A stretch of DNA of 64,000 nucleotides from Streptomyces sp. 846.5. GTDB taxonomy: Bacteria > Actinomycetota > Actinomycetes > Streptomycetales > Streptomycetaceae. Below the pieces are notes generated by a model. That model ran no database searches. It had not been told where the DNA came from and saw only the letters and a program-made list of their open reading frames with translations. The stretch is from the NCBI RefSeq assembly GCF_004365705.1, contig NZ_SOBN01000001.1, positions 2,520,001 through 2,584,000 on the forward strand, written 5' to 3'. A program made the translations under genes and the position numbers. Within the stretch, counting starts at the first letter, position 1; each line of letters opens with the position of its first letter. Shown in pieces: positions 1-64,000 of the stretch.

Positions 1-200
1 CGGCACAGCAACCACCGGAATAGGCGGCCCCGTGCACTGCGTCCTCGCTATGTTTTAAAACAGTTTCCCAAAGGAACCTCGACCACCCACAGAATTGCAG
101 GCGGACGGGGTATCAACATTTGGCGTTGACTTTTGGCACGCTGTTGAGTTCTCAAGGTACGGACGCTTCCTTCGAGCGGCTTTCACACCAGCCCTCCGGG
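1..200 (-). other. 16S rRNA operon leader (precursor region)
   Basis: Read on the minus strand, this stretch matches the leader that precedes 16S rRNA genes in Streptomyces. It has a CTTGAGAACTCAACAGCGTG block (about 140-160), then CCAAAAGTCAACGCCA, GTTGATACCCCGTC, a GAGGTTCCTTTG block and AGCGAGGACGC near 45-50. In relatives these conserved blocks take part in antitermination and in the processing stem around 16S rRNA. The 16S gene itself should begin a few dozen bases to the left of position 1. The match is from memory of the family, not from a search. No protein gene is visible in positions 1-450. Confidence 0.85.
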
Positions 201-217
201 CGCTTCCTTCGTTTCCC

Positions 218-320
218 AGCCTAGCAGACCGTTTCCGGTTCGCTTTCCGTCCTCCCGGCCCGTTGTTTCCGACCCGTTCCGACGAGTGAAACTCTAGCGG
301 AATTCCTCGATCCAAGCCAA
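218..320 (-). promoter_or_regulatory. rRNA operon promoter region
   Basis: On the minus strand a TTGGCT hexamer (complement of 315-320) is followed, after 18 bases, by TAGAGT (complement of 291-296). This is a good vegetative sigma-70/HrdB-type promoter pointing into the rRNA leader. A second -10-like TAGGCT lies at 218-223 without a convincing -35. Multiple tandem promoters are usual for Streptomyces rRNA operons. Confidence 0.6.
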
Positions 321-450
321 TTCCGCCGCATTCCCGAATTCAGGCATAGCAAAACAGAGCCACACCATCTCATCAGGGGTTTTGCCGCCACCGCTGTCCG
401 CAGGGCAACTCGCAGAACGTTACGCGCCCGTCAAGGGCGTGTCAAACCGG

Positions 451-489
451 GCGGGGCCCGGACAGACCAGTGGTCTGTCCGGGCCCCGC
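451..489 (-). terminator. Terminator hairpin downstream of rnj
   Basis: A perfect 19-bp inverted repeat (451-469 and 471-489) with one central base lies eight bases past the rnj stop codon. It would fold into a very stable GC-rich stem and isolate rnj from the downstream rRNA promoters on the same strand. There is no strong U-tract, as is common in Streptomyces terminators. Confidence 0.8.
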
Positions 490-496
490 TTCGGGA

Positions 497-2182
497 TCAG
501 ACCTCCACGACCACCGGGAGGATCATCGGGCGGCGGCGGTAGGTGTCGGACACCCACTTGCCGAGGACCCGGCGGACCAGCTGCTGGACCTGGCGGGGTT
601 CGATGACGCCGTCCTGCGCCGAACGCGACAGGGCGTCCTGCATCTTGGCGATGGCAGGGCCGAAGGCGTCGTCGTCGATGCCGGAGCCGCGGGCCTGGAT
701 GTTGGGGCCTGCGGTGATCTTGCCGGTGTTGGAGTCCACCACCAGGAAGACCGAGATGATGCCCTCCTCACCGAGGATGCGGCGGTCCTTCAGCGAGCCC
801 TCGCTGATGTCGCCGACCGAGAGGCCGTCGACGTACACATAGCCGGCCTGGACCTTGCCGACGATCTTCGCAGAGCCGTTGACCAGGTCGATCACCACGC
901 CGTCCTCGGCGATGACGATGTGGTCCTTGCTGATGCCGGTCTTCTGGCCCAGCTCGGAGACTGCCCGCAGGTGCCGCCATTCGCCGTGGACGGGCATCAG
1001 GTTGCGGGGCTTGCAGATGTTGAAGAAGTACAGCAGCTCGCCGGCCGAGGCGTGTCCGGAGACGTGCACCTTGGCGTTGCCCTTGTGCACGACGTCCGCG
1101 CCCCACCTGGTCAGGCCGTTGATCACGCGGTAGACCGCGTTCTCGTTGCCCGGGATCAGCGAGGACGCGAGGATGACGGTGTCGCCCTCGACGATGCGGA
1201 TCTGGTGGTCGCGGTTGGCCATCCGGGACAGCGCCGCCATCGGCTCGCCCTGGGAACCGGTGCAGATCAGCACCACGTCCTCGTCGGGCAGGTCGTCCAG
1301 CGTCTTCACGTCGACGACCAGGCCGCCCGGCACCTTGAGGTAGCCGAGGTCACGGGCGATGCCCATGTTGCGGACCATCGAACGGCCGACGAAGGCGACC
1401 TTGCGGCCGAACTCGTGGGCGGTGTCCAGGACCTGCTGGATGCGGTGGACGTGGCTGGCGAAGCTGGCCACGATGATCCGCTTGTCAGCGCGGTCGAAGA
1501 CCTGCTGAAGCACCGGGCCGATGTCCCGCTCCGGCGCGATGAACCCGGGGACCTCGGCGTTGGTGGAGTCCACCAGCAGCAGGTCGATGCCCTCCTCACC
1601 CAGACGGGCGAAGGTCGGCAGGTCGGTGAGCCGCTTGTCGAGCGGCAGCTGGTCCATCTTGAAGTCGCCGGTGGCGACGACCATGCCGGCCGGGGTGCGG
1701 ATGGCGACGGCGAGCGCGTCCGGGATGGAGTGGTTCACCGCGATGAACTCGCAGTCGAACGCGCCGATGCGCTCGCGCTCGCCCTCCTTCACCTCCAGCG
1801 TGTACGGCCGGATGCGGTGCTCGGTGAGCTTGGCCTCGATCAGCGCCAGCGTCAGCTTGGAGCCGATCAGCGGGATGTCCGGCTTCTCGCGGAGCAGGTA
1901 CGGAACGGCGCCGATGTGGTCCTCGTGCCCGTGGGTGAGGACGATGCCGTCGATCTTGTCCAGCCGGTCCCGGATGGAGGTGAAGTCGGGCAGGATCAGG
2001 TCGACGCCGGGCTGCTGCTCCTCGGGGAACAGGACGCCGCAGTCGACGATGAGCAGGCGGCCGCCGTACTCGAACACCGTCATGTTGCGGCCGATCTCAC
2101 CGAGTCCGCCCAGCGGGGTGACGCGGAGCGCCCCCTCGGCGAGTGGCGGCGGGGTGCCCAGGTCAGGGTGCGGATGGCTCAA
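497..2182 (-). CDS. rnj: Ribonuclease J
   Basis: This is a 561-residue RNase J, the dual 5'-3' exonuclease and endonuclease of the beta-CASP metallo-beta-lactamase family, active in mRNA decay and rRNA maturation in the cytoplasm. The zinc-binding HGHEDH motif is at residues 84-89, followed by the beta-CASP region and the C-terminal domain ending in ILPVVVEV. I chose the TTG start because GGAGAGGA precedes it at good spacing, and the resulting N-terminus (MSHPHP) and length match Streptomyces RNase J. It lies about 150 bp downstream of dapA on the same strand and may be cotranscribed with it. Its direction is toward the rRNA operon leader. An in-frame upstream start would add 15 residues and is less likely. 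Confidence 0.96.
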   Translation of the reverse strand: MSHPHPDLGTPPPLAEGALRVTPLGGLGEIGRNMTVFEYGGRLLIVDCGVLFPEEQQPGVDLILPDFTSIRDRLDKIDGIVLTHGHEDHIGAVPYLLREKPDIPLIGSKLTLALIEAKLTEHRIRPYTLEVKEGERERIGAFDCEFIAVNHSIPDALAVAIRTPAGMVVATGDFKMDQLPLDKRLTDLPTFARLGEEGIDLLLVDSTNAEVPGFIAPERDIGPVLQQVFDRADKRIIVASFASHVHRIQQVLDTAHEFGRKVAFVGRSMVRNMGIARDLGYLKVPGGLVVDVKTLDDLPDEDVVLICTGSQGEPMAALSRMANRDHQIRIVEGDTVILASSLIPGNENAVYRVINGLTRWGADVVHKGNAKVHVSGHASAGELLYFFNICKPRNLMPVHGEWRHLRAVSELGQKTGISKDHIVIAEDGVVIDLVNGSAKIVGKVQAGYVYVDGLSVGDISEGSLKDRRILGEEGIISVFLVVDSNTGKITAGPNIQARGSGIDDDAFGPAIAKMQDALSRSAQDGVIEPRQVQQLVRRVLGKWVSDTYRRRPMILPVVVEV

Positions 2183-2313
2183 AAGTCTCTCCTCTCCGCG
2201 CACACCGCGCACCCCGGTTGGGCGCACAGTGCGGGCGGCATCGTTTCTTCTTTTCCGTGGTGCAACACGTCGCAGCTCCGCTGGGCGGGCAGGACGTGGA
2301 AGTCTGTTGTTCG

Positions 2314-2352
2314 GAGGTGTACCCCTCCGGTGTCAGAGGTGTACCCCTCCGG
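2314..2352 (-). repeat. Direct repeat duplicating the dapA 3' end
   Basis: The 17-mer GAGGTGTACCCCTCCGG occurs at 2336-2352, where it encodes the last residues of DapA. It occurs again at 2314-2330, just after the dapA stop codon, with a 22-base period. The second copy lies in the dapA-rnj spacer. It probably arose by a short tandem duplication; no function is evident. Confidence 0.8.
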
Positions 2353-3232
2353 CGGTGAGATCCTTCTGCAGCTGCTCGACCTCAGCGTCAGTGGCCTCGA
2401 CCAGCGGCAGTCGCAGCGGACCGGCCGGGAGGCCCAGCAGGGACAGGGCAGCCTTGGTGGTGATCACGCCTTGAGTACGAAACATACCGGTGAATACCGG
2501 CAACAGGCGCTGATGGATCTCCGCGGCCTTGGCCACGTCGCCTGCGAGGTGAGCGTCCAGCATGTCACGCAATTCAGCGGCGACCACATGGCCGACCACG
2601 CTGACGTACCCGACCGCACCGATCGCGAGCAGCGGCAGGTTCAGCATGTCGTCGCCGGAGTACCAGGCCAGGCCGCTGCGGGAGAGCGCCCAGCCGGCTG
2701 CGGCGAGGTCGCCCTTGGCGTCCTTGTTGGCGACGATCCGGGGGTGCTCGCCCAGACGGACCAGGGTCTCGGTGTCGATGGGGACACCGCTGCGGCCTGG
2801 AATGTCGTAGAGCATGACCGGAAGTCCGGTGGCGTCGGCGACCGCGGTGAAGTGTCGGCGCAGACCCTCCTGCGGAGGCTTGTTGTAGTACGGCGTCACG
2901 ACCAGGAGTCCGCCGGCGCCGGCCTGCTCGGCCTGGTGGGCCAGCTCGACCGAGTGGCGGGTGTCGTTGGTTCCTACTCCCGCGACCACGTGGGCGCGGT
3001 CTCCGACGGCCTCCACCACGGCCATGACCAGGGCGCTTTTCTCAGCGTCGGTGGTGGTCGGCGATTCGCCGGTGGTGCCGTTCACGACGAGTCCGTCGTT
3101 GCCCGCGTCGACCAGATGGGCCGCCAGACGCTGGGCGCCTTCGAGGTCGAGGGAACCGTCGGCGGTGAACGGGGTCACCATCGCGGTCAGCGCCCTGCCG
3201 AAGGGGATCTCAGGGGTGGAGGTCGGAGCCAT
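2333..3232 (-). CDS. dapA: 4-hydroxy-tetrahydrodipicolinate synthase
   Basis: This 299-residue protein condenses pyruvate with aspartate semialdehyde, the first committed step toward diaminopimelate and lysine. It has the family GTTGES motif near the N-terminus, the LYDIPGRSG segment with the catalytic tyrosine, and VANKDAKGD, which contains the Schiff-base lysine. The ATG start gives MAPTSTPEIPFGRALTAMVTPF, a normal N-terminus for the family, although the ribosome-binding site in front is weak. It lies between thyX and rnj on the same strand. A stem-loop (3298-3342) lies in its 5' flank, so it may have its own promoter or a leader hairpin. Confidence 0.97.
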   Translation of the reverse strand: MAPTSTPEIPFGRALTAMVTPFTADGSLDLEGAQRLAAHLVDAGNDGLVVNGTTGESPTTTDAEKSALVMAVVEAVGDRAHVVAGVGTNDTRHSVELAHQAEQAGAGGLLVVTPYYNKPPQEGLRRHFTAVADATGLPVMLYDIPGRSGVPIDTETLVRLGEHPRIVANKDAKGDLAAAGWALSRSGLAWYSGDDMLNLPLLAIGAVGYVSVVGHVVAAELRDMLDAHLAGDVAKAAEIHQRLLPVFTGMFRTQGVITTKAALSLLGLPAGPLRLPLVEATDAEVEQLQKDLTAGGVHL

Positions 3233-3297
3233 GAACCCAACGCTACTCGTTGCGGGACTGTCCAAGCACAGGCGGTCCATCAGGAGAAACGAATGAG

Positions 3298-3342
3298 GAG
3301 CCCGGTGCCGCCTGCTCGGGGGTTCAGGCGGCACCGGGGCTC
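3298..3342 (-). terminator. Stem-loop between thyX and dapA
   Basis: Arms 3298-3314 and 3325-3342 pair over 17 bp with one bulge and a 10-base loop. The hairpin lies about 100 bases past the thyX stop and about 65 bases before the dapA start. It is most simply the thyX terminator. The less GC-rich stretch between thyX and the hairpin could also hold a dapA promoter, in which case the stem would be a dapA leader structure. Confidence 0.6.
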
Positions 3343-3440
3343 GTTCTCTGAGACTAAGGAACTGTGCGATATCCCGCAAATGGGACATATACCGGATCTG
3401 ACTCTTTGTAAGACAAGAACCCCGCACTGCCCAGCTGCGC

Positions 3441-5090
3441 CTAGGGTGCGACCCGTCCGTGCTCATTGAAGGCCGCGTGCGTCAGAGGCATCAGTTCGGC
3501 CCACTTCTGCTCCATCTTCTCCGCGACCATCTCGATCTCCCGCTGCGGGAACGAGGGCACCCTGGCCCGCTCGTCCTTGGTGCGCAGCGAGAGGAAGTGC
3601 ATCAGCGAGCGGGCGTTGCAGGTGGCGTACATGGACGAGAACAGCCCCACCGGCAGGACCGCGCGGGCCACCTCCCGGGCCACGCCCTCGGCAAGCATCG
3701 CCTGGTAGGCGGCGTACGCCTGACGGTACGACTCCTCCATGGCCGAGCTCACGGCCTTGTACTGGTCGGCCGTGCCCTCGTAGAACTCGTACTTGCCGGG
3801 ACGGCCCTTCTGAACCAGCTTGCGCTCAGCCGCCGGGACGTAGAAGACCGGCTGCAGCTCACGGTAGCGACCGCTCTCCTCGTTGTAGGAGTTGTGGACG
3901 ACCACACCGTTGGCCAGGAAGTTGTGCCAGGGGCCTTCGACAGCGAGGTCATAAGTCATCTCCTGTCCTTCGGAATGCACCGCCACCAGGAGATCCGGCT
4001 TGGCCAGGGCCACCTTGCCGCCGCGTTGGGCCAGGGCCTGCTCGGCGGCGCTCTTCTCGGCGTGGCATGGCTCGCATGCCGGGGCGAGGTTGGACTCGTC
4101 CAGCGCCTTGCTCACATCCATAGCCACCGGAATGACGTGATCCAGTTCCAGAGCGCCGCGGTCGAAGGTTCGGGAACAGAGGTAGCAGACGTCGATCTCG
4201 TCGATCAGCCGGTTTCGCTGCATGGACGTCCAGACGCTGATGCCGCGACGCAGGCTCGGCGGAACCAGGGCAACAGACGGACGGGGCGCCGTCCCACCGA
4301 TCATCACCGATTCCCCGACCGCCAACTCGCCGGCCTTACGCCAACCCTCCGGCGTGAGGATCGCGTGGTCCTTGCTGCAACGCACGCTCTTGCCGCTCGC
4401 GGTGGTCAGCCGAAGCAGTTCCTTGACGCCGGACTCCATCACGTCGATGATCTGCGCACGACCTGCCAGAAGCGTGCGTTCGTCGTAGCAGCGCACATGG
4501 TTGCGACGGACCGAGTCGATCTTCCGCTGGCGTTTGCTGGGGTGGAGCGACCGAAACTCCGCCACCGTCCGCTCAGCGTCCGCCTTGCTGGTGTGCAGAC
4601 CGAGGTAGTGGTACTTCCCCTGCACCTTCACCTGTGCGGACCACTTCTGGGCCTTCTCCTTCCAGGTGACACCGCCCTTGCTGACGGGCTCTCGGTCTTC
4701 CACGCCGTTGTGCCACAAATCGTAGAGGTCCTTGATGGAGCGCCTGCGAAGAGCCCCGCCTTCGCTCTCCAGGGTGACCTCCGTGTCACCGGCGAGGCAC
4801 CAGCCGCTGCGGTGCCGGTGGAACTCGCGGAAGACGAAGATCGGGGCGCTCACCAGGAAGGTCATCGAGTTGTGCTCGAACGGGGTGCCGTGGCGGTCGC
4901 GCATCAGGTAGTTGATGAGCCCCTTGGATCGTGCCGGGTCCTTTCCGAGCTCGTCGATCGACTGCTCGCCGGCGGTCGACACGCGGGCGGCGAACAGGAC
5001 GTCGGCGTCCTGGGCGCTGCTGCGAACCAACTCGACGGTGACGTCGTCCCTGAAGACGGGCTCCGGTACGGCGGGGGCTTCGTCGGTCAC
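3441..5090 (-). CDS. thyX: FAD-dependent thymidylate synthase ThyX with intein
   Basis: The 549-residue precursor is a flavin-dependent thymidylate synthase (dUMP to dTMP using NADPH and methylene-tetrahydrofolate) interrupted by a 303-residue intein. The joined exteins (residues 1-97 and 401-549) give 246 residues, the normal ThyX length for Streptomyces. The ThyX signature RHRx7S is cut: RHRSGW (92-97) precedes the intein and SYNEES follows it, so splicing is needed to build the active site. I chose the GTG start at 5090 because AAGGA lies 9 bases upstream; an ATG 9 bases further upstream has no usable spacing. Next come dapA and rnj on the same strand. Confidence 0.95.
   Translation of the reverse strand: MTDEAPAVPEPVFRDDVTVELVRSSAQDADVLFAARVSTAGEQSIDELGKDPARSKGLINYLMRDRHGTPFEHNSMTFLVSAPIFVFREFHRHRSGWCLAGDTEVTLESEGGALRRRSIKDLYDLWHNGVEDREPVSKGGVTWKEKAQKWSAQVKVQGKYHYLGLHTSKADAERTVAEFRSLHPSKRQRKIDSVRRNHVRCYDERTLLAGRAQIIDVMESGVKELLRLTTASGKSVRCSKDHAILTPEGWRKAGELAVGESVMIGGTAPRPSVALVPPSLRRGISVWTSMQRNRLIDEIDVCYLCSRTFDRGALELDHVIPVAMDVSKALDESNLAPACEPCHAEKSAAEQALAQRGGKVALAKPDLLVAVHSEGQEMTYDLAVEGPWHNFLANGVVVHNSYNEESGRYRELQPVFYVPAAERKLVQKGRPGKYEFYEGTADQYKAVSSAMEESYRQAYAAYQAMLAEGVAREVARAVLPVGLFSSMYATCNARSLMHFLSLRTKDERARVPSFPQREIEMVAEKMEQKWAELMPLTHAAFNEHGRVAP
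3891..4799 (-). other. Intein in ThyX with AP2-like and HNH modules
   Basis: Residues 98-400 of the precursor form the intein. It starts with Cys (CLAGDTEV, block A) and ends GVVVHN, with Ser as the first downstream extein residue; block B is RCSKDHAIL and block F is MTYDLAVEGPWHNF. An HNH endonuclease sits between blocks B and F: CYLC, LELDHVIPVA, and NLAPACEPCHAEKS with a second CxxC (intein residues about 205-249). Between blocks A and B, intein residues about 46-81 (KWSAQVKVQGKYHYLGLHT) resemble an AP2/integrase-type DNA-binding domain, known from some HNH homing enzymes. All terminal splicing residues are present, so it should splice. Block B has Ser where Thr is usual. Confidence 0.93.
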
Positions 5091-5190
5091 CTGGCACATT
5101 CCTTTCGTGGCCGGTCCGCTCCCGGTTGCGGACCGCACTCAGGGTATCGGTCGCCACCGACAGCCCTGCCGCGCTGCTTATCCTGCTCGC

Positions 5191-5240
5191 AGGGAAGGAA
5201 CAGGAAGAGACAAGAAGGGACAGGAAGGGACAGGAAGGGA
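5191..5240 (+). repeat. Five tandem purine-rich decamers before a GNAT gene
   Basis: Five 10-base units with consensus CAGGAAGGGA run without gaps from 5191 to 5240 and end seven bases before the ATG of the acetyltransferase gene. The two units next to the gene are identical, and divergence grows with distance. Each unit holds a Shine-Dalgarno-like GGAAGGGA, so the array also supplies the ribosome-binding site. Confidence 0.85.
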
Positions 5241-5246
5241 CCGGGA

Positions 5247-5873
5247 ATGCACGAGGTGGAGATCCGGGACGCCACCGCCGCCGACATCGGACCCGTGCGG
5301 CGGCTGCGGGCCGCGTCCTGGCAGGCCGCGTACGCGGGGATCCTGCCGCCGGTGTACCTGGAGGCCATGGACACCGAGCCGGAGGAGATCGCGCGCGCCG
5401 TACGGAGGTTTCTGCGCAACCCGCCGGACCGGCACCTGCTGGTCGCCGAGCGGGCGGGGCGGATCGTCGCGTTCGCCAGCTGCGGCCCGGAGCGGCCGAC
5501 GGTCGAACACCTGCGCACCGGAGTGCTCCGCGGCGAGGTGTACGCGCTCTACGCCCATCCGGACGCCTGGTCCACCGGCGCGGGCGCGCCGCTGCTCGGC
5601 GCCGCACTAATGCGGCTGCGCGCGGACGGGCGGGAGCAGGCCGTGCTGTGGGTGCTGGAGGCCAACGCCCGGGCCCGGGCCTTCTACGAGCGCCGGGGAC
5701 TGCGCCCGACCGGTGGGTGCACCACGATCCGGCTCGGCGGTGCGCTGCTGCCCGAGCTGGAGTACGCGGCCGCGCTCGGCACCGAGCGGGTCGTCAGCCG
5801 GCGGACGGGGCTCCCTGTCCCGATCCCGGCCCCGGTGGTCCCTGCTCCAGCCCCGGTCCGTCGTGGAGCTTGA
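5247..5873 (+). CDS. GNAT-family N-acetyltransferase
   Basis: This 208-residue cytoplasmic protein belongs to the GCN5-related N-acetyltransferases. The acetyl-CoA-binding motif A is GEVYALYAHPDAWSTGAGAPLL (about residues 95-116), and motif B (ANARARAFYERRGLR) follows near residue 145. The last 25 residues are Pro/Ala-rich and disordered. The ATG is placed after an array of tandem GGAAGGGA decamers. The gene is convergent with the next one, and their 3' ends overlap by 80 bp. The substrate is unknown. Confidence 0.9.
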   Translation: MHEVEIRDATAADIGPVRRLRAASWQAAYAGILPPVYLEAMDTEPEEIARAVRRFLRNPPDRHLLVAERAGRIVAFASCGPERPTVEHLRTGVLRGEVYALYAHPDAWSTGAGAPLLGAALMRLRADGREQAVLWVLEANARARAFYERRGLRPTGGCTTIRLGGALLPELEYAAALGTERVVSRRTGLPVPIPAPVVPAPAPVRRGA

Positions 5874-6287
5874 TGGCGTGCTGCATCGCCTTGCGGGCCC
5901 GCGGCGTGTCGCGGGCGTCCGCGTAGGCGACGGCCAGGCGGAACCAGGCGCGCCAGTCCTCCGGGGTCCGCTCCGTCTCGGCCTGGCGCCGGGCGAAGAC
6001 GGCGTCCGCCGAGTCCCGGTCGATCCGGCCGCCGGCGCTGCGCTTCAGCTCGTCCACCGGGAGGCCGCCCTCGGCCTCCAGAGCCCGGGCCAGCGCGGCG
6101 CTGCGCCGGCCGAAGCGGTAGGTCTTCCAGAGGAACCAGACGCCCAGGGCCACCAGCACCTCGGCGCAGATCCCGATGCCGATGCCGAGGGCCTGCCCGG
6201 TGGCCATCAGCTGGACCCCGGTCACCACGATGACCAGGAAGCCCAGCAACAGGACCGCCGAGATGACGAAGTAGCCGATCCGAGCCA

Positions 6288-6288
<1 letters not shown>
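5794..6288 (-). CDS. Small membrane protein with TPR-like tail
   Basis: This 164-residue protein has two membrane helices (about residues 5-27 and 34-56) and a soluble C-terminal part with a helical, TPR-like segment (WRAWFRLAVAYADARDTPRARKAMQHA). Its ATG overlaps the dapB stop codon (TGATG), implying translational coupling. Homologues at this position beside dapB occur in Streptomyces, but no function is established that I know of. The Pro/Gly-rich end overlaps the 3' end of the convergent acetyltransferase gene. Confidence 0.88.
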
Positions 6289-7136
<848 letters not shown>

Positions 7137-8495
7137 TTACAGGGCTTCGGTGAGGCGTTCGGCGCGCTTGCCGCTGACGGGGCCTATGACGGCTAGCGAG
7201 GGCTTGTAGGCGCCGAGGACCGTGGAGGCGACCTCGCGGACGTCGTCGAGGGTGACTGCGGAGATCTTCGCCAGCAGGTCGTCCACCGAGAGGTGGGTGC
7301 CGTAGCAGAGCTCGGCCTTGCCGATGCGGGACATCAGCGAGCCGGTGTCCTCCATGCCCAGCACGGTCGAGCCGGAGATCTGCCCGATCGCCCGCTTCAG
7401 CTCCTCCTCGGAGATGCCCTGGTCGGCCACGCGCTGGAGCTCCTGGCGGCAGATCGCCAGCACCTCCTCGACCCGCTTGGGCTGGCAACCGGCGTAGATC
7501 CCGAACAGCCCGGTGTCGGCGTAGGAGGACGAGTACGAGTAGACCGAATAGGCGAGGCCGCGCTTCTCCCGGACCTCCTGGAAGAGCCGAGAGCTCATCC
7601 CGCCGCCCAGCGCGGAGTTGAGCACGCCCAGGGCCCAGCGGCGCGGGTCGCTGCGGGCCAGGCCCGGCAGGCCGAGGACCAGGTGGGCCTGCTCGGTGGG
7701 CCGGTCCAGGATCTCGACCCGGCCCGCCGTGCGTAGCGCCCGGGTGCCGCCGCGCGGCTCGGCCGGGACGCTGTCGGTCCGGGCCAGCGCCCCCGCCGCG
7801 GCGAACGCCTTCTCGACCTGGCGCACCACCTTGGCGTGGTCGACGTTGCCGGCCGCGGCCACGACCAGGTGCTCCGGGCGGTAGCGGCGCTTGTAGAAGC
7901 CGGCCACCTGGTCCCGGGTGAGCGCGTTTATGGTGTCGACGGTGCCGAGCACCGGGCGTCCCAGCGGCGAGGAGCCGAACATCACCTGGGCGAACAGGTC
8001 GTGCACCACGTCGCCAGGGTCGTCCTCGGTCATCGCGATCTCTTCGAGGACGACGTCGCGCTCGGTGTCGATGTCCTCCTGCCGGATCAGCGACCCGGTC
8101 AGCATGTCGCTGACGACGTCGATGGCCAGCGGCAGGTCGTTGTCGAGCACCCGCGCGTAGTAGCAGGTGTACTCCTTGGCGGTGAAGGCGTTCATCTCGC
8201 CGCCGACCGCGTCCAGCGCGGAGGAGATGTCCAGGGCGCTGCGCCGTTCGGTGCCCTTGAAGAGCAGGTGCTCCAGGTAGTGCGTGGCGCCGTTGAGCAC
8301 CGGCGTCTCGTCGCGCGAGCCGACGCCGACCCAGATGCCGAAGGCGGCGGAGCGCACCGTCGGCAGGGTCTCGGTGACGACCCGCAGGCCGCCGGGGAGG
8401 ACGGTACGGCGCACGACGCCGGCCCCGTCCGTGCCCTTGAGCAGGGTCTTGGTGGAACCGGGGCGCTGCTGCGCAGCCGTGGGCTGCTGTGCCAC
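7137..8495 (-). CDS. M16-family zinc peptidase
   Basis: This 452-residue protein belongs to the pitrilysin/mitochondrial processing peptidase family. The inverted zinc motif HxxEH is HYLEH at residues 72-76, and the distal glutamate lies in VVLEEIAM. The two homologous halves expected of M16 subunits fill the length. The GTG start is preceded by AAGGAAG. In actinomycetes the gene follows pnp; here a strong hairpin (8565-8598) separates it from pnp, so readthrough may be partial. The physiological substrate is unknown. Confidence 0.93.
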   Translation of the reverse strand: MAQQPTAAQQRPGSTKTLLKGTDGAGVVRRTVLPGGLRVVTETLPTVRSAAFGIWVGVGSRDETPVLNGATHYLEHLLFKGTERRSALDISSALDAVGGEMNAFTAKEYTCYYARVLDNDLPLAIDVVSDMLTGSLIRQEDIDTERDVVLEEIAMTEDDPGDVVHDLFAQVMFGSSPLGRPVLGTVDTINALTRDQVAGFYKRRYRPEHLVVAAAGNVDHAKVVRQVEKAFAAAGALARTDSVPAEPRGGTRALRTAGRVEILDRPTEQAHLVLGLPGLARSDPRRWALGVLNSALGGGMSSRLFQEVREKRGLAYSVYSYSSSYADTGLFGIYAGCQPKRVEEVLAICRQELQRVADQGISEEELKRAIGQISGSTVLGMEDTGSLMSRIGKAELCYGTHLSVDDLLAKISAVTLDDVREVASTVLGAYKPSLAVIGPVSGKRAERLTEAL

Positions 8496-8564
8496 GTGAC
8501 TTCCTTAGGCGCTGACGACTGATGAGCTGGAGGAACGAGCTGGAGGGGCTGCTGCATACGGGGT

Positions 8565-8598
8565 GCGGCCCGGTCCTCCGAACGGGGGACCGGGCCGC
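8565..8598 (-). terminator. Terminator hairpin downstream of pnp
   Basis: Arms GCGGCCCGGTCC (8565-8576) and GGACCGGGCCGC (8587-8598) pair perfectly over 12 bp around a 10-base loop, 17 bases past the pnp stop codon. Confidence 0.75.
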
Positions 8599-8615
8599 GT
8601 GGTGGTGCTGCGCTG

Positions 8616-10832
8616 CTACTTGGCCTCGGCCTCGGCCGCAGCCTCGTCGCCGCCCTCGACCACGGGGATCAGCGAGAGCTTGCCGCGCGGGTCGATCTCG
8701 GCGATCTCGACCTGCACCTTGGAGCCGACCGCGAGCACGTCCTCGACGTTCTCCACGCGCTTGCCACCGGCGAGCTTGCGGATCTGCGAGATGTGCAGCA
8801 GGCCGTCCTTGCCCGGCATGAGCGACACGAACGCGCCGAAGGTCGTGGTCTTCACCACGGTGCCCAGGTAGCGCTCGCCGACCTCCGGCATGGTCGGGTT
8901 GGCGATCTGGTTGATCGTCGTACGGGCAGCCTCCGCCGAGGGACCGTCGACCGCACCGATGTAGATGGTGCCGTCGTCCTCGATGGTGATGTCCGCGCCG
9001 GTGTCCTCCTGGATCTGGTTGATCATCTTGCCCTTCGGGCCGATGACCTCACCGATCTTGTCGACCGGGATCTTGATGGTGATGATGCGCGGCGCGAACT
9101 CGGACATCTCGTCCGGGACGTCGATCGCCTCGTTCATCACGTCCAGGATGTGCAGACGCGCGTCGTGGGCCTGCTTCAGCGCGGCGCCCAGGACCGAGGC
9201 GGGGATGCCGTCGAGCTTGGTGTCGAGCTGCAGCGCGGTGACGAAGGTCTTGGTGCCGGCGACCTTGAAGTCCATGTCGCCGAACGCGTCCTCGGCGCCC
9301 AGGATGTCGGTCAGCGCGACGTAGTGGGTCTCGCCGTCGATCTCCTGCGAGATCAGGCCCATGGCGATACCGGCGACGGCGGCCTTCAGCGGCACACCGG
9401 CGTTCAGCAGCGACATGGTCGAGGCGCAGACCGAGCCCATCGAGGTGGAGCCGTTGGACCCGAGGGCCTCGGACACCTGACGGATCGCGTAGGGGAACTC
9501 CTCGCGGGTCGGCAGCACGGGGAGCAGCGCACGCTCGGCGAGCGCGCCGTGGCCGATCTCGCGGCGCTTGGGCGAGCCCACGCGGCCGGTCTCGCCGACG
9601 GAGTACGGCGGGAAGTTGTAGTTGTGCATGTAGCGCTTGCGGGTCTCCGGCGCCAGCGTGTCCAGCTGCTGCTCCATCCGGAGCATGTTCAGCGTGGTGA
9701 CACCCAGGATCTGGGTCTCGCCGCGCTCGAACAGGGCCGAACCGTGGACGCGGGGGATGACCTCGACCTCGGCGGCCAGGGTGCGGATGTCGGTGACCCC
9801 GCGGCCGTCGATGCGGACCTTGTCCTTGATGACGCGCTGGCGGACCAGCTTCTTCGTCAGCGAGCGGTACGCGGCGGAGATCTCCTTCTCGCGGCCCTCG
9901 AACTGCGGGAGCAGCTTGTCGGAGGCCAGGCCCTTCACCCGATCCAGCTCGGCCTCGCGGGCCTGCTTGCCGGCGATGGTGAGCGCCTGCGCGAGCTCCT
10001 CGGTGACCGCGGCGCTGAGCGCCTCGAACACGTCGTCCTGGTAGTCCAGGAAGATCGGGAACTCGCCGGTGGGCTTGGCGGCGTGGGCGGCCAGCTCGGA
10101 CTGGGCGCGGCACAGCTCCTTGATGAAGACCTTGGAGGCCTCCAGGCCGGCGGCCACGACGTCCTCGGTCGGGGCGGCGGCGCCGCCCTTGACCAGCTCG
10201 ATCGTCTTGGTGGTGGCCTCGGCCTCCACCATCATGATCGCGACGTCGCCGTCCGGCAGGGTGCGGCCGGCGACGACCATGTCGAACACGGCCTCCTCCA
10301 GCTCGCTGTGGCGCGGGAAGGCGACCCACTGGCCCTTGATCAGCGCGACCCGGACGCCACCGATGGGACCGGAGAACGGCAGGCCGGCCAGCTGGGTGGA
10401 GGCGGAGGCGGCGTTGATCGCGACGACGTCGTAGAGGTCGTCGGGGTTGAGCGCCATGATCGTGCAGACGACCTGGATCTCGTTGCGCAGGCCCTTGACG
10501 AAGGACGGGCGCAGCGGGCGGTCGATCAGACGACAGGTGAGGATCGCGTCCTCGGAGGGGCGGCCCTCACGGCGGAAGAACGAGCCGGGGATGCGCCCGG
10601 CCGCGTACATCCGCTCCTCGACGTCCACCGTCAGCGGGAAGAAGTCGAAGTGGTCCTTGGGCTGCTTCGAGGCGCTGGTCGCCGAGAGGATCATCGTCTC
10701 GTCGTCCAGGTAGGCGACGGCGGAGCCGGCGGCCTGCTTGGCGAGACGACCGGTCTCGAAGCGGATGGTGCGGGTACCGAAAGAACCGTTGTCGATGACG
10801 GCTACGGCTTCGTGCGTGGTGTTGTCTTCCAC
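8616..10832 (-). CDS. pnp: Polyribonucleotide nucleotidyltransferase (PNPase)
   Basis: This 738-residue enzyme degrades RNA 3'-5' by phosphorolysis and in Streptomyces also adds 3' tails. Two RNase PH cores flank a helical linker. The C-terminus carries a KH domain ([18 protein letters not shown]) and an S1 domain ([17 protein letters not shown]), then an acidic/alanine tail. The GTG start has AAGGAG nine bases upstream. Upstream on the same strand lies rpsO, the classic rpsO-pnp pair. PNPase expression is commonly controlled through processing of the rpsO-pnp intergenic RNA. Confidence 0.98.
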
Positions 10833-11222
10833 CTGGAAGATCTCCTTCGTATTCCTCAGGTGGAGCGTCCCCGCACCGATCGACCTGGTGGCGGCCCTGG
10901 CCGGTCTTCGATCGAAGCCTCCGGACGGGCGGCGCTGATGCGCTCGTTCCTCCGGCGGCCACTACCGAGGACCGGCGCCCGGTGGCGCCGACGGTCGGGA
11001 TGCGTGTGGACGCTCCGCGTCTTTGCGGGCGGCGACCGGTCCGGTCGTCCCGCGGTGTCGGGTCCTCTCGTCGTCACGCGCGGCGCGCGCGACCGGAGGA
11101 CGCTCCACCCTTCCTTCTCACCTTACGCACGCAGTCTTTCCCACGCGTGCGCCCTGCCCAATCATTTCCGCGGGGCGGCTCCTCCCGCTCGGGGAGGAGG
11201 ATCGGGGCCAGGATGTGCCGAA
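10833..11222 (-). other. rpsO-pnp intergenic region
   Basis: This 390-base stretch (plus the adjoining terminator) has no convincing gene. It is GC-rich with several short inverted repeats, for example GGCGC/GCGCC near 10975-10993 and GACCGG/CCGGTC around 11035-11045. In Streptomyces the corresponding region contains a readthrough transcript with an RNase III-sensitive stem-loop and a separate pnp promoter. I cannot place either one confidently here. Confidence 0.4.
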
Positions 11223-11251
11223 GGGCGGCTCCCATGTGATGGGAGCCGCCC
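11223..11251 (-). terminator. Terminator hairpin downstream of rpsO
   Basis: GGGCGGCTCCCAT (11223-11235) and ATGGGAGCCGCCC (11239-11251) form a perfect 13-bp stem with a 3-base loop, 12 bases past the rpsO stop. It should end most rpsO transcripts while allowing some readthrough into pnp. Confidence 0.8.
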
Positions 11252-11263
11252 CCGGGCGGGGTA

Positions 11264-11554
11264 CTAGCGGGCCGCGCCGGCGGCACCGCGGCGGATGCCG
11301 AGGCGGTCGACCAGGGTGCGGAAGCGCTCGATGTCCTTCTTGGCCAGGTACTGCAGCAGACGGCGGCGCTGGCCGACGAGGAGCAGCAGGCCACGACGCG
11401 AGTGGTGGTCGTGCTTGTGGGTCTTGAGGTGCTCGGTCAGGTCCGAGATACGGCGGCTGAGCATGGCGACCTGGACCTCGGGGGAGCCGGTGTCGCCCTC
11501 CTTGGTGCCGAACTCGTCCATGATCTGCTTCTTGACAGCGGCGTCGAGGGCCAC
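11264..11554 (-). CDS. rpsO: 30S ribosomal protein S15
   Basis: This 96-residue S15 binds the central domain of 16S rRNA early in 30S assembly. The conserved block [15 protein letters not shown] and the [12 protein letters not shown] segment are intact. The GTG start has AAGGAG five bases upstream. The C-terminus is slightly extended with Ala/Gly. It is followed by a hairpin and then pnp. Family members often repress their own mRNA, but no such structure could be established here. Confidence 0.98.
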
Positions 11555-11706
11555 AGCAACTCCTTGGTGTCTCGTGGTGCCGGATGGTCCTGGTCTGCTT
11601 CACAGGAACTCGTGGAACCCGGCGGCGGGGCCAAGGACAGGCCTTGAACCCTGCACCAGCCTACCAGCGCGGCAGAGTACCCCTTGACAGCGCCTGCTGC
11701 AGCTCT

Positions 11707-13191
11707 TCAGCTGGTGAAGCTGCGGACGGTCGAGTAGACGTCGAGGACGGCCAGCGCGAGCGGGATCAGCGAGATCAGCAGCAGGCCGTCGACCAGGTCC
11801 AGGATGCGGCCCCAGAACGGGGAGACCCCGCGGACCGGGACGATCAGACCGACGGCGACCAGCAGTGCGGCGCCGAGGGCGATGGCGGCGCCCAGCCCCA
11901 GGATGTGCACGTCCACCGCCGAGGTCCTGGAGATGTTCGCGACGAGGAAGCCCTGCAGGTTCAGGGAGATGCCGACGACCAGCAGGCCGAGGCTGAGCAG
12001 ACCGGCCCCGAGCAGGCAGATCACCTGGGTGGTGTGCCGGAACAGCCGGGCGCGGAGCATCGTGCTCAGACCGAGGACCAGGGCGAGCACCTCCGGCATG
12101 GTGCTGTCGGTGAAGGCCAGCACTGCGGTGCTGCCGATGACGACGGCGGCGCAGCCGCCCACCAGCCCGACCAGCAGCTCATGGCCGCGGCGGGCCCTGG
12201 CGGCGATCCGGGTGTAGTCGGCCGGGTCCTCCTCGGCGGCCGGCTGGGCGCCGGACTGGGCGCCGAGCCGGTTGCCCGCGCGCGGGTCGACCTGCTGCGG
12301 GGCGTGGAAGGCGACCGGGAGGCGTGCGAAGCGGGCCGAGAGCTGGGGCAGGAAGCCGATCAGCGCGACGGCGACCACGGCCGCCGCCGAGGCCACCTGG
12401 CGGGCCGAGGCGTCGGTCAGGATGGCGGCGAAGGTGGCCATGGTGCCGGCCGCGGAGACCACGGTGGCCGCCACGAAGGGCGCGTCGCCGCCCGGCATCA
12501 GCGCGGTGAGCAGCACCGACAGGACGAGTACGGCGACACAGCCGACCAGGAACTGGACCCGGCCGGGACCGTTCGTCAGGGCCTGGTTCTGGTCGATCGC
12601 GATGATCCCGGATCCGCCGATCAGCGCGTGCGGCAACGCGGCGAGCCCGAGCGCCAGCGCGCTGCCCCGGTCGTCGTAGACCCGGGCGCGGACCCCGGCG
12701 AGTGCGGTGAGCACCAGCGCGGTGACGCCGGAGAGCAGGCCGGGCAGGGAGTGCATGTCGTGGTGCAGGTCGCAGAACCACAGCGCGAAGCCCAGCAGCA
12801 CCAGCAGGACCACGCCGCCGATCAGCGCGGCGCCGCGCATCAGCTGCGGACCCCACAGGCTGCGGTCGGCGGAGACCGCGGTGGCGATGGCCTCGGCCAC
12901 GTCGTCGTAGACGGCCGGCGGCAGCGAGTCGGCGAAGGGGCGCAGGCTCAGCAGGTCACCGTCGCGGACCTGTTGGGCGACCAGCGGCAGGCTGCTGTCG
13001 AGCACCGTGCCGTCGCGGCGCACCAGGTGGAATCCGGTGGGCGCGCCCTCGGGCAGGGTCTGCCCGGACAGCCGCAGCACCTCGGGATAGACGTCGGCCA
13101 GCGGGATGTCCTCGGGCAGCGCGACATCGATCCGGCTGTCCGGTGCGACGACGGTGACCCGGCAGAATCCGGTGGATGCGCTGGTGCTCAC
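11707..13191 (-). CDS. eccD: Type VII secretion integral membrane protein EccD
   Basis: This 494-residue protein forms the membrane vestibule of the ESX secretion complex. Residues about 8-88 match the EccD ubiquitin-like cytosolic domain (CRVTVVAPDSRIDVALPED). About eleven hydrophobic helices follow, with a cytosolic loop around residues 290-340. It is divergent from eccC across a 304-bp regulatory gap. The downstream neighbour on the same strand is rpsO, about 150 bp away. It is the only EccD in the window. Confidence 0.92.
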   Translation of the reverse strand: MSTSASTGFCRVTVVAPDSRIDVALPEDIPLADVYPEVLRLSGQTLPEGAPTGFHLVRRDGTVLDSSLPLVAQQVRDGDLLSLRPFADSLPPAVYDDVAEAIATAVSADRSLWGPQLMRGAALIGGVVLLVLLGFALWFCDLHHDMHSLPGLLSGVTALVLTALAGVRARVYDDRGSALALGLAALPHALIGGSGIIAIDQNQALTNGPGRVQFLVGCVAVLVLSVLLTALMPGGDAPFVAATVVSAAGTMATFAAILTDASARQVASAAAVVAVALIGFLPQLSARFARLPVAFHAPQQVDPRAGNRLGAQSGAQPAAEEDPADYTRIAARARRGHELLVGLVGGCAAVVIGSTAVLAFTDSTMPEVLALVLGLSTMLRARLFRHTTQVICLLGAGLLSLGLLVVGISLNLQGFLVANISRTSAVDVHILGLGAAIALGAALLVAVGLIVPVRGVSPFWGRILDLVDGLLLISLIPLALAVLDVYSTVRSFTS

Positions 13192-13495
13192 CCGGAGCCC
13201 CTCCCCCTGTGAGTGCCGCGTTGGCAGTCTTTGCTGTCCTCTGTCAGGCGCTCACCCTACCGGCAGCCGGGAGGGTGAGCGCCCCCGACCGGGGCGCCTT
13301 CGTCCGCCCGCGCGCCCGTCCCTCCGTGCACCGCCGGACCACCGTAGTAGAGAGGTCTGCCGGTGCACCCTCATGGCCTGCCCCTGTCACGGTAGGGACT
13401 AGGATCGGCCCCTGCGGAGAGCGGTGACACGGGGGGCGCCAGCGGCGACCGTCCGTGCCCGTCAGGGGACTCGACAGGACGAGGCTGGTACGACC
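13192..13495. promoter_or_regulatory. Divergent eccD/eccC control region
   Basis: This 304-bp gap must hold promoters for both genes. It contains a 12-bp perfect inverted repeat (13247-13258 and 13272-13283, GGCGCTCACCCT/AGGGTGAGCGCC) and an 8-bp pair GTGCACCG/CGGTGCAC (13326-13333 and 13361-13368) flanking GTAGTAGAGAGG. The second pair looks like a spaced operator over a promoter. Neither site can be tied to a known regulator. Confidence 0.4.
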
Positions 13496-16400
13496 TTGAG
13501 CGTGGTAACCGTCAAGCGACCGCCGCGGGTGCACCCGCCCGCGGTGCCGGGCGAGGAGATCCGCCTGGAATCGCCGCCCGAACTGCCCCGCGGCGACGGC
13601 GGCAAGTGGTGGCAGGCCATGCTGCCGATGCTGGCCACCGCGGGTTCGGCCGCCTTCTTCTTCATGCCCGGCATGCAGATGATGATGAAGGTGATGGGCG
13701 GGCTGATGGTCGCCTCGACCGTCGCCATGGCCGTCGCCCAGGTCAGCTCCCAACGCAAGGGCGGCGGCGGGGAGATGGAGGACGCCCGCCGCGACTACCT
13801 CAAGTACCTCGCCCAGCTGCGCAAGCAGGTCCGCCGCACCGCGGCCGACCAGCGCGACGCCCAGCTCTATCTGCACCCCGCGCCGGACCAGTTGTGGGCC
13901 GTCGTCGCCGAGGGCCGCCGGCTGTGGGAGCGCCGCGCCAGCGACAGTGACTTCGCCCAGATCAGGCTGGGCACCGGACCGCAGCAGCTGGCCACCCGTC
14001 TGGTGCCGCCGCAGACCGCTCCCGTGGACGAGCTGGAACCGCTGACGGCCGAAGCGATGAAGAGCTTCCTGGCCGCCCACGGCACCCTGCCCGACCTGCC
14101 GCTGGCCGTCTCGCTGCGCGCCTTCTACCACCTCTCCGTCTCCGGCGACCCGGACAGCGTCTACGGGACGGTCCGCGCCGCGTTGGCCCAGCTGAGCACC
14201 CTGCACTCCCCCGACGACCTGATGATCGGCATCGCCGCCGCCCCCGGCGCCGGACCCGAGTGGGAGTGGGCCAAGTGGCTGCCCCACGTCCAGCACCCGA
14301 CCGAGTCGGACGGCGCCGGATCGGCCAGGATGATCTGCACTTCGCTGGACGCCCTGGAGGGCATGCTCGCCGACCAGCTGGCCGGCCGCGCCCGCTTCCA
14401 CCGCGACTCCACCCCGGTCCCGGAGCAGCCGCACCTGGTCGTCGTCCTGGACGGCGCCGCGGTCGGCGCCGACTCGGTGCTGGCCGGCGGCGAGGGCCTG
14501 CAGGGCGTGACCGTCATCGAGGTCGTCCCCGGTGACCTGGACGAACCGCGCGGTGCGCTAGCCGTGGTCGTGAGCCCCGAGCGGATGCAGCTCAGCACGG
14601 TCGGCAGCGTCTACCACGGCCGGCCCGACCTGCTCAGCGCCTGGCAGGCCGAGGCGCTGGCCCGGCAGCTGGCCCCGCTGCGCGCCTCGATCGGCGACGA
14701 CGACGAACCGCTGCTGGCGAACCTGGACTTCACCGACCTGATGGGCGTCGGCGACGCCATGTCCGTGGACGTGGCCAGGACCTGGCGGCCCCGGGCGATG
14801 CACGACAAGCTGCGCGTCCCGATCGGCCTGGGCGCCGGCGGCGAACCGGTGATGCTGGACCTCAAGGAGGCGGCGCTGGAGGGCATGGGCCCGCACGGCC
14901 TGTGCGTCGGCGCGACCGGCTCCGGCAAGTCGGAACTGCTGCGCACCCTGGTGCTGGGCCTGGCGATGACGCACTCCTCCGAGACGTTGAACTTCGTCCT
15001 GGCGGACTTCAAGGGCGGTGCGACCTTCGCCGGCATGGCCGACATGCCGCACACCTCGGCGGTCATCACCAACATGGCAGAGGAGCTCACCCTGGTCGAC
15101 CGGATGCGCGACTCCATCACCGGCGAGCTGAACCGCCGTCAGGAACTGCTGCGCGCGGCCGGCAACTACGCCAACGTCCACGACTACGAGCGGGCCCGCG
15201 CCGCCGGGGCCCCGCTGGAGCCGCTGCCCTCGCTGCTGCTGATCATCGACGAGTTCAGCGAACTGCTCACCGCCAAGCCCGACTTCATCGAGATGTTCAT
15301 CCAGATCGGCCGGATCGGCCGCTCCCTGGGCGTGCACCTGCTGCTGGCCTCGCAGCGGTTGGAGGAGGGCCGGCTGCGCGGCCTGGACACCTATCTCTCC
15401 TACCGGATCGGGCTGCGGACCTTCTCGGCCGCCGAGTCCCGGGCGGCGCTGGGCGTCCCCGACGCCTACCACCTGCCGCCGGTGCCCGGTGTCGGCTACC
15501 TCAAGTTCGGCACCGATGTGATGGCGCAGTTCAAGGCCGCCTACGTGTCCGGCCCCTACCGCAGCGGCGCCGTCCAGGAGTCGACCGGCCGGGTGCGCAG
15601 GCAGCGCCCGGTGCTGTTCACCGGCGCCCCGGTGGCCAAGCCGCTGCTGCCGCTGAACGAGATGGAGCCGGAGGCCCCGCGCCGACAGGACGACGCGCTG
15701 GCGGACACCGTGCTGGACGTGATCGTCGACCGGCTGGAGGGTCAGGGCCCGCCGGCCCACCAGGTGTGGCTGCCGCCGCTCAGCGAGGCCCCCGCTTTGG
15801 ACCAGCTGCTGCCGCCGCTGGGGGCGGTGCCGGACCGGGGGCTGTGCGCGCCCGAGTACGCCGGGACGGGCCGCCTGGTCGCCCCGATCGGCCTGGTCGA
15901 CAAGCCGTTCGAGCAGCGCCGCGACCTGCTCTACCTGGACTTCTCCGGGGCCGCCGGGCACGGCATGGTGGTGGGCGGTCCGCGGTCCGGCAAGTCCACC
16001 CTGCTGCGCACCATGATCAGCTCCTTCGCGCTCACCCACACCGCCTCCGAGGTGCAGTTCTACCTGCTGGACTTCGGCGGCGGCGGCATGATCGGCATGC
16101 AGGACCTGCCCCATGTCGGCGGGGTCGCCGGGCGGCTGGACGCCGACAAGGTGCGGCGCATGATCAGCGAGGTCTCGGGCCTGCTGACCCAGCGCGAGGA
16201 GCTGTTCCGGGCCCAGGGCATCGACTCCATCGCGACCTTCCGCAACCGCCGCAAGAACGGCTCGCTGCCGGGTGAGCCGTACGGCGACGTGTTCCTGGTG
16301 GTCGACGGCTGGCTCACCTTCCGGCAGGAGTTCGAGCTGCTGGAGCCGCTGGTCACCGACATCGCCCAGCGCGGCCTGGCCTACGGCGTGCACGTGGTGG

Positions 16401-17443
16401 TGGGCGCCTCCCGCTACGGGGAGATCCGTCCGGCGCTGAAGGACCTGCTGCAGACCCGGATCGAGCTCAAGCTCGGCGACCCGATGGAGTCGGAGATAGA
16501 CCGCAGAGTCGCCCAGAACGTGCCGGCCGGAGCGCCGGGCCGCGGCCTGACCGCCGACAAGTTGCACTTCCTGTCCGGTCTGCCGCGGATCGACGGCTCC
16601 AGCGGGATCGACGACCTCGCCGACGGCATGGCCGCCTTCGTCCAGGCCGTGAACAGCTCCTGGACCGGGCCGCGCGCCCCCCAGGTGCGGATGCTGCCGG
16701 AGGTGCTGCCGGCCGACCGGCTGCCCAAGGGCTTCGAGCACCCCGAGCAGGGCATCGCCATCGGCATCGACGAGAACTCGCTGGCGCCGGTGTTCCTCAA
16801 CTTCGACTCCGACTCGCACTTCATCGTCTTCGGTGACGGCGAGACCGGGAAGACGGCGCTGCTGCGGCTGCTGCTCAAGGGCATCACCGAGCGCTACACC
16901 CCGGACCAGGCCCGCATCGTCATCGGCGACTACCGGCGCTCGCTGCTGGGGGTGGTCACCAGTCCGCACCTGCTGGAGTACGCGGCGGCGCAGCCGGCCC
17001 TGCAGGCGTTCCTCGGCGACATCAGGGGCTCGATGGAGCGCCGCATCCCCGGCCCCGACGTCACCCAGGAGCAGCTGCGGGACCGCAGCTGGTGGTCCGG
17101 CGCCGAGCTGTTCCTGGTCATCGACGACTACGACCTGGTGGCCACCTCGACCGGCAACCCGCTGCAGCAGTTGCTGGAGGTCCTGCCGTTCTCCAAGGAC
17201 ATCGGGCTGCACATCATCATCGCCCGCCGCTCCGGCGGCGCCGGCCGGGCCCTGTACGAGCCGGTGATGCAGCGGCTGAAGGAGCTGGGGGCGCAGGGCA
17301 TCGTGCTGTCCGGCGACCGGGACGAAGGCGTGCTGCTGGGCAACGTCCGTCCCCAGCAGATGCCGCCGGGCCGGGGCGTCCTGGTCACGCGCAGGCGCGG
17401 GACGTTCACCGTGCAGACGGGGTGGGTCGGGCAGCAGCAGTAA
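13496..17443 (+). CDS. eccC: Type VII secretion ATPase EccC (fused EccCa/EccCb)
   Basis: This 1315-residue FtsK/SpoIIIE-type ATPase is the motor that recruits substrates and powers ESX export. Two N-terminal membrane helices (about residues 35-85) precede three nucleotide-binding domains. Their Walker A motifs are GATGSGKS (472-479), GPRSGKS (828-834) and GDGETGKT (1113-1120). Only domain 1 has a full Walker B (LLIIDEF); domain 2 has VVDGW and domain 3 VIDDY. I chose the TTG start because it gives MSVVTVKRPPR, the usual Streptomyces N-terminus; an in-frame ATG at 13424 would add 24 residues. The gene ends before a strong terminator. Confidence 0.95.
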   Translation: MSVVTVKRPPRVHPPAVPGEEIRLESPPELPRGDGGKWWQAMLPMLATAGSAAFFFMPGMQMMMKVMGGLMVASTVAMAVAQVSSQRKGGGGEMEDARRDYLKYLAQLRKQVRRTAADQRDAQLYLHPAPDQLWAVVAEGRRLWERRASDSDFAQIRLGTGPQQLATRLVPPQTAPVDELEPLTAEAMKSFLAAHGTLPDLPLAVSLRAFYHLSVSGDPDSVYGTVRAALAQLSTLHSPDDLMIGIAAAPGAGPEWEWAKWLPHVQHPTESDGAGSARMICTSLDALEGMLADQLAGRARFHRDSTPVPEQPHLVVVLDGAAVGADSVLAGGEGLQGVTVIEVVPGDLDEPRGALAVVVSPERMQLSTVGSVYHGRPDLLSAWQAEALARQLAPLRASIGDDDEPLLANLDFTDLMGVGDAMSVDVARTWRPRAMHDKLRVPIGLGAGGEPVMLDLKEAALEGMGPHGLCVGATGSGKSELLRTLVLGLAMTHSSETLNFVLADFKGGATFAGMADMPHTSAVITNMAEELTLVDRMRDSITGELNRRQELLRAAGNYANVHDYERARAAGAPLEPLPSLLLIIDEFSELLTAKPDFIEMFIQIGRIGRSLGVHLLLASQRLEEGRLRGLDTYLSYRIGLRTFSAAESRAALGVPDAYHLPPVPGVGYLKFGTDVMAQFKAAYVSGPYRSGAVQESTGRVRRQRPVLFTGAPVAKPLLPLNEMEPEAPRRQDDALADTVLDVIVDRLEGQGPPAHQVWLPPLSEAPALDQLLPPLGAVPDRGLCAPEYAGTGRLVAPIGLVDKPFEQRRDLLYLDFSGAAGHGMVVGGPRSGKSTLLRTMISSFALTHTASEVQFYLLDFGGGGMIGMQDLPHVGGVAGRLDADKVRRMISEVSGLLTQREELFRAQGIDSIATFRNRRKNGSLPGEPYGDVFLVVDGWLTFRQEFELLEPLVTDIAQRGLAYGVHVVVGASRYGEIRPALKDLLQTRIELKLGDPMESEIDRRVAQNVPAGAPGRGLTADKLHFLSGLPRIDGSSGIDDLADGMAAFVQAVNSSWTGPRAPQVRMLPEVLPADRLPKGFEHPEQGIAIGIDENSLAPVFLNFDSDSHFIVFGDGETGKTALLRLLLKGITERYTPDQARIVIGDYRRSLLGVVTSPHLLEYAAAQPALQAFLGDIRGSMERRIPGPDVTQEQLRDRSWWSGAELFLVIDDYDLVATSTGNPLQQLLEVLPFSKDIGLHIIIARRSGGAGRALYEPVMQRLKELGAQGIVLSGDRDEGVLLGNVRPQQMPPGRGVLVTRRRGTFTVQTGWVGQQQ

Positions 17444-17472
17444 ATCGTTATCCGCAGACCGCGGTCCGATCC

Positions 17473-17513
17473 GAAGGGGTCGCCTGAGTGATTCGTCACT
17501 CGGCGACCCCTTC
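17473..17513 (+). terminator. Terminator hairpin downstream of eccC
   Basis: GAAGGGGTCGCC (17473-17484) pairs with GGCGACCCCTTC (17502-17513). An inner GAGTGA/TCACTC stem closes on a TTCG tetraloop. It lies 30 bases past the eccC stop. Confidence 0.85.
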
Positions 17514-17844
17514 TGCGTTGCCCTGAGGCCACTCCGAAGATCCATATGGATGACAGGTAGGTGATGTTATGGATCTTTTATTCAAAGGCTTTATGCCGAT
17601 TCTGTGATCGATATCAAGGCCAATGGACAAAAGGTTCATTTGACTCAGAACACTGATGGGCCATCACATCAGTTGCCGATCGACCTTCACACAACGAAAT
17701 CCGAAGCAAATCCGCCCTTGACGCCCCGTTAACGGCAGGGGTTACATGGCGGCCGGAGAGCGACAGATTCGCAGCAGCCAATCCGACCGGAGGCGATACC
17801 GCTTCTCCCCGCACCAGAGCCCCACCGATCCGATCGGAACGCAC
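17514..17844 (+). promoter_or_regulatory. AT-rich leader upstream of the permease gene
   Basis: Positions about 17535-17745 are strikingly AT-rich for this genome. GATCCATA (17539-17546) and TATGGATC (17568-17575) form an inverted repeat followed by TTTTATT. A 30-codon open frame (17564-17656) has an AGGTAGG-like site before its ATG and two TTA codons; whether it is translated is unknown. The rest (17700-17844) returns toward normal GC and reads in frame with the permease, but its first ATG (17746) would add an unusual 33-residue extension. Confidence 0.45.
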
Positions 17845-19251
17845 ATGACCGACATCCTGAGCCGTCCGCCCGAGGACCGCGTCGCACTCGCGAAGGCCCC
17901 CCTGGCCGACGAACCCCAGAAGCTGAAGCGCTCCATCGGCGTCGTCGGCGGGACCCTGCTGACGCTGTCGTGCGTGACCCCCGCCTCCTCGCTGTTCGTG
18001 CTGGTGCCCGCCTCCTTCGCCAGCCTCGGAACCGGGACCGCGCTCACGCTGCTGATCGCCATGGTCCTCTGCGTCGGCGTGGCCTGGTGTTACTCGGAGC
18101 TCGGCACGCTGATCCCCAGCGCCGGCGGCGAGTACGCGATGGCCGGGCACACCGTGGGCCGCTTCGCCGGGTGGCTGGCGTTCATCCAGGCGCTGATCGT
18201 GGTCATGATCGTGCCGCCGATCATCGCCCTGGGCACCGCCGAGTACCTGGCACCGTTCATCCATGTCGACCCCAAGGTGATGGGCGCTCTGGTGATGCTG
18301 GCCGCGACCCTGGTCGGCCTGCTGGACCTGCGCGCCAACGCCTGGATCACCGGCATCTTCCTCTGCCTGGAGGTCGCCGCGGCCTCGCTGGTCGCCGTGC
18401 TCGGCTTCGCCCACGCGAACCGCCCGGCCTCGGTGCTGATCCACCCCCACCTCCCCGGCGGCGCCGTCGGCACCGGCACGATCATCGTCGGTCTGGCCGC
18501 CGCGCTGTTCATCACCCAGGGCTTCTCCACCGCCGTCTACCTGGCCGAGGAGATGGACCGCCCGCAGCGCACCGTCCCCCGCACGGTGATGTGGACGCTG
18601 GTCATCGGCTCCGCCGTGATCCTGATCCCGGTCATCGCCATCACCCTGGGCGCGCCCAGCCTCAAGGCCCTGGCCGACGGGGACATCAGCGGCATGGTGA
18701 CCGCCTGGACCAACTCGACGGTCGGCAACATCGTCAGCCTCTGCGTCGCCCTGGCCATCATCAACGCCGCCATCGTCATGGTGATCCAGAACTCCCGGGT
18801 GCTCTATGCCTCCGCCCGTGACAAGGCCTGGCCGGAGCCGGCCAACCGCGCCTTCGCCACCATCAGCACCCGCTTCGGCGCCCCCTGGGTGGCCACCCTC
18901 GCGGTCGGCGTCCCCGGCGCCGTGCTCTGCTTCGTCAACCTGAGCACCCTGAGCCTGGTCACCGGGGTGGCCGTGACCCTGCTCTACGGTTTCGTCGCCG
19001 TCGCGGCGCTGGGCGCCCGACGCGGAAAGCACAAGGAGTCCGGGGCCTGGCGGATGCCGGCCTGGCCGGTCGTGCCGGTGGTCATCCTGGCGGTGCTCGG
19101 CTACGTCATGCTGCAGCAGAGCGCCGAGGCCCTGTGGATCACCGGTGGCATCACCGCCGCCGCCGCTCTGTACTGGGTGTTCTACCTCCGGCCGCGGCCG
19201 GAGAGCCGCTGGGTGATCACCGTTCCGGAGGACGAGAAGTCCGCCGTCTGA
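17845..19251 (+). CDS. APC-superfamily amino acid permease
   Basis: This 468-residue inner-membrane transporter has about twelve hydrophobic helices. It has typical amino acid/polyamine/organocation family features: a first-helix GGTLLTLSCVTPASSLF segment and SAGGEYAMAGHTVGRFAGW near residues 90-110. I chose the ATG at 17845 because the N-terminus MTDILSRPPEDR suits the family and GGAA lies just upstream. It sits between eccC and mycP inside the type VII locus, and is convergent with mycP. The substrate cannot be told from sequence. The AT-rich promoter region suggests a separate history from the secretion genes. Confidence 0.87.
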   Translation: MTDILSRPPEDRVALAKAPLADEPQKLKRSIGVVGGTLLTLSCVTPASSLFVLVPASFASLGTGTALTLLIAMVLCVGVAWCYSELGTLIPSAGGEYAMAGHTVGRFAGWLAFIQALIVVMIVPPIIALGTAEYLAPFIHVDPKVMGALVMLAATLVGLLDLRANAWITGIFLCLEVAAASLVAVLGFAHANRPASVLIHPHLPGGAVGTGTIIVGLAAALFITQGFSTAVYLAEEMDRPQRTVPRTVMWTLVIGSAVILIPVIAITLGAPSLKALADGDISGMVTAWTNSTVGNIVSLCVALAIINAAIVMVIQNSRVLYASARDKAWPEPANRAFATISTRFGAPWVATLAVGVPGAVLCFVNLSTLSLVTGVAVTLLYGFVAVAALGARRGKHKESGAWRMPAWPVVPVVILAVLGYVMLQQSAEALWITGGITAAAALYWVFYLRPRPESRWVITVPEDEKSAV

Positions 19252-19272
19252 TCTCCGGCCCCAGCTCGCCTC

Positions 19273-19312
19273 GCAGCGTCGCCGTACGGCTCAGTCCGTG
19301 CGGCGACGCTGC
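19273..19312. terminator. Bidirectional hairpin between permease and mycP
   Basis: Arms 19273-19289 and 19296-19312 pair over 17 bases with one mismatch and a 6-base loop. The right arm lies inside the last codons of mycP, so the hairpin can terminate both convergent genes. Confidence 0.75.
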
Positions 19313-20517
19313 ATGTCGCGGACAACCACGGCGGTGCCCGTGATCAGCAGGACCGCGAGCAGGCCGATGCCCAGGGTGTAGGCGGCGGTTCGACGGTCGC
19401 GGTCGGCCTGGGTCTCGCCGAGCGACATCGGCATCGGCTGCAGCGGCGCGGCCGAGGTCCTGCTGTGGACCGTGGGCACGGCGGCGGACTCCGGCGGGGA
19501 GTCGTCGGAGAGGGCCGCGACCGGGTCGACCACGCCCCAGCCGATGAAGTCGTTGCGGCCGGCGTCGGTGCGCTGCGCAGTCTGCTCGATCCGGGCGATG
19601 ATCTGCGCCGACGTCCAGTTCGGGTACTTCTGCTTGAGCAGGGCCGCGACGGCGGCCGCGTACGGAGCGGCGAAGCTGGTGCCCGAGTCGACGCACTGGC
19701 CGCCCTTGGGCACGGTGGAGACCATGTCCACGCCCGGTGCGGCGACCTGCACCGAGCGGCCGGTCTCGGAGAAGCCGTCGGCACGCTCGTTGTCCCGGTC
19801 CGAGGCGCCCACGCCGAGCACCCCGGGGAAGGAGGCCGGATAGGTCGGGTCTGGGAGGTTCTCGTTGCCGGCCGCCGCGACCACCACGACCCGGTGCCGG
19901 ATCGCATTGGCGATGGCGACGCCCAGGGCTCCGCTCTCCGGCTGGTAGACCGGCTTCCCGTTGGAGGAGACGTCCTGCGAGATGTTGATGACGCCGGCGC
20001 CCTTGGCCACGGCCTCGTCGACGGCCTTGGCCATGTTCTTGATGTCGCCGCCGCCGCCCTGGCCGTCGTTCTGGCGCAGCGACAGGATGGTGGCGTCCTT
20101 GGCCAGGCCGACGAACCCGGTGCCCCCGGTCGGACGGGCCGCGATGATGCCGGCCACCATGGTGCCGTGCCCGACGGTGTCGGTGAGCGCCGTGCCCTTG
20201 TCGTTCGTCAGATAGCTGGTCCCCGCGATCACCGCGCCGCTGAGCTGCGGGTTGGTGTCGTCGACGCCGGTGTCTATCACGGCCACGGTCACCCCCTTGC
20301 CGGTGGCGTAGCGCCACAGCTGCGACAGCAGGACCCGCTGCAGCGACCAGGGCTCGCCGGGGATGTTCCCGGACGGGAAGACGCACTGGCCGTCGGAGGC
20401 GAGCGCCGTGCGCGGGGGATGCGTGAGAGCCAGTGCGGGGCCCGGCGCAGTGACCGTCAGCGCGGCCGCGACGGCCAGTGCCGGGAGCGCACGGCGACGG
20501 TGGTGGTGCCTGCTCAC
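19291..20517 (-). CDS. mycP: Type VII secretion mycosin (subtilisin-like protease)
   Basis: This 408-residue S8 serine protease is the membrane-anchored ESX mycosin. An Arg/His-rich signal peptide (residues 1 to about 30) is followed by the protease domain with catalytic Asp82 (VIDTGVD), His117 (GHGTMVAG) and Ser281 (GTSFAAP). A single C-terminal helix (about 375-398) ends in RDMQRRRTD. I chose the GTG start because it gives the signal peptide directly after a GGGGGA site; a longer open frame extends far upstream through the Esx gene region. It is the last gene of the eccB-esx-esx-mycP unit. Confidence 0.93.
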   Translation of the reverse strand: MSRHHHRRRALPALAVAAALTVTAPGPALALTHPPRTALASDGQCVFPSGNIPGEPWSLQRVLLSQLWRYATGKGVTVAVIDTGVDDTNPQLSGAVIAGTSYLTNDKGTALTDTVGHGTMVAGIIAARPTGGTGFVGLAKDATILSLRQNDGQGGGGDIKNMAKAVDEAVAKGAGVINISQDVSSNGKPVYQPESGALGVAIANAIRHRVVVVAAAGNENLPDPTYPASFPGVLGVGASDRDNERADGFSETGRSVQVAAPGVDMVSTVPKGGQCVDSGTSFAAPYAAAVAALLKQKYPNWTSAQIIARIEQTAQRTDAGRNDFIGWGVVDPVAALSDDSPPESAAVPTVHSRTSAAPLQPMPMSLGETQADRDRRTAAYTLGIGLLAVLLITGTAVVVRDMQRRRTD

Positions 20518-20624
20518 TGCTGTTCGATCCCCCGCGGTGTCCGTGGTCCAAAGGGCGTCGGGAACAACGCGCCGTGCCGGGCCCCGCTCACGCGGACCCG
20601 GCACGGCGACGGCGACGTCGGCCC

Positions 20625-20924
20625 TCAGCCCCAGATGGTGGCGTTCTTGTTCTCGGTCGCCTGGTAGTTCTGCGCGGCGCTGTCGAGCGCGGCGGCGATC
20701 TGGGTCAGCACGGTGTGCAGGTCGGTGGCGGAGGAGTTCCACTCCGCCTGGCGGGCCTGGTAGCCCTCCTGCGCCTTGCCCTCCCAGCTCTGGGCGATCC
20801 GGGAGACGCCGGCCTGCAGGTCGTCGAGCTGCGACTGGACCCGGGCGGCGGTGCTGCGAACCTCTTCGGCGGCGTTCGAAATGGTGGAGAAGCTGACCAG
20901 GATGTGGCCGTCGGTGCCGGACAT
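20625..20924 (-). CDS. WXG100 family type VII substrate (second Esx gene)
   Basis: This 99-residue ESAT-6-like protein is predicted to form a helical hairpin and to dimerise with the neighbouring Esx protein for export. The turn motif is WEG at 47-49. The C-terminus has YQATE (87-91), which fits the YxxxD/E export signal. An ATG twelve bases further upstream would add MGDI; the chosen ATG has GGGGGA just in front, although the spacing is short. It lies 54 bp downstream of the other Esx gene and 107 bp upstream of mycP. Confidence 0.9.
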   Translation of the reverse strand: MSGTDGHILVSFSTISNAAEEVRSTAARVQSQLDDLQAGVSRIAQSWEGKAQEGYQARQAEWNSSATDLHTVLTQIAAALDSAAQNYQATENKNATIWG

Positions 20925-20978
20925 GATGTCCCCCATTCTTCAAGCAGTAGAGCAGGCAGGTGAGTTGGTACGGCCGGA

Positions 20979-21290
20979 TCAGCCGAGAGCGGAGGCGATC
21001 TTGCTCATCGAGGACTGCTGCTCCTGCTCGGTGCCCGAGTACTGCGCCGAGGTCGCGTCGATGGCTTCCTTGATCTCGTTGAGCACCTTGTTGAGCTTGG
21101 CCGCGTCCTGGTTCCACTTCGCCTGAAGCGTGTTGTACGACTGCGCGGCGGAGCCCTGCCACCCCGAGGTGATGGAGCTGACGAGGCTCTCGAGCCGGCT
21201 GAGCTCGGCCTGGATCTGCGCGTTGACGTCGGAGATGCGGCTCGAAAAAGCCCGCATCTCATCGGCGGTAGTCCTGAACTGACCCGACAT
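20979..21290 (-). CDS. WXG100 family type VII substrate (first Esx gene)
   Basis: This 103-residue WXG100 protein has WQG at 44-46 between two predicted helices and YSGTE at 84-88, again matching the YxxxD/E export signal. GGGGGA lies eight bases before the ATG. It is the first of the tandem esx pair and follows eccB. In Streptomyces such pairs (EsxA/EsxB) are secreted by the ESX system and have been linked to development. Which of the two corresponds to EsxA is not clear from sequence alone. Confidence 0.9.
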   Translation of the reverse strand: MSGQFRTTADEMRAFSSRISDVNAQIQAELSRLESLVSSITSGWQGSAAQSYNTLQAKWNQDAAKLNKVLNEIKEAIDATSAQYSGTEQEQQSSMSKIASALG

Positions 21291-21513
21291 GTACACCGTC
21301 CCCCATGAGACAGACCAACGAGACCGGGCACCCTTTCGGGCGCCGGCGGCCGACACCACTGCAGTGATGTCCCACAGCACTCTAGCTGTCATGTGCAACG
21401 CCCCCAACACCGGGCTGTGGACAACTTTCCCGCCCGGCGCCAGCGGTACGAACACGCACCGCCCCTGCCTGCACGGACGCAGCCACCCGGGCCGCACCGG
21501 CACTGACGGGACG

Positions 21514-23019
21514 TCAGGAGCCCTGCTGCTGGCCCGCCGCCGCCGAGGTGAGTGCCGGGCCCGCCGAGAGCAGCCCGGTCCACGCCGCCGGGACCGGCAG
21601 CGGCGTGACCCCGCCGTAGCCCAACCGGGCCTGGGTGTTGTCCTGCTGCTGGCCGGTCTGGGAGGAGCCGGTGGAACCGCTGCCCGCCGCGGCCGAGGCA
21701 CCGGCGGAAGGGCTGCTGCCGTCGGTGTTGAGCTGCACCGGGTAGCGCAGACCGGTGTCCGTCAGCAGGCTGACCGTGCCGGAGGTGGTGCTCACCCCGG
21801 TGACCGAACGGAACAGCAGCCCGGTGCCGGGGGTGACGTAGACGCCCGCCGTTCCCGACGAACTGTCGACCGGGTACCCGGAGCCGGTCCACAGGCCCAG
21901 CACCGGGACACCGGACGCCGTCGTGGAGCCCGTGTAGACACTGCACGACACCGGGGAGGCAGAGGTGTTCACCTGGCTCACGGACCCCTTCGGCCAGTCC
22001 TTGCCCTGCTCGAACGGCGCCTTGTCGTTGGCCCCGGCCACCGCGGCCGCGGACATCACGGTCTCCGTGGTCTGCTGCTCATGCATCAGTGCCTGGACCA
22101 GACCGTCGGTGAAGTCGGACATCGGATGGACGCCGTCCTTCAGCACCACGTAGTGCAGGTAGGAGCCGTTGCCCGCGGACACCTTGAAGGTGTCGCCCAC
22201 GTGGAAGTCGTGCCCGAGGAAGTTCACCGATTCGCCGAAGTTCGGGATGTCCGACCTGGGGTTGCTGATCGGGTCGCCGATCCGCAGAGTGGCCAGCCAG
22301 TCCTTGGTCACGGTCTGCGGCTGGCCGACGGTGGCCCCGAAGGCGGCCGTGGCCAGCAGTGCGGCCTGCCCGTTGTCCGCGGTCAACTGGTGCGCCGTGC
22401 CGGTCGAGTCGACCAGGTAGGTGCCACTGGGAGCCTGCACATAGGCGGCATGGCCGGCGTCGACCCGGCCCGCCCCGGAGACCTTGGCCGCGTCCGGTCC
22501 GCCCAGGACGAACAGCTTCTGGTCGGTGGTGTTCTGCCCGCCGGAGGCGGGACGCTCGCAGTCGGCCCAGGCCTTCGCCGTGCCCGCGTCCTTGGCCGTC
22601 GGCAGGCTGTCGGGCGCGTAGGGGATGCCCACGGTCGGGGCGTGCGGAACCTTGCCCGAGTTGAGGACCTTGTCGTCGACCTCCTCCACCGTGGAACCGG
22701 CCGTCAGCAGCAGCCGTGCCGAGGCGATGTTCAGCACCGGGTGCAGCTTGTGATCGATCATCACGTAGCGGGTGGTGGTCTCCTTGTCCACGATCACCGC
22801 GTTGGCGGTGTCCCAGTGCAGCGGCGCGGACGGCTTGATCATGCCGTAGGCGCCGAACCCGGCCACGGCCACCGCCCCCACGATCAGACCGGGCACCACC
22901 GCACGCCTGGGCTTGGGAGCGTCCTCCTCGTTGCCCCCGCCGGAGGGCTGGAGGAAGGCCGCGACGGTCCGCCTCCGTGAGAAGGTGTAGGCGCTCAGTT
23001 CGTTCCGGCGTGACGCCAT
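21514..23019 (-). CDS. eccB: Type VII secretion protein EccB
   Basis: This 501-residue protein has a short cytosolic N-terminus (MASRRNELSAYTFSRRRTVAAF, typical EccB), one membrane helix at about 41-60, and a large extracytoplasmic domain that matches the EccB repeat-containing fold. The tail (about 465-501) is Ser/Gly/Gln-rich. The ATG is preceded by GGGGAG. It is divergent from eccE across a 167-bp gap with a perfect palindrome. It heads the unit eccB-esx-esx-mycP. Confidence 0.93.
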   Translation of the reverse strand: MASRRNELSAYTFSRRRTVAAFLQPSGGGNEEDAPKPRRAVVPGLIVGAVAVAGFGAYGMIKPSAPLHWDTANAVIVDKETTTRYVMIDHKLHPVLNIASARLLLTAGSTVEEVDDKVLNSGKVPHAPTVGIPYAPDSLPTAKDAGTAKAWADCERPASGGQNTTDQKLFVLGGPDAAKVSGAGRVDAGHAAYVQAPSGTYLVDSTGTAHQLTADNGQAALLATAAFGATVGQPQTVTKDWLATLRIGDPISNPRSDIPNFGESVNFLGHDFHVGDTFKVSAGNGSYLHYVVLKDGVHPMSDFTDGLVQALMHEQQTTETVMSAAAVAGANDKAPFEQGKDWPKGSVSQVNTSASPVSCSVYTGSTTASGVPVLGLWTGSGYPVDSSSGTAGVYVTPGTGLLFRSVTGVSTTSGTVSLLTDTGLRYPVQLNTDGSSPSAGASAAAGSGSTGSSQTGQQQDNTQARLGYGGVTPLPVPAAWTGLLSAGPALTSAAAGQQQGS

Positions 23020-23104
23020 GCTGTCGACTCTCCCCGTCCCAGTTCTCCGACTCCGAGGTGCCCCGATTTCCGGGGCGACCCCGCGCCCGCGCGCGGACCC
23101 TACG

Positions 23105-23122
23105 TACCGTACGGGTACGGTA
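23105..23122. promoter_or_regulatory. Perfect 18-bp palindrome between eccB and eccE
   Basis: TACCGTAC-GG-GTACGGTA has two perfect 8-bp half-sites around a 2-bp centre. It lies 86 bp upstream of eccB and 82 bp upstream of eccE, almost midway. It looks like the operator of a dimeric regulator that could control both T7SS units. No regulator gene is adjacent. Confidence 0.55.
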
Positions 23123-23186
23123 TTGCGATCAGCCAACCGGCCGCCCGTTGCGCCGTGCCGTCCGTCCAGAAAGGTTGACCCGGGGG

Positions 23187-24545
23187 ATGTCCAGCCAGAC
23201 CGCACCACCGCGCGTCCAGCGACCCGAAGGGCCGTCGGACTCGCCCGGCGCGAGCGCCTACGCGGCCCGCCGCACGGCTCCGGTCCAGCCGGTGCCGCGC
23301 CCCCGGCCGGGGCGGCTCGGGCCGCTGCGGCTGCCGCAGCTGGTCCTGTTCGAGATCGCCGCGGTGCTGGTCGCGTTGGGCCTCGGCGGCGGGATGAAGG
23401 TGCTGGTCCCGTGCGGATCGGTGGCCCTGGTCCTGGTGCTGCTGGCGCTGGTGCGCCGGCACGGACTCACCCCCGCCGAGATGATGCGCGCCCGGTCCGG
23501 TCTGCGGGCCCGGCAGCGCAGGGCCCGGGCGGACGCGGCCGAGGCCGCGACGCCGGCCGTCGAGCTGAACCCGGCGCTCGCCCCGGTGCTGGAGTGCGAG
23601 CCCGCACTGCGGACCGTGCAGCACACCGTGCAGGTGGAGGGCAGTGCGACCACCGGCCGTCGGGACCGGCGCGAGATCGGCATGATCGGTGACGGGACCT
23701 TCCTCACCGCGGTCATCCAGGTCGAGGCGATGGACGATCCGCTGCGTCCGGTCCGCGGCGCGCACGCCGGGCTGCCGCTGGATCTGCTGGCCGACGGACT
23801 CCAGGTCGACGACGTGACCCTGGACGCGGTCCAGGTCGTCCAGTACAGCCAGCCCGCCCCCGCGCCGCACCTGCCCGAACAGGCGCTGGCCGCCCGCGGC
23901 TACCGCGAACTGCCGGACGGCGCCACCACTCCGGGCCTGCGGATGACCTGGGTCGCGGTACGGCTGGACCCCGAGCTGTGCCGCACCGCCGTGGCCGCCC
24001 GCGGCGGCGGCGAGGCCGGCGCCCGCAAGGCGCTGCAGCGCGCCACCGACCAGCTGGCCAGCCGACTGGTGGGGGCCGGCCTGCGGGCGACGGTGCTCGA
24101 CGCGAGCGGCGTCGTCGCCGCCGTCTCCACCGCGACCTGCGCCAGCCCGCTGCGCACCAACGCATCGGCCACCGGCGGCCGCCGCACCTCGGAGACCGCC
24201 AAGGCCTGGCGCTGCGACGACCGCTGGCACACCACCTACTGGATCGGCCAGTGGCCCAGGCTCGCCGCCGCGGGGACCGGTGCGGGCTCCGCCGAGCTGG
24301 TCAACCTGCTCACCGGGATGCCCGGGCTGGGCAGCAGCTTCGGCCTGACGCTGCGTCAGGCCGGCACCGGCGCCGTCGCGCTGAGCGGACACGTCCGGGT
24401 GACCGCGCGCGGTGAGGGCGACCTCGATCAGGTGACCCGTCAGTTGGAGGCGCGGGCCAGGAGCGCCGGGGTCGGACTGGTCCGGCTCGACCACGAGCAG
24501 GTGCCGGGCGTGCTGGCGACGCTGCCGCTGGGCGGCACACGGTGA
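23187..24545 (+). CDS. eccE: Type VII secretion protein EccE
   Basis: This 452-residue membrane protein has a Pro/Arg-rich N-terminus, two membrane helices (about residues 50-88) and a cytosolic C-terminal domain with the EccE-type mixed fold. It is assigned to EccE from this topology, length and place in the locus; EccE sequences diverge strongly. The ATG follows directly after GGGGG, and AAAGG lies further upstream. Its stop codon overlaps a GTG of the next frame (GTGA), suggesting coupling. Confidence 0.82.
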   Translation: MSSQTAPPRVQRPEGPSDSPGASAYAARRTAPVQPVPRPRPGRLGPLRLPQLVLFEIAAVLVALGLGGGMKVLVPCGSVALVLVLLALVRRHGLTPAEMMRARSGLRARQRRARADAAEAATPAVELNPALAPVLECEPALRTVQHTVQVEGSATTGRRDRREIGMIGDGTFLTAVIQVEAMDDPLRPVRGAHAGLPLDLLADGLQVDDVTLDAVQVVQYSQPAPAPHLPEQALAARGYRELPDGATTPGLRMTWVAVRLDPELCRTAVAARGGGEAGARKALQRATDQLASRLVGAGLRATVLDASGVVAAVSTATCASPLRTNASATGGRRTSETAKAWRCDDRWHTTYWIGQWPRLAAAGTGAGSAELVNLLTGMPGLGSSFGLTLRQAGTGAVALSGHVRVTARGEGDLDQVTRQLEARARSAGVGLVRLDHEQVPGVLATLPLGGTR

Positions 24546-24559
24546 GGGGAGCGGGCACG

Positions 24560-25297
24560 GTGACCACGGTGGAGGCAGGCGGCACGGGCAGCCGACGGGT
24601 GCTGCCCGGCTTCGGCCTGCGCGGACCGCGACGGGACCAGCATGTGCTGAGCCGGGAGCAGTTGTCCGCGCTGACGCTGCCGGTCGGCGACGACGGGGTG
24701 GTGATCGGTGTGGACGGCACCGGCGCCCCCGCGGTGATCGGTCTGTTCCGGCCCAGCGCCTACGAGGTGATCCTGGTCGGCGGGGTGTGGACGGCGCAGC
24801 TGATCGCCCTGCGGGCGGCCGCGACCGGGGCGCGCGTCGCCGTGGAGACCGCCCGGCACCAGACCTGGGCGTCGGTTGCGCAGGCCGCCGGCGGCGGCCA
24901 GCCCTGCGTCACGGTGCACCCGGTGGGCCGGATCGGTCCGCAGGGCGCGTCCGTCGCGGCCCCGGTGCTGGTGGTACGGGACTGCGGCGCCCGGCCGCCC
25001 CGGAGCCGGCTCTCGGCCGGTCCCTGGCAGACCACGCTGACCCTGCTGCCCTTCCTCGGGCCGGGCGCGGAACGGCTGTTGGCCGCCGCGGACCTGGTCG
25101 GCGTCCAGCGGGTCGCCCCGCAGGAGGCGACCCTGGCCGGGCAGGTGCTGGAGCTGCCGCCGGGCGAGGTCGACGCGCTCTCCACGCTCGGCGACGGAGT
25201 GACCCTCTGGGGCAACCGCAGGCGCCGGGTGTTCGTGATGAGCGGACCGACCGGCGCCGAGGCCCAGTTGCTGGGGCAGGCTCGACGCGTGGACTGA
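24560..25297 (+). CDS. Conserved ESX-locus protein of unknown function
   Basis: This roughly 245-residue protein has no membrane helix or clear catalytic motif. It contains an FGLRGPRR segment near the N-terminus and repeated Ala/Gly/Leu-rich strands. Its position directly behind eccE suggests a role in the type VII system. I chose the GTG at 24560 because GGGGAG lies eight bases upstream. An in-frame GTG at 24542 overlaps the eccE stop codon and is a real alternative. It is followed after 87 bp by the EspI-like ATPase gene. Confidence 0.75.
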   Translation: MTTVEAGGTGSRRVLPGFGLRGPRRDQHVLSREQLSALTLPVGDDGVVIGVDGTGAPAVIGLFRPSAYEVILVGGVWTAQLIALRAAATGARVAVETARHQTWASVAQAAGGGQPCVTVHPVGRIGPQGASVAAPVLVVRDCGARPPRSRLSAGPWQTTLTLLPFLGPGAERLLAAADLVGVQRVAPQEATLAGQVLELPPGEVDALSTLGDGVTLWGNRRRRVFVMSGPTGAEAQLLGQARRVD

Positions 25298-25384
25298 GCC
25301 GGTGACCGGCGCAAGGGGGCCTGTCAGGGGCATTCGCTGGTTGACTACGCTGGTGTACCACGGAGGCGAACGAGAGGGACAGCA

Positions 25385-27367
25385 GTGACGAGCGATCGCG
25401 ACGGCGTCTATGTCGGCGACCATGCGCCGGACGAAGACGAGGAGTGGTCGGACGCGCCCGAATACACGCCTCCGGCCTGGTACACCCAGAACGCGCAGCA
25501 GGTGGGACCGGCGCAGCCGGCTGTGCCCGAGCCCCAGCCGCCCGCGCCGTTCGTGCCCGCACAGGCGTACCAGCCGGTACAGACGCCAGCCCTTGGCGTG
25601 ACGGCTCCGACGGCGCCGGAAGCGGAACCCGAGGCTGCGCCGCAGGCGGAGCCCGAGCCGGCGCCCGAGTCGGCGGACGTCGTTCCGGTCGGCGCCGACC
25701 TGCGCAAGCAGGCCGTCCCCGAGCCGGAAGCGCCAGAAGCACAGGAAGCAGAGGCGGAGCCGCAGCAGCAGGCCGCCGACTCGGCGCCGGTGACACCCGA
25801 GCTGGAGCCCGAGGCCGTGGCTCCCGTCGCAGAGCCACCGGCCCCGCCGCAGGCGTATCGCCCCGCCACCGGAGAGACCCAGCCGCCGCCCCCACCGGTG
25901 GCGCAGCAGCCCGCGCCCTGGCCGCAGCAGCAGCCGCCTCAGCAGCAGTGGGCGCCGCCCGCGCCGCCCCCGCAGGTGGAGCAGCAGCCGCAGTGGGCGC
26001 CGCCGCCGGTGCCGCCGACGCCGATCGCCGAGCAGCCCCAGCAGCCGTGGGCGCCGCCCGGTCCCCCGGCTCCCGAGCAGCAGTATCCGCAGCAGCAGCC
26101 TCCGCAGCCGTGGGCGCCCCCGCAGGGGGTCGATCCGCGCCAGGGCGGCTGGCCGCAGCAGCAGCCGGGGGCCGCCCCCGGCGCGCCGCTGGGCTACACC
26201 GCCGCCGTCGAGCTGTCCTCGGACCGCCTGTTGCGGAAGCAGCCCGAGGAGCGCCGCAACACCCCGCGCTTCCGCTTCGGCGGCAAGGCGGCGGAGGAGG
26301 AGCGTCAGCGCAAGCTGGCGATCATCCGCACTCCGGTGATGAGCTGCTACAAGATCGCGGTCATCAGCCTCAAGGGCGGCGTCGGCAAGACCACGACGAC
26401 CACCGCGCTGGGCGCGACGCTGGCCTCGGAGCGGCAGGACAAGGTCATCGCCGTCGACGCCAACCCCGACGCGGGGACGCTGGGTAGGCGGGTGCGCCGC
26501 GAGACCGGTGCCACCATCCGCGACCTGGTGACGGCGATCCCGCACCTCAGCAGCTACATGGACGTGCGCCGCTACACCTCGCAGGCGCCCAGCGGCCTGG
26601 AGATCCTGGCCAACGACGTCGACCCGGCCGTGTCCACGACCTTCAACGACGAGGACTACCGGCAGGTCATCGGCTTCCTGGGACGGCAGTACCCGATCGT
26701 GCTGACGGACTCGGGTACGGGTCTGCTCTACAGCGCAATGCGCGGCGTGCTGGACCTGGCGGACCAGCTGATCGTGGTCTCGACGCCCAGTGTGGACGGC
26801 GCCAGCAGCGCCAGCACCACCCTGGACTGGCTCTCCGCGCACGGCTACGCCGACCTGGTGCAGCGCAGCATCACGGTGGTCTCCGGGGTCCGCGAGACCT
26901 CGAAGATGATCAAGATCGACGACATCGTCGCCCACTTCCAGACCCGCTGCCGCGGCGTCGTCGTGGTGCCCTTCGACGAGCACCTCTCGGCGGGCGCCGA
27001 GGTCGACCTGTCCCGGATGCGGCCGAAGACCCGGGAGGCGTACTTCGACCTGGCGGCGATGGTGGCCGCGGACTTCCCGCGCACCCAGCCGCAGCCGCTG
27101 GGCTGGCCCGGCGGCCAGCAGGGCGCGCCGCCGCAGTACGGACAGCAGAACCCGTACGGACAGCCCCCCGCGCCGTACGGTCAGCCGCAGCAGCCGCCCG
27201 CACCACCGCAGCCGTACGCCCAGCAACCATATCCGGAGCAGTCGTACCCGCAGCAGCCGTACCCGGAGCAGGGGCCCTACCCCGCCGAGCAGCAGCCCTA
27301 CCCCGAGCCGCCGCCGCAGGGGTGGGCTCCGCCGCCGCCCGGCTACTACCCGCCGCAGGAGCAGTGA
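25385..27367 (+). CDS. EspI-like MinD/ParA-family ATPase of the ESX locus
   Basis: This 660-residue protein has three parts. Residues 1 to about 275 are Pro/Gln/Glu/Ala-rich and disordered. Residues about 320-570 form a MinD/ParA-type ATPase with the deviant Walker A KGGVGKT at 330-336 and [15 protein letters not shown] after it. The last 85 residues are Pro/Gln/Tyr-rich (PYGQ, PYPEQ repeats). Mycobacterial EspI has the same proline-rich plus MinD-like layout and acts as an ESX-1 regulator, so a regulatory or positioning role is inferred. The GTG start has GAGGGA five bases upstream. A bidirectional terminator follows. Confidence 0.85.
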
Positions 27368-27375
27368 GCGATTGG

Positions 27376-27410
27376 GGGAGGGAGGCGCCCGGCCCGGGCA
27401 CCTCCCTCCC
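27376..27410. terminator. Bidirectional terminator between the ATPase gene and ribF
   Basis: GGGAGGGAGG (27376-27385) pairs with CCTCCCTCCC (27401-27410), and an inner GCCCG/CGGGC stem sits within it. It separates two convergent genes. Confidence 0.8.
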
Positions 27411-27423
27411 TCATGTGGGTCCG

Positions 27424-28377
27424 TCAGTCCGTCAGCTCGCGGGCCCGCTTGACGTCGACCGCCATCCGGTCCAGCAGCGCGTCGATGGAGTCGAACTTCT
27501 CCATCCCGCGCAGGTACGCCAGGAAGTCCACGCTGACGTGCAGCCCGTACAGGTCCAGGCCGACCCGGTCGATGGCATAGGCCTCGACGGTGCGCGCGGT
27601 GCCGTCGAAGGTCGGGTTGGTCCCCACCGAGATCGCCGCCGGCATCAGCTCGCCGTCGGCCGTCAGCCAGCCCGCGTAGACGCCGTCGGCCGGGATGGCC
27701 GTGTGCGGCAGGGTCTCCACATTGGCGGTGGGGTAGCCGAGCTCGCGGCCGCGCTGGGCGCCGCGCACCACGGTGCCCTCGACCCGGTGCGGACGGCCCA
27801 GCACCTCGGCCGCGCCCGCCACGTCGCCCTCGGCGACCAGCCTGCGGGCCAGCGATGAGGAGCACGGTACGGCCTCCCCCTCCATACCGCCGCCGTGCAC
27901 CGCACCCACCGTCAGATCGCAGACGTCGACGGCGAACCCGTACCGCGGGCCGAGCTCGGCGAGCAGCGCGACATCGCCCGAAGCGCGGTGCCCGAAACGG
28001 AAGTTGGGCCCCTCCACGATCAGCTCGGTGTGCAGCGCGTCGACCAGCACCCGCTTCACGAACTCCTCCGGCGCCAGCTGCGAGAAGGCCAGGGTGAACG
28101 GGATCAGCAGCACCGCGTCCACGCCGAGCTCGGCCATCAGCTCGGCCCTGCGCCGGTGCGAGGCGAGCAGCGGCGGGTGGCTGCCGGGGCGGACCACCTC
28201 GCTGGGGTGCGGGTCGAAGGTGACGACGACGGAACGGGCACCGAGCTCCCGGGCGTGCTCGACCACCTTGCTGATGATCAGTTGGTGGCCCCGGTGCACC
28301 CCGTCGAAGGAACCGATGGTGACGACGCTGCGCCCCCAGTCCCCGGGGACTTCCTCCAGGCCATGCCAGCGCTGCAC
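27424..28377 (-). CDS. ribF: Bifunctional riboflavin kinase/FAD synthetase
   Basis: This 317-residue enzyme converts riboflavin to FMN and then FAD. The N-terminal adenylyltransferase domain has SFDGVHRGHQ (HxGH near residue 28) and FDPHP. The C-terminal flavokinase domain has GRELGYPTANV and the VDFLAYLRGMEKFDS segment. It begins with GTG. It lies 35 bp downstream of the trypsin-like/NTPase gene on the same strand and belongs to the truB-ribF side of the translation block. No FMN riboswitch was seen. Confidence 0.97.
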   Translation of the reverse strand: MQRWHGLEEVPGDWGRSVVTIGSFDGVHRGHQLIISKVVEHARELGARSVVVTFDPHPSEVVRPGSHPPLLASHRRRAELMAELGVDAVLLIPFTLAFSQLAPEEFVKRVLVDALHTELIVEGPNFRFGHRASGDVALLAELGPRYGFAVDVCDLTVGAVHGGGMEGEAVPCSSSLARRLVAEGDVAGAAEVLGRPHRVEGTVVRGAQRGRELGYPTANVETLPHTAIPADGVYAGWLTADGELMPAAISVGTNPTFDGTARTVEAYAIDRVGLDLYGLHVSVDFLAYLRGMEKFDSIDALLDRMAVDVKRARELTD

Positions 28378-28412
28378 CCTGACCGCTCCTCGTTCGCTTG
28401 TCGCTGTGACAC

Positions 28413-31400
28413 CTATAGCCTGCCATGCGGCTGATCGCTGCCCTGCATTGGCTCGGCCTCGCGGAGCAGCGACAGCAGTTCCCGGTGCAGCGGATCGGCG
28501 CTGTCGGCCAGCGCTGCGCGGAAGGCGGCGAGCACCGGCGATGGCTGGTCGGCGAGGTCCCGGACGAAGGGGAGCAGCGCGGCCCGCTCGGCCGGACCGT
28601 GCGCGGTGCGGGCCGCCAGCCAGGCGGCGACATGGCCCGCAGCCTCGGGGTGCAGGGCGAGGTACTCATCGACCAGGCGGGCCACGGCCGCCCTGGCGTG
28701 CGGGGCGGGGGTGGCGCCCAGGGTGCGGAGCACCGCCGCTGCCTCCTCCCCCGGCTGGTGCATCCGGGTCCGGTAGCCGGAGAGGACCAGCGAGGGGTGG
28801 CTGTCGAGGGCCGGTGCCAGCGAGCGGGGCGTCAGATGGGGGTCGGCGGCGGCATAGCGGTCGACGGCGGCCGGCAGGTGACGGCCCCGGGTGGCCGGGT
28901 CGGCCACCAGCACGGCCAGGGCGGCGCCGTGGAGTTCCCGCTCGGCGGTACGGGCGAGCAGGGCCTCGGCGGCGTAGCGGAGCAGCGCCAGGTCGGCGTC
29001 TGCGGCTGAGGCCCGGTCGGCGCCGGACGCCAGCGCGAGTGCCAGTACGGGCGCGTGGACGGCGGCGGCCACATGCCGTTCCGGGCGTGGATCGTGCGCC
29101 CAGCGGTCGACCGCCCGGCACATCGCCGACGGCTCGACCGTCGCCAGCTCCCGCAGCAGCACGTCGGCGCGCGGATGGGCCACGTCGACCAGCGCCTCGG
29201 CCAGGTCGTCCAGGCCGGTGCTGTGGTGGCCGCGCAGCAGCCGCAGTGCGGCCGGGGCCGACTGTTCGTCCCTGAGCCAGCCGCAGAGCGCGGGGAAGGC
29301 CTGGGCCGGGTCGGCGGCGAGCAGGGCGGCCACCGCGTCGAGCGGCTCCGCCGTCCCGCTGCGGGACAGCAGGCGCAGCAGGTCCATCCGGACCGGCAGT
29401 GCCAGCGGCAGGCGGGTCCAGAGGGTGAGCGGCAGCGCGGGATCCCCGGCCCGGGCCCGGGCCGCCATCCGGGCGGCGAGAGACCGCAGCAGCGGCAGGT
29501 ACGGCTCGGCGTCGGGCAGCCGCAGCAGCACCGACTCCAGCAGGGCCGAGGCCCACCAGTGCGCCTCGCTGTCCGGGGGCGCGGCCTCGGGGCCGTCCAG
29601 GTGCAGCACCAGCCGGCTGAGCCATGCCTCCAGGGCCACCGGGTCGTCCTGAAGCCGTAGCAGGGCCTCGCGGACCGGCCCGATCCGGTGGTGCGGGACC
29701 GGAACAGGCGCGGGCGGCGGCTGCGGGGGCGGTACGGCGTGCCCGCGCGGACCGCCGCGGCGGTGGGTGCCGTGCGGCGCGGCGGGAGCGGCCGGCGTGG
29801 TGCCGCCGACGGCTTCGCCGGTGCTGCCGCTCTCGGCCCCGGTGCCGAGCAGGCCGTCGAGGGCTGCGGCGAGGTCCAGATGGCCGCCCTGGATCCACTC
29901 CGACAGCTCCTCGTGGGCGAAGCGGTAGCCCGGTCCGGCGGGTACCAGCAGCCCCTCGGCCAGCACCGCGGGCGCCCAGTGCGGCGGGAACACCTCGGCG
30001 AACCCGCTCCGGTCGAGCGCTCCCCCGCCGGGCCCCAGCATCCGCCGGGCCGCCTCGTGCACGCATCCGGCGACGGCGGCGGCCATCCGGCGGCACTCCC
30101 CCGCGCTGCGCGGTCCCAACCGTTCGGCGATCCGCAGGCAGGCGAGATCGACGCGGGCGCCGAGCAGTTCCGCCCGCCCGGGGAGGGGGACCAGCGGCAG
30201 TCGCGGCGCCGCCGACCGCAGGTCGGCCAGCAGCCGCAGGGTGAATGGATGCCGCGGTACGCCGGCCTCGTACAGAGCGGGCAGCGCCCCCGGGAGCAGC
30301 CCTACCGACCGGGCCGCCCGCGCCGCGACGGCCGGCGGCATGGGCCCGAGACGCAGCGGCGGCTGCAGGTCCTCCGCGGAGAAGTGGGCGCGGCTCTGCT
30401 CCCAGTACTCGGGACGGCAGCCGATCAGCAGCGTGGCGTCCTCGCGCCGCAGCCGGATCCCGGTCTCCGCGCACCAGACCGGCAGCCGGAGCCCCTGCGG
30501 CATCTCCTCGGGGCCGTCCAGGACGATCAGCAGCGGCCGGTGCGCCGCGGCGGCCAGCCGGCAGGCCTGGTCGGCACGGGTGCCCAGGGCGCGGCCCACG
30601 GCGTCCATGACCGAGGCGTCGTCCGCACGGACGTCGGCCCCGCGCAGCCAGACCGTCGGCAGCCGGTGGGCGGCCCGGGTGCGCCGCACCGCGAGGCCCG
30701 CGAGCTCGGTGGTCCGTCCGCTGCCGGGCTCGCCGACCAGGGCGGCCACCGGACGGTCGACCGGCTGTGCGCCCCAGCCCTCGGGCAGCCCGTCCGGACG
30801 GTCGACCCGCGCCGACGCCAGGCCGAGCACCGGCCCGACGGTGGCGGCGGCCAGCTCCAGCACCCCGGCGAGGTTCAGCGCGCGCCCGTAGGCCGGCACC
30901 GTCGCGGCGTTGCGGGCCAGCAGATCGGCGACCACGGGGTGCCCGGCCGCCGCCCGCAGCGGCACCGCCAGCACGGCGTCCCGGTCCCGGCCGCGCAGCG
31001 CGGCGGTGGCGACGGCGGTGACCGCGCCGGTCTCGGCGTCCAGCACCGGGGTGCCCGAGGCCTGCACCGGCAGTCCGTGCGGCGCCTGGTCGAGTTCCAG
31101 CTGCCAGACGTCCGCGACCAGGTGCCAGCGCTCGGCCGCGGCGTAACGGGCCGTCACCAGGCCGGCGACCCAGCCCTGGAGGGTCTGCTCCGGACCCGGA
31201 AGGTTGATCAGCCGGGTGCCGTGCCCGCCCGCCAGCGGCAGCGGCGGCATCACCGCGTCGGTGCGCAGCAGCGCCAGGTCGAACTCCGGCAGCGGCACGA
31301 TCTCGGCGGCGGTGAGCCGGCGCACCGCCCCGCCGGGCCAGACCAGCAGCAGCGCGGGCAGCCCGTCGACGGCTTCGTGGCTGGTCAGATAGGTGCCCTC

Positions 31401-31481
31401 GCGGTCCACCGGGAACGCGGTGCCGCGCGTCCGCCCGGCGGCGTCGGAGACCCGTACCAGCGCTTCGTCCACCCGCTGCAC
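28413..31481 (-). CDS. Trypsin-like protease domain fused to STAND-type NTPase-like region
   Basis: This large protein (about 1022 residues) has no signal peptide. Residues 1 to about 190 resemble a chymotrypsin/HtrA-fold protease with a plausible triad: His35 (YLTSHEAVDG), Asp68 (EFDLALL) and Ser142 (QASGTPV). From about 240 there is a P-loop NTPase-like domain with GEPGSGRTT at 250-258, where the usual Lys is Arg, and a Walker B-like LLIVLDGPEE (Asp322). A helical, HEAT-like C-terminal half follows, split by a Pro/His-rich linker near 580-610. The GTG at 31481 is chosen by the start of homology-like sequence; a longer frame starts at 31571. The function is unknown; signalling or defence are possibilities. 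Confidence 0.75.
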   Translation of the reverse strand: MQRVDEALVRVSDAAGRTRGTAFPVDREGTYLTSHEAVDGLPALLLVWPGGAVRRLTAAEIVPLPEFDLALLRTDAVMPPLPLAGGHGTRLINLPGPEQTLQGWVAGLVTARYAAAERWHLVADVWQLELDQAPHGLPVQASGTPVLDAETGAVTAVATAALRGRDRDAVLAVPLRAAAGHPVVADLLARNAATVPAYGRALNLAGVLELAAATVGPVLGLASARVDRPDGLPEGWGAQPVDRPVAALVGEPGSGRTTELAGLAVRRTRAAHRLPTVWLRGADVRADDASVMDAVGRALGTRADQACRLAAAAHRPLLIVLDGPEEMPQGLRLPVWCAETGIRLRREDATLLIGCRPEYWEQSRAHFSAEDLQPPLRLGPMPPAVAARAARSVGLLPGALPALYEAGVPRHPFTLRLLADLRSAAPRLPLVPLPGRAELLGARVDLACLRIAERLGPRSAGECRRMAAAVAGCVHEAARRMLGPGGGALDRSGFAEVFPPHWAPAVLAEGLLVPAGPGYRFAHEELSEWIQGGHLDLAAALDGLLGTGAESGSTGEAVGGTTPAAPAAPHGTHRRGGPRGHAVPPPQPPPAPVPVPHHRIGPVREALLRLQDDPVALEAWLSRLVLHLDGPEAAPPDSEAHWWASALLESVLLRLPDAEPYLPLLRSLAARMAARARAGDPALPLTLWTRLPLALPVRMDLLRLLSRSGTAEPLDAVAALLAADPAQAFPALCGWLRDEQSAPAALRLLRGHHSTGLDDLAEALVDVAHPRADVLLRELATVEPSAMCRAVDRWAHDPRPERHVAAAVHAPVLALALASGADRASAADADLALLRYAAEALLARTAERELHGAALAVLVADPATRGRHLPAAVDRYAAADPHLTPRSLAPALDSHPSLVLSGYRTRMHQPGEEAAAVLRTLGATPAPHARAAVARLVDEYLALHPEAAGHVAAWLAARTAHGPAERAALLPFVRDLADQPSPVLAAFRAALADSADPLHRELLSLLREAEPMQGSDQPHGRL

Positions 31482-31608
31482 CCGTTCACCCCCGGTCGGC
31501 CCCGCTCGACCGGAGGCTGCCCGCAGTGGCCGGTGAGCGACCCCGGGTGCACCTCGCGCCCCCTGGTTCACTCCGAGCGCTCGCTCGATGGGGTGAGCCG
31601 GGGTTTGC

Positions 31609-31633
31609 GTCGCTGGTCCTGGTCGCTGGTCCT
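31609..31633. repeat. 13-bp-period direct repeat upstream of the PPOX gene
   Basis: GTCGCTGGTCCT occurs at 31609-31620 and again at 31622-31633, within the 201-bp divergent gap between the protease/NTPase gene and the PPOX gene. It could be a direct-repeat binding site or a chance duplication. Confidence 0.5.
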
Positions 31634-31682
31634 AGGTCGGCCGTCCGATGCGCCGACCGCCACCGGCTGTGAGGCTTGGGGC

Positions 31683-32060
31683 ATGACAGCCAGGACAGCA
31701 CTCACCGAGACCGAGACCGCCTACCTCAGGACGCAGCACCTCGCACGGCTGGCGACCGTGGATGCCAAGGGCCGTCCGCAGAACAATCCGGTCGGCTTCG
31801 TGATCCGGGAGGACAGCGCCATCGACATCGGCGGTTGGGCCATGGGAACCACCAAGAAGTGGCGCAATATCGCCGGCAATCCGCACGTCGCCCTGGTGGT
31901 GGACGACCTCGCGAGCGTGCAGCCGTGGAAGGTGCGCGGCGTGGAGATCCGCGGCGAGGCCACCCAGGTGGTCGGGCCCCATGACCTGGGCGCGCAGCTG
32001 AGCCCGGAGCTGATCCGGATCCGTCCGACCTGGATCCTCAGCTGGGGCCTGGACGGCTGA
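31683..32060 (+). CDS. PPOX-class F420-dependent enzyme
   Basis: This 125-residue protein has the split beta-barrel fold of the pyridoxamine 5'-phosphate oxidase-like family, which in actinomycetes often uses F420. Conserved segments are LARLATVDAKGRPQNNPVGF, KKWRNIAGNPHVALVVDD and the ending IRPTWILSWGLDG, which fits the F420-type subgroup. The ATG follows GGGGC with weak spacing. It is the only rightward gene in this block and is convergent with truB. The substrate is unknown; the F420 dependence is inferred from subgroup features. Confidence 0.87.
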   Translation: MTARTALTETETAYLRTQHLARLATVDAKGRPQNNPVGFVIREDSAIDIGGWAMGTTKKWRNIAGNPHVALVVDDLASVQPWKVRGVEIRGEATQVVGPHDLGAQLSPELIRIRPTWILSWGLDG

Positions 32061-32091
32061 GGACCGCCCGCACTACCGGGCCGACGGCCGG

Positions 32092-33003
32092 TCAGACGAA
32101 GACGGCCAGCGACTTGGCCTTGCCGCCGCGCTCCTCGATCAGGGCGAGGAAGCGCCCGTCCGGGTCGAAGACCGCGATCGGTTCGAGGGCCCGGTCCAGG
32201 CCGGGGCCGACGATGCGGACGCCGTTGACCAGCAGCCTGGCCTGCTCGGCGTCGACGTCCCATCGGGTGAAGGCGGCCGCGGCGGCGTCGGCGATGGGCA
32301 GCACAGCGTCCGCGAAGGAGTCCTCCAGCGCGGCGAGGGTGTGCGAGCCCTCGACGGTGTAGGGGCCGACCCGGGTGCGGCGCAGGGCGGTGAGGTGACC
32401 GCCGGTGCCGAGCCCGGCGCCGAGGTCGCGGGCCAGGGCGCGGATGTAGGTGCCCGAGGTGCAGTCGACGGTGACGTCCAGGTCGATCAGCGGGGTGCCG
32501 TCCTCCGCCCGCGCCTCGCGGCGGGCGTGCACCTCGAAGCGGGAGACGGTGACCGGGCGGGAGGCCAGCTCCACCTCCTCGCCCTCGCGGACCCGGGTGT
32601 AGGAGCGCTTGCCGTCGATCTTGATGGCGCTGACCGAGGAGGGCACCTGCAGGATGTCGCCGGTCAGCGCGGCGATCCCGGCCTCGATCGCCGCTGGTGT
32701 CACCGCGGCCATGGAGGCAGTGGAGGTGACGTCCCCCTCGGCGTCGTCGGTCACGGTGGCCTGGCCCAGCCGGATGGTGGCCTCATAGGTCTTGGACGTC
32801 AGCGCCAGATGCCCGAGCAGTCGGGTGGCCCGCTCGCAGCCGATCACCAGCACGCCGGTGGCCATCGGGTCCAGCGTCCCGGCGTGCCCGACCTTCCTGG
32901 TCCCGGCGAGCTTGCGGATCCGGGCGACCACGGTGTGCGAGGTGATGCCTGCGGGCTTGTCCACGATGACCAGCCCGTCGGGGCCGGTTCCCTTGCGCTT
33001 CAA
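32092..33003 (-). CDS. truB: tRNA pseudouridine(55) synthase
   Basis: This 303-residue enzyme makes pseudouridine 55 in the T-loop of tRNAs. The signature GHAGTLDPMATGVL contains the catalytic Asp, and the N-terminal GLVIVDKPAGITSH and C-terminal PUA-like domain are present. It begins with TTG, about 43 bp after the DHH phosphoesterase gene on the same strand, within the nusA-infB-rbfA-truB-ribF gene block. Confidence 0.97.
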   Translation of the reverse strand: MKRKGTGPDGLVIVDKPAGITSHTVVARIRKLAGTRKVGHAGTLDPMATGVLVIGCERATRLLGHLALTSKTYEATIRLGQATVTDDAEGDVTSTASMAAVTPAAIEAGIAALTGDILQVPSSVSAIKIDGKRSYTRVREGEEVELASRPVTVSRFEVHARREARAEDGTPLIDLDVTVDCTSGTYIRALARDLGAGLGTGGHLTALRRTRVGPYTVEGSHTLAALEDSFADAVLPIADAAAAAFTRWDVDAEQARLLVNGVRIVGPGLDRALEPIAVFDPDGRFLALIEERGGKAKSLAVFV

Positions 33004-33046
33004 CGATCAGAGCCTTCAGTCGGCGTTGCTTCGGGTGGGCGGTGCG

Positions 33047-34141
33047 TCAGCTGGAGCGGAGTGCGGCGCGGAACCGGGCCACGGTCTCCGCCACCGGGTC
33101 GTGCGAGGTGAAGCCGGCCGCGTAGGCGTGTCCGCCGCCGCCGAGGGCCCCGCAGGCCGCCGCCACGTCCACCGCGCCCTTGGCCCGGGAGGAGCCGCGC
33201 AGGCTGCCGTCCGGGTCCTCCTTGAGCACCAGGGTGGCCTCGGCCTCGGACGCCTTGCGGACCACGTCGATCAGGCCCTCGATCTCCTCGGGGAGCACCC
33301 CGTGGCTCACCAGGTCCGCCCAGGGGACCCAGGTCCACACCAGGCCGAGACCGTCGGCCGCCTCGGGGTCCAGCACGGCCCGTTCCAGCGCGGCGGCCAG
33401 CACCTTGAGGTAGCCGAAGGACTGGGTGTCCCACAGCCGCCGGGAGATCAGGTCGTGCCGCACTCCGGTGGCCAGCAGCCGGGAGGCCAGCTCATGGGTG
33501 GCCGGAGTGGTCGCCGAGTAGCGGAAGGAGCCGGTGTCGGTGGCCACCCCGGTGTAGAGGCAGGTGGCGATGGAGACGTCCAGCGGGACGCCGAGGCGCC
33601 GCACCAGCTCGTCCACCAGGACCGCGGTCGCGGGGGCGGCCGGGTCGATCAGCAGGTGCGTGCCGAAGCCGCCGTTGGAGGCGTGGTGGTCGATCACCAC
33701 CAGCGTCTCCGCGGCCTCGGCCTTGGCCTGCAGCAGACCGAGCCGCCGCACGTCGGCGACGTCGAAGGTGATCAGCAGTTCCGGCCGGTCCGGCACCGCC
33801 GAGGCCGGGACCAGCAGCTCCTGCGCGGGCAGGAAGGCCAGCGAGGCGGGCACGATCTGCGGGTCGTCCCCGAAGGACACCCGCACCTCGACGCCCAGCG
33901 ACCGCAGCGCGATCCCGGCGGCCAGCGCTGAGCCCAGGGCGTCGCCGTCCGGCAGCACATGGCACACCAGGTCCACCGAGGAGGCCGCGCGGATGGCCGC
34001 CAGCACGGGCTGCCAGTCCGCATCGACAAGCCCGCCATCAGTGAGGCCCGGCGCCGCTGCCAGCTCGTTGCGCGGAGACGGCAGCGCCGGGACGCCCGCC
34101 ACCAACGTGGCGGGCGTCCCGGCGGCCTGCTGCGGGGCCAC
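33047..34141 (-). CDS. DHH/DHHA1 phosphoesterase (NrnA-like)
   Basis: This 364-residue protein matches the bifunctional oligoribonuclease/pAp phosphatase family. It has HVLPDGDALGS with Asp65 and Asp67, DHH at 151-153 (DHHASNGGFG) and the C-terminal DHHA1 motif GALGGGGHAYAAG. It would degrade very short RNAs and recycle 3'-phosphoadenosine 5'-phosphate. The GTG start lies two bases past the rbfA stop codon, so the two are probably coupled. The first 35 residues look unconserved, so a later start is possible. Confidence 0.92.
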   Translation of the reverse strand: MAPQQAAGTPATLVAGVPALPSPRNELAAAPGLTDGGLVDADWQPVLAAIRAASSVDLVCHVLPDGDALGSALAAGIALRSLGVEVRVSFGDDPQIVPASLAFLPAQELLVPASAVPDRPELLITFDVADVRRLGLLQAKAEAAETLVVIDHHASNGGFGTHLLIDPAAPATAVLVDELVRRLGVPLDVSIATCLYTGVATDTGSFRYSATTPATHELASRLLATGVRHDLISRRLWDTQSFGYLKVLAAALERAVLDPEAADGLGLVWTWVPWADLVSHGVLPEEIEGLIDVVRKASEAEATLVLKEDPDGSLRGSSRAKGAVDVAAACGALGGGGHAYAAGFTSHDPVAETVARFRAALRSS

Positions 34142-34143
34142 GG

Positions 34144-34620
34144 CTACTCGTCCCCGGCTGAATCGACAAGCCCGTCGTCGTCGACAAGCCCGTCGTCGTC
34201 CTCGCCCGGCTTGCGGTACGGGTCGGCCTCGCCGGCGTAGGTCTTGCCCACGGCGACGCTGCGCACCTCGGCGTCCTGCTGCCTGGCCTTGACCAGCAGG
34301 TCGTCCAGGTGCCGGGCGGTGTCCGGGATGGCGTCGGCGACAAAGGTCAGGGAGGGCGTGAACCGCACCCCGGTCTGCCGTCCGACCTCGGTGCGCAGCA
34401 CGCCCTTGGCGCTCTCCAGCGCGGCGGCGGAGGCCGCCCGCTCGGTCTCGTCGCCGTAGACCGTGTAGAAGACGGTGGCCTCGCGCAGGTCACCGGTGAC
34501 CCGGGTGTCCGTGATGGTCACGAAGCCCAGGCGGGGATCCTTGATCCGCCGCTCCAGGGTCTCCGCGACGACCACCCGGATGCGGTCTGCGAGCTTGCGC
34601 GCCCTCGCGGTGTCGGTCAC
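34144..34620 (-). CDS. rbfA: Ribosome-binding factor A
   Basis: This 158-residue factor helps mature the 30S subunit and 16S rRNA 5' end. The core [20 protein letters not shown] and [21 protein letters not shown] match RbfA. I chose the GTG because AGGAGG lies just upstream; upstream in-frame starts lack this. The C-terminal tail is acidic and contains a DDDGLV unit twice, encoded by an 18-base tandem repeat. It lies between ylxP and the DHH gene. Confidence 0.96.
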
Positions 34621-34737
34621 TGGTCCTCCTCGTGCAGTGGGCTCGATCGCCCCTTGGGCTGGATCGCCCCATGAGACTCCGGGCCCGCCCACAACGTACC
34701 CGGATGCATCCACCTAGGGATGCCATGTCTGATTGTG

Positions 34738-35034
34738 CTATTCGTCATCGTCGTCCCGGAGCCGGCGGCGGGCCGACAGCAACTGGACCTCGGGACGCCC
34801 GGAGACCAGCCGTTCACAGCTGTCCAGGATCTCGGTGACGTACGAGACGTCGCCCGACACCACGGCCAGTCCGATCTCGCTCCTGCGGTGCAGGTCCTGG
34901 TCCCCGGTCTCGGCAGCGCACACGCTGTACTTGCGCTGCAGTTCGGCCACGATGGGCCGGACGATCGAACGCTTCTCCTTGAGCGAGTGGATATCGCCGA
35001 GCAGAAGGTCGAAGGTCAGTGTTCCCACGAACAT
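34738..35034 (-). CDS. DUF503 / YlxP-like protein
   Basis: This 98-residue protein belongs to the YlxP (DUF503) family, found between infB and rbfA in many Gram-positive bacteria. The conserved N-terminus is MFVGTLTFDLLLGDIHSLKEKRS. The family has been linked to ribosome biogenesis, but its function is not settled. It lies about 130 bp downstream of infB, behind a strong hairpin, which suggests attenuation or a separate promoter. The C-terminus ends in an acidic run. Confidence 0.93.
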   Translation of the reverse strand: MFVGTLTFDLLLGDIHSLKEKRSIVRPIVAELQRKYSVCAAETGDQDLHRRSEIGLAVVSGDVSYVTEILDSCERLVSGRPEVQLLSARRRLRDDDDE

Positions 35035-35115
35035 GAGTGACAGGTCAAGCCGACCTGAAGGCCTCGAAGGTGTGCTCCGGTTTGCTGAAGCCCCGCCACC
35101 GTACTCAACGCGGCC

Positions 35116-35148
35116 GGGGCCGGTCGACAGGTTTCGTCGACCGGCCCC
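35116..35148 (-). terminator. Terminator hairpin downstream of infB
   Basis: GGGGCCGGTCGA (35116-35127) pairs perfectly with TCGACCGGCCCC (35137-35148) around a 9-base loop, 15 bases past the infB stop. Confidence 0.75.
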
Positions 35149-35163
35149 ACCCGACTCCGTGAC

Positions 35164-38280
<3,117 letters not shown>

Positions 38281-38432
38281 TTCGCTCCTTTGTAGGTCCG
38301 GGTGTTCCGCCGGACCGTCGCTACTTCATGCTCGTACTCATCGCGTACTCATCGAGTGCTCATCGCAATCTCGACCTACTTTCGAACTCGCGAGGTACCT
38401 GGTGCTCGGCCCCCGCACATGGGTGCGGCAGC
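38281..38432 (-). promoter_or_regulatory. infB leader with hairpin and 11-bp tandem repeats
   Basis: On the minus strand the ylxR-infB spacer carries three 11-base units of CGATGAGTACG type (complement of about 38333-38363). A short stem GGTCCG/CGGACC (38295-38316) lies just before the infB ribosome-binding site, and a 6-bp stem (about 38413-38428) lies near the ylxR stop. No promoter is certain. Confidence 0.45.
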
Positions 38433-38732
38433 TCAGTGCTCTGACATTTCTGCGACCCTCGGCAGTGCCTCTACGTACCGCTGGACTGCCGCGGTGTCGA
38501 GCGGCCCCGGCAGGCGGAACGCCCTGGGGAACGCCCGGCGGCGCAGCGCCAGGTCGAGGCACCCCGGTCTGGGGTGCAGGTGCGCTCCCCGGCCGGGCAG
38601 CGTGCCTCGGGGATCGGGGACGCAGACGCCCTCGACCGCCGTCACACGCAGCAGGTCATGTTTGGCCGCTCGCTCCCTACACCCGACGCAAGTGCGTTCC
38701 GGGCATGAAAGGGCACGCGTCCGACCAGACAT
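38433..38732 (-). CDS. ylxR: YlxR-family RNA-binding protein
   Basis: This 99-residue protein has the family signature RTCVGCRERAAKHDLLRV near the N-terminus and PGRGAHLHPRPGCLDLALRRRAF further on. YlxR is a small nucleic-acid-binding protein encoded between nusA and infB. It is proposed to interact with RNase P or act as a nucleoid protein in some species. I chose the ATG because GAGGGG lies eleven bases upstream; an in-frame GTG start thirty bases earlier is possible. Confidence 0.92.
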   Translation of the reverse strand: MSGRTRALSCPERTCVGCRERAAKHDLLRVTAVEGVCVPDPRGTLPGRGAHLHPRPGCLDLALRRRAFPRAFRLPGPLDTAAVQRYVEALPRVAEMSEH

Positions 38733-38823
38733 GTCCAAGTCTACCCCTCTGATGGTCTTCACTCCGAACCACTTACGGCGCTCTTCCAGCGAACCGCCCG
38801 CTCCGGGACGGCCCGGCGGTGGT

Positions 38824-39837
38824 TCAGCGGTTGCGATCGTCGCCGGATCCGGGAGGGCCGTCGCTCTCCACGTCCGGGCGGATGTCGATGCGCCAGCCGG
38901 TGAGACGAGCGGCCAGGCGGGCGTTCTGGCCCTCCTTGCCGATCGCCAGCGACAGCTGGTAGTCCGGGACGGTCACCCGGGCGGAGCGGGCGTCGTAGTC
39001 GACGATCTCCACGCGGGTCACCCGTGCGGGGGACAGCGCGTTGGCGACCATCTCGGCCGGGTCGTCCGACCAGTCCACGATGTCGATCTTCTCGCCGTGC
39101 AGCTCGGCCATCACCGCGCGGACCCGACCGCCCATCGGGCCGATGCAGGCGCCCTTGGCGTTCAGCCCGGACCGGCCGGTCCACACCGCGATCTTGCTCC
39201 GGAAACCGGCCTCGCGGGCGATGGCGGCGATCTCCACCGAGCCGTCCGCGATCTCCGGGACCTCCAGCGCGAACAGCGCGCGGACCAGGTTGGGGTGGGT
39301 CCGCGACAGCGTCACCGAGGGGCCGCGCACGCCGCGGCGCACCGCGACGACATAGCACTTCAGCCGCAGCCCGTGCTTGTACTCCTCGCCGGGAACCTGC
39401 TCCTGGGCCGGCAGGATCGCCTCGATCTTGCCGATGTCGACCAGGACGTTCTTGGGGTCCTTGCCCTGCTGCACCACACCGGTGACGATGTCGCCCTCGC
39501 GTCCGGCGTACTCGCCGAAGGTCAGCTCCTCCTCGGCGTCGCGCAGACGCTGCAGGATCACCTGCTTGGCGGTACTGGCCGCGATCCGGCCGAAGCCGCT
39601 CGGGGTGTCGTCGAACTCGCGCGGGGTGGCGCCCTCGGCGACCTCGTCCGCGTCCTCCTTGGCCCAGACCGTCACATGGCCGGTCTCGCGGTCGAGCTCG
39701 ACCCGGGCCTTCTGCCGCGAGCCCTCAGTGCGGTGGTACGCAATGAGGAGGGCCGACTCGATCGCCTGGACCAGCAGGTCGAACTTGATCTCCCGCTCCT
39801 GCACCAACCTGCGCAGGGCACTCATGTCGATATCCAC
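38824..39837 (-). CDS. nusA: Transcription termination/antitermination protein NusA
   Basis: This 337-residue protein binds RNA polymerase and nascent RNA and modulates pausing, termination and rRNA antitermination. It has the N-terminal domain ([17 protein letters not shown]), an S1 domain ([22 protein letters not shown]) and two KH domains with [18 protein letters not shown] and [18 protein letters not shown]. The GTG start has GAGGAGG seven bases upstream. It lacks the C-terminal acidic repeats of E. coli NusA, as usual in actinobacteria. It lies between rimP and ylxR. Confidence 0.98.
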
Positions 39838-39883
39838 GGCTACGCCTCCTCTTCTCTTCTCTTCAGTCAGTCGTGGGGTACTG

Positions 39884-40435
39884 CTACGCCTCGTCGGAGA
39901 GGGCTTCGTCCTCGACGTCCTCAACGTCCTCAACGTCGTCGTCCAGGCCCTTGCGGTTGAACTCGATCTGCACCCGGGCCTTGGCGATGTCCGCGAACGG
40001 CAGCCTGCGCTCGGTGGCCTTGCCCCTGCCCTTGACCGGCGGGATCTCCAGCAGCACGCCGTCCTCGTCGGACTCCAGCACCCGGCCGGTGACCTCGGCA
40101 CCCGTGCCCAGCTGCGCCTTCACCAGACGGGTGCGCGCGCGACGCCAGTGGCGGGGCAGGGTGAGCAGCCGGTCCACGCCCGGGGAGCCGACCTCGAGGC
40201 GGTACTCGCCGTTGCCCAGCACCGCGGTCCCGTCGGGACCGTCCAGCGCCGCGCCGAAGGACCGGCTCAGCTCGGCGACGGTGTCCAGGTCCACTCCGCC
40301 GTCGGCGTCCAGGACCACGTCGAGGACGCGGCGCCCGCCGACCTTGGTGAGGGTGACCTCTTCCAGATCAACGCCCGCCTCGGAGGCGAGCGGTTCCAGC
40401 AGAACCTGCAGCCGGTCATTCAGGGTGGTGCTCAT
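39884..40435 (-). CDS. rimP: Ribosome maturation factor RimP
   Basis: This 183-residue factor aids late 30S maturation. The core [34 protein letters not shown] and the C-terminal SH3-like domain match RimP. The tail is acidic with a VED repeat (encoded by 9-base DNA units near 39910-39940). It is the first gene of the rimP-nusA-ylxR-infB run. A -10-like TAGGCT is present upstream on the minus strand, without a clear -35. Confidence 0.96.
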
Positions 40436-40581
40436 CCGGGTGACTCCTCGGCCGCGTCTGCTGTTGTCTGTAGGTCTAAAGAACAGCCCACAGCCTATCT
40501 GCTTCCGACCCGAAGTGCCGATTCGGCGACTTTGCGGGGGCGCTGCCCGTCGAAGCCGATCACACGGTAGCGTCCCTGCTC

Positions 40582-41583
40582 GTGACCATCTCTGCCCCCG
40601 GAATCCGGCGCCGTTCCCTGCTCAGCGCGGGGCTCGGGACCGGAATCGCCGGCCTGCTCGTCGCCTGCGGGAGCGTCTCCGCGGGCACGTCGGCGGACAG
40701 CCGTGCCGCCCGCACCGTCGAAGCGCCCGATCCGGACGTTCCGGTGCGGGCCCGGGCGCTGGCGGCGACCCGGGCACTGGCCGCGCAGTACGACGCGGCC
40801 ATAGCGGCGTTCCCGGCAGCGGCGGCGGGTCAGCTGAGGCTGCTGCGGGCGCAGCTGACCACGCAGGAAACAGCCTTCGGCGCCGCGACGGCCTCGGCAT
40901 CCGCCTCGGTTTCCGCTTCGGCCCCGGCGTCGGTTTCGGCGTCATCGTCGGCCGTGCCCCCGACCAGCCGCGGCGCGGCGGTCACCGCGCTGGACGCCGC
41001 CGAACGCGCCACCGTCCAGGCCAGGTTGAAGGACCTGGCGGCCGCCTCCCCGGCGCTGGCGCGGCAGCTCGCCTCCGCCGTGGCCGACGGCGCGCAGCAC
41101 TCGATGGTGCTGCGCGGCTCCGTACCGGCGGGACCTGCCGCCGCGCCGCTGACCCGGGCCGCTCTGCCCGCCGCCGCCCTCGCCGCGCTACAGGCCGCAC
41201 TCGCCGCCGAGGACGCCGCGGTCTACGCCTACGGCGTCATCGGCGCGCAGCTCGGCGGCGACCGCAGGAGCCGGGCCACCGCCTCCTACCAGGTCCATCG
41301 GGACCGGCGCGGGGCGCTGCAGCAGCGGATCGGCGCCACCGGCGCGACCCCGGTCGCCGCCGCGCCCGCGTACCGGCTGCCCGCCCCGGTCTCTGACGCG
41401 GCCTCAGCGGTGAGGCTCGCCGGGCTGGTCGAGGACCGGATCTGCGCCGTCTACGCCAACGCCGTCCAGGCCACCTCGGGACCGCTGCGCGCGACCATGG
41501 CCGCCGCGCTGCGCCAGGCCGCGTTGGACACCCTGGCCTGGCGCGGCACCGGCAGTGCCTTTCCCGGCCTTCCGCATGGCTGA
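40582..41583 (+). CDS. DUF4439 ferritin-like lipoprotein
   Basis: This 333-residue exported protein starts with a twin-arginine-like signal (RRRSLLSAGLGTG) ending in a lipobox LLVAC, so it is predicted to be lipid-anchored outside the membrane. After an Ala/Ser-rich linker, the C-terminal half (about 195-330) is a four-helix ferritin-like DUF4439 domain (ALAAEDAAVYAYGVIG). Metal-ligand residues are not obvious. The GTG start lies divergently from rimP. The role is unknown. Confidence 0.85.
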   Translation: MTISAPGIRRRSLLSAGLGTGIAGLLVACGSVSAGTSADSRAARTVEAPDPDVPVRARALAATRALAAQYDAAIAAFPAAAAGQLRLLRAQLTTQETAFGAATASASASVSASAPASVSASSSAVPPTSRGAAVTALDAAERATVQARLKDLAAASPALARQLASAVADGAQHSMVLRGSVPAGPAAAPLTRAALPAAALAALQAALAAEDAAVYAYGVIGAQLGGDRRSRATASYQVHRDRRGALQQRIGATGATPVAAAPAYRLPAPVSDAASAVRLAGLVEDRICAVYANAVQATSGPLRATMAAALRQAALDTLAWRGTGSAFPGLPHG

Positions 41584-41631
41584 CAATGGTGCAAGTGCAC
41601 CACCACGGGGGCGAACGAGCGAAAGGCCGGT

Positions 41632-42555
41632 ATGGCAGCGACGGAACAGCAGATCAGCATCCCGGTGCGGCTCCAGGAGACCGTCACCGCCTGGGAGGGT
41701 GAGTCAGGGGTCCGCTGGCTGGAGTCGCTGCCCCGGCTGACCCTGGACTACCTGGAGCGCTGGGAACTGACGCTTGAGCGGGTGTTCGAGCCGGGCGGGC
41801 AGATCAGCCTGGTGCTGTACGTCCGCAGGGCCGACGGCACGCCGGCGGTGCTCAAGCTGGGTCTGCCCGCGCCGGAGACCGCCCAGGAGCACGCCGCGCT
41901 GGCCCACTGGGACGGCCGCGGCGCGGTACGGCTGCTGGCGACGGCCCCCGACGGCGAGGCGATGCTGCTGGAGCGGCTGCACGGCGAGGTGCCGCTGCTG
42001 TCGCTGGCCGAGAGCAAGGCGATGCTGGAGGCCGAGGGCACGCTGCAACGGCTGTGGGTGGCGCCGCCGGAGGGCCATGCCTTCACCTCCGTGGCCGACT
42101 ACGTCACCGGGCTGTGCGCGACCCTGCGCAGCCGACGCGAACTGGCAGCCGCCGCCGATCTGCGGCCGCTGCTGGACGAGGCGCTGGCGACAGCCGAGGA
42201 GCTGCTCGGCAGCGGCACCGAGGAGTTGCTGCTGCACGGGGACTTCCACCACGGCAACGTCCTCGCCGCCGAACGCTCGCCCTGGCTGGCCATCGACCCC
42301 AAGCCGCTGGTGGGCGAACGCGCCTACGACCTGGCCTGGCTGGCGCAGGACCGCCTGGAGACCCTCGCCGGGGTGCCGGGGCCGCAGGCCGCCGCACGGC
42401 GAAGACTCCAGCGCCTGTCCGACGCGGTCGAGGTGGACCGGGAGCGGCTGCGCGGCTGGACCCTCTTCCGGACCGTCGAAGCCGGTCTGTGGAGCCTGGA
42501 GGTCGGCGACCCCCGCAGCGCCGGGCTCTACCTCGAATTCGCCGCCATGCTCTAG
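41632..42555 (+). CDS. APH(6)/hydroxyurea-type phosphotransferase family protein
   Basis: This 307-residue protein has the kinase motifs LLHGDFHHGNVL (catalytic HGDxHxxN) and AIDPKPLVGERAYDLAWL, which is typical of the aminoglycoside/hydroxyurea resistance kinase family that includes streptomycin 6-phosphotransferases. The ATG has AAAGG five bases upstream. It may inactivate a small molecule, but resistance cannot be claimed; chromosomal homologues without known substrates are common. The 3' end lies 40 bp before the kinase-like gene. Confidence 0.88.
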   Translation: MAATEQQISIPVRLQETVTAWEGESGVRWLESLPRLTLDYLERWELTLERVFEPGGQISLVLYVRRADGTPAVLKLGLPAPETAQEHAALAHWDGRGAVRLLATAPDGEAMLLERLHGEVPLLSLAESKAMLEAEGTLQRLWVAPPEGHAFTSVADYVTGLCATLRSRRELAAAADLRPLLDEALATAEELLGSGTEELLLHGDFHHGNVLAAERSPWLAIDPKPLVGERAYDLAWLAQDRLETLAGVPGPQAAARRRLQRLSDAVEVDRERLRGWTLFRTVEAGLWSLEVGDPRSAGLYLEFAAML

Positions 42556-42595
42556 ACACAGCCCCCTGAACCCGACCGCCGAGAGGACCCCGCCC

Positions 42596-43588
42596 GTGGC
42601 CGGCCGAGCCCACCGCAAGCGGATCACCGACCAGGACATCGAGAAGATCCGCGGCTTCAAGCCGTCGTACGCGCTGATGCCCTGGGTGCTGATGGTGCTG
42701 GGCCCGGCGCACGCGGTGGTCGGCGGCAGCTATCCGCGTCCCGTGGCCGCCCTCTGCGGTCTCGGGGTGTTCGTCCTGCTCTACTTCGCGACGATCCTGA
42801 CAGCGTTCCAGCCGCGGTTCCAGAACGGCAGGCTGCCGACGGTGCTGACGCTGCTGCTGGTGCCGGTCACCGGCGCGCTCGCCGGTTCGCTGCCGCACGC
42901 CCTGCTGCTGTACTCGCTGCTGGCCATCGCCGGCGCGGTGGTGGTACCGGGGCGGGGCGGCCCGCTGGTGTTCGTCGGCATCCCGGCACTGGCCGCCTTC
43001 ACCGCGTACCTGCGGAGCGGGCAGAGCGGGGAGGTGATCAATGCCGCCTGGAGCAGCTTCCTGCCGGGCGCGCTCACCTTCGTCACCCTGAGGCTCCTCG
43101 CCGCGGTGAGCCAGCTCCGGGAGACCCGGCAGGAGTTGGCCGAGGCCGTCGGCGGCTACCGGGAGGCCGGGCTGTCCGAGGAACTGCGGCGGGCCCGCTC
43201 GCTGCTGAGCGCGGGCGGGATCGAGCCGGTACTGCGCGAGTCGGGACCGCCGCTGCCCGCGCAGCTCGACCTGCTGCTGGCCTGGGTGGTGCGCGAGGGT
43301 GTCACCCATGTGGTGCGGCACAGCGGGGCCAGGCGCTGCACCATCGAGCTCGAACGCGGCTCGGACCCGGTCCGGCTGAGCATCACCGACGAGGGGGCCC
43401 CGGCCGTGGCGCCGTCCCGCTCCGAGGGCCTTGGGCTCCAAGACCTCAAGGAACGGATCACGGCGGGCGGCGGTCTGCTCACGACGGAGCGGACCGAGAA
43501 GGGGTTCCGGCTCGCCGCGGCGATCCCGGCCCAGCGCTACTCCAATTTTCCGGGGAACGACCCCCCGAACCCCCACGAAGCCGCCTGA
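42596..43588 (+). CDS. Histidine kinase-like membrane protein without phosphoacceptor helix
   Basis: This 330-residue protein has about five membrane helices (about 28-168) and then a HATPase_c domain of the NarL/DesK type. The second part of the DHp domain (VGGYREAGLSEELRRARSLL) is present, but the first helix with the ELHD-type phosphoacceptor is missing between about residues 183 and 187. In the N-box REGVTHVV (233-240) the usual Asn is His238. Other ATPase motifs (TDEG 264-267; GLGL 278-281) remain. No response regulator gene is adjacent. It may be a degenerate kinase or an ATP-binding sensor. Its last ten residues come from a dispersed repeat. Confidence 0.8.
   Translation: MAGRAHRKRITDQDIEKIRGFKPSYALMPWVLMVLGPAHAVVGGSYPRPVAALCGLGVFVLLYFATILTAFQPRFQNGRLPTVLTLLLVPVTGALAGSLPHALLLYSLLAIAGAVVVPGRGGPLVFVGIPALAAFTAYLRSGQSGEVINAAWSSFLPGALTFVTLRLLAAVSQLRETRQELAEAVGGYREAGLSEELRRARSLLSAGGIEPVLRESGPPLPAQLDLLLAWVVREGVTHVVRHSGARRCTIELERGSDPVRLSITDEGAPAVAPSRSEGLGLQDLKERITAGGGLLTTERTEKGFRLAAAIPAQRYSNFPGNDPPNPHEAA
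43550..43577. repeat. Dispersed 28-bp repeat, copy 1
   Basis: This 28-base sequence (with CGACCCCCCG in its middle) matches positions 51244-51271 at 26 of 28 bases. Here it encodes the end of the kinase-like protein. Similar G/C-run repeats are common in Streptomyces genomes. Confidence 0.7.
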
Positions 43589-43633
43589 GGCGGGCGCAGC
43601 GGGAGCGGCCACTACCGCACCGGAACAGAGCTG

Positions 43634-44188
43634 TCAGCGACGGGGCGGGAACGGCAGCGGGGCGCCCATCACGGCGTAGGGGACGGCCGTGTTGGGGAAC
43701 ATCACCTGGCGGGCCAGGTCCCGGTAGCCGAGCGAGCGGTAGAGCGCACGGGCCGGGGTCTCCCGGTCGATGGCCGAGAGGATGCTCCGGGGCAGTCTGG
43801 TCCCGGCACAGAGCGTGGTGATGATGCGACGCCCGAAGCCCAGGCCCTGGTAGTCGGGGTGGACATGCAGTTCGGTGACGGAGAAGGACTGGTCCAGCCA
43901 GTAGCCGAGGCCCTTCGCCTCAAGGTGCGGCTCGATGACCGAACTCCACCAGTGGGCCCGGTCGTTGGGCATCCCGTAGCCGAATCCCACCAGCCGTCCG
44001 AGATCCCCGGGGTGGCTGCGTTCCACGGCGCCGAACGCCCGCACGCCGGGGACCAGGGCGTGCCTGCCGACGATCTGCAGCCGGACCGCGACCTCCTCGC
44101 TGCCCAGCCCAAAAGCGGCGGCCTGCACCGCCAGGGCCTCTGAAGCCCGCCCTGCGAGGTCGAATGGCTCGATCGTGACGTCGTTCAT
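43634..44188 (-). CDS. GNAT-family N-acetyltransferase
   Basis: This 184-residue protein has the acetyl-CoA-binding motif A TELHVHPDYQGLGFGRRI (about 105-122) and motif B near ETPARALYRSLGYRDL. It has the length and order of a single-domain GNAT enzyme. It is convergent with the kinase-like gene, and the LAXTG protein gene lies upstream on the same strand behind a terminator. The substrate is unknown. Confidence 0.88.
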   Translation of the reverse strand: MNDVTIEPFDLAGRASEALAVQAAAFGLGSEEVAVRLQIVGRHALVPGVRAFGAVERSHPGDLGRLVGFGYGMPNDRAHWWSSVIEPHLEAKGLGYWLDQSFSVTELHVHPDYQGLGFGRRIITTLCAGTRLPRSILSAIDRETPARALYRSLGYRDLARQVMFPNTAVPYAVMGAPLPFPPRR

Positions 44189-44207
44189 CGCCCTCGCACC
44201 GTACCCG

Positions 44208-44249
44208 GTCGGCCACGGGACGGGACAGTCACCCGGTCCCGTGGCCGAC
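44208..44249 (-). terminator. Terminator hairpin downstream of the LAXTG gene
   Basis: Arms GTCGGCCACGGGAC (44208-44221) and GTCCCGTGGCCGAC (44236-44249) are perfect 14-bp complements with a 14-base loop, six bases past the LAXTG gene stop. Confidence 0.8.
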
Positions 44250-44255
44250 GGAGTG

Positions 44256-46151
44256 TCACCGTACGCGGGGACGACGGCGTCCGATCAGCAGGAACGCGGA
44301 GACGCCGAGCAGCATCAGTGAGACAGCGATACCCACGTACGGGAGGGTGGTCCGGGAGGCCCCGGTCTCCGCCAGCACACCGCCCATGGCGGTGCTGGTG
44401 GGCTTGGCCGAGGTGGTGTGCATGATGGGCGCGGCCGCGGTGTGGCTCGCGATCGTGGGCGGGATCGTGGTGGTCATCGGTGCGGCGGAGGTGGTCATGG
44501 GTGCGGCCGTGGTGGTCGTCGGCGAGGCCTTGGTGGTCATCGGTGCGGCGGCGGAGGAACTGGCCGAGACCGGGACCGGGCTGGGGGCCGTGTCGTGCAC
44601 CTGGACGACGGCGGGCGCCGACGTGGAGACCGGCACGCCGATCGCCTGGACCGATCCCGAGGAGGGCGACGCGGAGACCGCCGGAGCACCGGACCCGGCG
44701 GCGACCGCGGTCGCGGACGCCGACGCGGACTTCGCCGCGGAGGCGGATGCAGCGGTGGACGGCGGGACCGAGGCCGAGGGGGCGGCCGAGGTGCTCTTCG
44801 CGGGGCCGCTTGCTGCGGCACTCGCCGAAGCGCTGGGCGCGGTACTGGCCGAGGCCGAAGCAGAGACCGAAGCCGAGGCCGAGGCGGAGGCCGACGCGGC
44901 CGCCGACGCCTGCGGGCAGTTGAGGTTGGTGAGCGAGGCCGTGAACCGCGCGGTCAGGAAGTCGAAGAGGTTCTGACCCGCCTGGGGCGACGCGGCTCCG
45001 GTGAAGAAGGCCTTATCGGCGTTGATGCGCTGGAGGCCGTTTGTGGCCAGGCTGGCGCAGTAGGCCAGCGGATCCCCGGTGTCCCTGCGGCTCAGCGCCG
45101 GCATGTCGACGCCGGCCCGGTAGAGGTTGGTCTTGGCACGGCTGGTCGCGCCGTTCACCTGGGCCATCGGGTCGTTCACCGGCACCAGGGCGATCGGCGC
45201 GCGCTGGAACGCGGCCGCCTGGAGCTCGTCCAGGCCCAGTGAGGTCACGTTGTGGCCGGGGTCGGCGAGATCGGGCGCCGTGTACGGGGTGCAGCCGAGG
45301 GCCGGGTCGACGAACGCGGTCAGCAGCAGGTTGTCGCTGCCGTTGGCGAGCGAGACGGCCGCAGGCTGCGCGGCGATGGTGAGCGCGGTCTTCTGCGCCA
45401 GGGTGCCGGCGGCGGTGGCCAGGTAGTCGGTGGTGACGTTGTCGCTCTGGTCCTGGTCGATCAGGCCGAAGTCACGGGTGCTCAGGCACGGCTTGCCGTC
45501 CTTGCCGGTGCCGAGCGGGGGAACCTTGAGCCTGCCGGCCCGCTCCGCGCGGTTGGCCGCGGAGAAGAAGGCGGGTGCGTTGCAGTAGGCGAACTGCGTG
45601 AACAGCGAGCCGTTCAGTCCGTTGACGCAGTGGCCGGTCCGGAGGCTGCCCTGGCTGCTCCGCAGGGTCAGCGTGCCGGCGTTGAAGCCGAACCAGATGC
45701 CGACCACGGCACCGGCCGGGAACTTGGGGAGCACCGGCGCGACGGCGGCCTTGGTGCCCTGGTCGATCACCAGGGGGTTGTAGACGGCTATCGCCCCGGT
45801 CGCCGGGTCCACCACGGTGGCCTGGACGAAGGCCGACTGGGCGGTGTTCGCCTCCTGGCAGTGACCCTGCGCCGGATCGGTGGCGGTGAGCAGGTACGGG
45901 GTCGCCAGGCCCTTGGCGCTCAGCGGGTTGGCCGGGACGGTGAGGGTGCAGTTGGCGTTGGGGGTGGCCGGCGGAGCGGCGGCAGCGGGGGGAGTGCCGC
46001 CGGTGGCGCCGAAGGCGCTGCCGAGCAAGGTGGCCAGGCCGAGGATTCCGGCCAGCACGCCGATCAGCGTGGCCCGCTTGGTGCGGCCGCGTGGCGGGCG
46101 TCGTCGATGGGCCTGGGTGGTACCGGTTGATGCTGCGTCACTCGGGTGCAT
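44256..46151 (-). CDS. LAXTG-type cell-wall-anchored surface protein
   Basis: This 631-residue exported protein has an Arg-rich signal peptide with a hydrophobic segment (about 26-50). A globular Cys-containing region (about 60-425) follows, then a long Ala/Ser and Thr/Pro low-complexity stalk. The C-terminal sorting signal is LAETG at 593-597, a hydrophobic helix and RRRPRVR. LAXTG is the class E sortase motif used by Streptomyces chaplins. The ATG has AGAGGA six bases upstream. The stalk probably is O-glycosylated, but this is inference. No sortase gene is in the window. Confidence 0.88.
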   Translation of the reverse strand: MHPSDAASTGTTQAHRRRPPRGRTKRATLIGVLAGILGLATLLGSAFGATGGTPPAAAAPPATPNANCTLTVPANPLSAKGLATPYLLTATDPAQGHCQEANTAQSAFVQATVVDPATGAIAVYNPLVIDQGTKAAVAPVLPKFPAGAVVGIWFGFNAGTLTLRSSQGSLRTGHCVNGLNGSLFTQFAYCNAPAFFSAANRAERAGRLKVPPLGTGKDGKPCLSTRDFGLIDQDQSDNVTTDYLATAAGTLAQKTALTIAAQPAAVSLANGSDNLLLTAFVDPALGCTPYTAPDLADPGHNVTSLGLDELQAAAFQRAPIALVPVNDPMAQVNGATSRAKTNLYRAGVDMPALSRRDTGDPLAYCASLATNGLQRINADKAFFTGAASPQAGQNLFDFLTARFTASLTNLNCPQASAAASASASASASVSASASASTAPSASASAAASGPAKSTSAAPSASVPPSTAASASAAKSASASATAVAAGSGAPAVSASPSSGSVQAIGVPVSTSAPAVVQVHDTAPSPVPVSASSSAAAPMTTKASPTTTTAAPMTTSAAPMTTTIPPTIASHTAAAPIMHTTSAKPTSTAMGGVLAETGASRTTLPYVGIAVSLMLLGVSAFLLIGRRRPRVR

Positions 46152-46336
46152 GCGCAGTCCTCTGTCAGAGGGCACCTTGGAAGCGGTGACATCCGGAGGG
46201 CTCAAGCCCGTCCTGGGGGAAGGAATGTCACTCAAGGTGATGACGGCGCGAGTGTATGCACAGCGTGCATCCGTACGAGGCGGTTCCCGGAACACCTGTC
46301 ACAGCTACCACTCAGGCGCTCAGCGACAGCCATCAA

Positions 46337-47188
46337 TCAGAACAACACGCTCATGAACGTGCCTACTTCGGAGAATCCCACGCGTCGGTACGCAGCCCGG
46401 GCAACCGTGTTGAAGTCGTTGACGTAGAGGCTCACCACCGGGGCGACCTCTCGCAGGGCGTGCTCGACCACGGCGGCCATCCCGCTCTCGGAATGGCCCC
46501 GGCCGCGGTGGCCCGGGGCCACCCAGACGCCCTGGATCTGGCAGGCCTGCGGGGTCGCCGCGCCGATCTCGGCCTTGAAGACGACCTTGCCGGCCTCGAA
46601 GCGGGCGAAGGCACGCCCGGTGCTCACAAGCTCGGCGATCCGGGCCCGGTAGAGCAGACCGCCGTCCCCCGCGAGCGGGGAGATCCCGACCTCCTCGGTG
46701 AACATGGCGACGCAGGCGGGGATGAGCATGTCCATCTCGTCCCGGCGGACCCGGCGCACCCGGGGGTCGGGGGCGATCTCGGCGGACGGTTCCCAGGTGG
46801 CCATCAGCGGCTGGTTGGGACGCACCTCGCGGGCCGGGCCCCAGGCGGGCTCCAGCAGCGACCACAGATGCGCGGTGGCGTCGGCCGGGCCCACGATGGA
46901 CGAGCAGCGGCGGCCCTGCCGCCTGGCGCGCTCGGCGAAGCCGGCGATGGCCTCGGGCCCCGCGCTCAACGGCACCAGGTTGGCGCCGGCATAGCAGAGC
47001 GCCTCCAGGCGGCCGCCCTCGTACCAGCCCCACATCTCGCCGCCGAGCCGCCAGGCGTCGAGCCCGGCGACGGCGACACGGGCCGCGACGAAGGCGTTGG
47101 CGATCGGGTCGCGTTCCAGTACGTCCAGGGCAGCCGGGAGGTCACCGGGCTCAAGGACCCGCGTCGTCATCACCGAACCGCTCAGCAC
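46337..47188 (-). CDS. DUF4081/GNAT-family acetyltransferase
   Basis: This 283-residue protein has an N-terminal DUF4081-type domain (DPIANAFVAARVAVAGLDAWRLGG) and a C-terminal GNAT fold with QGVWVAPGHRGRGHSESGM as the acetyl-CoA site (about 216-234) and YVNDFNTVARAAYRRVGF as motif B. Such proteins lie next to ispG in Streptomyces. The GTG start is weakly supported; an internal ATG (MTTRVLEPGD) six codons on is a good alternative. It lies 104 bp downstream of ispG. Confidence 0.87.
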   Translation of the reverse strand: MLSGSVMTTRVLEPGDLPAALDVLERDPIANAFVAARVAVAGLDAWRLGGEMWGWYEGGRLEALCYAGANLVPLSAGPEAIAGFAERARRQGRRCSSIVGPADATAHLWSLLEPAWGPAREVRPNQPLMATWEPSAEIAPDPRVRRVRRDEMDMLIPACVAMFTEEVGISPLAGDGGLLYRARIAELVSTGRAFARFEAGKVVFKAEIGAATPQACQIQGVWVAPGHRGRGHSESGMAAVVEHALREVAPVVSLYVNDFNTVARAAYRRVGFSEVGTFMSVLF

Positions 47189-47292
47189 GGAGGCACCCTA
47201 CCCCGTCAACACGCCCGGGGAGGAGAGCAGGGAGGCGGTATCCGCCCCACGCTGTTCTCCACTCCGCCGTCGTGTGTTCTGCTGCCGGCCGA

Positions 47293-48453
47293 CTACTCGC
47301 TGACCGAGACGGAGGGCTCACCGGAGGCGACACCCTCGTCCTGCATCTGCTCCGCCAGCTTGAGGGCCTCCTCGATCAGCGTCTCCACGATCTTCGACTC
47401 CGGCACGGTCTTGATCACCTCGCCCTTCACGAAGATCTGCCCCTTGCCATTGCCCGACGCCACCCCCAGATCCGCCTCACGCGCCTCGCCCGGACCGTTG
47501 ACCACACAGCCCATCACCGCGACCCGCAGCGGCACCTCCATGCCCTCAAGCCCCGCGGTGACCTCCTCCGCCAGCTTGTACACATCCACCTGCGCCCGCC
47601 CGCACGACGGACAGGACACGATCTCCAGCCCCCGCTGACGCAGGTTCAACGACTCCAGGATCTGATTGCCGACCTTCACCTCCTCCGCCGGAGGCGCCGA
47701 CAACGACACCCGGATCGTGTCCCCGATCCCCTCACTGAGCAGCGCCCCGAACGCCACCGCCGACTTGATCGTGCCCTGGAACGCCGGACCCGCCTCGGTC
47801 ACCCCCAGATGCAGCGGATAGTCGCACGCCGCCGCCAACTGCCGATACGCCGCGATCATCACCACCGGATCGTTGTGCTTCACCGAGATCTTGATGTCCC
47901 TAAACCCGTGCTCCTCGAACAGCGAGCACTCCCACAACGCCGACTCCACCAACGCCTCCGGCGTCGCCTTCCCGTACTTCTCCAACAACCTGCGGTCCAA
48001 CGACCCCGCGTTGACCCCGATCCGGATCGGCACCCCCGCCCCCGCCGCCGCCTTCGCGATCTCCTTCACCTTGTCGTCGAACTGCCGGATGTTGCCCGGA
48101 TTCACCCGCACAGCCGCACACCCCGCATCGATCGCCGCGAACACGTACTTCGGCTGGAAGTGAATGTCCGCGATCACCGGGATCTGCGACTTGCGCGCAA
48201 TGGTCGCCAACGCATCCGCATCATCCTGCGACGGACACGCCACCCGCACGATCTGACACCCCGACGCCGTCAACTCCGCGATCTGCTGCAACGTCGCATT
48301 CACATCCGAGGTCACCGTCGTGGTCATCGACTGCACCGACACCGGCGCATCACCACCGACCGCCACACTCCCCACCATGATCTGACGACTCCTACGCCGC
48401 ACGGCAAGCGGCTTGAGCGGAGCGGACGGCATTCCGAGCGAGATCGCGGTCAT
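47293..48453 (-). CDS. ispG: (E)-4-hydroxy-3-methylbut-2-enyl-diphosphate synthase
   Basis: This 386-residue iron-sulphur enzyme (GcpE) makes HMBPP in the MEP isoprenoid pathway. It has the TIM-barrel part ([17 protein letters not shown]) and the 4Fe-4S site cysteines in SCPSCGR and [12 protein letters not shown]. Codon choice differs from its neighbours: many codons end in G (GTG, GCG, TTG), whereas dxr and rseP favour C. It is downstream of rseP and dxr on the same strand, so two MEP-pathway genes flank rseP. Streptomyces genomes often have two ispG genes. Confidence 0.97.
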
Positions 48454-48503
48454 CTCTGGCTAATTCCCCAAGGTGAGGTGGCGGCCCGACCGGAACTCCC
48501 GGT

Positions 48504-48542
48504 GGTCCGGGAGGCTGGAGCTGGTCCCAGCACTCCCGGACC
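48504..48542 (-). terminator. Hairpin between rseP and ispG
   Basis: GGTCCGGGAG (48504-48513) pairs with CTCCCGGACC (48533-48542), with an inner GCTGG/CCAGC stem. It lies about 80 bases past the rseP stop and 50 bases before the ispG start. Confidence 0.6.
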
Positions 48543-48623
48543 AACCGTACGCCACAGGGCCGACCTCACTCACATCCCGACCGGCGCCGCAACCCGAGGT
48601 TTCGCTGTTGTTCAGGTGGCGGG

Positions 48624-49931
48624 TCAGTTGACCTTCACCGGATTCACCACGTCGGCGATCATCACCAGCACGGTGAAGCAGAGGAAGACCCCGGCCACCA
48701 CGTACGCCACCGGCATCAGCTTGGCGACGTCGAAGTGGCCCGGGTCCGGAAGGCGGAACAGCTGGGCCATCCGGCGGCGGAAGGACTCCCACAGGGCGCC
48801 GGCGATGTGGCCGCCGTCCAGCGGGAGCAGCGGCAGCATGTTGAGCAGGAAGAGCGAGAGGTTCAGCCCGGCCAGCAGCTGGACCTCGAAGGCGAACCGG
48901 TCGATCAGCGGGGCCTTCATCGCGAAGACCTCACCGCCCACCCGGGCCACGCCGACCACACCGACCGGGGAGTCGGTGGCGCGGGGAGCGCCGTTGAAGA
49001 CCGAGTCCCACAGCGCCGGGATCTTGGACGGCAGGGCCAGGACGGAGTGCACACCGCTCTTGGCCATGTCGTACATCTGGGTCATGCTGGCGCCGAAGGT
49101 CAGCGGGACCGTGGTCGTCACCGGCGAGAGGCCGACGAAGCCGGCCTTGGTCGTCCGGCTGGTCGGGTTCCCGTTGGCGTCGTCCACGTAGACGGTGTTC
49201 TCGACCGGGGTCACGGTCAGCGTCAGCGGGGCGCCGTTGCGCTCGACGACCACCTTGATCGGGGTGCCGGCGACGGACTTGCGGATGTCGCTCTGCAACT
49301 GGTCGTAGCTGCTGATCGGATCGCCGTTGTAGGAGACGACCTTGTCCCCCGCCTTCATGCCGGCCGCAGCGGCCGGCGAGGGCTTGGCGTTGGCCGGGCA
49401 GGTGTCGGTGGTGGCGCTTCCCTGCGCCAGGACGCAGGCGCTGACGTAGCTCACCGTCGGCACGGCCTTGGCCATCCCGAAGCCCATGAACAGGGCCAGG
49501 AACAGGCCGAACGCCAGGATCAGGTTCATGAACGGCCCGGCGAACATCACGATGACCTTCTGCCACGGCTTGCGCGTGTAGAAGAGCCTGGTCTCGTCGC
49601 CCGGCAGGATCTCCTCGTAGGACTGCTCGCGGGCGTCCTCGATCATGCTGCGCCAGGGCGAGGTGCTGCGGGCGGTGACCTTCCCGTCCTTGCCAGGGGG
49701 GAACATCCCGATCATGCGGATGTATCCGCCGAGCGGGATCGCCTTGATGCCGTACTCGGTGTCGCCCTTCTTGCGCGAGCAGATGGTCGGGCCGAAGCCG
49801 ACCATGTACTGCGGCACCCGGATCTTGAAGAGCTTGGCCCAGCTGAGGTGCCCCAGCTCGTGCCAGGCGATCGACAGCAGCAGGCCGAACGCGAAGATGG
49901 CGATGCCGAGGAGGGTCATGAGTGCCGTCAT
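48624..49931 (-). CDS. rseP: Site-2 zinc metalloprotease (RseP/Rip1-like)
   Basis: This 435-residue intramembrane protease cleaves anti-sigma factors or other membrane proteins. The first helix holds the HExxH zinc motif ([12 protein letters not shown]), the C-terminal part has [13 protein letters not shown], and a PDZ domain lies between (about 185-270). The ATG overlaps the dxr stop codon (ATGA), and AGGTGG lies upstream. The dxr-rseP-ispG order is usual in actinobacteria, where Rip1 of Mycobacterium is a homologue. Confidence 0.96.
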
Positions 49932-51181
49932 CGGCCACCTGCCTTCTTGATGTGGTCCTGCGCGGTGCCGCGGGCCCAGGTCTCCGCAGCCAGGACGTCC
50001 GCGAGGGTCAGTGCAGTTCCCGGACTCGGCCGACCGTGCTCGGCGACCACCTTGGCCACCGTATCCACGATGCCTGTGAACGGCAGCCGACCGTCCAGAA
50101 AGGCGTCGACGCACTCCTCGTTGGCGGCGTTGAACACCGCCGGGGCGGTGCCGCCCAGCGAGCCCACGTGCCGGGCCAGGCCGACGGAGGGGAAGGCCTC
50201 GGTGTCCAGCGGGAAGAACGTCCAGGTGGCGGCCTTGGTCCAGTCGCATCCCGGTGCGGCGTCCGGGACCCGGTCCGGCCAGCCGAGGCCCAGCGAGATC
50301 GGCATCCGCATGTCCGGCGGGCTGGCCTGGGCCATCGTGGAACCGTCGGTGAACTCCACCATCGAGTGAACGATCGACTGCGGGTGGACCACGACCTCGA
50401 TCTGCTCGAACGGGATGTCGTAGAGCAGATGGGCCTCGATCACCTCCAGGCCCTTGTTGACCAGGGTGGCCGAATTCACGGTGATCACCGGGCCCATGTC
50501 CCAGTTGGGGTGGTTGAGCGCCTGCTCCCGGGTGACTCCGGCCAGCTGCTCGCGGCTCCAGCCGCGGAAGGGTCCGCCGCTGGCGGTGACCACCAGCCTG
50601 CGGACCTCGCGCCGGGCGCCGCCCATCAGCCCCTGGAACAGCGCGGTGTGCTCGGAGTCCACCGGGACGATCTGGCCGGGCTTGGCGACCGCCTTGACCA
50701 GCGGGCCGCCGACGATCAGCGACTCCTTGTTCGCCAGCACCAGCACCCGTCCGGCCTCCAGCGCCGCCAGGGTCGGCGCCAGGCCGATGGACCCGGTGAT
50801 GCCGTTGAGCACCGAATGGCACTCCATCCCGGCGAGCTCCGTCGCGGCGTCGGGCCCGGTCAGGATCTCCGGGAGTTCCTGGCCGGGCTCCGCCGCGGCC
50901 GCCAGCGCCGCACGCAGCTCCGGTTCCGCCTCGGCCCGCGACAGCGCGACCTTGCGCACCCCGAGCCGCAGCGCCTGCTCGGCCAGCAGCCCGACCCGTC
51001 CGCCGGCAGCGGACAGGCCGACCACCCGGAAGCGGTCGGGGTTGCGCAGCACCACGTCGATGGCCTGGGTCCCGATGGAGCCGGTGGATCCGAGGATCAC
51101 CAGCTCCCGGGGGCCTTCGGGGTCGGCGACGACGGGGACGAAGCGCAGGTGCGGATCGGCGAGAGAGTCCATGTCGACCAT
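49928..51181 (-). CDS. dxr: 1-deoxy-D-xylulose-5-phosphate reductoisomerase
   Basis: This 417-residue NADPH enzyme makes MEP, the second step of the non-mevalonate isoprenoid pathway and target of fosmidomycin. It has the Rossmann motif [30 protein letters not shown] and the metal-binding [17 protein letters not shown] region. Two ATG codons (51181 and 51172) could serve; neither has a good ribosome-binding site. Its stop overlaps the rseP start, showing coupling. Confidence 0.97.
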
Positions 51182-51206
51182 TGTGGACTGCCGCGCCGAC
51201 AGTGGA

Positions 51207-51294
51207 GCGTCAGGTGCCGTTCGGATGCTGCTTACTCCATCTCCCGGGGAGCGACCCCCCGGACCCCCACGGCGCGTCAGGTGCCGCTCGGATG
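51207..51294. repeat. Duplicated sedolisin 3' end flanking a dispersed repeat
   Basis: The 21-base sequence at 51274-51294 (last codons and stop of the S53 gene) recurs at 51207-51227 with one mismatch. Between them lies the 28-bp dispersed repeat copy 2 (51244-51271). The arrangement looks like a tandem duplication with a repeat inserted in the spacer. Confidence 0.8.
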
Positions 51295-53712
51295 CGCTTT
51301 GAACCAGGTGAGGAAGGACGCGGTGGGGCTGCCGAGGCCGGTGACGTCGTCGTAGCCCTTGGCCGTCTTCAGCGAGGAGTCCTTGTTCAGTGCCACCAGG
51401 AGCAGCGTTCCGCTGCTGTTCTGGGCCAGGAAGCTCGGCTCGTGGCCGTCCACCGGGTTCGGCACCACATCGTGGAACTGCGAGGTCCCGTTGAGGTGGT
51501 AGAGCACCGGGTTGGCGTAGCCGAGCGGGCTGCCGGAGCTCTGCACCGCCAGCGCCTCCATGCCGGAGAACAGCGGCGAGGCCAGGCTGGTGCCGCCGAC
51601 CGGCTGCTCGCTGTACTTGCCGCCGGTCATGGTGAAGTTCACCCCGCCGTCGGCCGCGGTGGTGGCGGTGACCTTGCCGGTGGTCTGGCCCACGGTCAGA
51701 CCGGTCAACGGGTCGGCCAGCATCGCGACGTCGGGCTCCTCGCGGTTGGCCTTGCCGGTGGTCGCGGTGGCCAGGCTGTCCGGCACCACGCCCTTCTGGT
51801 ACGACGGCTGCGGGAAGTAGACGGAGTTGCCGCCACCGCCACCGCCCTGGAACTTGCCGGCCGCGGTGTCCCAACTGCTGCCGCTCTGCGGGTAGGCCAC
51901 GTCGCCCCAGCCGGTCTCCCACTGGTACTGGCCCTGCGCCCCTATCCCCAGCGAGGTACCGCCGACGGCGGTGACGAAGGGGTCGCTGGACGGGTACGAG
52001 GCGGTGGGGCTGCTGGTGGCGTTGCTGGCCTGGGTGTAGTCGCCGTCGTCGCCGGTGGAGAAGTTGAAGGTGATGCCCTCGGCCGCCGCCTGCTGGAAGA
52101 TCTGCTCACCGGCCTGGACGTCGTTGGTGTCACCGGTGCCCTCGGGGCTGCCCCAGGAGTTGGTGACGATGTCGGCGGTGCGGCCGCTGACGATCTGCTG
52201 GAAGGCGTTGAAGAAGTCCGCGTCGTCGGGCTTGCGGGCGGCGTAGTAGACGATCTTCGCGTCGGGGGCGACCGCGTGCACCGCCTCGATGTCCAGTGTC
52301 TCCTCGCCCCACCAGCCCGAGGCCAGGTCCGCGGTGCTCGCGGCGTCGTAGGAGTCCGGCAGGACCTGCTTGAACTGGTCCGAGCCGAGCTGCGGCAGGC
52401 CGTTCGCGGCGGACCAGCGGTTGACGTCCTCGACGATCGTCGGCGAGGCGTAGGCGTCGACGACCGCGACGGTCACGCCCTGGCCGGTGAGGTTGCTGCC
52501 GGTGATGCCGTAGGCGCTGCGCAGCTGGGAGACCGTGTAGCCGCACAGGAGCTGGGTGGGCTTGCTGCCGTCCGGTGCGACCGTGTCGGCGCCCGAGGCG
52601 ACCCGCTCGCCGTAGTAGCTGCTGCAGTTGGCGCTGCTGCCGGCCGCGGCACGCAGCTTCGGCGCGTTGACCGGGCTGGAGGTGGTGAGACCGGTGACGC
52701 TGGAGATGTAGTCGCCGACGTTGGCCGGGTACTTCGGCTGGCCGGTCGGGGCCAGGTCGGTCCGTCCCGCGTGCTTGAAGCGGTCGATCTTGATGCTGAG
52801 GGTCTTCTCCACCTCGGAGACGGTGGTGGAGACGTTGATCGACTGGGCGGTCTGCGAGAGCACCTTCATCCCGGCCTGCTGGACCCACTGGGTGACGGCC
52901 TGACTGGCGTCGGCGTGGTTGGCGAAGGTCGAGTTGAAGTCCGAGGGCGAGAGGAACCTGTGGTACCTGGGGTCCCCCGGGGTGCCGACCTCGGTGGCGT
53001 AGGTGGCGAGGTTCGCCGGGCTGGACTTGGCGAACCAGACGGTACCGGTGACCACGGTGTTGGGGTCGGCGTGGCCGACGTCGTTGGCGGGGACCGCCCA
53101 CTTCGGCGGCACCCAGGAGGTGCCGCCGTCGGCGGAGGTGCCGTCGGCGCTGGTGCCGGTGGACTTGTTCTTGCTGCTGTTGGAGGCCACGACCGCGCTG
53201 ACGCCGGCCACCAGGACCAGGGCGGTGACCGAGGCGATCAGCACGCCCTTCCGGGACCGACGCGGACCGCCCCTGCCGCTGCCCCCGCCACTGCCCGGGC
53301 CCATGGGGCTGCCGGGACCTGAGGGCCCGCCAGGACCACCGGGGCCACCCGGGCCCCCGGGGCCGCCGCCGTAGGGCGGCTGCTGGGGCGGGCGCGGCGG
53401 AGGGGGCGGCTGGCCGTACGGGTTCTGCGGCGGCTTCTGGCCGTAGGGGTTCGGGGGCTGCTGCGGCTGGCCGTAGGGGTTCTGCGGCGGTGGCGGAGGC
53501 CCGTAGGGATTCGGCTGCTGCGGCCTGCCGTACGGATTCGGCGGTTGCTGCGGCGGTGGCGGCTGCTGCGGTCGGCCGTAGGGATTCGGGTTGGGCTGCT
53601 GCGGTGGCGGGGGCTGCCGACCGTACGGGTTCTGCGGCGGCTGCGGAGGCCCGTAGGGATTCTGCGGCTGCTGGGGGTTCTGGGGATTCTGCCCGTAGGG
53701 CGGGTAGCTCAC
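51277..53712 (-). CDS. Membrane-anchored S53 sedolisin/kumamolisin protease
   Basis: This 811-residue protein has a cytosolic N-terminus (1 to about 150) with eight NPYG units in a Pro/Gln-rich stretch and a Gly/Pro run, one membrane helix at about 156-177, a pro-kumamolisin activation domain (about 200-350) and a S53 catalytic domain. The expected Glu and Asp lie in WWGEETLDIEAVHA, and the nucleophile Ser in GGTSLASPL. It is therefore a type II membrane protein with the protease outside. The GTG start has only a weak ribosome-binding site. The downstream gene on this strand is dxr. Confidence 0.92.
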   Translation of the reverse strand: MSYPPYGQNPQNPQQPQNPYGPPQPPQNPYGRQPPPPQQPNPNPYGRPQQPPPPQQPPNPYGRPQQPNPYGPPPPPQNPYGQPQQPPNPYGQKPPQNPYGQPPPPPRPPQQPPYGGGPGGPGGPGGPGGPSGPGSPMGPGSGGGSGRGGPRRSRKGVLIASVTALVLVAGVSAVVASNSSKNKSTGTSADGTSADGGTSWVPPKWAVPANDVGHADPNTVVTGTVWFAKSSPANLATYATEVGTPGDPRYHRFLSPSDFNSTFANHADASQAVTQWVQQAGMKVLSQTAQSINVSTTVSEVEKTLSIKIDRFKHAGRTDLAPTGQPKYPANVGDYISSVTGLTTSSPVNAPKLRAAAGSSANCSSYYGERVASGADTVAPDGSKPTQLLCGYTVSQLRSAYGITGSNLTGQGVTVAVVDAYASPTIVEDVNRWSAANGLPQLGSDQFKQVLPDSYDAASTADLASGWWGEETLDIEAVHAVAPDAKIVYYAARKPDDADFFNAFQQIVSGRTADIVTNSWGSPEGTGDTNDVQAGEQIFQQAAAEGITFNFSTGDDGDYTQASNATSSPTASYPSSDPFVTAVGGTSLGIGAQGQYQWETGWGDVAYPQSGSSWDTAAGKFQGGGGGGNSVYFPQPSYQKGVVPDSLATATTGKANREEPDVAMLADPLTGLTVGQTTGKVTATTAADGGVNFTMTGGKYSEQPVGGTSLASPLFSGMEALAVQSSGSPLGYANPVLYHLNGTSQFHDVVPNPVDGHEPSFLAQNSSGTLLLVALNKDSSLKTAKGYDDVTGLGSPTASFLTWFKAHPSGT

Positions 53713-53915
53713 CTGAGGGACCTGTTCTTCTCGGAGGTGTGACTCTGCCGGGAGCCGGCCACTTCCGTCGGATCCGCTGACGCGGCCTCAGACGCGGCGT
53801 ACGGGCCCCCGGTGTCATGTCTCCATCCGTCGTACGCCTGCGCGCATCGTACCGAGCCGGGGCAACCCCCAGGACCGCCAGGGTCGCCCCGCTCTGATGA
53901 CGAATCAGCTGACGC

Positions 53916-55925
53916 TCAGCGGATCGTCCGGTGCACATTGTCCCGCTGTGACGGCCCAGGAGTGGAGTCCGCGATCCAGGGCCCCTCGCCCGAGGGGTCG
54001 AGGATTCCCTGTTCGAGCCAGGTGTAGCGGCCGCCGACCACCTGGCGGGCGATCTTCCGGTCCAGGTCGTCGGTGTTGGTCCAGAGCCGGCCGAACAACT
54101 CGTCCACCCGGATCCGGGCCTGACGGCAGAACAGCTCGGCGAGCTCGTACGCCGCCCGCCCCCGCTCCGGGTCCTGACCTGCCCCGGCCGTGGTGCGCAG
54201 CATCTCCGCCCGCACGCAGACCGCGCTCATCGCGAAGAGTTCGGCGCCGATGTCGACGATCCGTCCGAGGAAGCCCTGCTTGGTCTCCATCCGCCCCTGC
54301 CAGCGGGACATGGCGTAGAAGGTGGAGCGCGCCAGCTTGCGCGCGGAGCGCTCGACGAAGCGGATGTGCCCGGACAGGTCCTGATATCCCCCGTCCGGAT
54401 GAAACTCCCGGTACGAGGTGGGGAGTTGGCCGGGGCCGGCGGCCAGCTTGGGCAGCCATCCGGCGTAGAAGACGCCGGCCCGGGCGGCGGCGCGGCCCTT
54501 GCGTCTGAGGTCGGCCTCCGGCTCGATCAGGTCGCCGGCGACCTTGAGGTGGGCGTCCACCGCCTCCCTGGCGATCAGCAGGTGCATGATCTCGCTGGAG
54601 CCCTCGAAAATCCGGTTGATCCGCATGTCGCGCAGCACCTGCTCGGCCGGGACCGCCCGCTCACCGCGTGCGGCCAGCGACTCCGCCGTCTCGAAGCCAC
54701 GGCCGCCGCGGATCTGCACCAGCTCGTCGGCGATCCGCCAGCCCATTTCGGAGCCGTAGAGCTTGGCCAGCGCGGCCTCGATCCTGATGTCGTTGCGGTC
54801 CTCGTCGGCCATCTGGCTGGACAGGTCCAGCACCGCCTCCAGCGCGAAGGAGGTCGCCGCGATAAAGGAGATCTTCCCGGCGACGGCCTCGTGCTCGGAG
54901 ATGGGCTTGCCCCACTGCTCGCGCGCGGCCGACCACTCACGGGCGATCTTCAGACACCATTTGCCGGTGCCCGCGCAGATCGCCGGCAGCGAGAGCCGCC
55001 CGGTGTTGAGCGTGGTGAGGGCGATCTTCAGGCCGGCGCCCTCGGCGCCGATCCGGTTCTCGGCAGGCACCCGTACCTGGTGGAAGCGGGTGACCCCGTT
55101 CTCCAGGCCGCGCAGACCCATGAAGGCGTTGCGGTTCTCGACCGTGATGCCCGGGGAGCCGGCCTCGACCACGAACGCGGTGATCCCGCCCTTGTGCCCC
55201 TCGCTCCTGGGCACCCGCGCCATGACCACCAGCAGATCGGCGACCACCCCGTTGGTGGTCCACAGCTTCACCCCGTCCAGGACATAGGACGCGCCGTCCT
55301 CGGAGGGGACGGCCGCGGTCGCCAGCCGGGCCGGGTCGCTGCCCACGTCCGGCTCGGTGAGCAGGAAGGCGGTGATGTCGGTGCGGGCGCAGCGCGGCAG
55401 GAAGCGCCGCTTCTGCTCCGCGGTGCCGAACTGCTTCAGCGGCTGCGGCACGCCGATGGACTGGTGTGCGGAGACCAGGGCGCTGATGGCCGGGCTGACG
55501 CTGCCGAGCAGCGCCAGGGCGCGGTTGTAGTACAGCTGGGTGAGACCGAGGCCGTCGTACTCGGTGTCGATCTTCATCCCGAAGACACCGAGCTCCTGCA
55601 GGCCCCGGACCACCTCGTCGGGGATGACCGCCTCGCGCTCGATCAGCGCGCTGTCGATCTTCGTCTCGCAGAAGGCACTCAGCCTGGTCAGGAACGCCTC
55701 ACCCACCCGCACCGACTCCTCGTCGGGGAGCGGGTGCGGGTGGATGAGGTCCAGCCGGAAGCGGCCGAGGAACAGCTCCTTGGCGAAGCTGGGCCTGCGC
55801 CAGTCCTGCTCACGCGCCTCCTCGGCGACGCGCCGGGCCTCGCGCTCGGTGACCTTCGGGACTTCGGTGCCCTTGGAGCCCTCGGTACCTTTGGGGACCT
55901 CGGGAGAGACGTCGGGTGTGGACAT
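53916..55925 (-). CDS. Acyl-CoA dehydrogenase family protein
   Basis: This 669-residue FAD enzyme is longer than usual and resembles VLCAD/ACAD9-type enzymes. The core has FLLTEPDVGSDPARLAT, GVKLWTTNG and the C-terminal helical bundle with QIRGGRGFETAESL and NRIFEGSSEIMHLLIA. An extra C-terminal domain (about 440-660) follows. A GTG lies immediately before the ATG; the ATG is chosen because AGGTGG lies seven bases upstream. It is likely involved in beta-oxidation. Its substrate chain length is unknown. Confidence 0.92.
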   Translation of the reverse strand: MSTPDVSPEVPKGTEGSKGTEVPKVTEREARRVAEEAREQDWRRPSFAKELFLGRFRLDLIHPHPLPDEESVRVGEAFLTRLSAFCETKIDSALIEREAVIPDEVVRGLQELGVFGMKIDTEYDGLGLTQLYYNRALALLGSVSPAISALVSAHQSIGVPQPLKQFGTAEQKRRFLPRCARTDITAFLLTEPDVGSDPARLATAAVPSEDGASYVLDGVKLWTTNGVVADLLVVMARVPRSEGHKGGITAFVVEAGSPGITVENRNAFMGLRGLENGVTRFHQVRVPAENRIGAEGAGLKIALTTLNTGRLSLPAICAGTGKWCLKIAREWSAAREQWGKPISEHEAVAGKISFIAATSFALEAVLDLSSQMADEDRNDIRIEAALAKLYGSEMGWRIADELVQIRGGRGFETAESLAARGERAVPAEQVLRDMRINRIFEGSSEIMHLLIAREAVDAHLKVAGDLIEPEADLRRKGRAAARAGVFYAGWLPKLAAGPGQLPTSYREFHPDGGYQDLSGHIRFVERSARKLARSTFYAMSRWQGRMETKQGFLGRIVDIGAELFAMSAVCVRAEMLRTTAGAGQDPERGRAAYELAELFCRQARIRVDELFGRLWTNTDDLDRKIARQVVGGRYTWLEQGILDPSGEGPWIADSTPGPSQRDNVHRTIR

Positions 55926-56016
55926 CACGCACCACCTCGCAGCGGGTTACCGACCAGTGCTACCCGACCGTACGCTGCGTCACCGACAGATCACCAGAGG
56001 TGAGACCCGATCGGGG

Positions 56017-57471
56017 TCAGAGCGCCAGCCCCGTGAGCACCATGACCCGCTCGTAGGTGTAGTCGGCCATCGCGTACGCCACGCCCTCGCGCCCCACGCC
56101 GGAGTCCTTGACCCCGCCGTACGGCATCTGGTCGGCGCGGTAGGAGGGGGCGTCGCCGATGATCACGCCGCCGACCTCCAACTCGCGGTGGGCCCGGAAC
56201 GCGGTCTGCACGTCGTGGGTGAAGACGCCTGCCTGCAGGCCGAACTTGGAGTCGTTGACCAGCGCGAACGCCGCCTCCGTGCTCTCCGCCGAGGTCAGCG
56301 TCAGCACCGGGCCGAAGACCTCCTCGGTGGCCAGGGTGACCCCGGCCGGGACGCCCGCGAGCACGGTCGGCGCATAGCTCGCGCCCTCGCGCTTGCCGCC
56401 GGTGAGCAGCTGCGCGCCCGCCGCCACGGCCTCGTCCACCCAGGACTCGACCCTCTTGGCGGCGTCCTCGTTGACCAGTGGGCCGACGTCCACCGCATCG
56501 TCCGAGGGGTCCCCGGTGACCTGCGCGCCGACCTTGGCTACGACCTTCTCCACCAGACGGTCGAAGACGCTCGCGTCGGCGATCACCCGCTGCACCGAGA
56601 TGCAGGACTGGCCGCCCTGGTAGTTGGCGAAGGTGGCGATCCGGGTCGCGGCCCACTCCAGGTCCGCCTCGCTGGACCAGTCGGCCAGGACGACGGCGGC
56701 GGCGTTGCCGCCTAGCTCCAGGGTGACGTGCTTGCGCGGCACCGAGTCCATGATCTGGTAGCCGACCCGGTCGGAGCCGGTGAAGGAGATCACCGGCAGC
56801 CGCGGGTCCTGCACCAGGGCCGGCATCCGGTCGTTGGACACCGGAAGGACGCTCCAGGAACCGGCCGGGAGGTCCGTCTCGGCCAGGATCTCGCCCAGCA
56901 CCAGCGCGGAGAGCGGGGTGGCCGGGGCCGGCTTGAGGATGATCGGGGCGCCGACCGCGATGGCCGGGGCGACCTTGTGCGCCACCAGGTTCAGCGGGAA
57001 GTTGAACGGCGCGATGCCCAGGACCGGCCCGCGGACGAAACGGCGGGTGATCGCCAGCCGACCGGTGCCGCCCGCGTCGGTGTCCAGGCGCTGGCCCTCA
57101 CCGCTGTTGAAGCGGCGGGCCTCCTCGGCGGCCCAGCGGAACACCGAGGCGGCACGGCCGATCTCGCCGCGCGCCCACTTGATCGGCTTGCCGTTCTCGG
57201 CGGTGATCAGCCGGGCCAGCTCCTCGGCCCGCTCGGTCAGCCGGCGCGCCACATGGTCCAGCGCGGCCGCCCGTACGTAGGCGGGGGTCGCGGCGAACTC
57301 GTCCTGCACCGCCACGGCCGCGGCGACGGCCTCCTCGACCTGCGCCTCGGTGGGGATGCTGACGGTACCGACCAGGCTGCCGTCCCACGGGTGGTGCACC
57401 TCGAAGGACTCCGTGCCGCTCTCCTGCCGACCGGCCAGCCAGAATGCGTGGGTGCTGGTCACCGAGGTCAC
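56017..57471 (-). CDS. Aldehyde dehydrogenase family protein
   Basis: This 484-residue NAD(P)-dependent enzyme has the catalytic Glu in VTLELGGNA (near residue 250) and the catalytic Cys in QGGQSCISVQR (near 286). The cofactor site FNFPLNLVAHKVAP is intact. It resembles the lactaldehyde/succinate-semialdehyde group. The GTG start follows AAAGG. It lies 143 bp downstream of the PucR regulator gene and two genes away from gabT, so oxidation of a GABA-derived semialdehyde is a plausible role, by inference only. Confidence 0.92.
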   Translation of the reverse strand: MTSVTSTHAFWLAGRQESGTESFEVHHPWDGSLVGTVSIPTEAQVEEAVAAAVAVQDEFAATPAYVRAAALDHVARRLTERAEELARLITAENGKPIKWARGEIGRAASVFRWAAEEARRFNSGEGQRLDTDAGGTGRLAITRRFVRGPVLGIAPFNFPLNLVAHKVAPAIAVGAPIILKPAPATPLSALVLGEILAETDLPAGSWSVLPVSNDRMPALVQDPRLPVISFTGSDRVGYQIMDSVPRKHVTLELGGNAAAVVLADWSSEADLEWAATRIATFANYQGGQSCISVQRVIADASVFDRLVEKVVAKVGAQVTGDPSDDAVDVGPLVNEDAAKRVESWVDEAVAAGAQLLTGGKREGASYAPTVLAGVPAGVTLATEEVFGPVLTLTSAESTEAAFALVNDSKFGLQAGVFTHDVQTAFRAHRELEVGGVIIGDAPSYRADQMPYGGVKDSGVGREGVAYAMADYTYERVMVLTGLAL

Positions 57472-57614
57472 CGGACCTTTCCTCTACTACCTGCTGTGCG
57501 GATGTCTGCTGTCTGCCTCCACGGTAGAGCCGGCCGGCGCGGGCCGAGCTTGTCCGCAACGGAGCACTGCGGCACGCCGTCCGTACGTACTGGAGTGGGC
57601 GGTGGCAGCGGGCG

Positions 57615-59192
57615 TCACCCGTTGCTGCGGGTGCGCAGGGCGAGCCACAGCTCCATCCGGACGTCGGTGTCGTCCAGCGAGCGGCCGAGCAGCTCCTCGA
57701 CCCGGCGCATCCGGTAGCGCAGGGTGTGCCGGTGCACGCCCAGGTCGGCCGCGGCGGCGTCCCACTGGCCGTGGCGGGAGAGCCAGGCCTGCAGGCTGGC
57801 CTCCAGATCCCCGCGGGCGGTGAGGTCGTGCTCGCGCAGCGGTCGCAGCAGCGCGTCCGCGAAGGCCAGCACCGCCTCGTCGGCCAGCAGCGGCAGCAGC
57901 GAGCCGGTGCCCACCTCGTCGTGGTCGACGCTGCGGCGACCGCTGCGCAGCGCCACTGCCAGTGCCCGTTCGGCCTGCGCATAGGCGGCTCCGGCCGCCT
58001 CGGGGGTGGTCGGCGCCGAGATTCCGACGGACAGGGCCTCCAGGTCCTGGGCCGCGGCGACGACGTCCGTGTGGACGCTCCCGCCGTCCACGGCCAGCAG
58101 GACCAGCCGGTCGCCCTCGGGGGCCAGCAGCACCGGCTCACCCGAACGGGTGGCGGACTGTTCGGCGACGTCACTGATGAAGTCGAGCGGCTCGCCCTCG
58201 GCCAGCAGCACCCGGACCGGTCCGTCCGGCAGCCCGCCCAGCAGCGGTTCGGCGACGGCCCTGGCCGTGCCGATCTCCCCGGCCAGCACCAGCCTGAGCA
58301 GCGCGGACCGCATCCGCTCGGCCGAACGGCGCAGATCGCGGGAGCGTTCCAGGGTCAGCGTCAGCAGCGCCACGGCGGCGTTGAGGACATAGCGCTCGGT
58401 GGGGGTGAGCCGGTCCTCGGTGCCGACGGCGAGGAAGCCCCGGGCCCGGCGGTCGGCGCCGAGCGACTGCAGCACGACGTAGTCCTGGTCCTTCTGCTCG
58501 TTCTGCAGGGCCGCGCTGGAGGGGGCCGGACGGCTCCGCAGCCGCTCGACCTCGGGCCGCAGCGCGCGCGCCCGGCGCGCGGCCCAGTCGGGCGCCGCGA
58601 CCAGCACGGTCCCCGAGGCGTCGTACAGCGCCGCCCAGCCGCCGAGGCGCGCGGCCAGCCGGCGCACCAGCGCGGCGGTGCCGTCCTTGCCGAGCGCGGC
58701 CCGGGTCAGCTCCTCCTGGGCCTCAAAACTCGTGGTCACCGCCTGGTACTGCTCGGCGGCGAGAGCGGCGGTGACGGCCTTGCTGATGGCGATGAAAGGC
58801 GTCGGCTGCGGAACCTCCAGCAGCGGCAGCTCGCGCTCGGCCGCCGCCTCGACCAGGGCGGCGGGAACCTCCTGGTAGGACAGCCCGACCCCGATCCCCA
58901 GCCCGGCGACCCCGGCATCGGCCAGCCGGTGGACGTAGCGCCGCAGCTTCTCCTTCCCGCGGCCCAGCTTCAACCCGGTGGTGAGCAGCAGTTCGCCGCC
59001 TTCGAGGAAGGGCACCGGATCGTCCAGCTCGCTGGTGTGCACCCAGCGCACCGGGCGGCCCAGCTGCTCACCGCCCGCGAGCACGGTGAGGTGCAGCCCG
59101 GGTATCGCCACCAGCGACGACAGCGTGACGGCGGTGGCGCCGGAGGGGGTGGCGCTGGACGGGGTGGCGGCAGTGGCGCTGTGCTCGGTCAT
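57615..59192 (-). CDS. PucR-family transcriptional regulator
   Basis: This 525-residue regulator has an N-terminal PucR/PurC-like domain (GLHLTVLAGGEQLGRPVRWVHTSELDDP), a GGDEF-like middle part and a C-terminal PucR helix-turn-helix (GQWDAAAADLGVHRHTLRYRMRRV, about 480-503). Members control catabolic genes in response to nitrogen compounds. It lies between aldehyde dehydrogenase and VirD4-like genes, with gabT nearby. Likely targets are gabT and the aldehyde dehydrogenase gene. Confidence 0.9.
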   Translation of the reverse strand: MTEHSATAATPSSATPSGATAVTLSSLVAIPGLHLTVLAGGEQLGRPVRWVHTSELDDPVPFLEGGELLLTTGLKLGRGKEKLRRYVHRLADAGVAGLGIGVGLSYQEVPAALVEAAAERELPLLEVPQPTPFIAISKAVTAALAAEQYQAVTTSFEAQEELTRAALGKDGTAALVRRLAARLGGWAALYDASGTVLVAAPDWAARRARALRPEVERLRSRPAPSSAALQNEQKDQDYVVLQSLGADRRARGFLAVGTEDRLTPTERYVLNAAVALLTLTLERSRDLRRSAERMRSALLRLVLAGEIGTARAVAEPLLGGLPDGPVRVLLAEGEPLDFISDVAEQSATRSGEPVLLAPEGDRLVLLAVDGGSVHTDVVAAAQDLEALSVGISAPTTPEAAGAAYAQAERALAVALRSGRRSVDHDEVGTGSLLPLLADEAVLAFADALLRPLREHDLTARGDLEASLQAWLSRHGQWDAAAADLGVHRHTLRYRMRRVEELLGRSLDDTDVRMELWLALRTRSNG

Positions 59193-59319
59193 GTCACCTT
59201 CGACGAGGTCCGCAACTGGCCGCCGGGGACAACGGCCTGCCCCGATTCTGCCTCACCGTCGCACAGCCCCGCTCACGGAAGAACGGCGGTGACGGGGTGG
59301 CGACGGGATCGCGACAGGG

Positions 59320-61446
59320 CTACGACCGCAGGTCGACCAGCAGCGGCGGCACGGGTGTCCCGTCCACCGCCGTCAGCGAGAGGACCGCATGACCGCCCGG
59401 AAGCACCTGCGCCAGCTCCGAGGGCGACCACCGCCGGCGCTCCACCCGCCGGGTGGTGACGCTCTCGGTCTGCGCCCGCTCCCCCGCCAGTACCGTGCGG
59501 ATCGCCCGCCAGGTCCGCTTGATCATTCCGCCGGAGGTGTCCGGCGCGCGGGTGACGTCCCGCTCGTCGACCCAGACCGTCCCCCAGGTCTCGGCGAACA
59601 GCGTGCCGTCCCAGGGGGCAAGGCCGGGGAAGGCCATCCTTCCGCCCACCGCGCCGAACAGCGGCGCCCGCAGGCTCTCCGGCAGGTCCGAGAGGGTGCG
59701 CAGCAGCAGTACCGCACCGGCGTGGGCGCCGCGCAGCCGCTGCAGGTCGCGGACGCTGTGGGTGTCGATCACGGCGGAGGCGTCGTCGACCACCAGGCCG
59801 GCGAAGAGGGAGCGGTCCTGCCGGGTACCTGCAGCGTGCAGGAACTGGCCGACGGCGAGACGGGCCAGGATCCGCGCCGCCTCGGGGTGGGCGTGCTCCG
59901 GAAGGGCGATCCGGACCCGGAGCGGGTGGTCGAGGGCGTGCATGGCGAACAGCGGGAGTCCGGCGTCCTGGGCGGCGGCGGTACGGGCGGAGCCACGGCT
60001 GGGGGCGGAGGCGGCGGGGGCGGCGTTGAAGCAGCCGGCGAAGACCGGCCGGTCCAGCAGGCTGAGCCGGTCGGCCAGCAGCCCGCCGGGGTCGTCGATC
60101 TGACCGTGCATCCGCTCCCGCTGGGCCAGGTCGTACTGATGATCGGTCAGCTGCCCGGATGCCCGCAGCGCCTCGCGCAGTCCCGCCCAGGCGTCGGCGT
60201 CGCCGCGCAGCAGCAGGCAGAGCTCGCGCAGTCCGGGCGCCCGGCCGTGCGCCGCCGCGAAGGGGCCGACGACCTGCTGCAGCGCCTGACGCGCGAGCGT
60301 GGCGCGCGGCGCCAGCTCCTCCGGGAGCAGCGCGTCCGCCAGCCGGGCCGCGCCCTCGTCGGGGCGGCGGGCTCCGCCGTAGAGGTCGAGCCCGTAGCGA
60401 CCGCGCGGATCGCCGGGCGCCACCACCACGTCGTACCAGGAGTCGGGGCCGAGATCGGCGTCCGCGGCACCGACCACCACGGCCACCGCGGTCCCGGCCA
60501 GCGCCTGGAGGCACAGCGTCTCCGCCACCGGGCGGGCCAGCCTGGCCGTCTTCCCGGTCCCTGACGGACCGACGGCCAGCAGCGAGGTGCCGAGCAGGGT
60601 CGGGTCGAGGGCAAGGTCGACGCCGCGGTAGGCCGGAGGGTTCTTGGGCACGTCCTGGGCCGAGCCCAGCCGGATCTGACGGAGCAGCAGGTCGTTGCCC
60701 GGGCCACGGGCGGGCAGGTCACGCGCCCCGGAGGGGTGGGCGCAGGCGGCCGAGCCATGGTCCCGTACCGCGTCGAGCAGCGCGGCCAGACGGTCCGGGT
60801 AGTCGCGGACGCACTCCAGCGCGCGGTTCAGCCGCTGGTGGTCGACGTCGCTCACCCGGCCGGCGGCCGTCTCCTGCTCCAGCAGGGCCAGCCCGCCGGG
60901 CTCCGCGAAAGGTCGGAAGGCCCACCAGGGATCCACGATCTGGGGCCGGCCGTCGGCCTGCGCGGGGATGACCGCCTTCTTCTCGGTGGCGCTCACCGCC
61001 CGGCGCACCAGCGGACGTCCGTAGCGGCGCCAGACCAGGGACCAACGGCCCATCCGGCCGAAGACCTTGATCAGCAGCGCGACCTCCAGCAGGTCCACCA
61101 GCCAGGTGGTGAAGGTCAGTCCGCCACCCTCACCCACCTTGGGGACCACGAAGCCGCGGATCTCGACGTTGACCAGGCTGCCCAGGTAGTAGAAGACCTC
61201 CCAGGCGACCACCAGGTTCAGCGCGGCGCGCAGCAGCAGCTGCCAGGCGGGGATCCCCGCGCCCTCCTCGTCCCGCTGCTCCTGAGGCGTCCGCGCCGCC
61301 GGGCCGAGCGCGTACATCCCCGGCGTACCGGAGTGGCGGGGCGCCGAGAGCCAGCCGATCAGGTCGAAGCCCCGGTGCGGAACCGGGCGATCGGAGATCT
61401 GGTCGGAAGTCTGTGGGTACGCCTGCGGCGCGCCGCCCAGTGCCAT
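59320..61446 (-). CDS. VirD4/TraD-like membrane ATPase of unknown function
   Basis: This 708-residue protein has two N-terminal membrane helices (about 70-90 and 112-130), and the soluble part contains a P-loop GPSGTGKT at 293-300 and a Walker B-like LVVDDASAVID. The layout resembles coupling ATPases of conjugation systems, but no relaxase, mating-pore or plasmid genes are nearby. In Streptomyces it is a conserved chromosomal gene annotated as ATP-binding. The ATG has GAGGGAG nine bases upstream. It lies divergently from gabT. Confidence 0.8.
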   Translation of the reverse strand: MALGGAPQAYPQTSDQISDRPVPHRGFDLIGWLSAPRHSGTPGMYALGPAARTPQEQRDEEGAGIPAWQLLLRAALNLVVAWEVFYYLGSLVNVEIRGFVVPKVGEGGGLTFTTWLVDLLEVALLIKVFGRMGRWSLVWRRYGRPLVRRAVSATEKKAVIPAQADGRPQIVDPWWAFRPFAEPGGLALLEQETAAGRVSDVDHQRLNRALECVRDYPDRLAALLDAVRDHGSAACAHPSGARDLPARGPGNDLLLRQIRLGSAQDVPKNPPAYRGVDLALDPTLLGTSLLAVGPSGTGKTARLARPVAETLCLQALAGTAVAVVVGAADADLGPDSWYDVVVAPGDPRGRYGLDLYGGARRPDEGAARLADALLPEELAPRATLARQALQQVVGPFAAAHGRAPGLRELCLLLRGDADAWAGLREALRASGQLTDHQYDLAQRERMHGQIDDPGGLLADRLSLLDRPVFAGCFNAAPAASAPSRGSARTAAAQDAGLPLFAMHALDHPLRVRIALPEHAHPEAARILARLAVGQFLHAAGTRQDRSLFAGLVVDDASAVIDTHSVRDLQRLRGAHAGAVLLLRTLSDLPESLRAPLFGAVGGRMAFPGLAPWDGTLFAETWGTVWVDERDVTRAPDTSGGMIKRTWRAIRTVLAGERAQTESVTTRRVERRRWSPSELAQVLPGGHAVLSLTAVDGTPVPPLLVDLRS

Positions 61447-61534
61447 TGCTGTCCGCTCCCTCGCGCCTGCCAAGACCCTCAATCTAGTGGACGACGGCAA
61501 TCCCGAGCAGAGGCACGACGGCAGGCGCGAGGGT

Positions 61535-61564
61535 GCCCGGCCATGCCCGGCCATGCCCGGCGAT
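61535..61564. repeat. Three tandem decamers upstream of gabT
   Basis: GCCCGGCCAT is repeated three times (61535-61544, 61545-61554, and 61555-61564 with one change) in the divergent gap between the VirD4-like gene and gabT. A helical-turn period suggests a protein-binding array, possibly for the PucR regulator. Confidence 0.65.
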
Positions 61565-61697
61565 GTCCGACCAGGACAACTCCTACCCGCGCACCACTCC
61601 CCCGCGGCGTATGCGACGCCCATCGTCCCGCCGTAGCCTGCGAGAGTACGAGGCGCGATCGGCGCCGAAGCCCCCATCACTCCCTGGGAGACCTCAC

Positions 61698-63068
61698 ATG
61701 AGCGCTGCTCCGTCCAGCGCCGGGCAGCTGCCCGGCGGCCCCTCGCTCCCCCAGGAGCGCCGCCTCGTCACCGCCGTCCCCGGCCCCAAGTCGCAGGAGT
61801 TGCAGGCCCGCAAGCTGGCCGCGGTCGCGGCGGGCGTCGGCACCACCCTCCCGGTCTACATCACCCGTGCGGGTGGCGGCGTGGTCGAGGACGTGGACGG
61901 CAACTCCCTGATCGACTTCGGTGCGGGCATCGCGGTCACCAACGTCGGCAACAGCGCCCAGGCCGTGGTGGACCGCGCGACCGCGCAGCTGGCCGCGTTC
62001 ACCCACACCTGTTTCATGGTCACCCCCTACGAGGGCTACGTGGCCGTCGCCGAGCAGCTCAACGAGCTGACGCCGGGCGACCACGAGAAGCGCAGCGCGC
62101 TTTTCAACTCCGGCGCCGAGGCCGTCGAGAACGCCGTGAAGATCGCCCGCGCCTACACCAAGCGCACCGCCGTCGTGGTCTTCGACCACGGCTACCACGG
62201 CCGCACCAACCTCACCATGGGCATGACGGCGAAGAACATGCCGTACAAGCAGGGCTTCGGGCCGTTCGCCCCCGAGGTCTACCGCGTCCCGGTCGCCTAC
62301 CCGTACCGCTGGCTCACCGGCGCGGAGAACGCCGCCACCGATGCCGCCGCGCAGGCCATCGACATGATCAACAAGCAGATCGGCGCCGAGAACGTCGCCG
62401 CCATCGTGATCGAGCCGATCCTCGGCGAGGGCGGCTTCATCGAGCCGGCCAAGGGCTTCCTGCCGACGATCGTCGAGTTCGCCAAGGCCAACGGCATCGT
62501 CTTCGTCGCGGACGAGATCCAGACCGGCTTCTGCCGCACGGGCCAGTGGTTCGCCTGCGAGGACGAGGGCATCGTCCCCGACCTGATCACCACCGCCAAG
62601 GGCATCGCGGGCGGCCTGCCGCTCGCCGCCGTCACCGGCCGCGCCGAGATCATGGACGCCGCCCACGCCGGCGGCCTCGGCGGCACCTACGGCGGCAACC
62701 CGGTCGCCTGCGCCGCCGCGCTCGGCTCGATCGAGACCATGAAGGAGCTCGACCTCAACGCCAGGGCCCAGGCCATCGGCGCGACCATGCTGCCGCGCCT
62801 GCGCGCGATGCAGGAGAAGTTCGACATCATCGGCGACGTCCGCGGGCGTGGTGCGATGATCGCCGTCGAGCTGGTCAAGCCCGGCAGCAAGGACCCCAAC
62901 CCGGAGGCGACCGCCGCGCTCGCCAAGGCCTGCCACGCCGAGGGCCTGCTGGTCCTCACCGCCGGCACCTACAGCAATGTGCTGCGCTTCCTGCCGCCGC
63001 TGGTCATGCCGGAGCACCTGCTCAACGAGGGCCTGGACATCCTGGAGACGGCCTTCGCCGGGCTGTGA
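61698..63068 (+). CDS. gabT: 4-aminobutyrate--2-oxoglutarate transaminase
   Basis: This 456-residue class III aminotransferase uses PLP to convert 4-aminobutyrate to succinate semialdehyde. The PLP lysine is in ITTAKGIAGGLPLAAV, and FNSGAEAVENAVKIAR, HGYHGRTN and VADEIQTGF match the family. The ATG has GGGAG eight bases upstream. The PucR and aldehyde dehydrogenase genes nearby complete a probable GABA catabolic set. A terminator follows. Confidence 0.95.
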   Translation: MSAAPSSAGQLPGGPSLPQERRLVTAVPGPKSQELQARKLAAVAAGVGTTLPVYITRAGGGVVEDVDGNSLIDFGAGIAVTNVGNSAQAVVDRATAQLAAFTHTCFMVTPYEGYVAVAEQLNELTPGDHEKRSALFNSGAEAVENAVKIARAYTKRTAVVVFDHGYHGRTNLTMGMTAKNMPYKQGFGPFAPEVYRVPVAYPYRWLTGAENAATDAAAQAIDMINKQIGAENVAAIVIEPILGEGGFIEPAKGFLPTIVEFAKANGIVFVADEIQTGFCRTGQWFACEDEGIVPDLITTAKGIAGGLPLAAVTGRAEIMDAAHAGGLGGTYGGNPVACAAALGSIETMKELDLNARAQAIGATMLPRLRAMQEKFDIIGDVRGRGAMIAVELVKPGSKDPNPEATAALAKACHAEGLLVLTAGTYSNVLRFLPPLVMPEHLLNEGLDILETAFAGL

Positions 63069-63094
63069 ACCCGCCCACGGGGCCGACCGTCAGC

Positions 63095-63141
63095 GTCCGC
63101 ACCGTCTTCCCCACGCCACGGCGTGAAGAAGGTGTGCGGAC
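63095..63141 (+). terminator. Terminator hairpin downstream of gabT
   Basis: GTCCGCAC (63095-63102) pairs with GTGCGGAC (63134-63141). Inner TCTTC/GAAG and CACGCC/GGCGTG stems extend it into a long hairpin. Confidence 0.75.
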
Positions 63142-63202
63142 CTGATGGCGGGTGGGTGAGACGTGCAGCCGCACCCACACCTGTGACGTACTGTCATGAC
63201 AG

Positions 63203-64000
63203 ATGGAGAAGCAGCGCCCGTCGGTGACTGACCCTCACCGGCGACACACCGCCGAGGACACCACAGCGGACTCCGGTCCGCCACCCCTCAGCCGATCGAC
63301 CGTTCGCCGCGCCCAAACCCCCCGGGCCACGCGGACCGGCGATCACCACAGCCACCCCGGGGCTCTCCCCCCTGCTCCGGGGTGGCTTCTCCATGCCCTG
63401 ACGAAGGTCCTGGCATCGCTGTGGTTCCCCGTCTCGCTGCTCGTCGTCCTGGCCGTGACCACCGAACAGGTTGTCACCAAGGGACCGCTGCTGGGTCTCG
63501 ACACCTGGATCCGCGACCATGTGCTCACCCTGGTGTCCGAGAACCCCTACCCGAGCCTGGACCAGCTCGCCGAAAACTGGGCCAACATGGGCGACACCAG
63601 GGCGGCAGCCCCCGTGCTGATCCTTGCCACCGTCGCCGCGGCGGTCCGGACACGCTCCTGGAAGCCGGTGCTCGCCTCGGTGCTGGCGGGGACAGCCCTG
63701 TTCTCCACCGTCATCCCCGGCAAAATCATCATTGGCCGCCCCGGCCCCGAAGGCGCGCCTGTCCTCCCGGGCCAGTGGGGCTGGTTCCCCTCAGGCCACA
63801 CCAGCACCGCCGGAATCTGCTACGGCACCGCGGCGTGGCTGATCGGCATCTGCCTCCTCAGCGCCCAACCCCGCCTGCGCCGAACCCTCTACGCCGCGAC
63901 AGCCGCCCTCTGCACCGGCGTCGGCGTCTGTCTGATCTGGCGCGACTACCACTGGTTCCTGGACGTACTCGCCGGCTGGTCCCTCACCGGCCTGACCCTT
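63203..64000 (+). CDS. PAP2-family phosphatase (partial, runs off the window)
   Basis: The frame stays open from the ATG at 63203 to the window end (266 codons seen). After a polar N-terminus of about 60 residues there are several membrane helices. The PAP2 motifs are KIIIGRP, PSGHTSTAG and WRDYHWFLD (first, second and third blocks of the lipid phosphatase signature). It is predicted to dephosphorylate a lipid phosphate such as undecaprenyl pyrophosphate or phosphatidate at the membrane. The ribosome-binding site is weak, so a slightly later start is possible. The 3' end is missing. Confidence 0.87.
   Translation, partial: MEKQRPSVTDPHRRHTAEDTTADSGPPPLSRSTVRRAQTPRATRTGDHHSHPGALPPAPGWLLHALTKVLASLWFPVSLLVVLAVTTEQVVTKGPLLGLDTWIRDHVLTLVSENPYPSLDQLAENWANMGDTRAAAPVLILATVAAAVRTRSWKPVLASVLAGTALFSTVIPGKIIIGRPGPEGAPVLPGQWGWFPSGHTSTAGICYGTAAWLIGICLLSAQPRLRRTLYAATAALCTGVGVCLIWRDYHWFLDVLAGWSLTGLTL

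Follow-up and report, generated by a model that had tools for sequence, protein, structure and literature searches.

A ThyX intein of Streptomyces whose splicing domain is likely interrupted by both an AP2-type and an HNH module, and its free-standing relatives

Inteins in the thymidylate synthase ThyX are already known, those of mycobacteriophages (Cane17, Norm, Gizmo, StAugustine and others) being of the HNH type like the one described here; one survey lists two ‘TdS’ inteins in cluster C1 mycobacteriophages (PMC5050341). Trichodesmium erythraeum also harbours a ThyX intein (Ter ThyX), which we liken to ours by the host protein alone, and a mini-intein engineered from it splices at approximately 100% in Escherichia coli (PMC3620165), so that an intein in ThyX can evidently work. 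Accessory domains within inteins have precedents too. Indeed, PI-SceI (the yeast VMA intein) carries in its HINT domain a DNA-recognition insert that lies apart from the nuclease, and in PI-SceI and archaeal VMA inteins the extra domain is described as contacting DNA or modulating cutting (PMC8966425), which parallels the AP2-type module reported below. The same pair of modules, an HNH cutter and an AP2 binder, occurs in ‘IPA-HNH’ of phage ICP1, and the HNH-AP2 homing endonucleases are described there, outside inteins, with the HNH N-terminal and the AP2 C-terminal (PMC10448857). In the intein studied here, AP2 precedes HNH, i.e. the opposite order to IPA-HNH, and both are set into the intein. 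PI-SceI and the archaeal VMA inteins, for their part, belong to the LAGLIDADG nucleases and bear accessory domains of different folds, unlike the HNH/AP2 combination considered here. Finally, yeast WHO and HO are intein-like elements devoid of exteins and of splicing, linked to a cut-resistant version of their target gene (PMC7282813); they combine LAGLIDADG with a zinc finger, whereas the two free-standing Streptomyces ORFs presented below, to which (and to which only) they are the nearest known parallel, combine HNH and AP2 as read from their sequence. Across the literature on inteins, ThyX, AP2, HNH and NUMOD that was covered (titles and abstract openings, with few subscription papers), we found neither an AP2-bearing intein nor a description of this Streptomycetaceae ThyX intein. 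A 2025 preprint, going by its title, reportedly deals with actinobacteriophage inteins of non-canonical architecture, and may already describe this design.

In the window (the whole stretch of 64,000 nucleotides of Streptomyces sp. 846.5 DNA that was analysed), a single open frame of 565 codons spans 3441–5138 on the minus strand, and its two halves match thyX (PF02511 profile positions 81–190 and 2–79). The thyX precursor gene is placed at 3441–5090 (minus strand), with a likely GTG start at 5088–5090 and the sequence AAAGGA (5100–5105) nine bases upstream of it; ATG 5097–5099 and GTG 5136–5138 are alternative starts. From the preferred GTG, a precursor of 549 residues would give, post-splicing, a ThyX of 246 residues, and the first-pass annotation, which had predicted that removal of the insert restores an enzyme of this normal length, is borne out. 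All on the minus strand, the N-extein (4800–5090) ends in ...FREFHRHRSGW, the intein (3891–4799) covers 303 residues, and the C-extein (3441–3890) begins with Ser+1 (SYNEESGRY) and includes the stop codon. The insertion between RHRSGW and SYNEES, also claimed in the first-pass annotation, proved base-exact: no stop occurs across the 303 codons of the insert, exactly 3891–4799. One detail had to be corrected, as the motif restored by removal is not RHRx7S but RHR followed by eight residues and Ser (RHRSGWSYNEES), i.e. one residue longer. The same spacing is present in the empty allele of the closest extein (G003, locus L005), and alignments with two ThyX structures of the PDB open a one-residue gap opposite the extra residue. 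Despite this departure from the ThyX signature, membership of the family is otherwise clear (184 bits for the TIGR02170 thyX profile on the ORF). Just upstream of thyX, a tandem repeat of GGAAGGGACA (approx. 4.9 copies) occupies window positions 5193–5241, between thyX and a divergent ORF that we take to be GNAT-like.

The comparison with empty-site alleles that had been suggested for this locus is clear-cut: among 14 genomes of the genus, two (the window genome and G011) carry the intein, and the other 12 have nothing inserted at this bond. Since the very same bond is uninterrupted in these congeners, the insertion does not result from chance, and a frame artefact is ruled out likewise.

The ends of the insert show clear homology to intein splicing domains. 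Indeed, NCBIfam intein_Nterm reached 34.5 bits (cut-off 24.5) and intein_Cterm 25.2 bits (cut-off 15.6), Pfam Intein_splicing reached 45.2 bits (gathering threshold 35.8), and phmmer searches against the PDB retrieved DnaB and RecA intein structures together with HNH endonucleases. By its sequence, the insert at 3891–4799 is a class-1 intein, with a Cys1, a block-B His, a block-F His, a His-Asn end and a Ser+1. On the minus strand, block A with Cys1 (CLAGDTEVTLESE; intein_Nterm) lies at 4761–4799, block B, in the SxxH form (CSKDH, His145), at 4353–4406, block F (EMTYDLAVEGPWHNFL, His292) at 3915–3962 and block G (His302-Asn303) at 3891–3914, the last two being placed from intein_Cterm and the alignment. 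The first-pass annotation had listed these splicing blocks, all of which were recovered, and had overlooked both the HNH and the AP2 modules that lie between them. Cys1, His145, His292, His302 and Asn303 are invariant in the 18 full-length members aligned, namely those obtained from a search of 297 genomes of the family, and the intein of the window and that of G011 differ with an overall pN/pS of 0.20.

The predicted HNH nuclease core (4050–4187, minus strand; intein residues 205–250, CxxC...LDH...N...CxxCH), which occupies the position customary for an intein nuclease, matches Pfam HNH PF01844 above gathering in the window intein (E = 3.1e-9). Its CxxC, DH, N and CxxC are intact in 18 of 18 members and the final His in 17 (it is changed in L042). 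The second module, a putative AP2-type DNA-binding domain (4524–4688, minus strand; intein residues 38–92), is located between blocks A and B, hence in the N-terminal half of the fold that carries out splicing. Pfam AP2 matches 17 of the 18 members (E up to 1; best E = 4.7e-7), the match of the window intein itself being weak (E = 0.038; 14.7 bits, below the gathering threshold of 33.3). Because a structure model of the whole intein built from five sequences was of low confidence (pLDDT 44.7), the fold search was limited to the AP2 part. Modelled alone (pLDDT 75.5), this part adopts a beta-beta-beta-alpha arrangement in which a three-stranded sheet packs on a helix and which finishes in another, short helix. 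Plant AP2 structures then rank first, third, fourth and fifth, the second rank being held by a mitoribosomal protein; 7et5, 7wq5 and 1gcc are within these top five (TMq 0.62–0.71; E = 0.06–0.18), all of the fold matches being weak by E-value (best 0.058, and none at or below 0.001). Taken together, the splicing domain is interrupted twice, by a probable DNA binder and a probable DNA cutter. Between the window and G011, pN/pS values are 0.24 for AP2 and 0.17 for HNH, versus 0.39, 0.17 and 0.15 for the splicing parts. Compared over their full length, mycobacteriophage relatives are 37–38% identical in 14 records, which represent 11 phages because three have two entries each; the StAugustine intein reaches 48% over residues 90–303 of the window intein. 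In Cane17, Norm and StAugustine, the intein interrupts ThyX at the same bond as in the window, before SYNEESGRY; however, these inteins (253–257 residues) are devoid of AP2, whereas that of the window has one.

The search of the 297 family genomes gave matches in 41, of which 23 lie at this thyX bond (L036–L058), the other 18 being weak and partial (best E per genome from 3.6e-9 to 7.5e-4). In exactly those 23 genomes, thyX is split into two weak matches; ten more genomes of the family have two thyX matches, at least one of them full-strength. In a second sample, drawn from the genus to which Streptomyces AC512 belongs (392 genomes), matches were obtained in 30, i.e. 16 thyX intein loci (four of them identical to earlier ones), two free-standing ORFs and 12 weak partial matches. 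Both samples combined yield 35 distinct thyX intein alleles. A total of 27 are full-length with AP2 (302–307 residues, assigned by length and alignment, and by Pfam for 18 of the 27), one retains HNH without AP2 (G140, 239 residues), and four mini-inteins of the same class lack both AP2 and HNH (G069, G075, G123 and G325, of 164, 163, 152 and 149 residues, respectively). The remaining three alleles form a second class that resembles the mycobacteriophage ThyX inteins (G285, G613 and G490, the latter without HNH). When the AP2 columns are excluded from the tree, first-class inteins that are AP2-less or mini are scattered among AP2-bearing ones, and are thus best read as losses. In one allele (L120, genome G495; 307 residues), which sits on a longer branch, the proline/alanine-rich stretch before HNH is expanded, and this intein is possibly decaying.

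Several of the same data bear on mobility. Presence and absence of the intein change at least 11 times on the extein tree, seven of these changes being forced by starred branches. The extein nearest to that of the window (G003, 97% identical) has an empty site, and the intein nearest to that of the window is from G011 (83%). The Ser+1 codon is TCC in both the window and G011 and AGC in the two closest empty relatives of the window, which hints at a co-conversion of the flank on arrival; this is a local sign and not a proof, given that TCN is likewise the Ser+1 codon in 38 of 40 empty alleles. Beyond it, the bases show no clear tract of conversion by a donor resembling G011, and the hint of a recent arrival by homing is accordingly a matter of local comparison only. 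Spread by plasmids was rejected, as the matches were just short HNH matches in two Staphylococcus plasmids, and the search of IMG/VR for relatives of the intein returned a single weak one, confined to the HNH region.

The cell had been proposed to depend on splicing unless another thymidylate synthase exists, and the genome check for thyA supports this view: in the window genome (completeness given as 100), the PF00303 search found no second thymidylate synthase. Because this genome has one thyX and zero PF00303 matches, the host should depend on splicing of the intein for de novo dTMP, and for this reason thymidine auxotrophy could read out splicing. At the scale of the family, thyX is present in 286 of 297 genomes, and all of the 11 genomes without it have a PF00303 match, which fits a requirement for one thymidylate synthase. 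Among the 23 carriers, 17 have no PF00303 match, four have a weak one (E from 1e-28 to 1e-14) and two a strong one (G180 and G194, E below 1e-120); with 17 carriers seemingly deprived of a second enzyme, the interrupted thyX looks like the sole thymidylate synthase in most of them. Weak PF00303 matches occur in many other genomes of the family, and we presume that they are perhaps enzymes of nucleoside antibiotic pathways.

We consider that the insert is a class-1 homing intein of the HNH type, lodged within the active-site motif of ThyX (probability of approx. 0.9), because its end domains score above the cut-offs, congeners are empty at the site, the splicing residues are invariant, the sequence is under constraint and the distribution is patchy. 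Judging by these features and by what is established about inteins in general, the N-terminal Cys1 would form a thioester, which Ser+1 would attack, Asn303 would cyclise with the help of His302 and His292, and the exteins would be ligated into the 246-residue ThyX. In the excised intein or in the precursor, AP2 would bind thyX alleles with uninterrupted RHR..GW/SYNEES codons, HNH would cut the intein-less gene, and repair would copy the intein in. As the insertion site encodes a conserved active-site motif, imprecise loss and splicing failure would both be costly to the host.

An intein still competent for splicing but immobile, its nuclease being inactive and the element inherited or lost like any gene segment, is rather unlikely. 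The one AP2-less form and the four forms lacking both modules do indicate that the nuclease is dispensable for persistence; however, constraint on the AP2 and HNH of the window is similar to that on the splicing parts (see the pN/pS values above), the HNH motif residues are intact, and the intein occurs patchily across the extein tree. Conditional splicing, i.e. a post-translational switch on ThyX (e.g. redox via Cys1) kept for the benefit of the host, appears highly improbable: such a switch would be effective at this site, in the active-site motif of the sole thymidylate synthase found, but 12 of 14 congeners manage without the intein, and its presence on the tree changes as for a selfish element. 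Removal of the insert as RNA (an in-frame group I or II intron), the refuting outcome named in the first-pass annotation, found no evidence in its favour and is rejected, given the 303 codons without a stop, the conserved protein splicing motifs, the purifying selection on the protein, and an Rfam search (E up to 1) that yielded no intron family; its two weak matches, F6 sRNA (E = 0.058) and mir-187 (E = 0.56), score under the gathering threshold and do not lie in the insert. As a homing intein, the element of the window owes its moderate interest to the double insertion and to its location in the sole thymidylate synthase found.

Its free-standing relatives could matter more, provided that they are active. 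Two such ORFs were retrieved, one in Streptomyces AC512 (G297; L035, 2893–3915, plus strand, 340 residues) and one in G381 (L108, 1471–2511, minus strand, 346 residues). Both align to residues 2–301 of the window intein at 56–57% identity and are devoid of ThyX exteins; their start codons are unsure, because the N-terminal extension shows little conservation (33% of 33 aligned residues). The AC512 ORF occupies the thyX locus, on the strand expected for thyX, with flanking genes that we assume, from their likeness to the ORFs of the window, to be dapB and dapA, as around thyX in the window. It points toward a different type of thyX, encoded on the other strand, whose product reads RHRAGVAVSQES and does not have the standard insertion site, and G381 shares this stretch at 78–89% DNA identity. 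In both genomes, the divergent thyX is the sole PF02511 match; in G297, PF00303 additionally gives a single partial match (E = 1.2e-28). A search for extein remnants beside the two ORFs yielded none that is recognisable (the best E-values, 0.009–0.04, correspond to the divergent thyX, all others being at or above 0.05).

In both ORFs, Cys1, both block His and the His-Asn end are lost, and all scored HNH motif residues are kept, so that they combine, as WHO does, the loss of splicing residues and the absence of exteins with a retained nuclease domain. Between them, 21 of 141 residues differ in AP2 and HNH, versus 50 of 158 in the splicing parts (Fisher's exact test, p = 0.0007), in this single pair and in a comparison picked after the ORFs had been seen; the same test on five pairs of splicing inteins gave no difference (p = 0.45 to 1). 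When the divergence of the splicing parts is divided by that of the nuclease parts, the ORF pair stands at 2.12, against 0.64–1.32 for the 153 pairs of 18 splicing inteins. The predicted AP2 and HNH modules are thus kept under constraint in the free-standing ORFs while the splicing residues are lost. The tree nests these ORFs, on a long branch, with eight thyX inteins including that of the window (99/99, starred). Against this nesting, the ORFs may have branched off before all thyX inteins of the class: a tree holding the 32 class members together without the ORFs is not rejected by the AU test (p = 0.148).

A bacterial counterpart of WHO/HO is a tentative reading of these relatives, less likely to be right than wrong. 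An AP2-HNH element would have left its extein, lost splicing and persisted as a homing nuclease beside an immune, non-orthologous thyX; cutting of ordinary thyX could then spread both, and the intein of the window would represent the ancestral splicing form. Such a system would amount to a gene-replacement drive that spreads a nuclease together with a resistant thymidylate synthase. More generally, a single gene displays double-insert inteins, AP2-less forms, mini-inteins, phage cousins inserted at an identical bond, and free-standing relatives that have lost splicing. This series allows tests of how inteins gain or lose DNA-binding modules, and of whether an intein can become a free-standing homing gene in bacteria, a passage suggested by HO and WHO of yeast. 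The divergent ThyX (RHRxGxAVSQES; L137–L144) was detected at 72% identity or more in eight of the 392 genomes, G297 included, and only G297 and G381 among these eight have an HNH ORF (CxxC...DH pattern) within 1.5 kb. In G613, the divergent ThyX coexists with a thyX of the standard type, itself interrupted by a phage-like intein.
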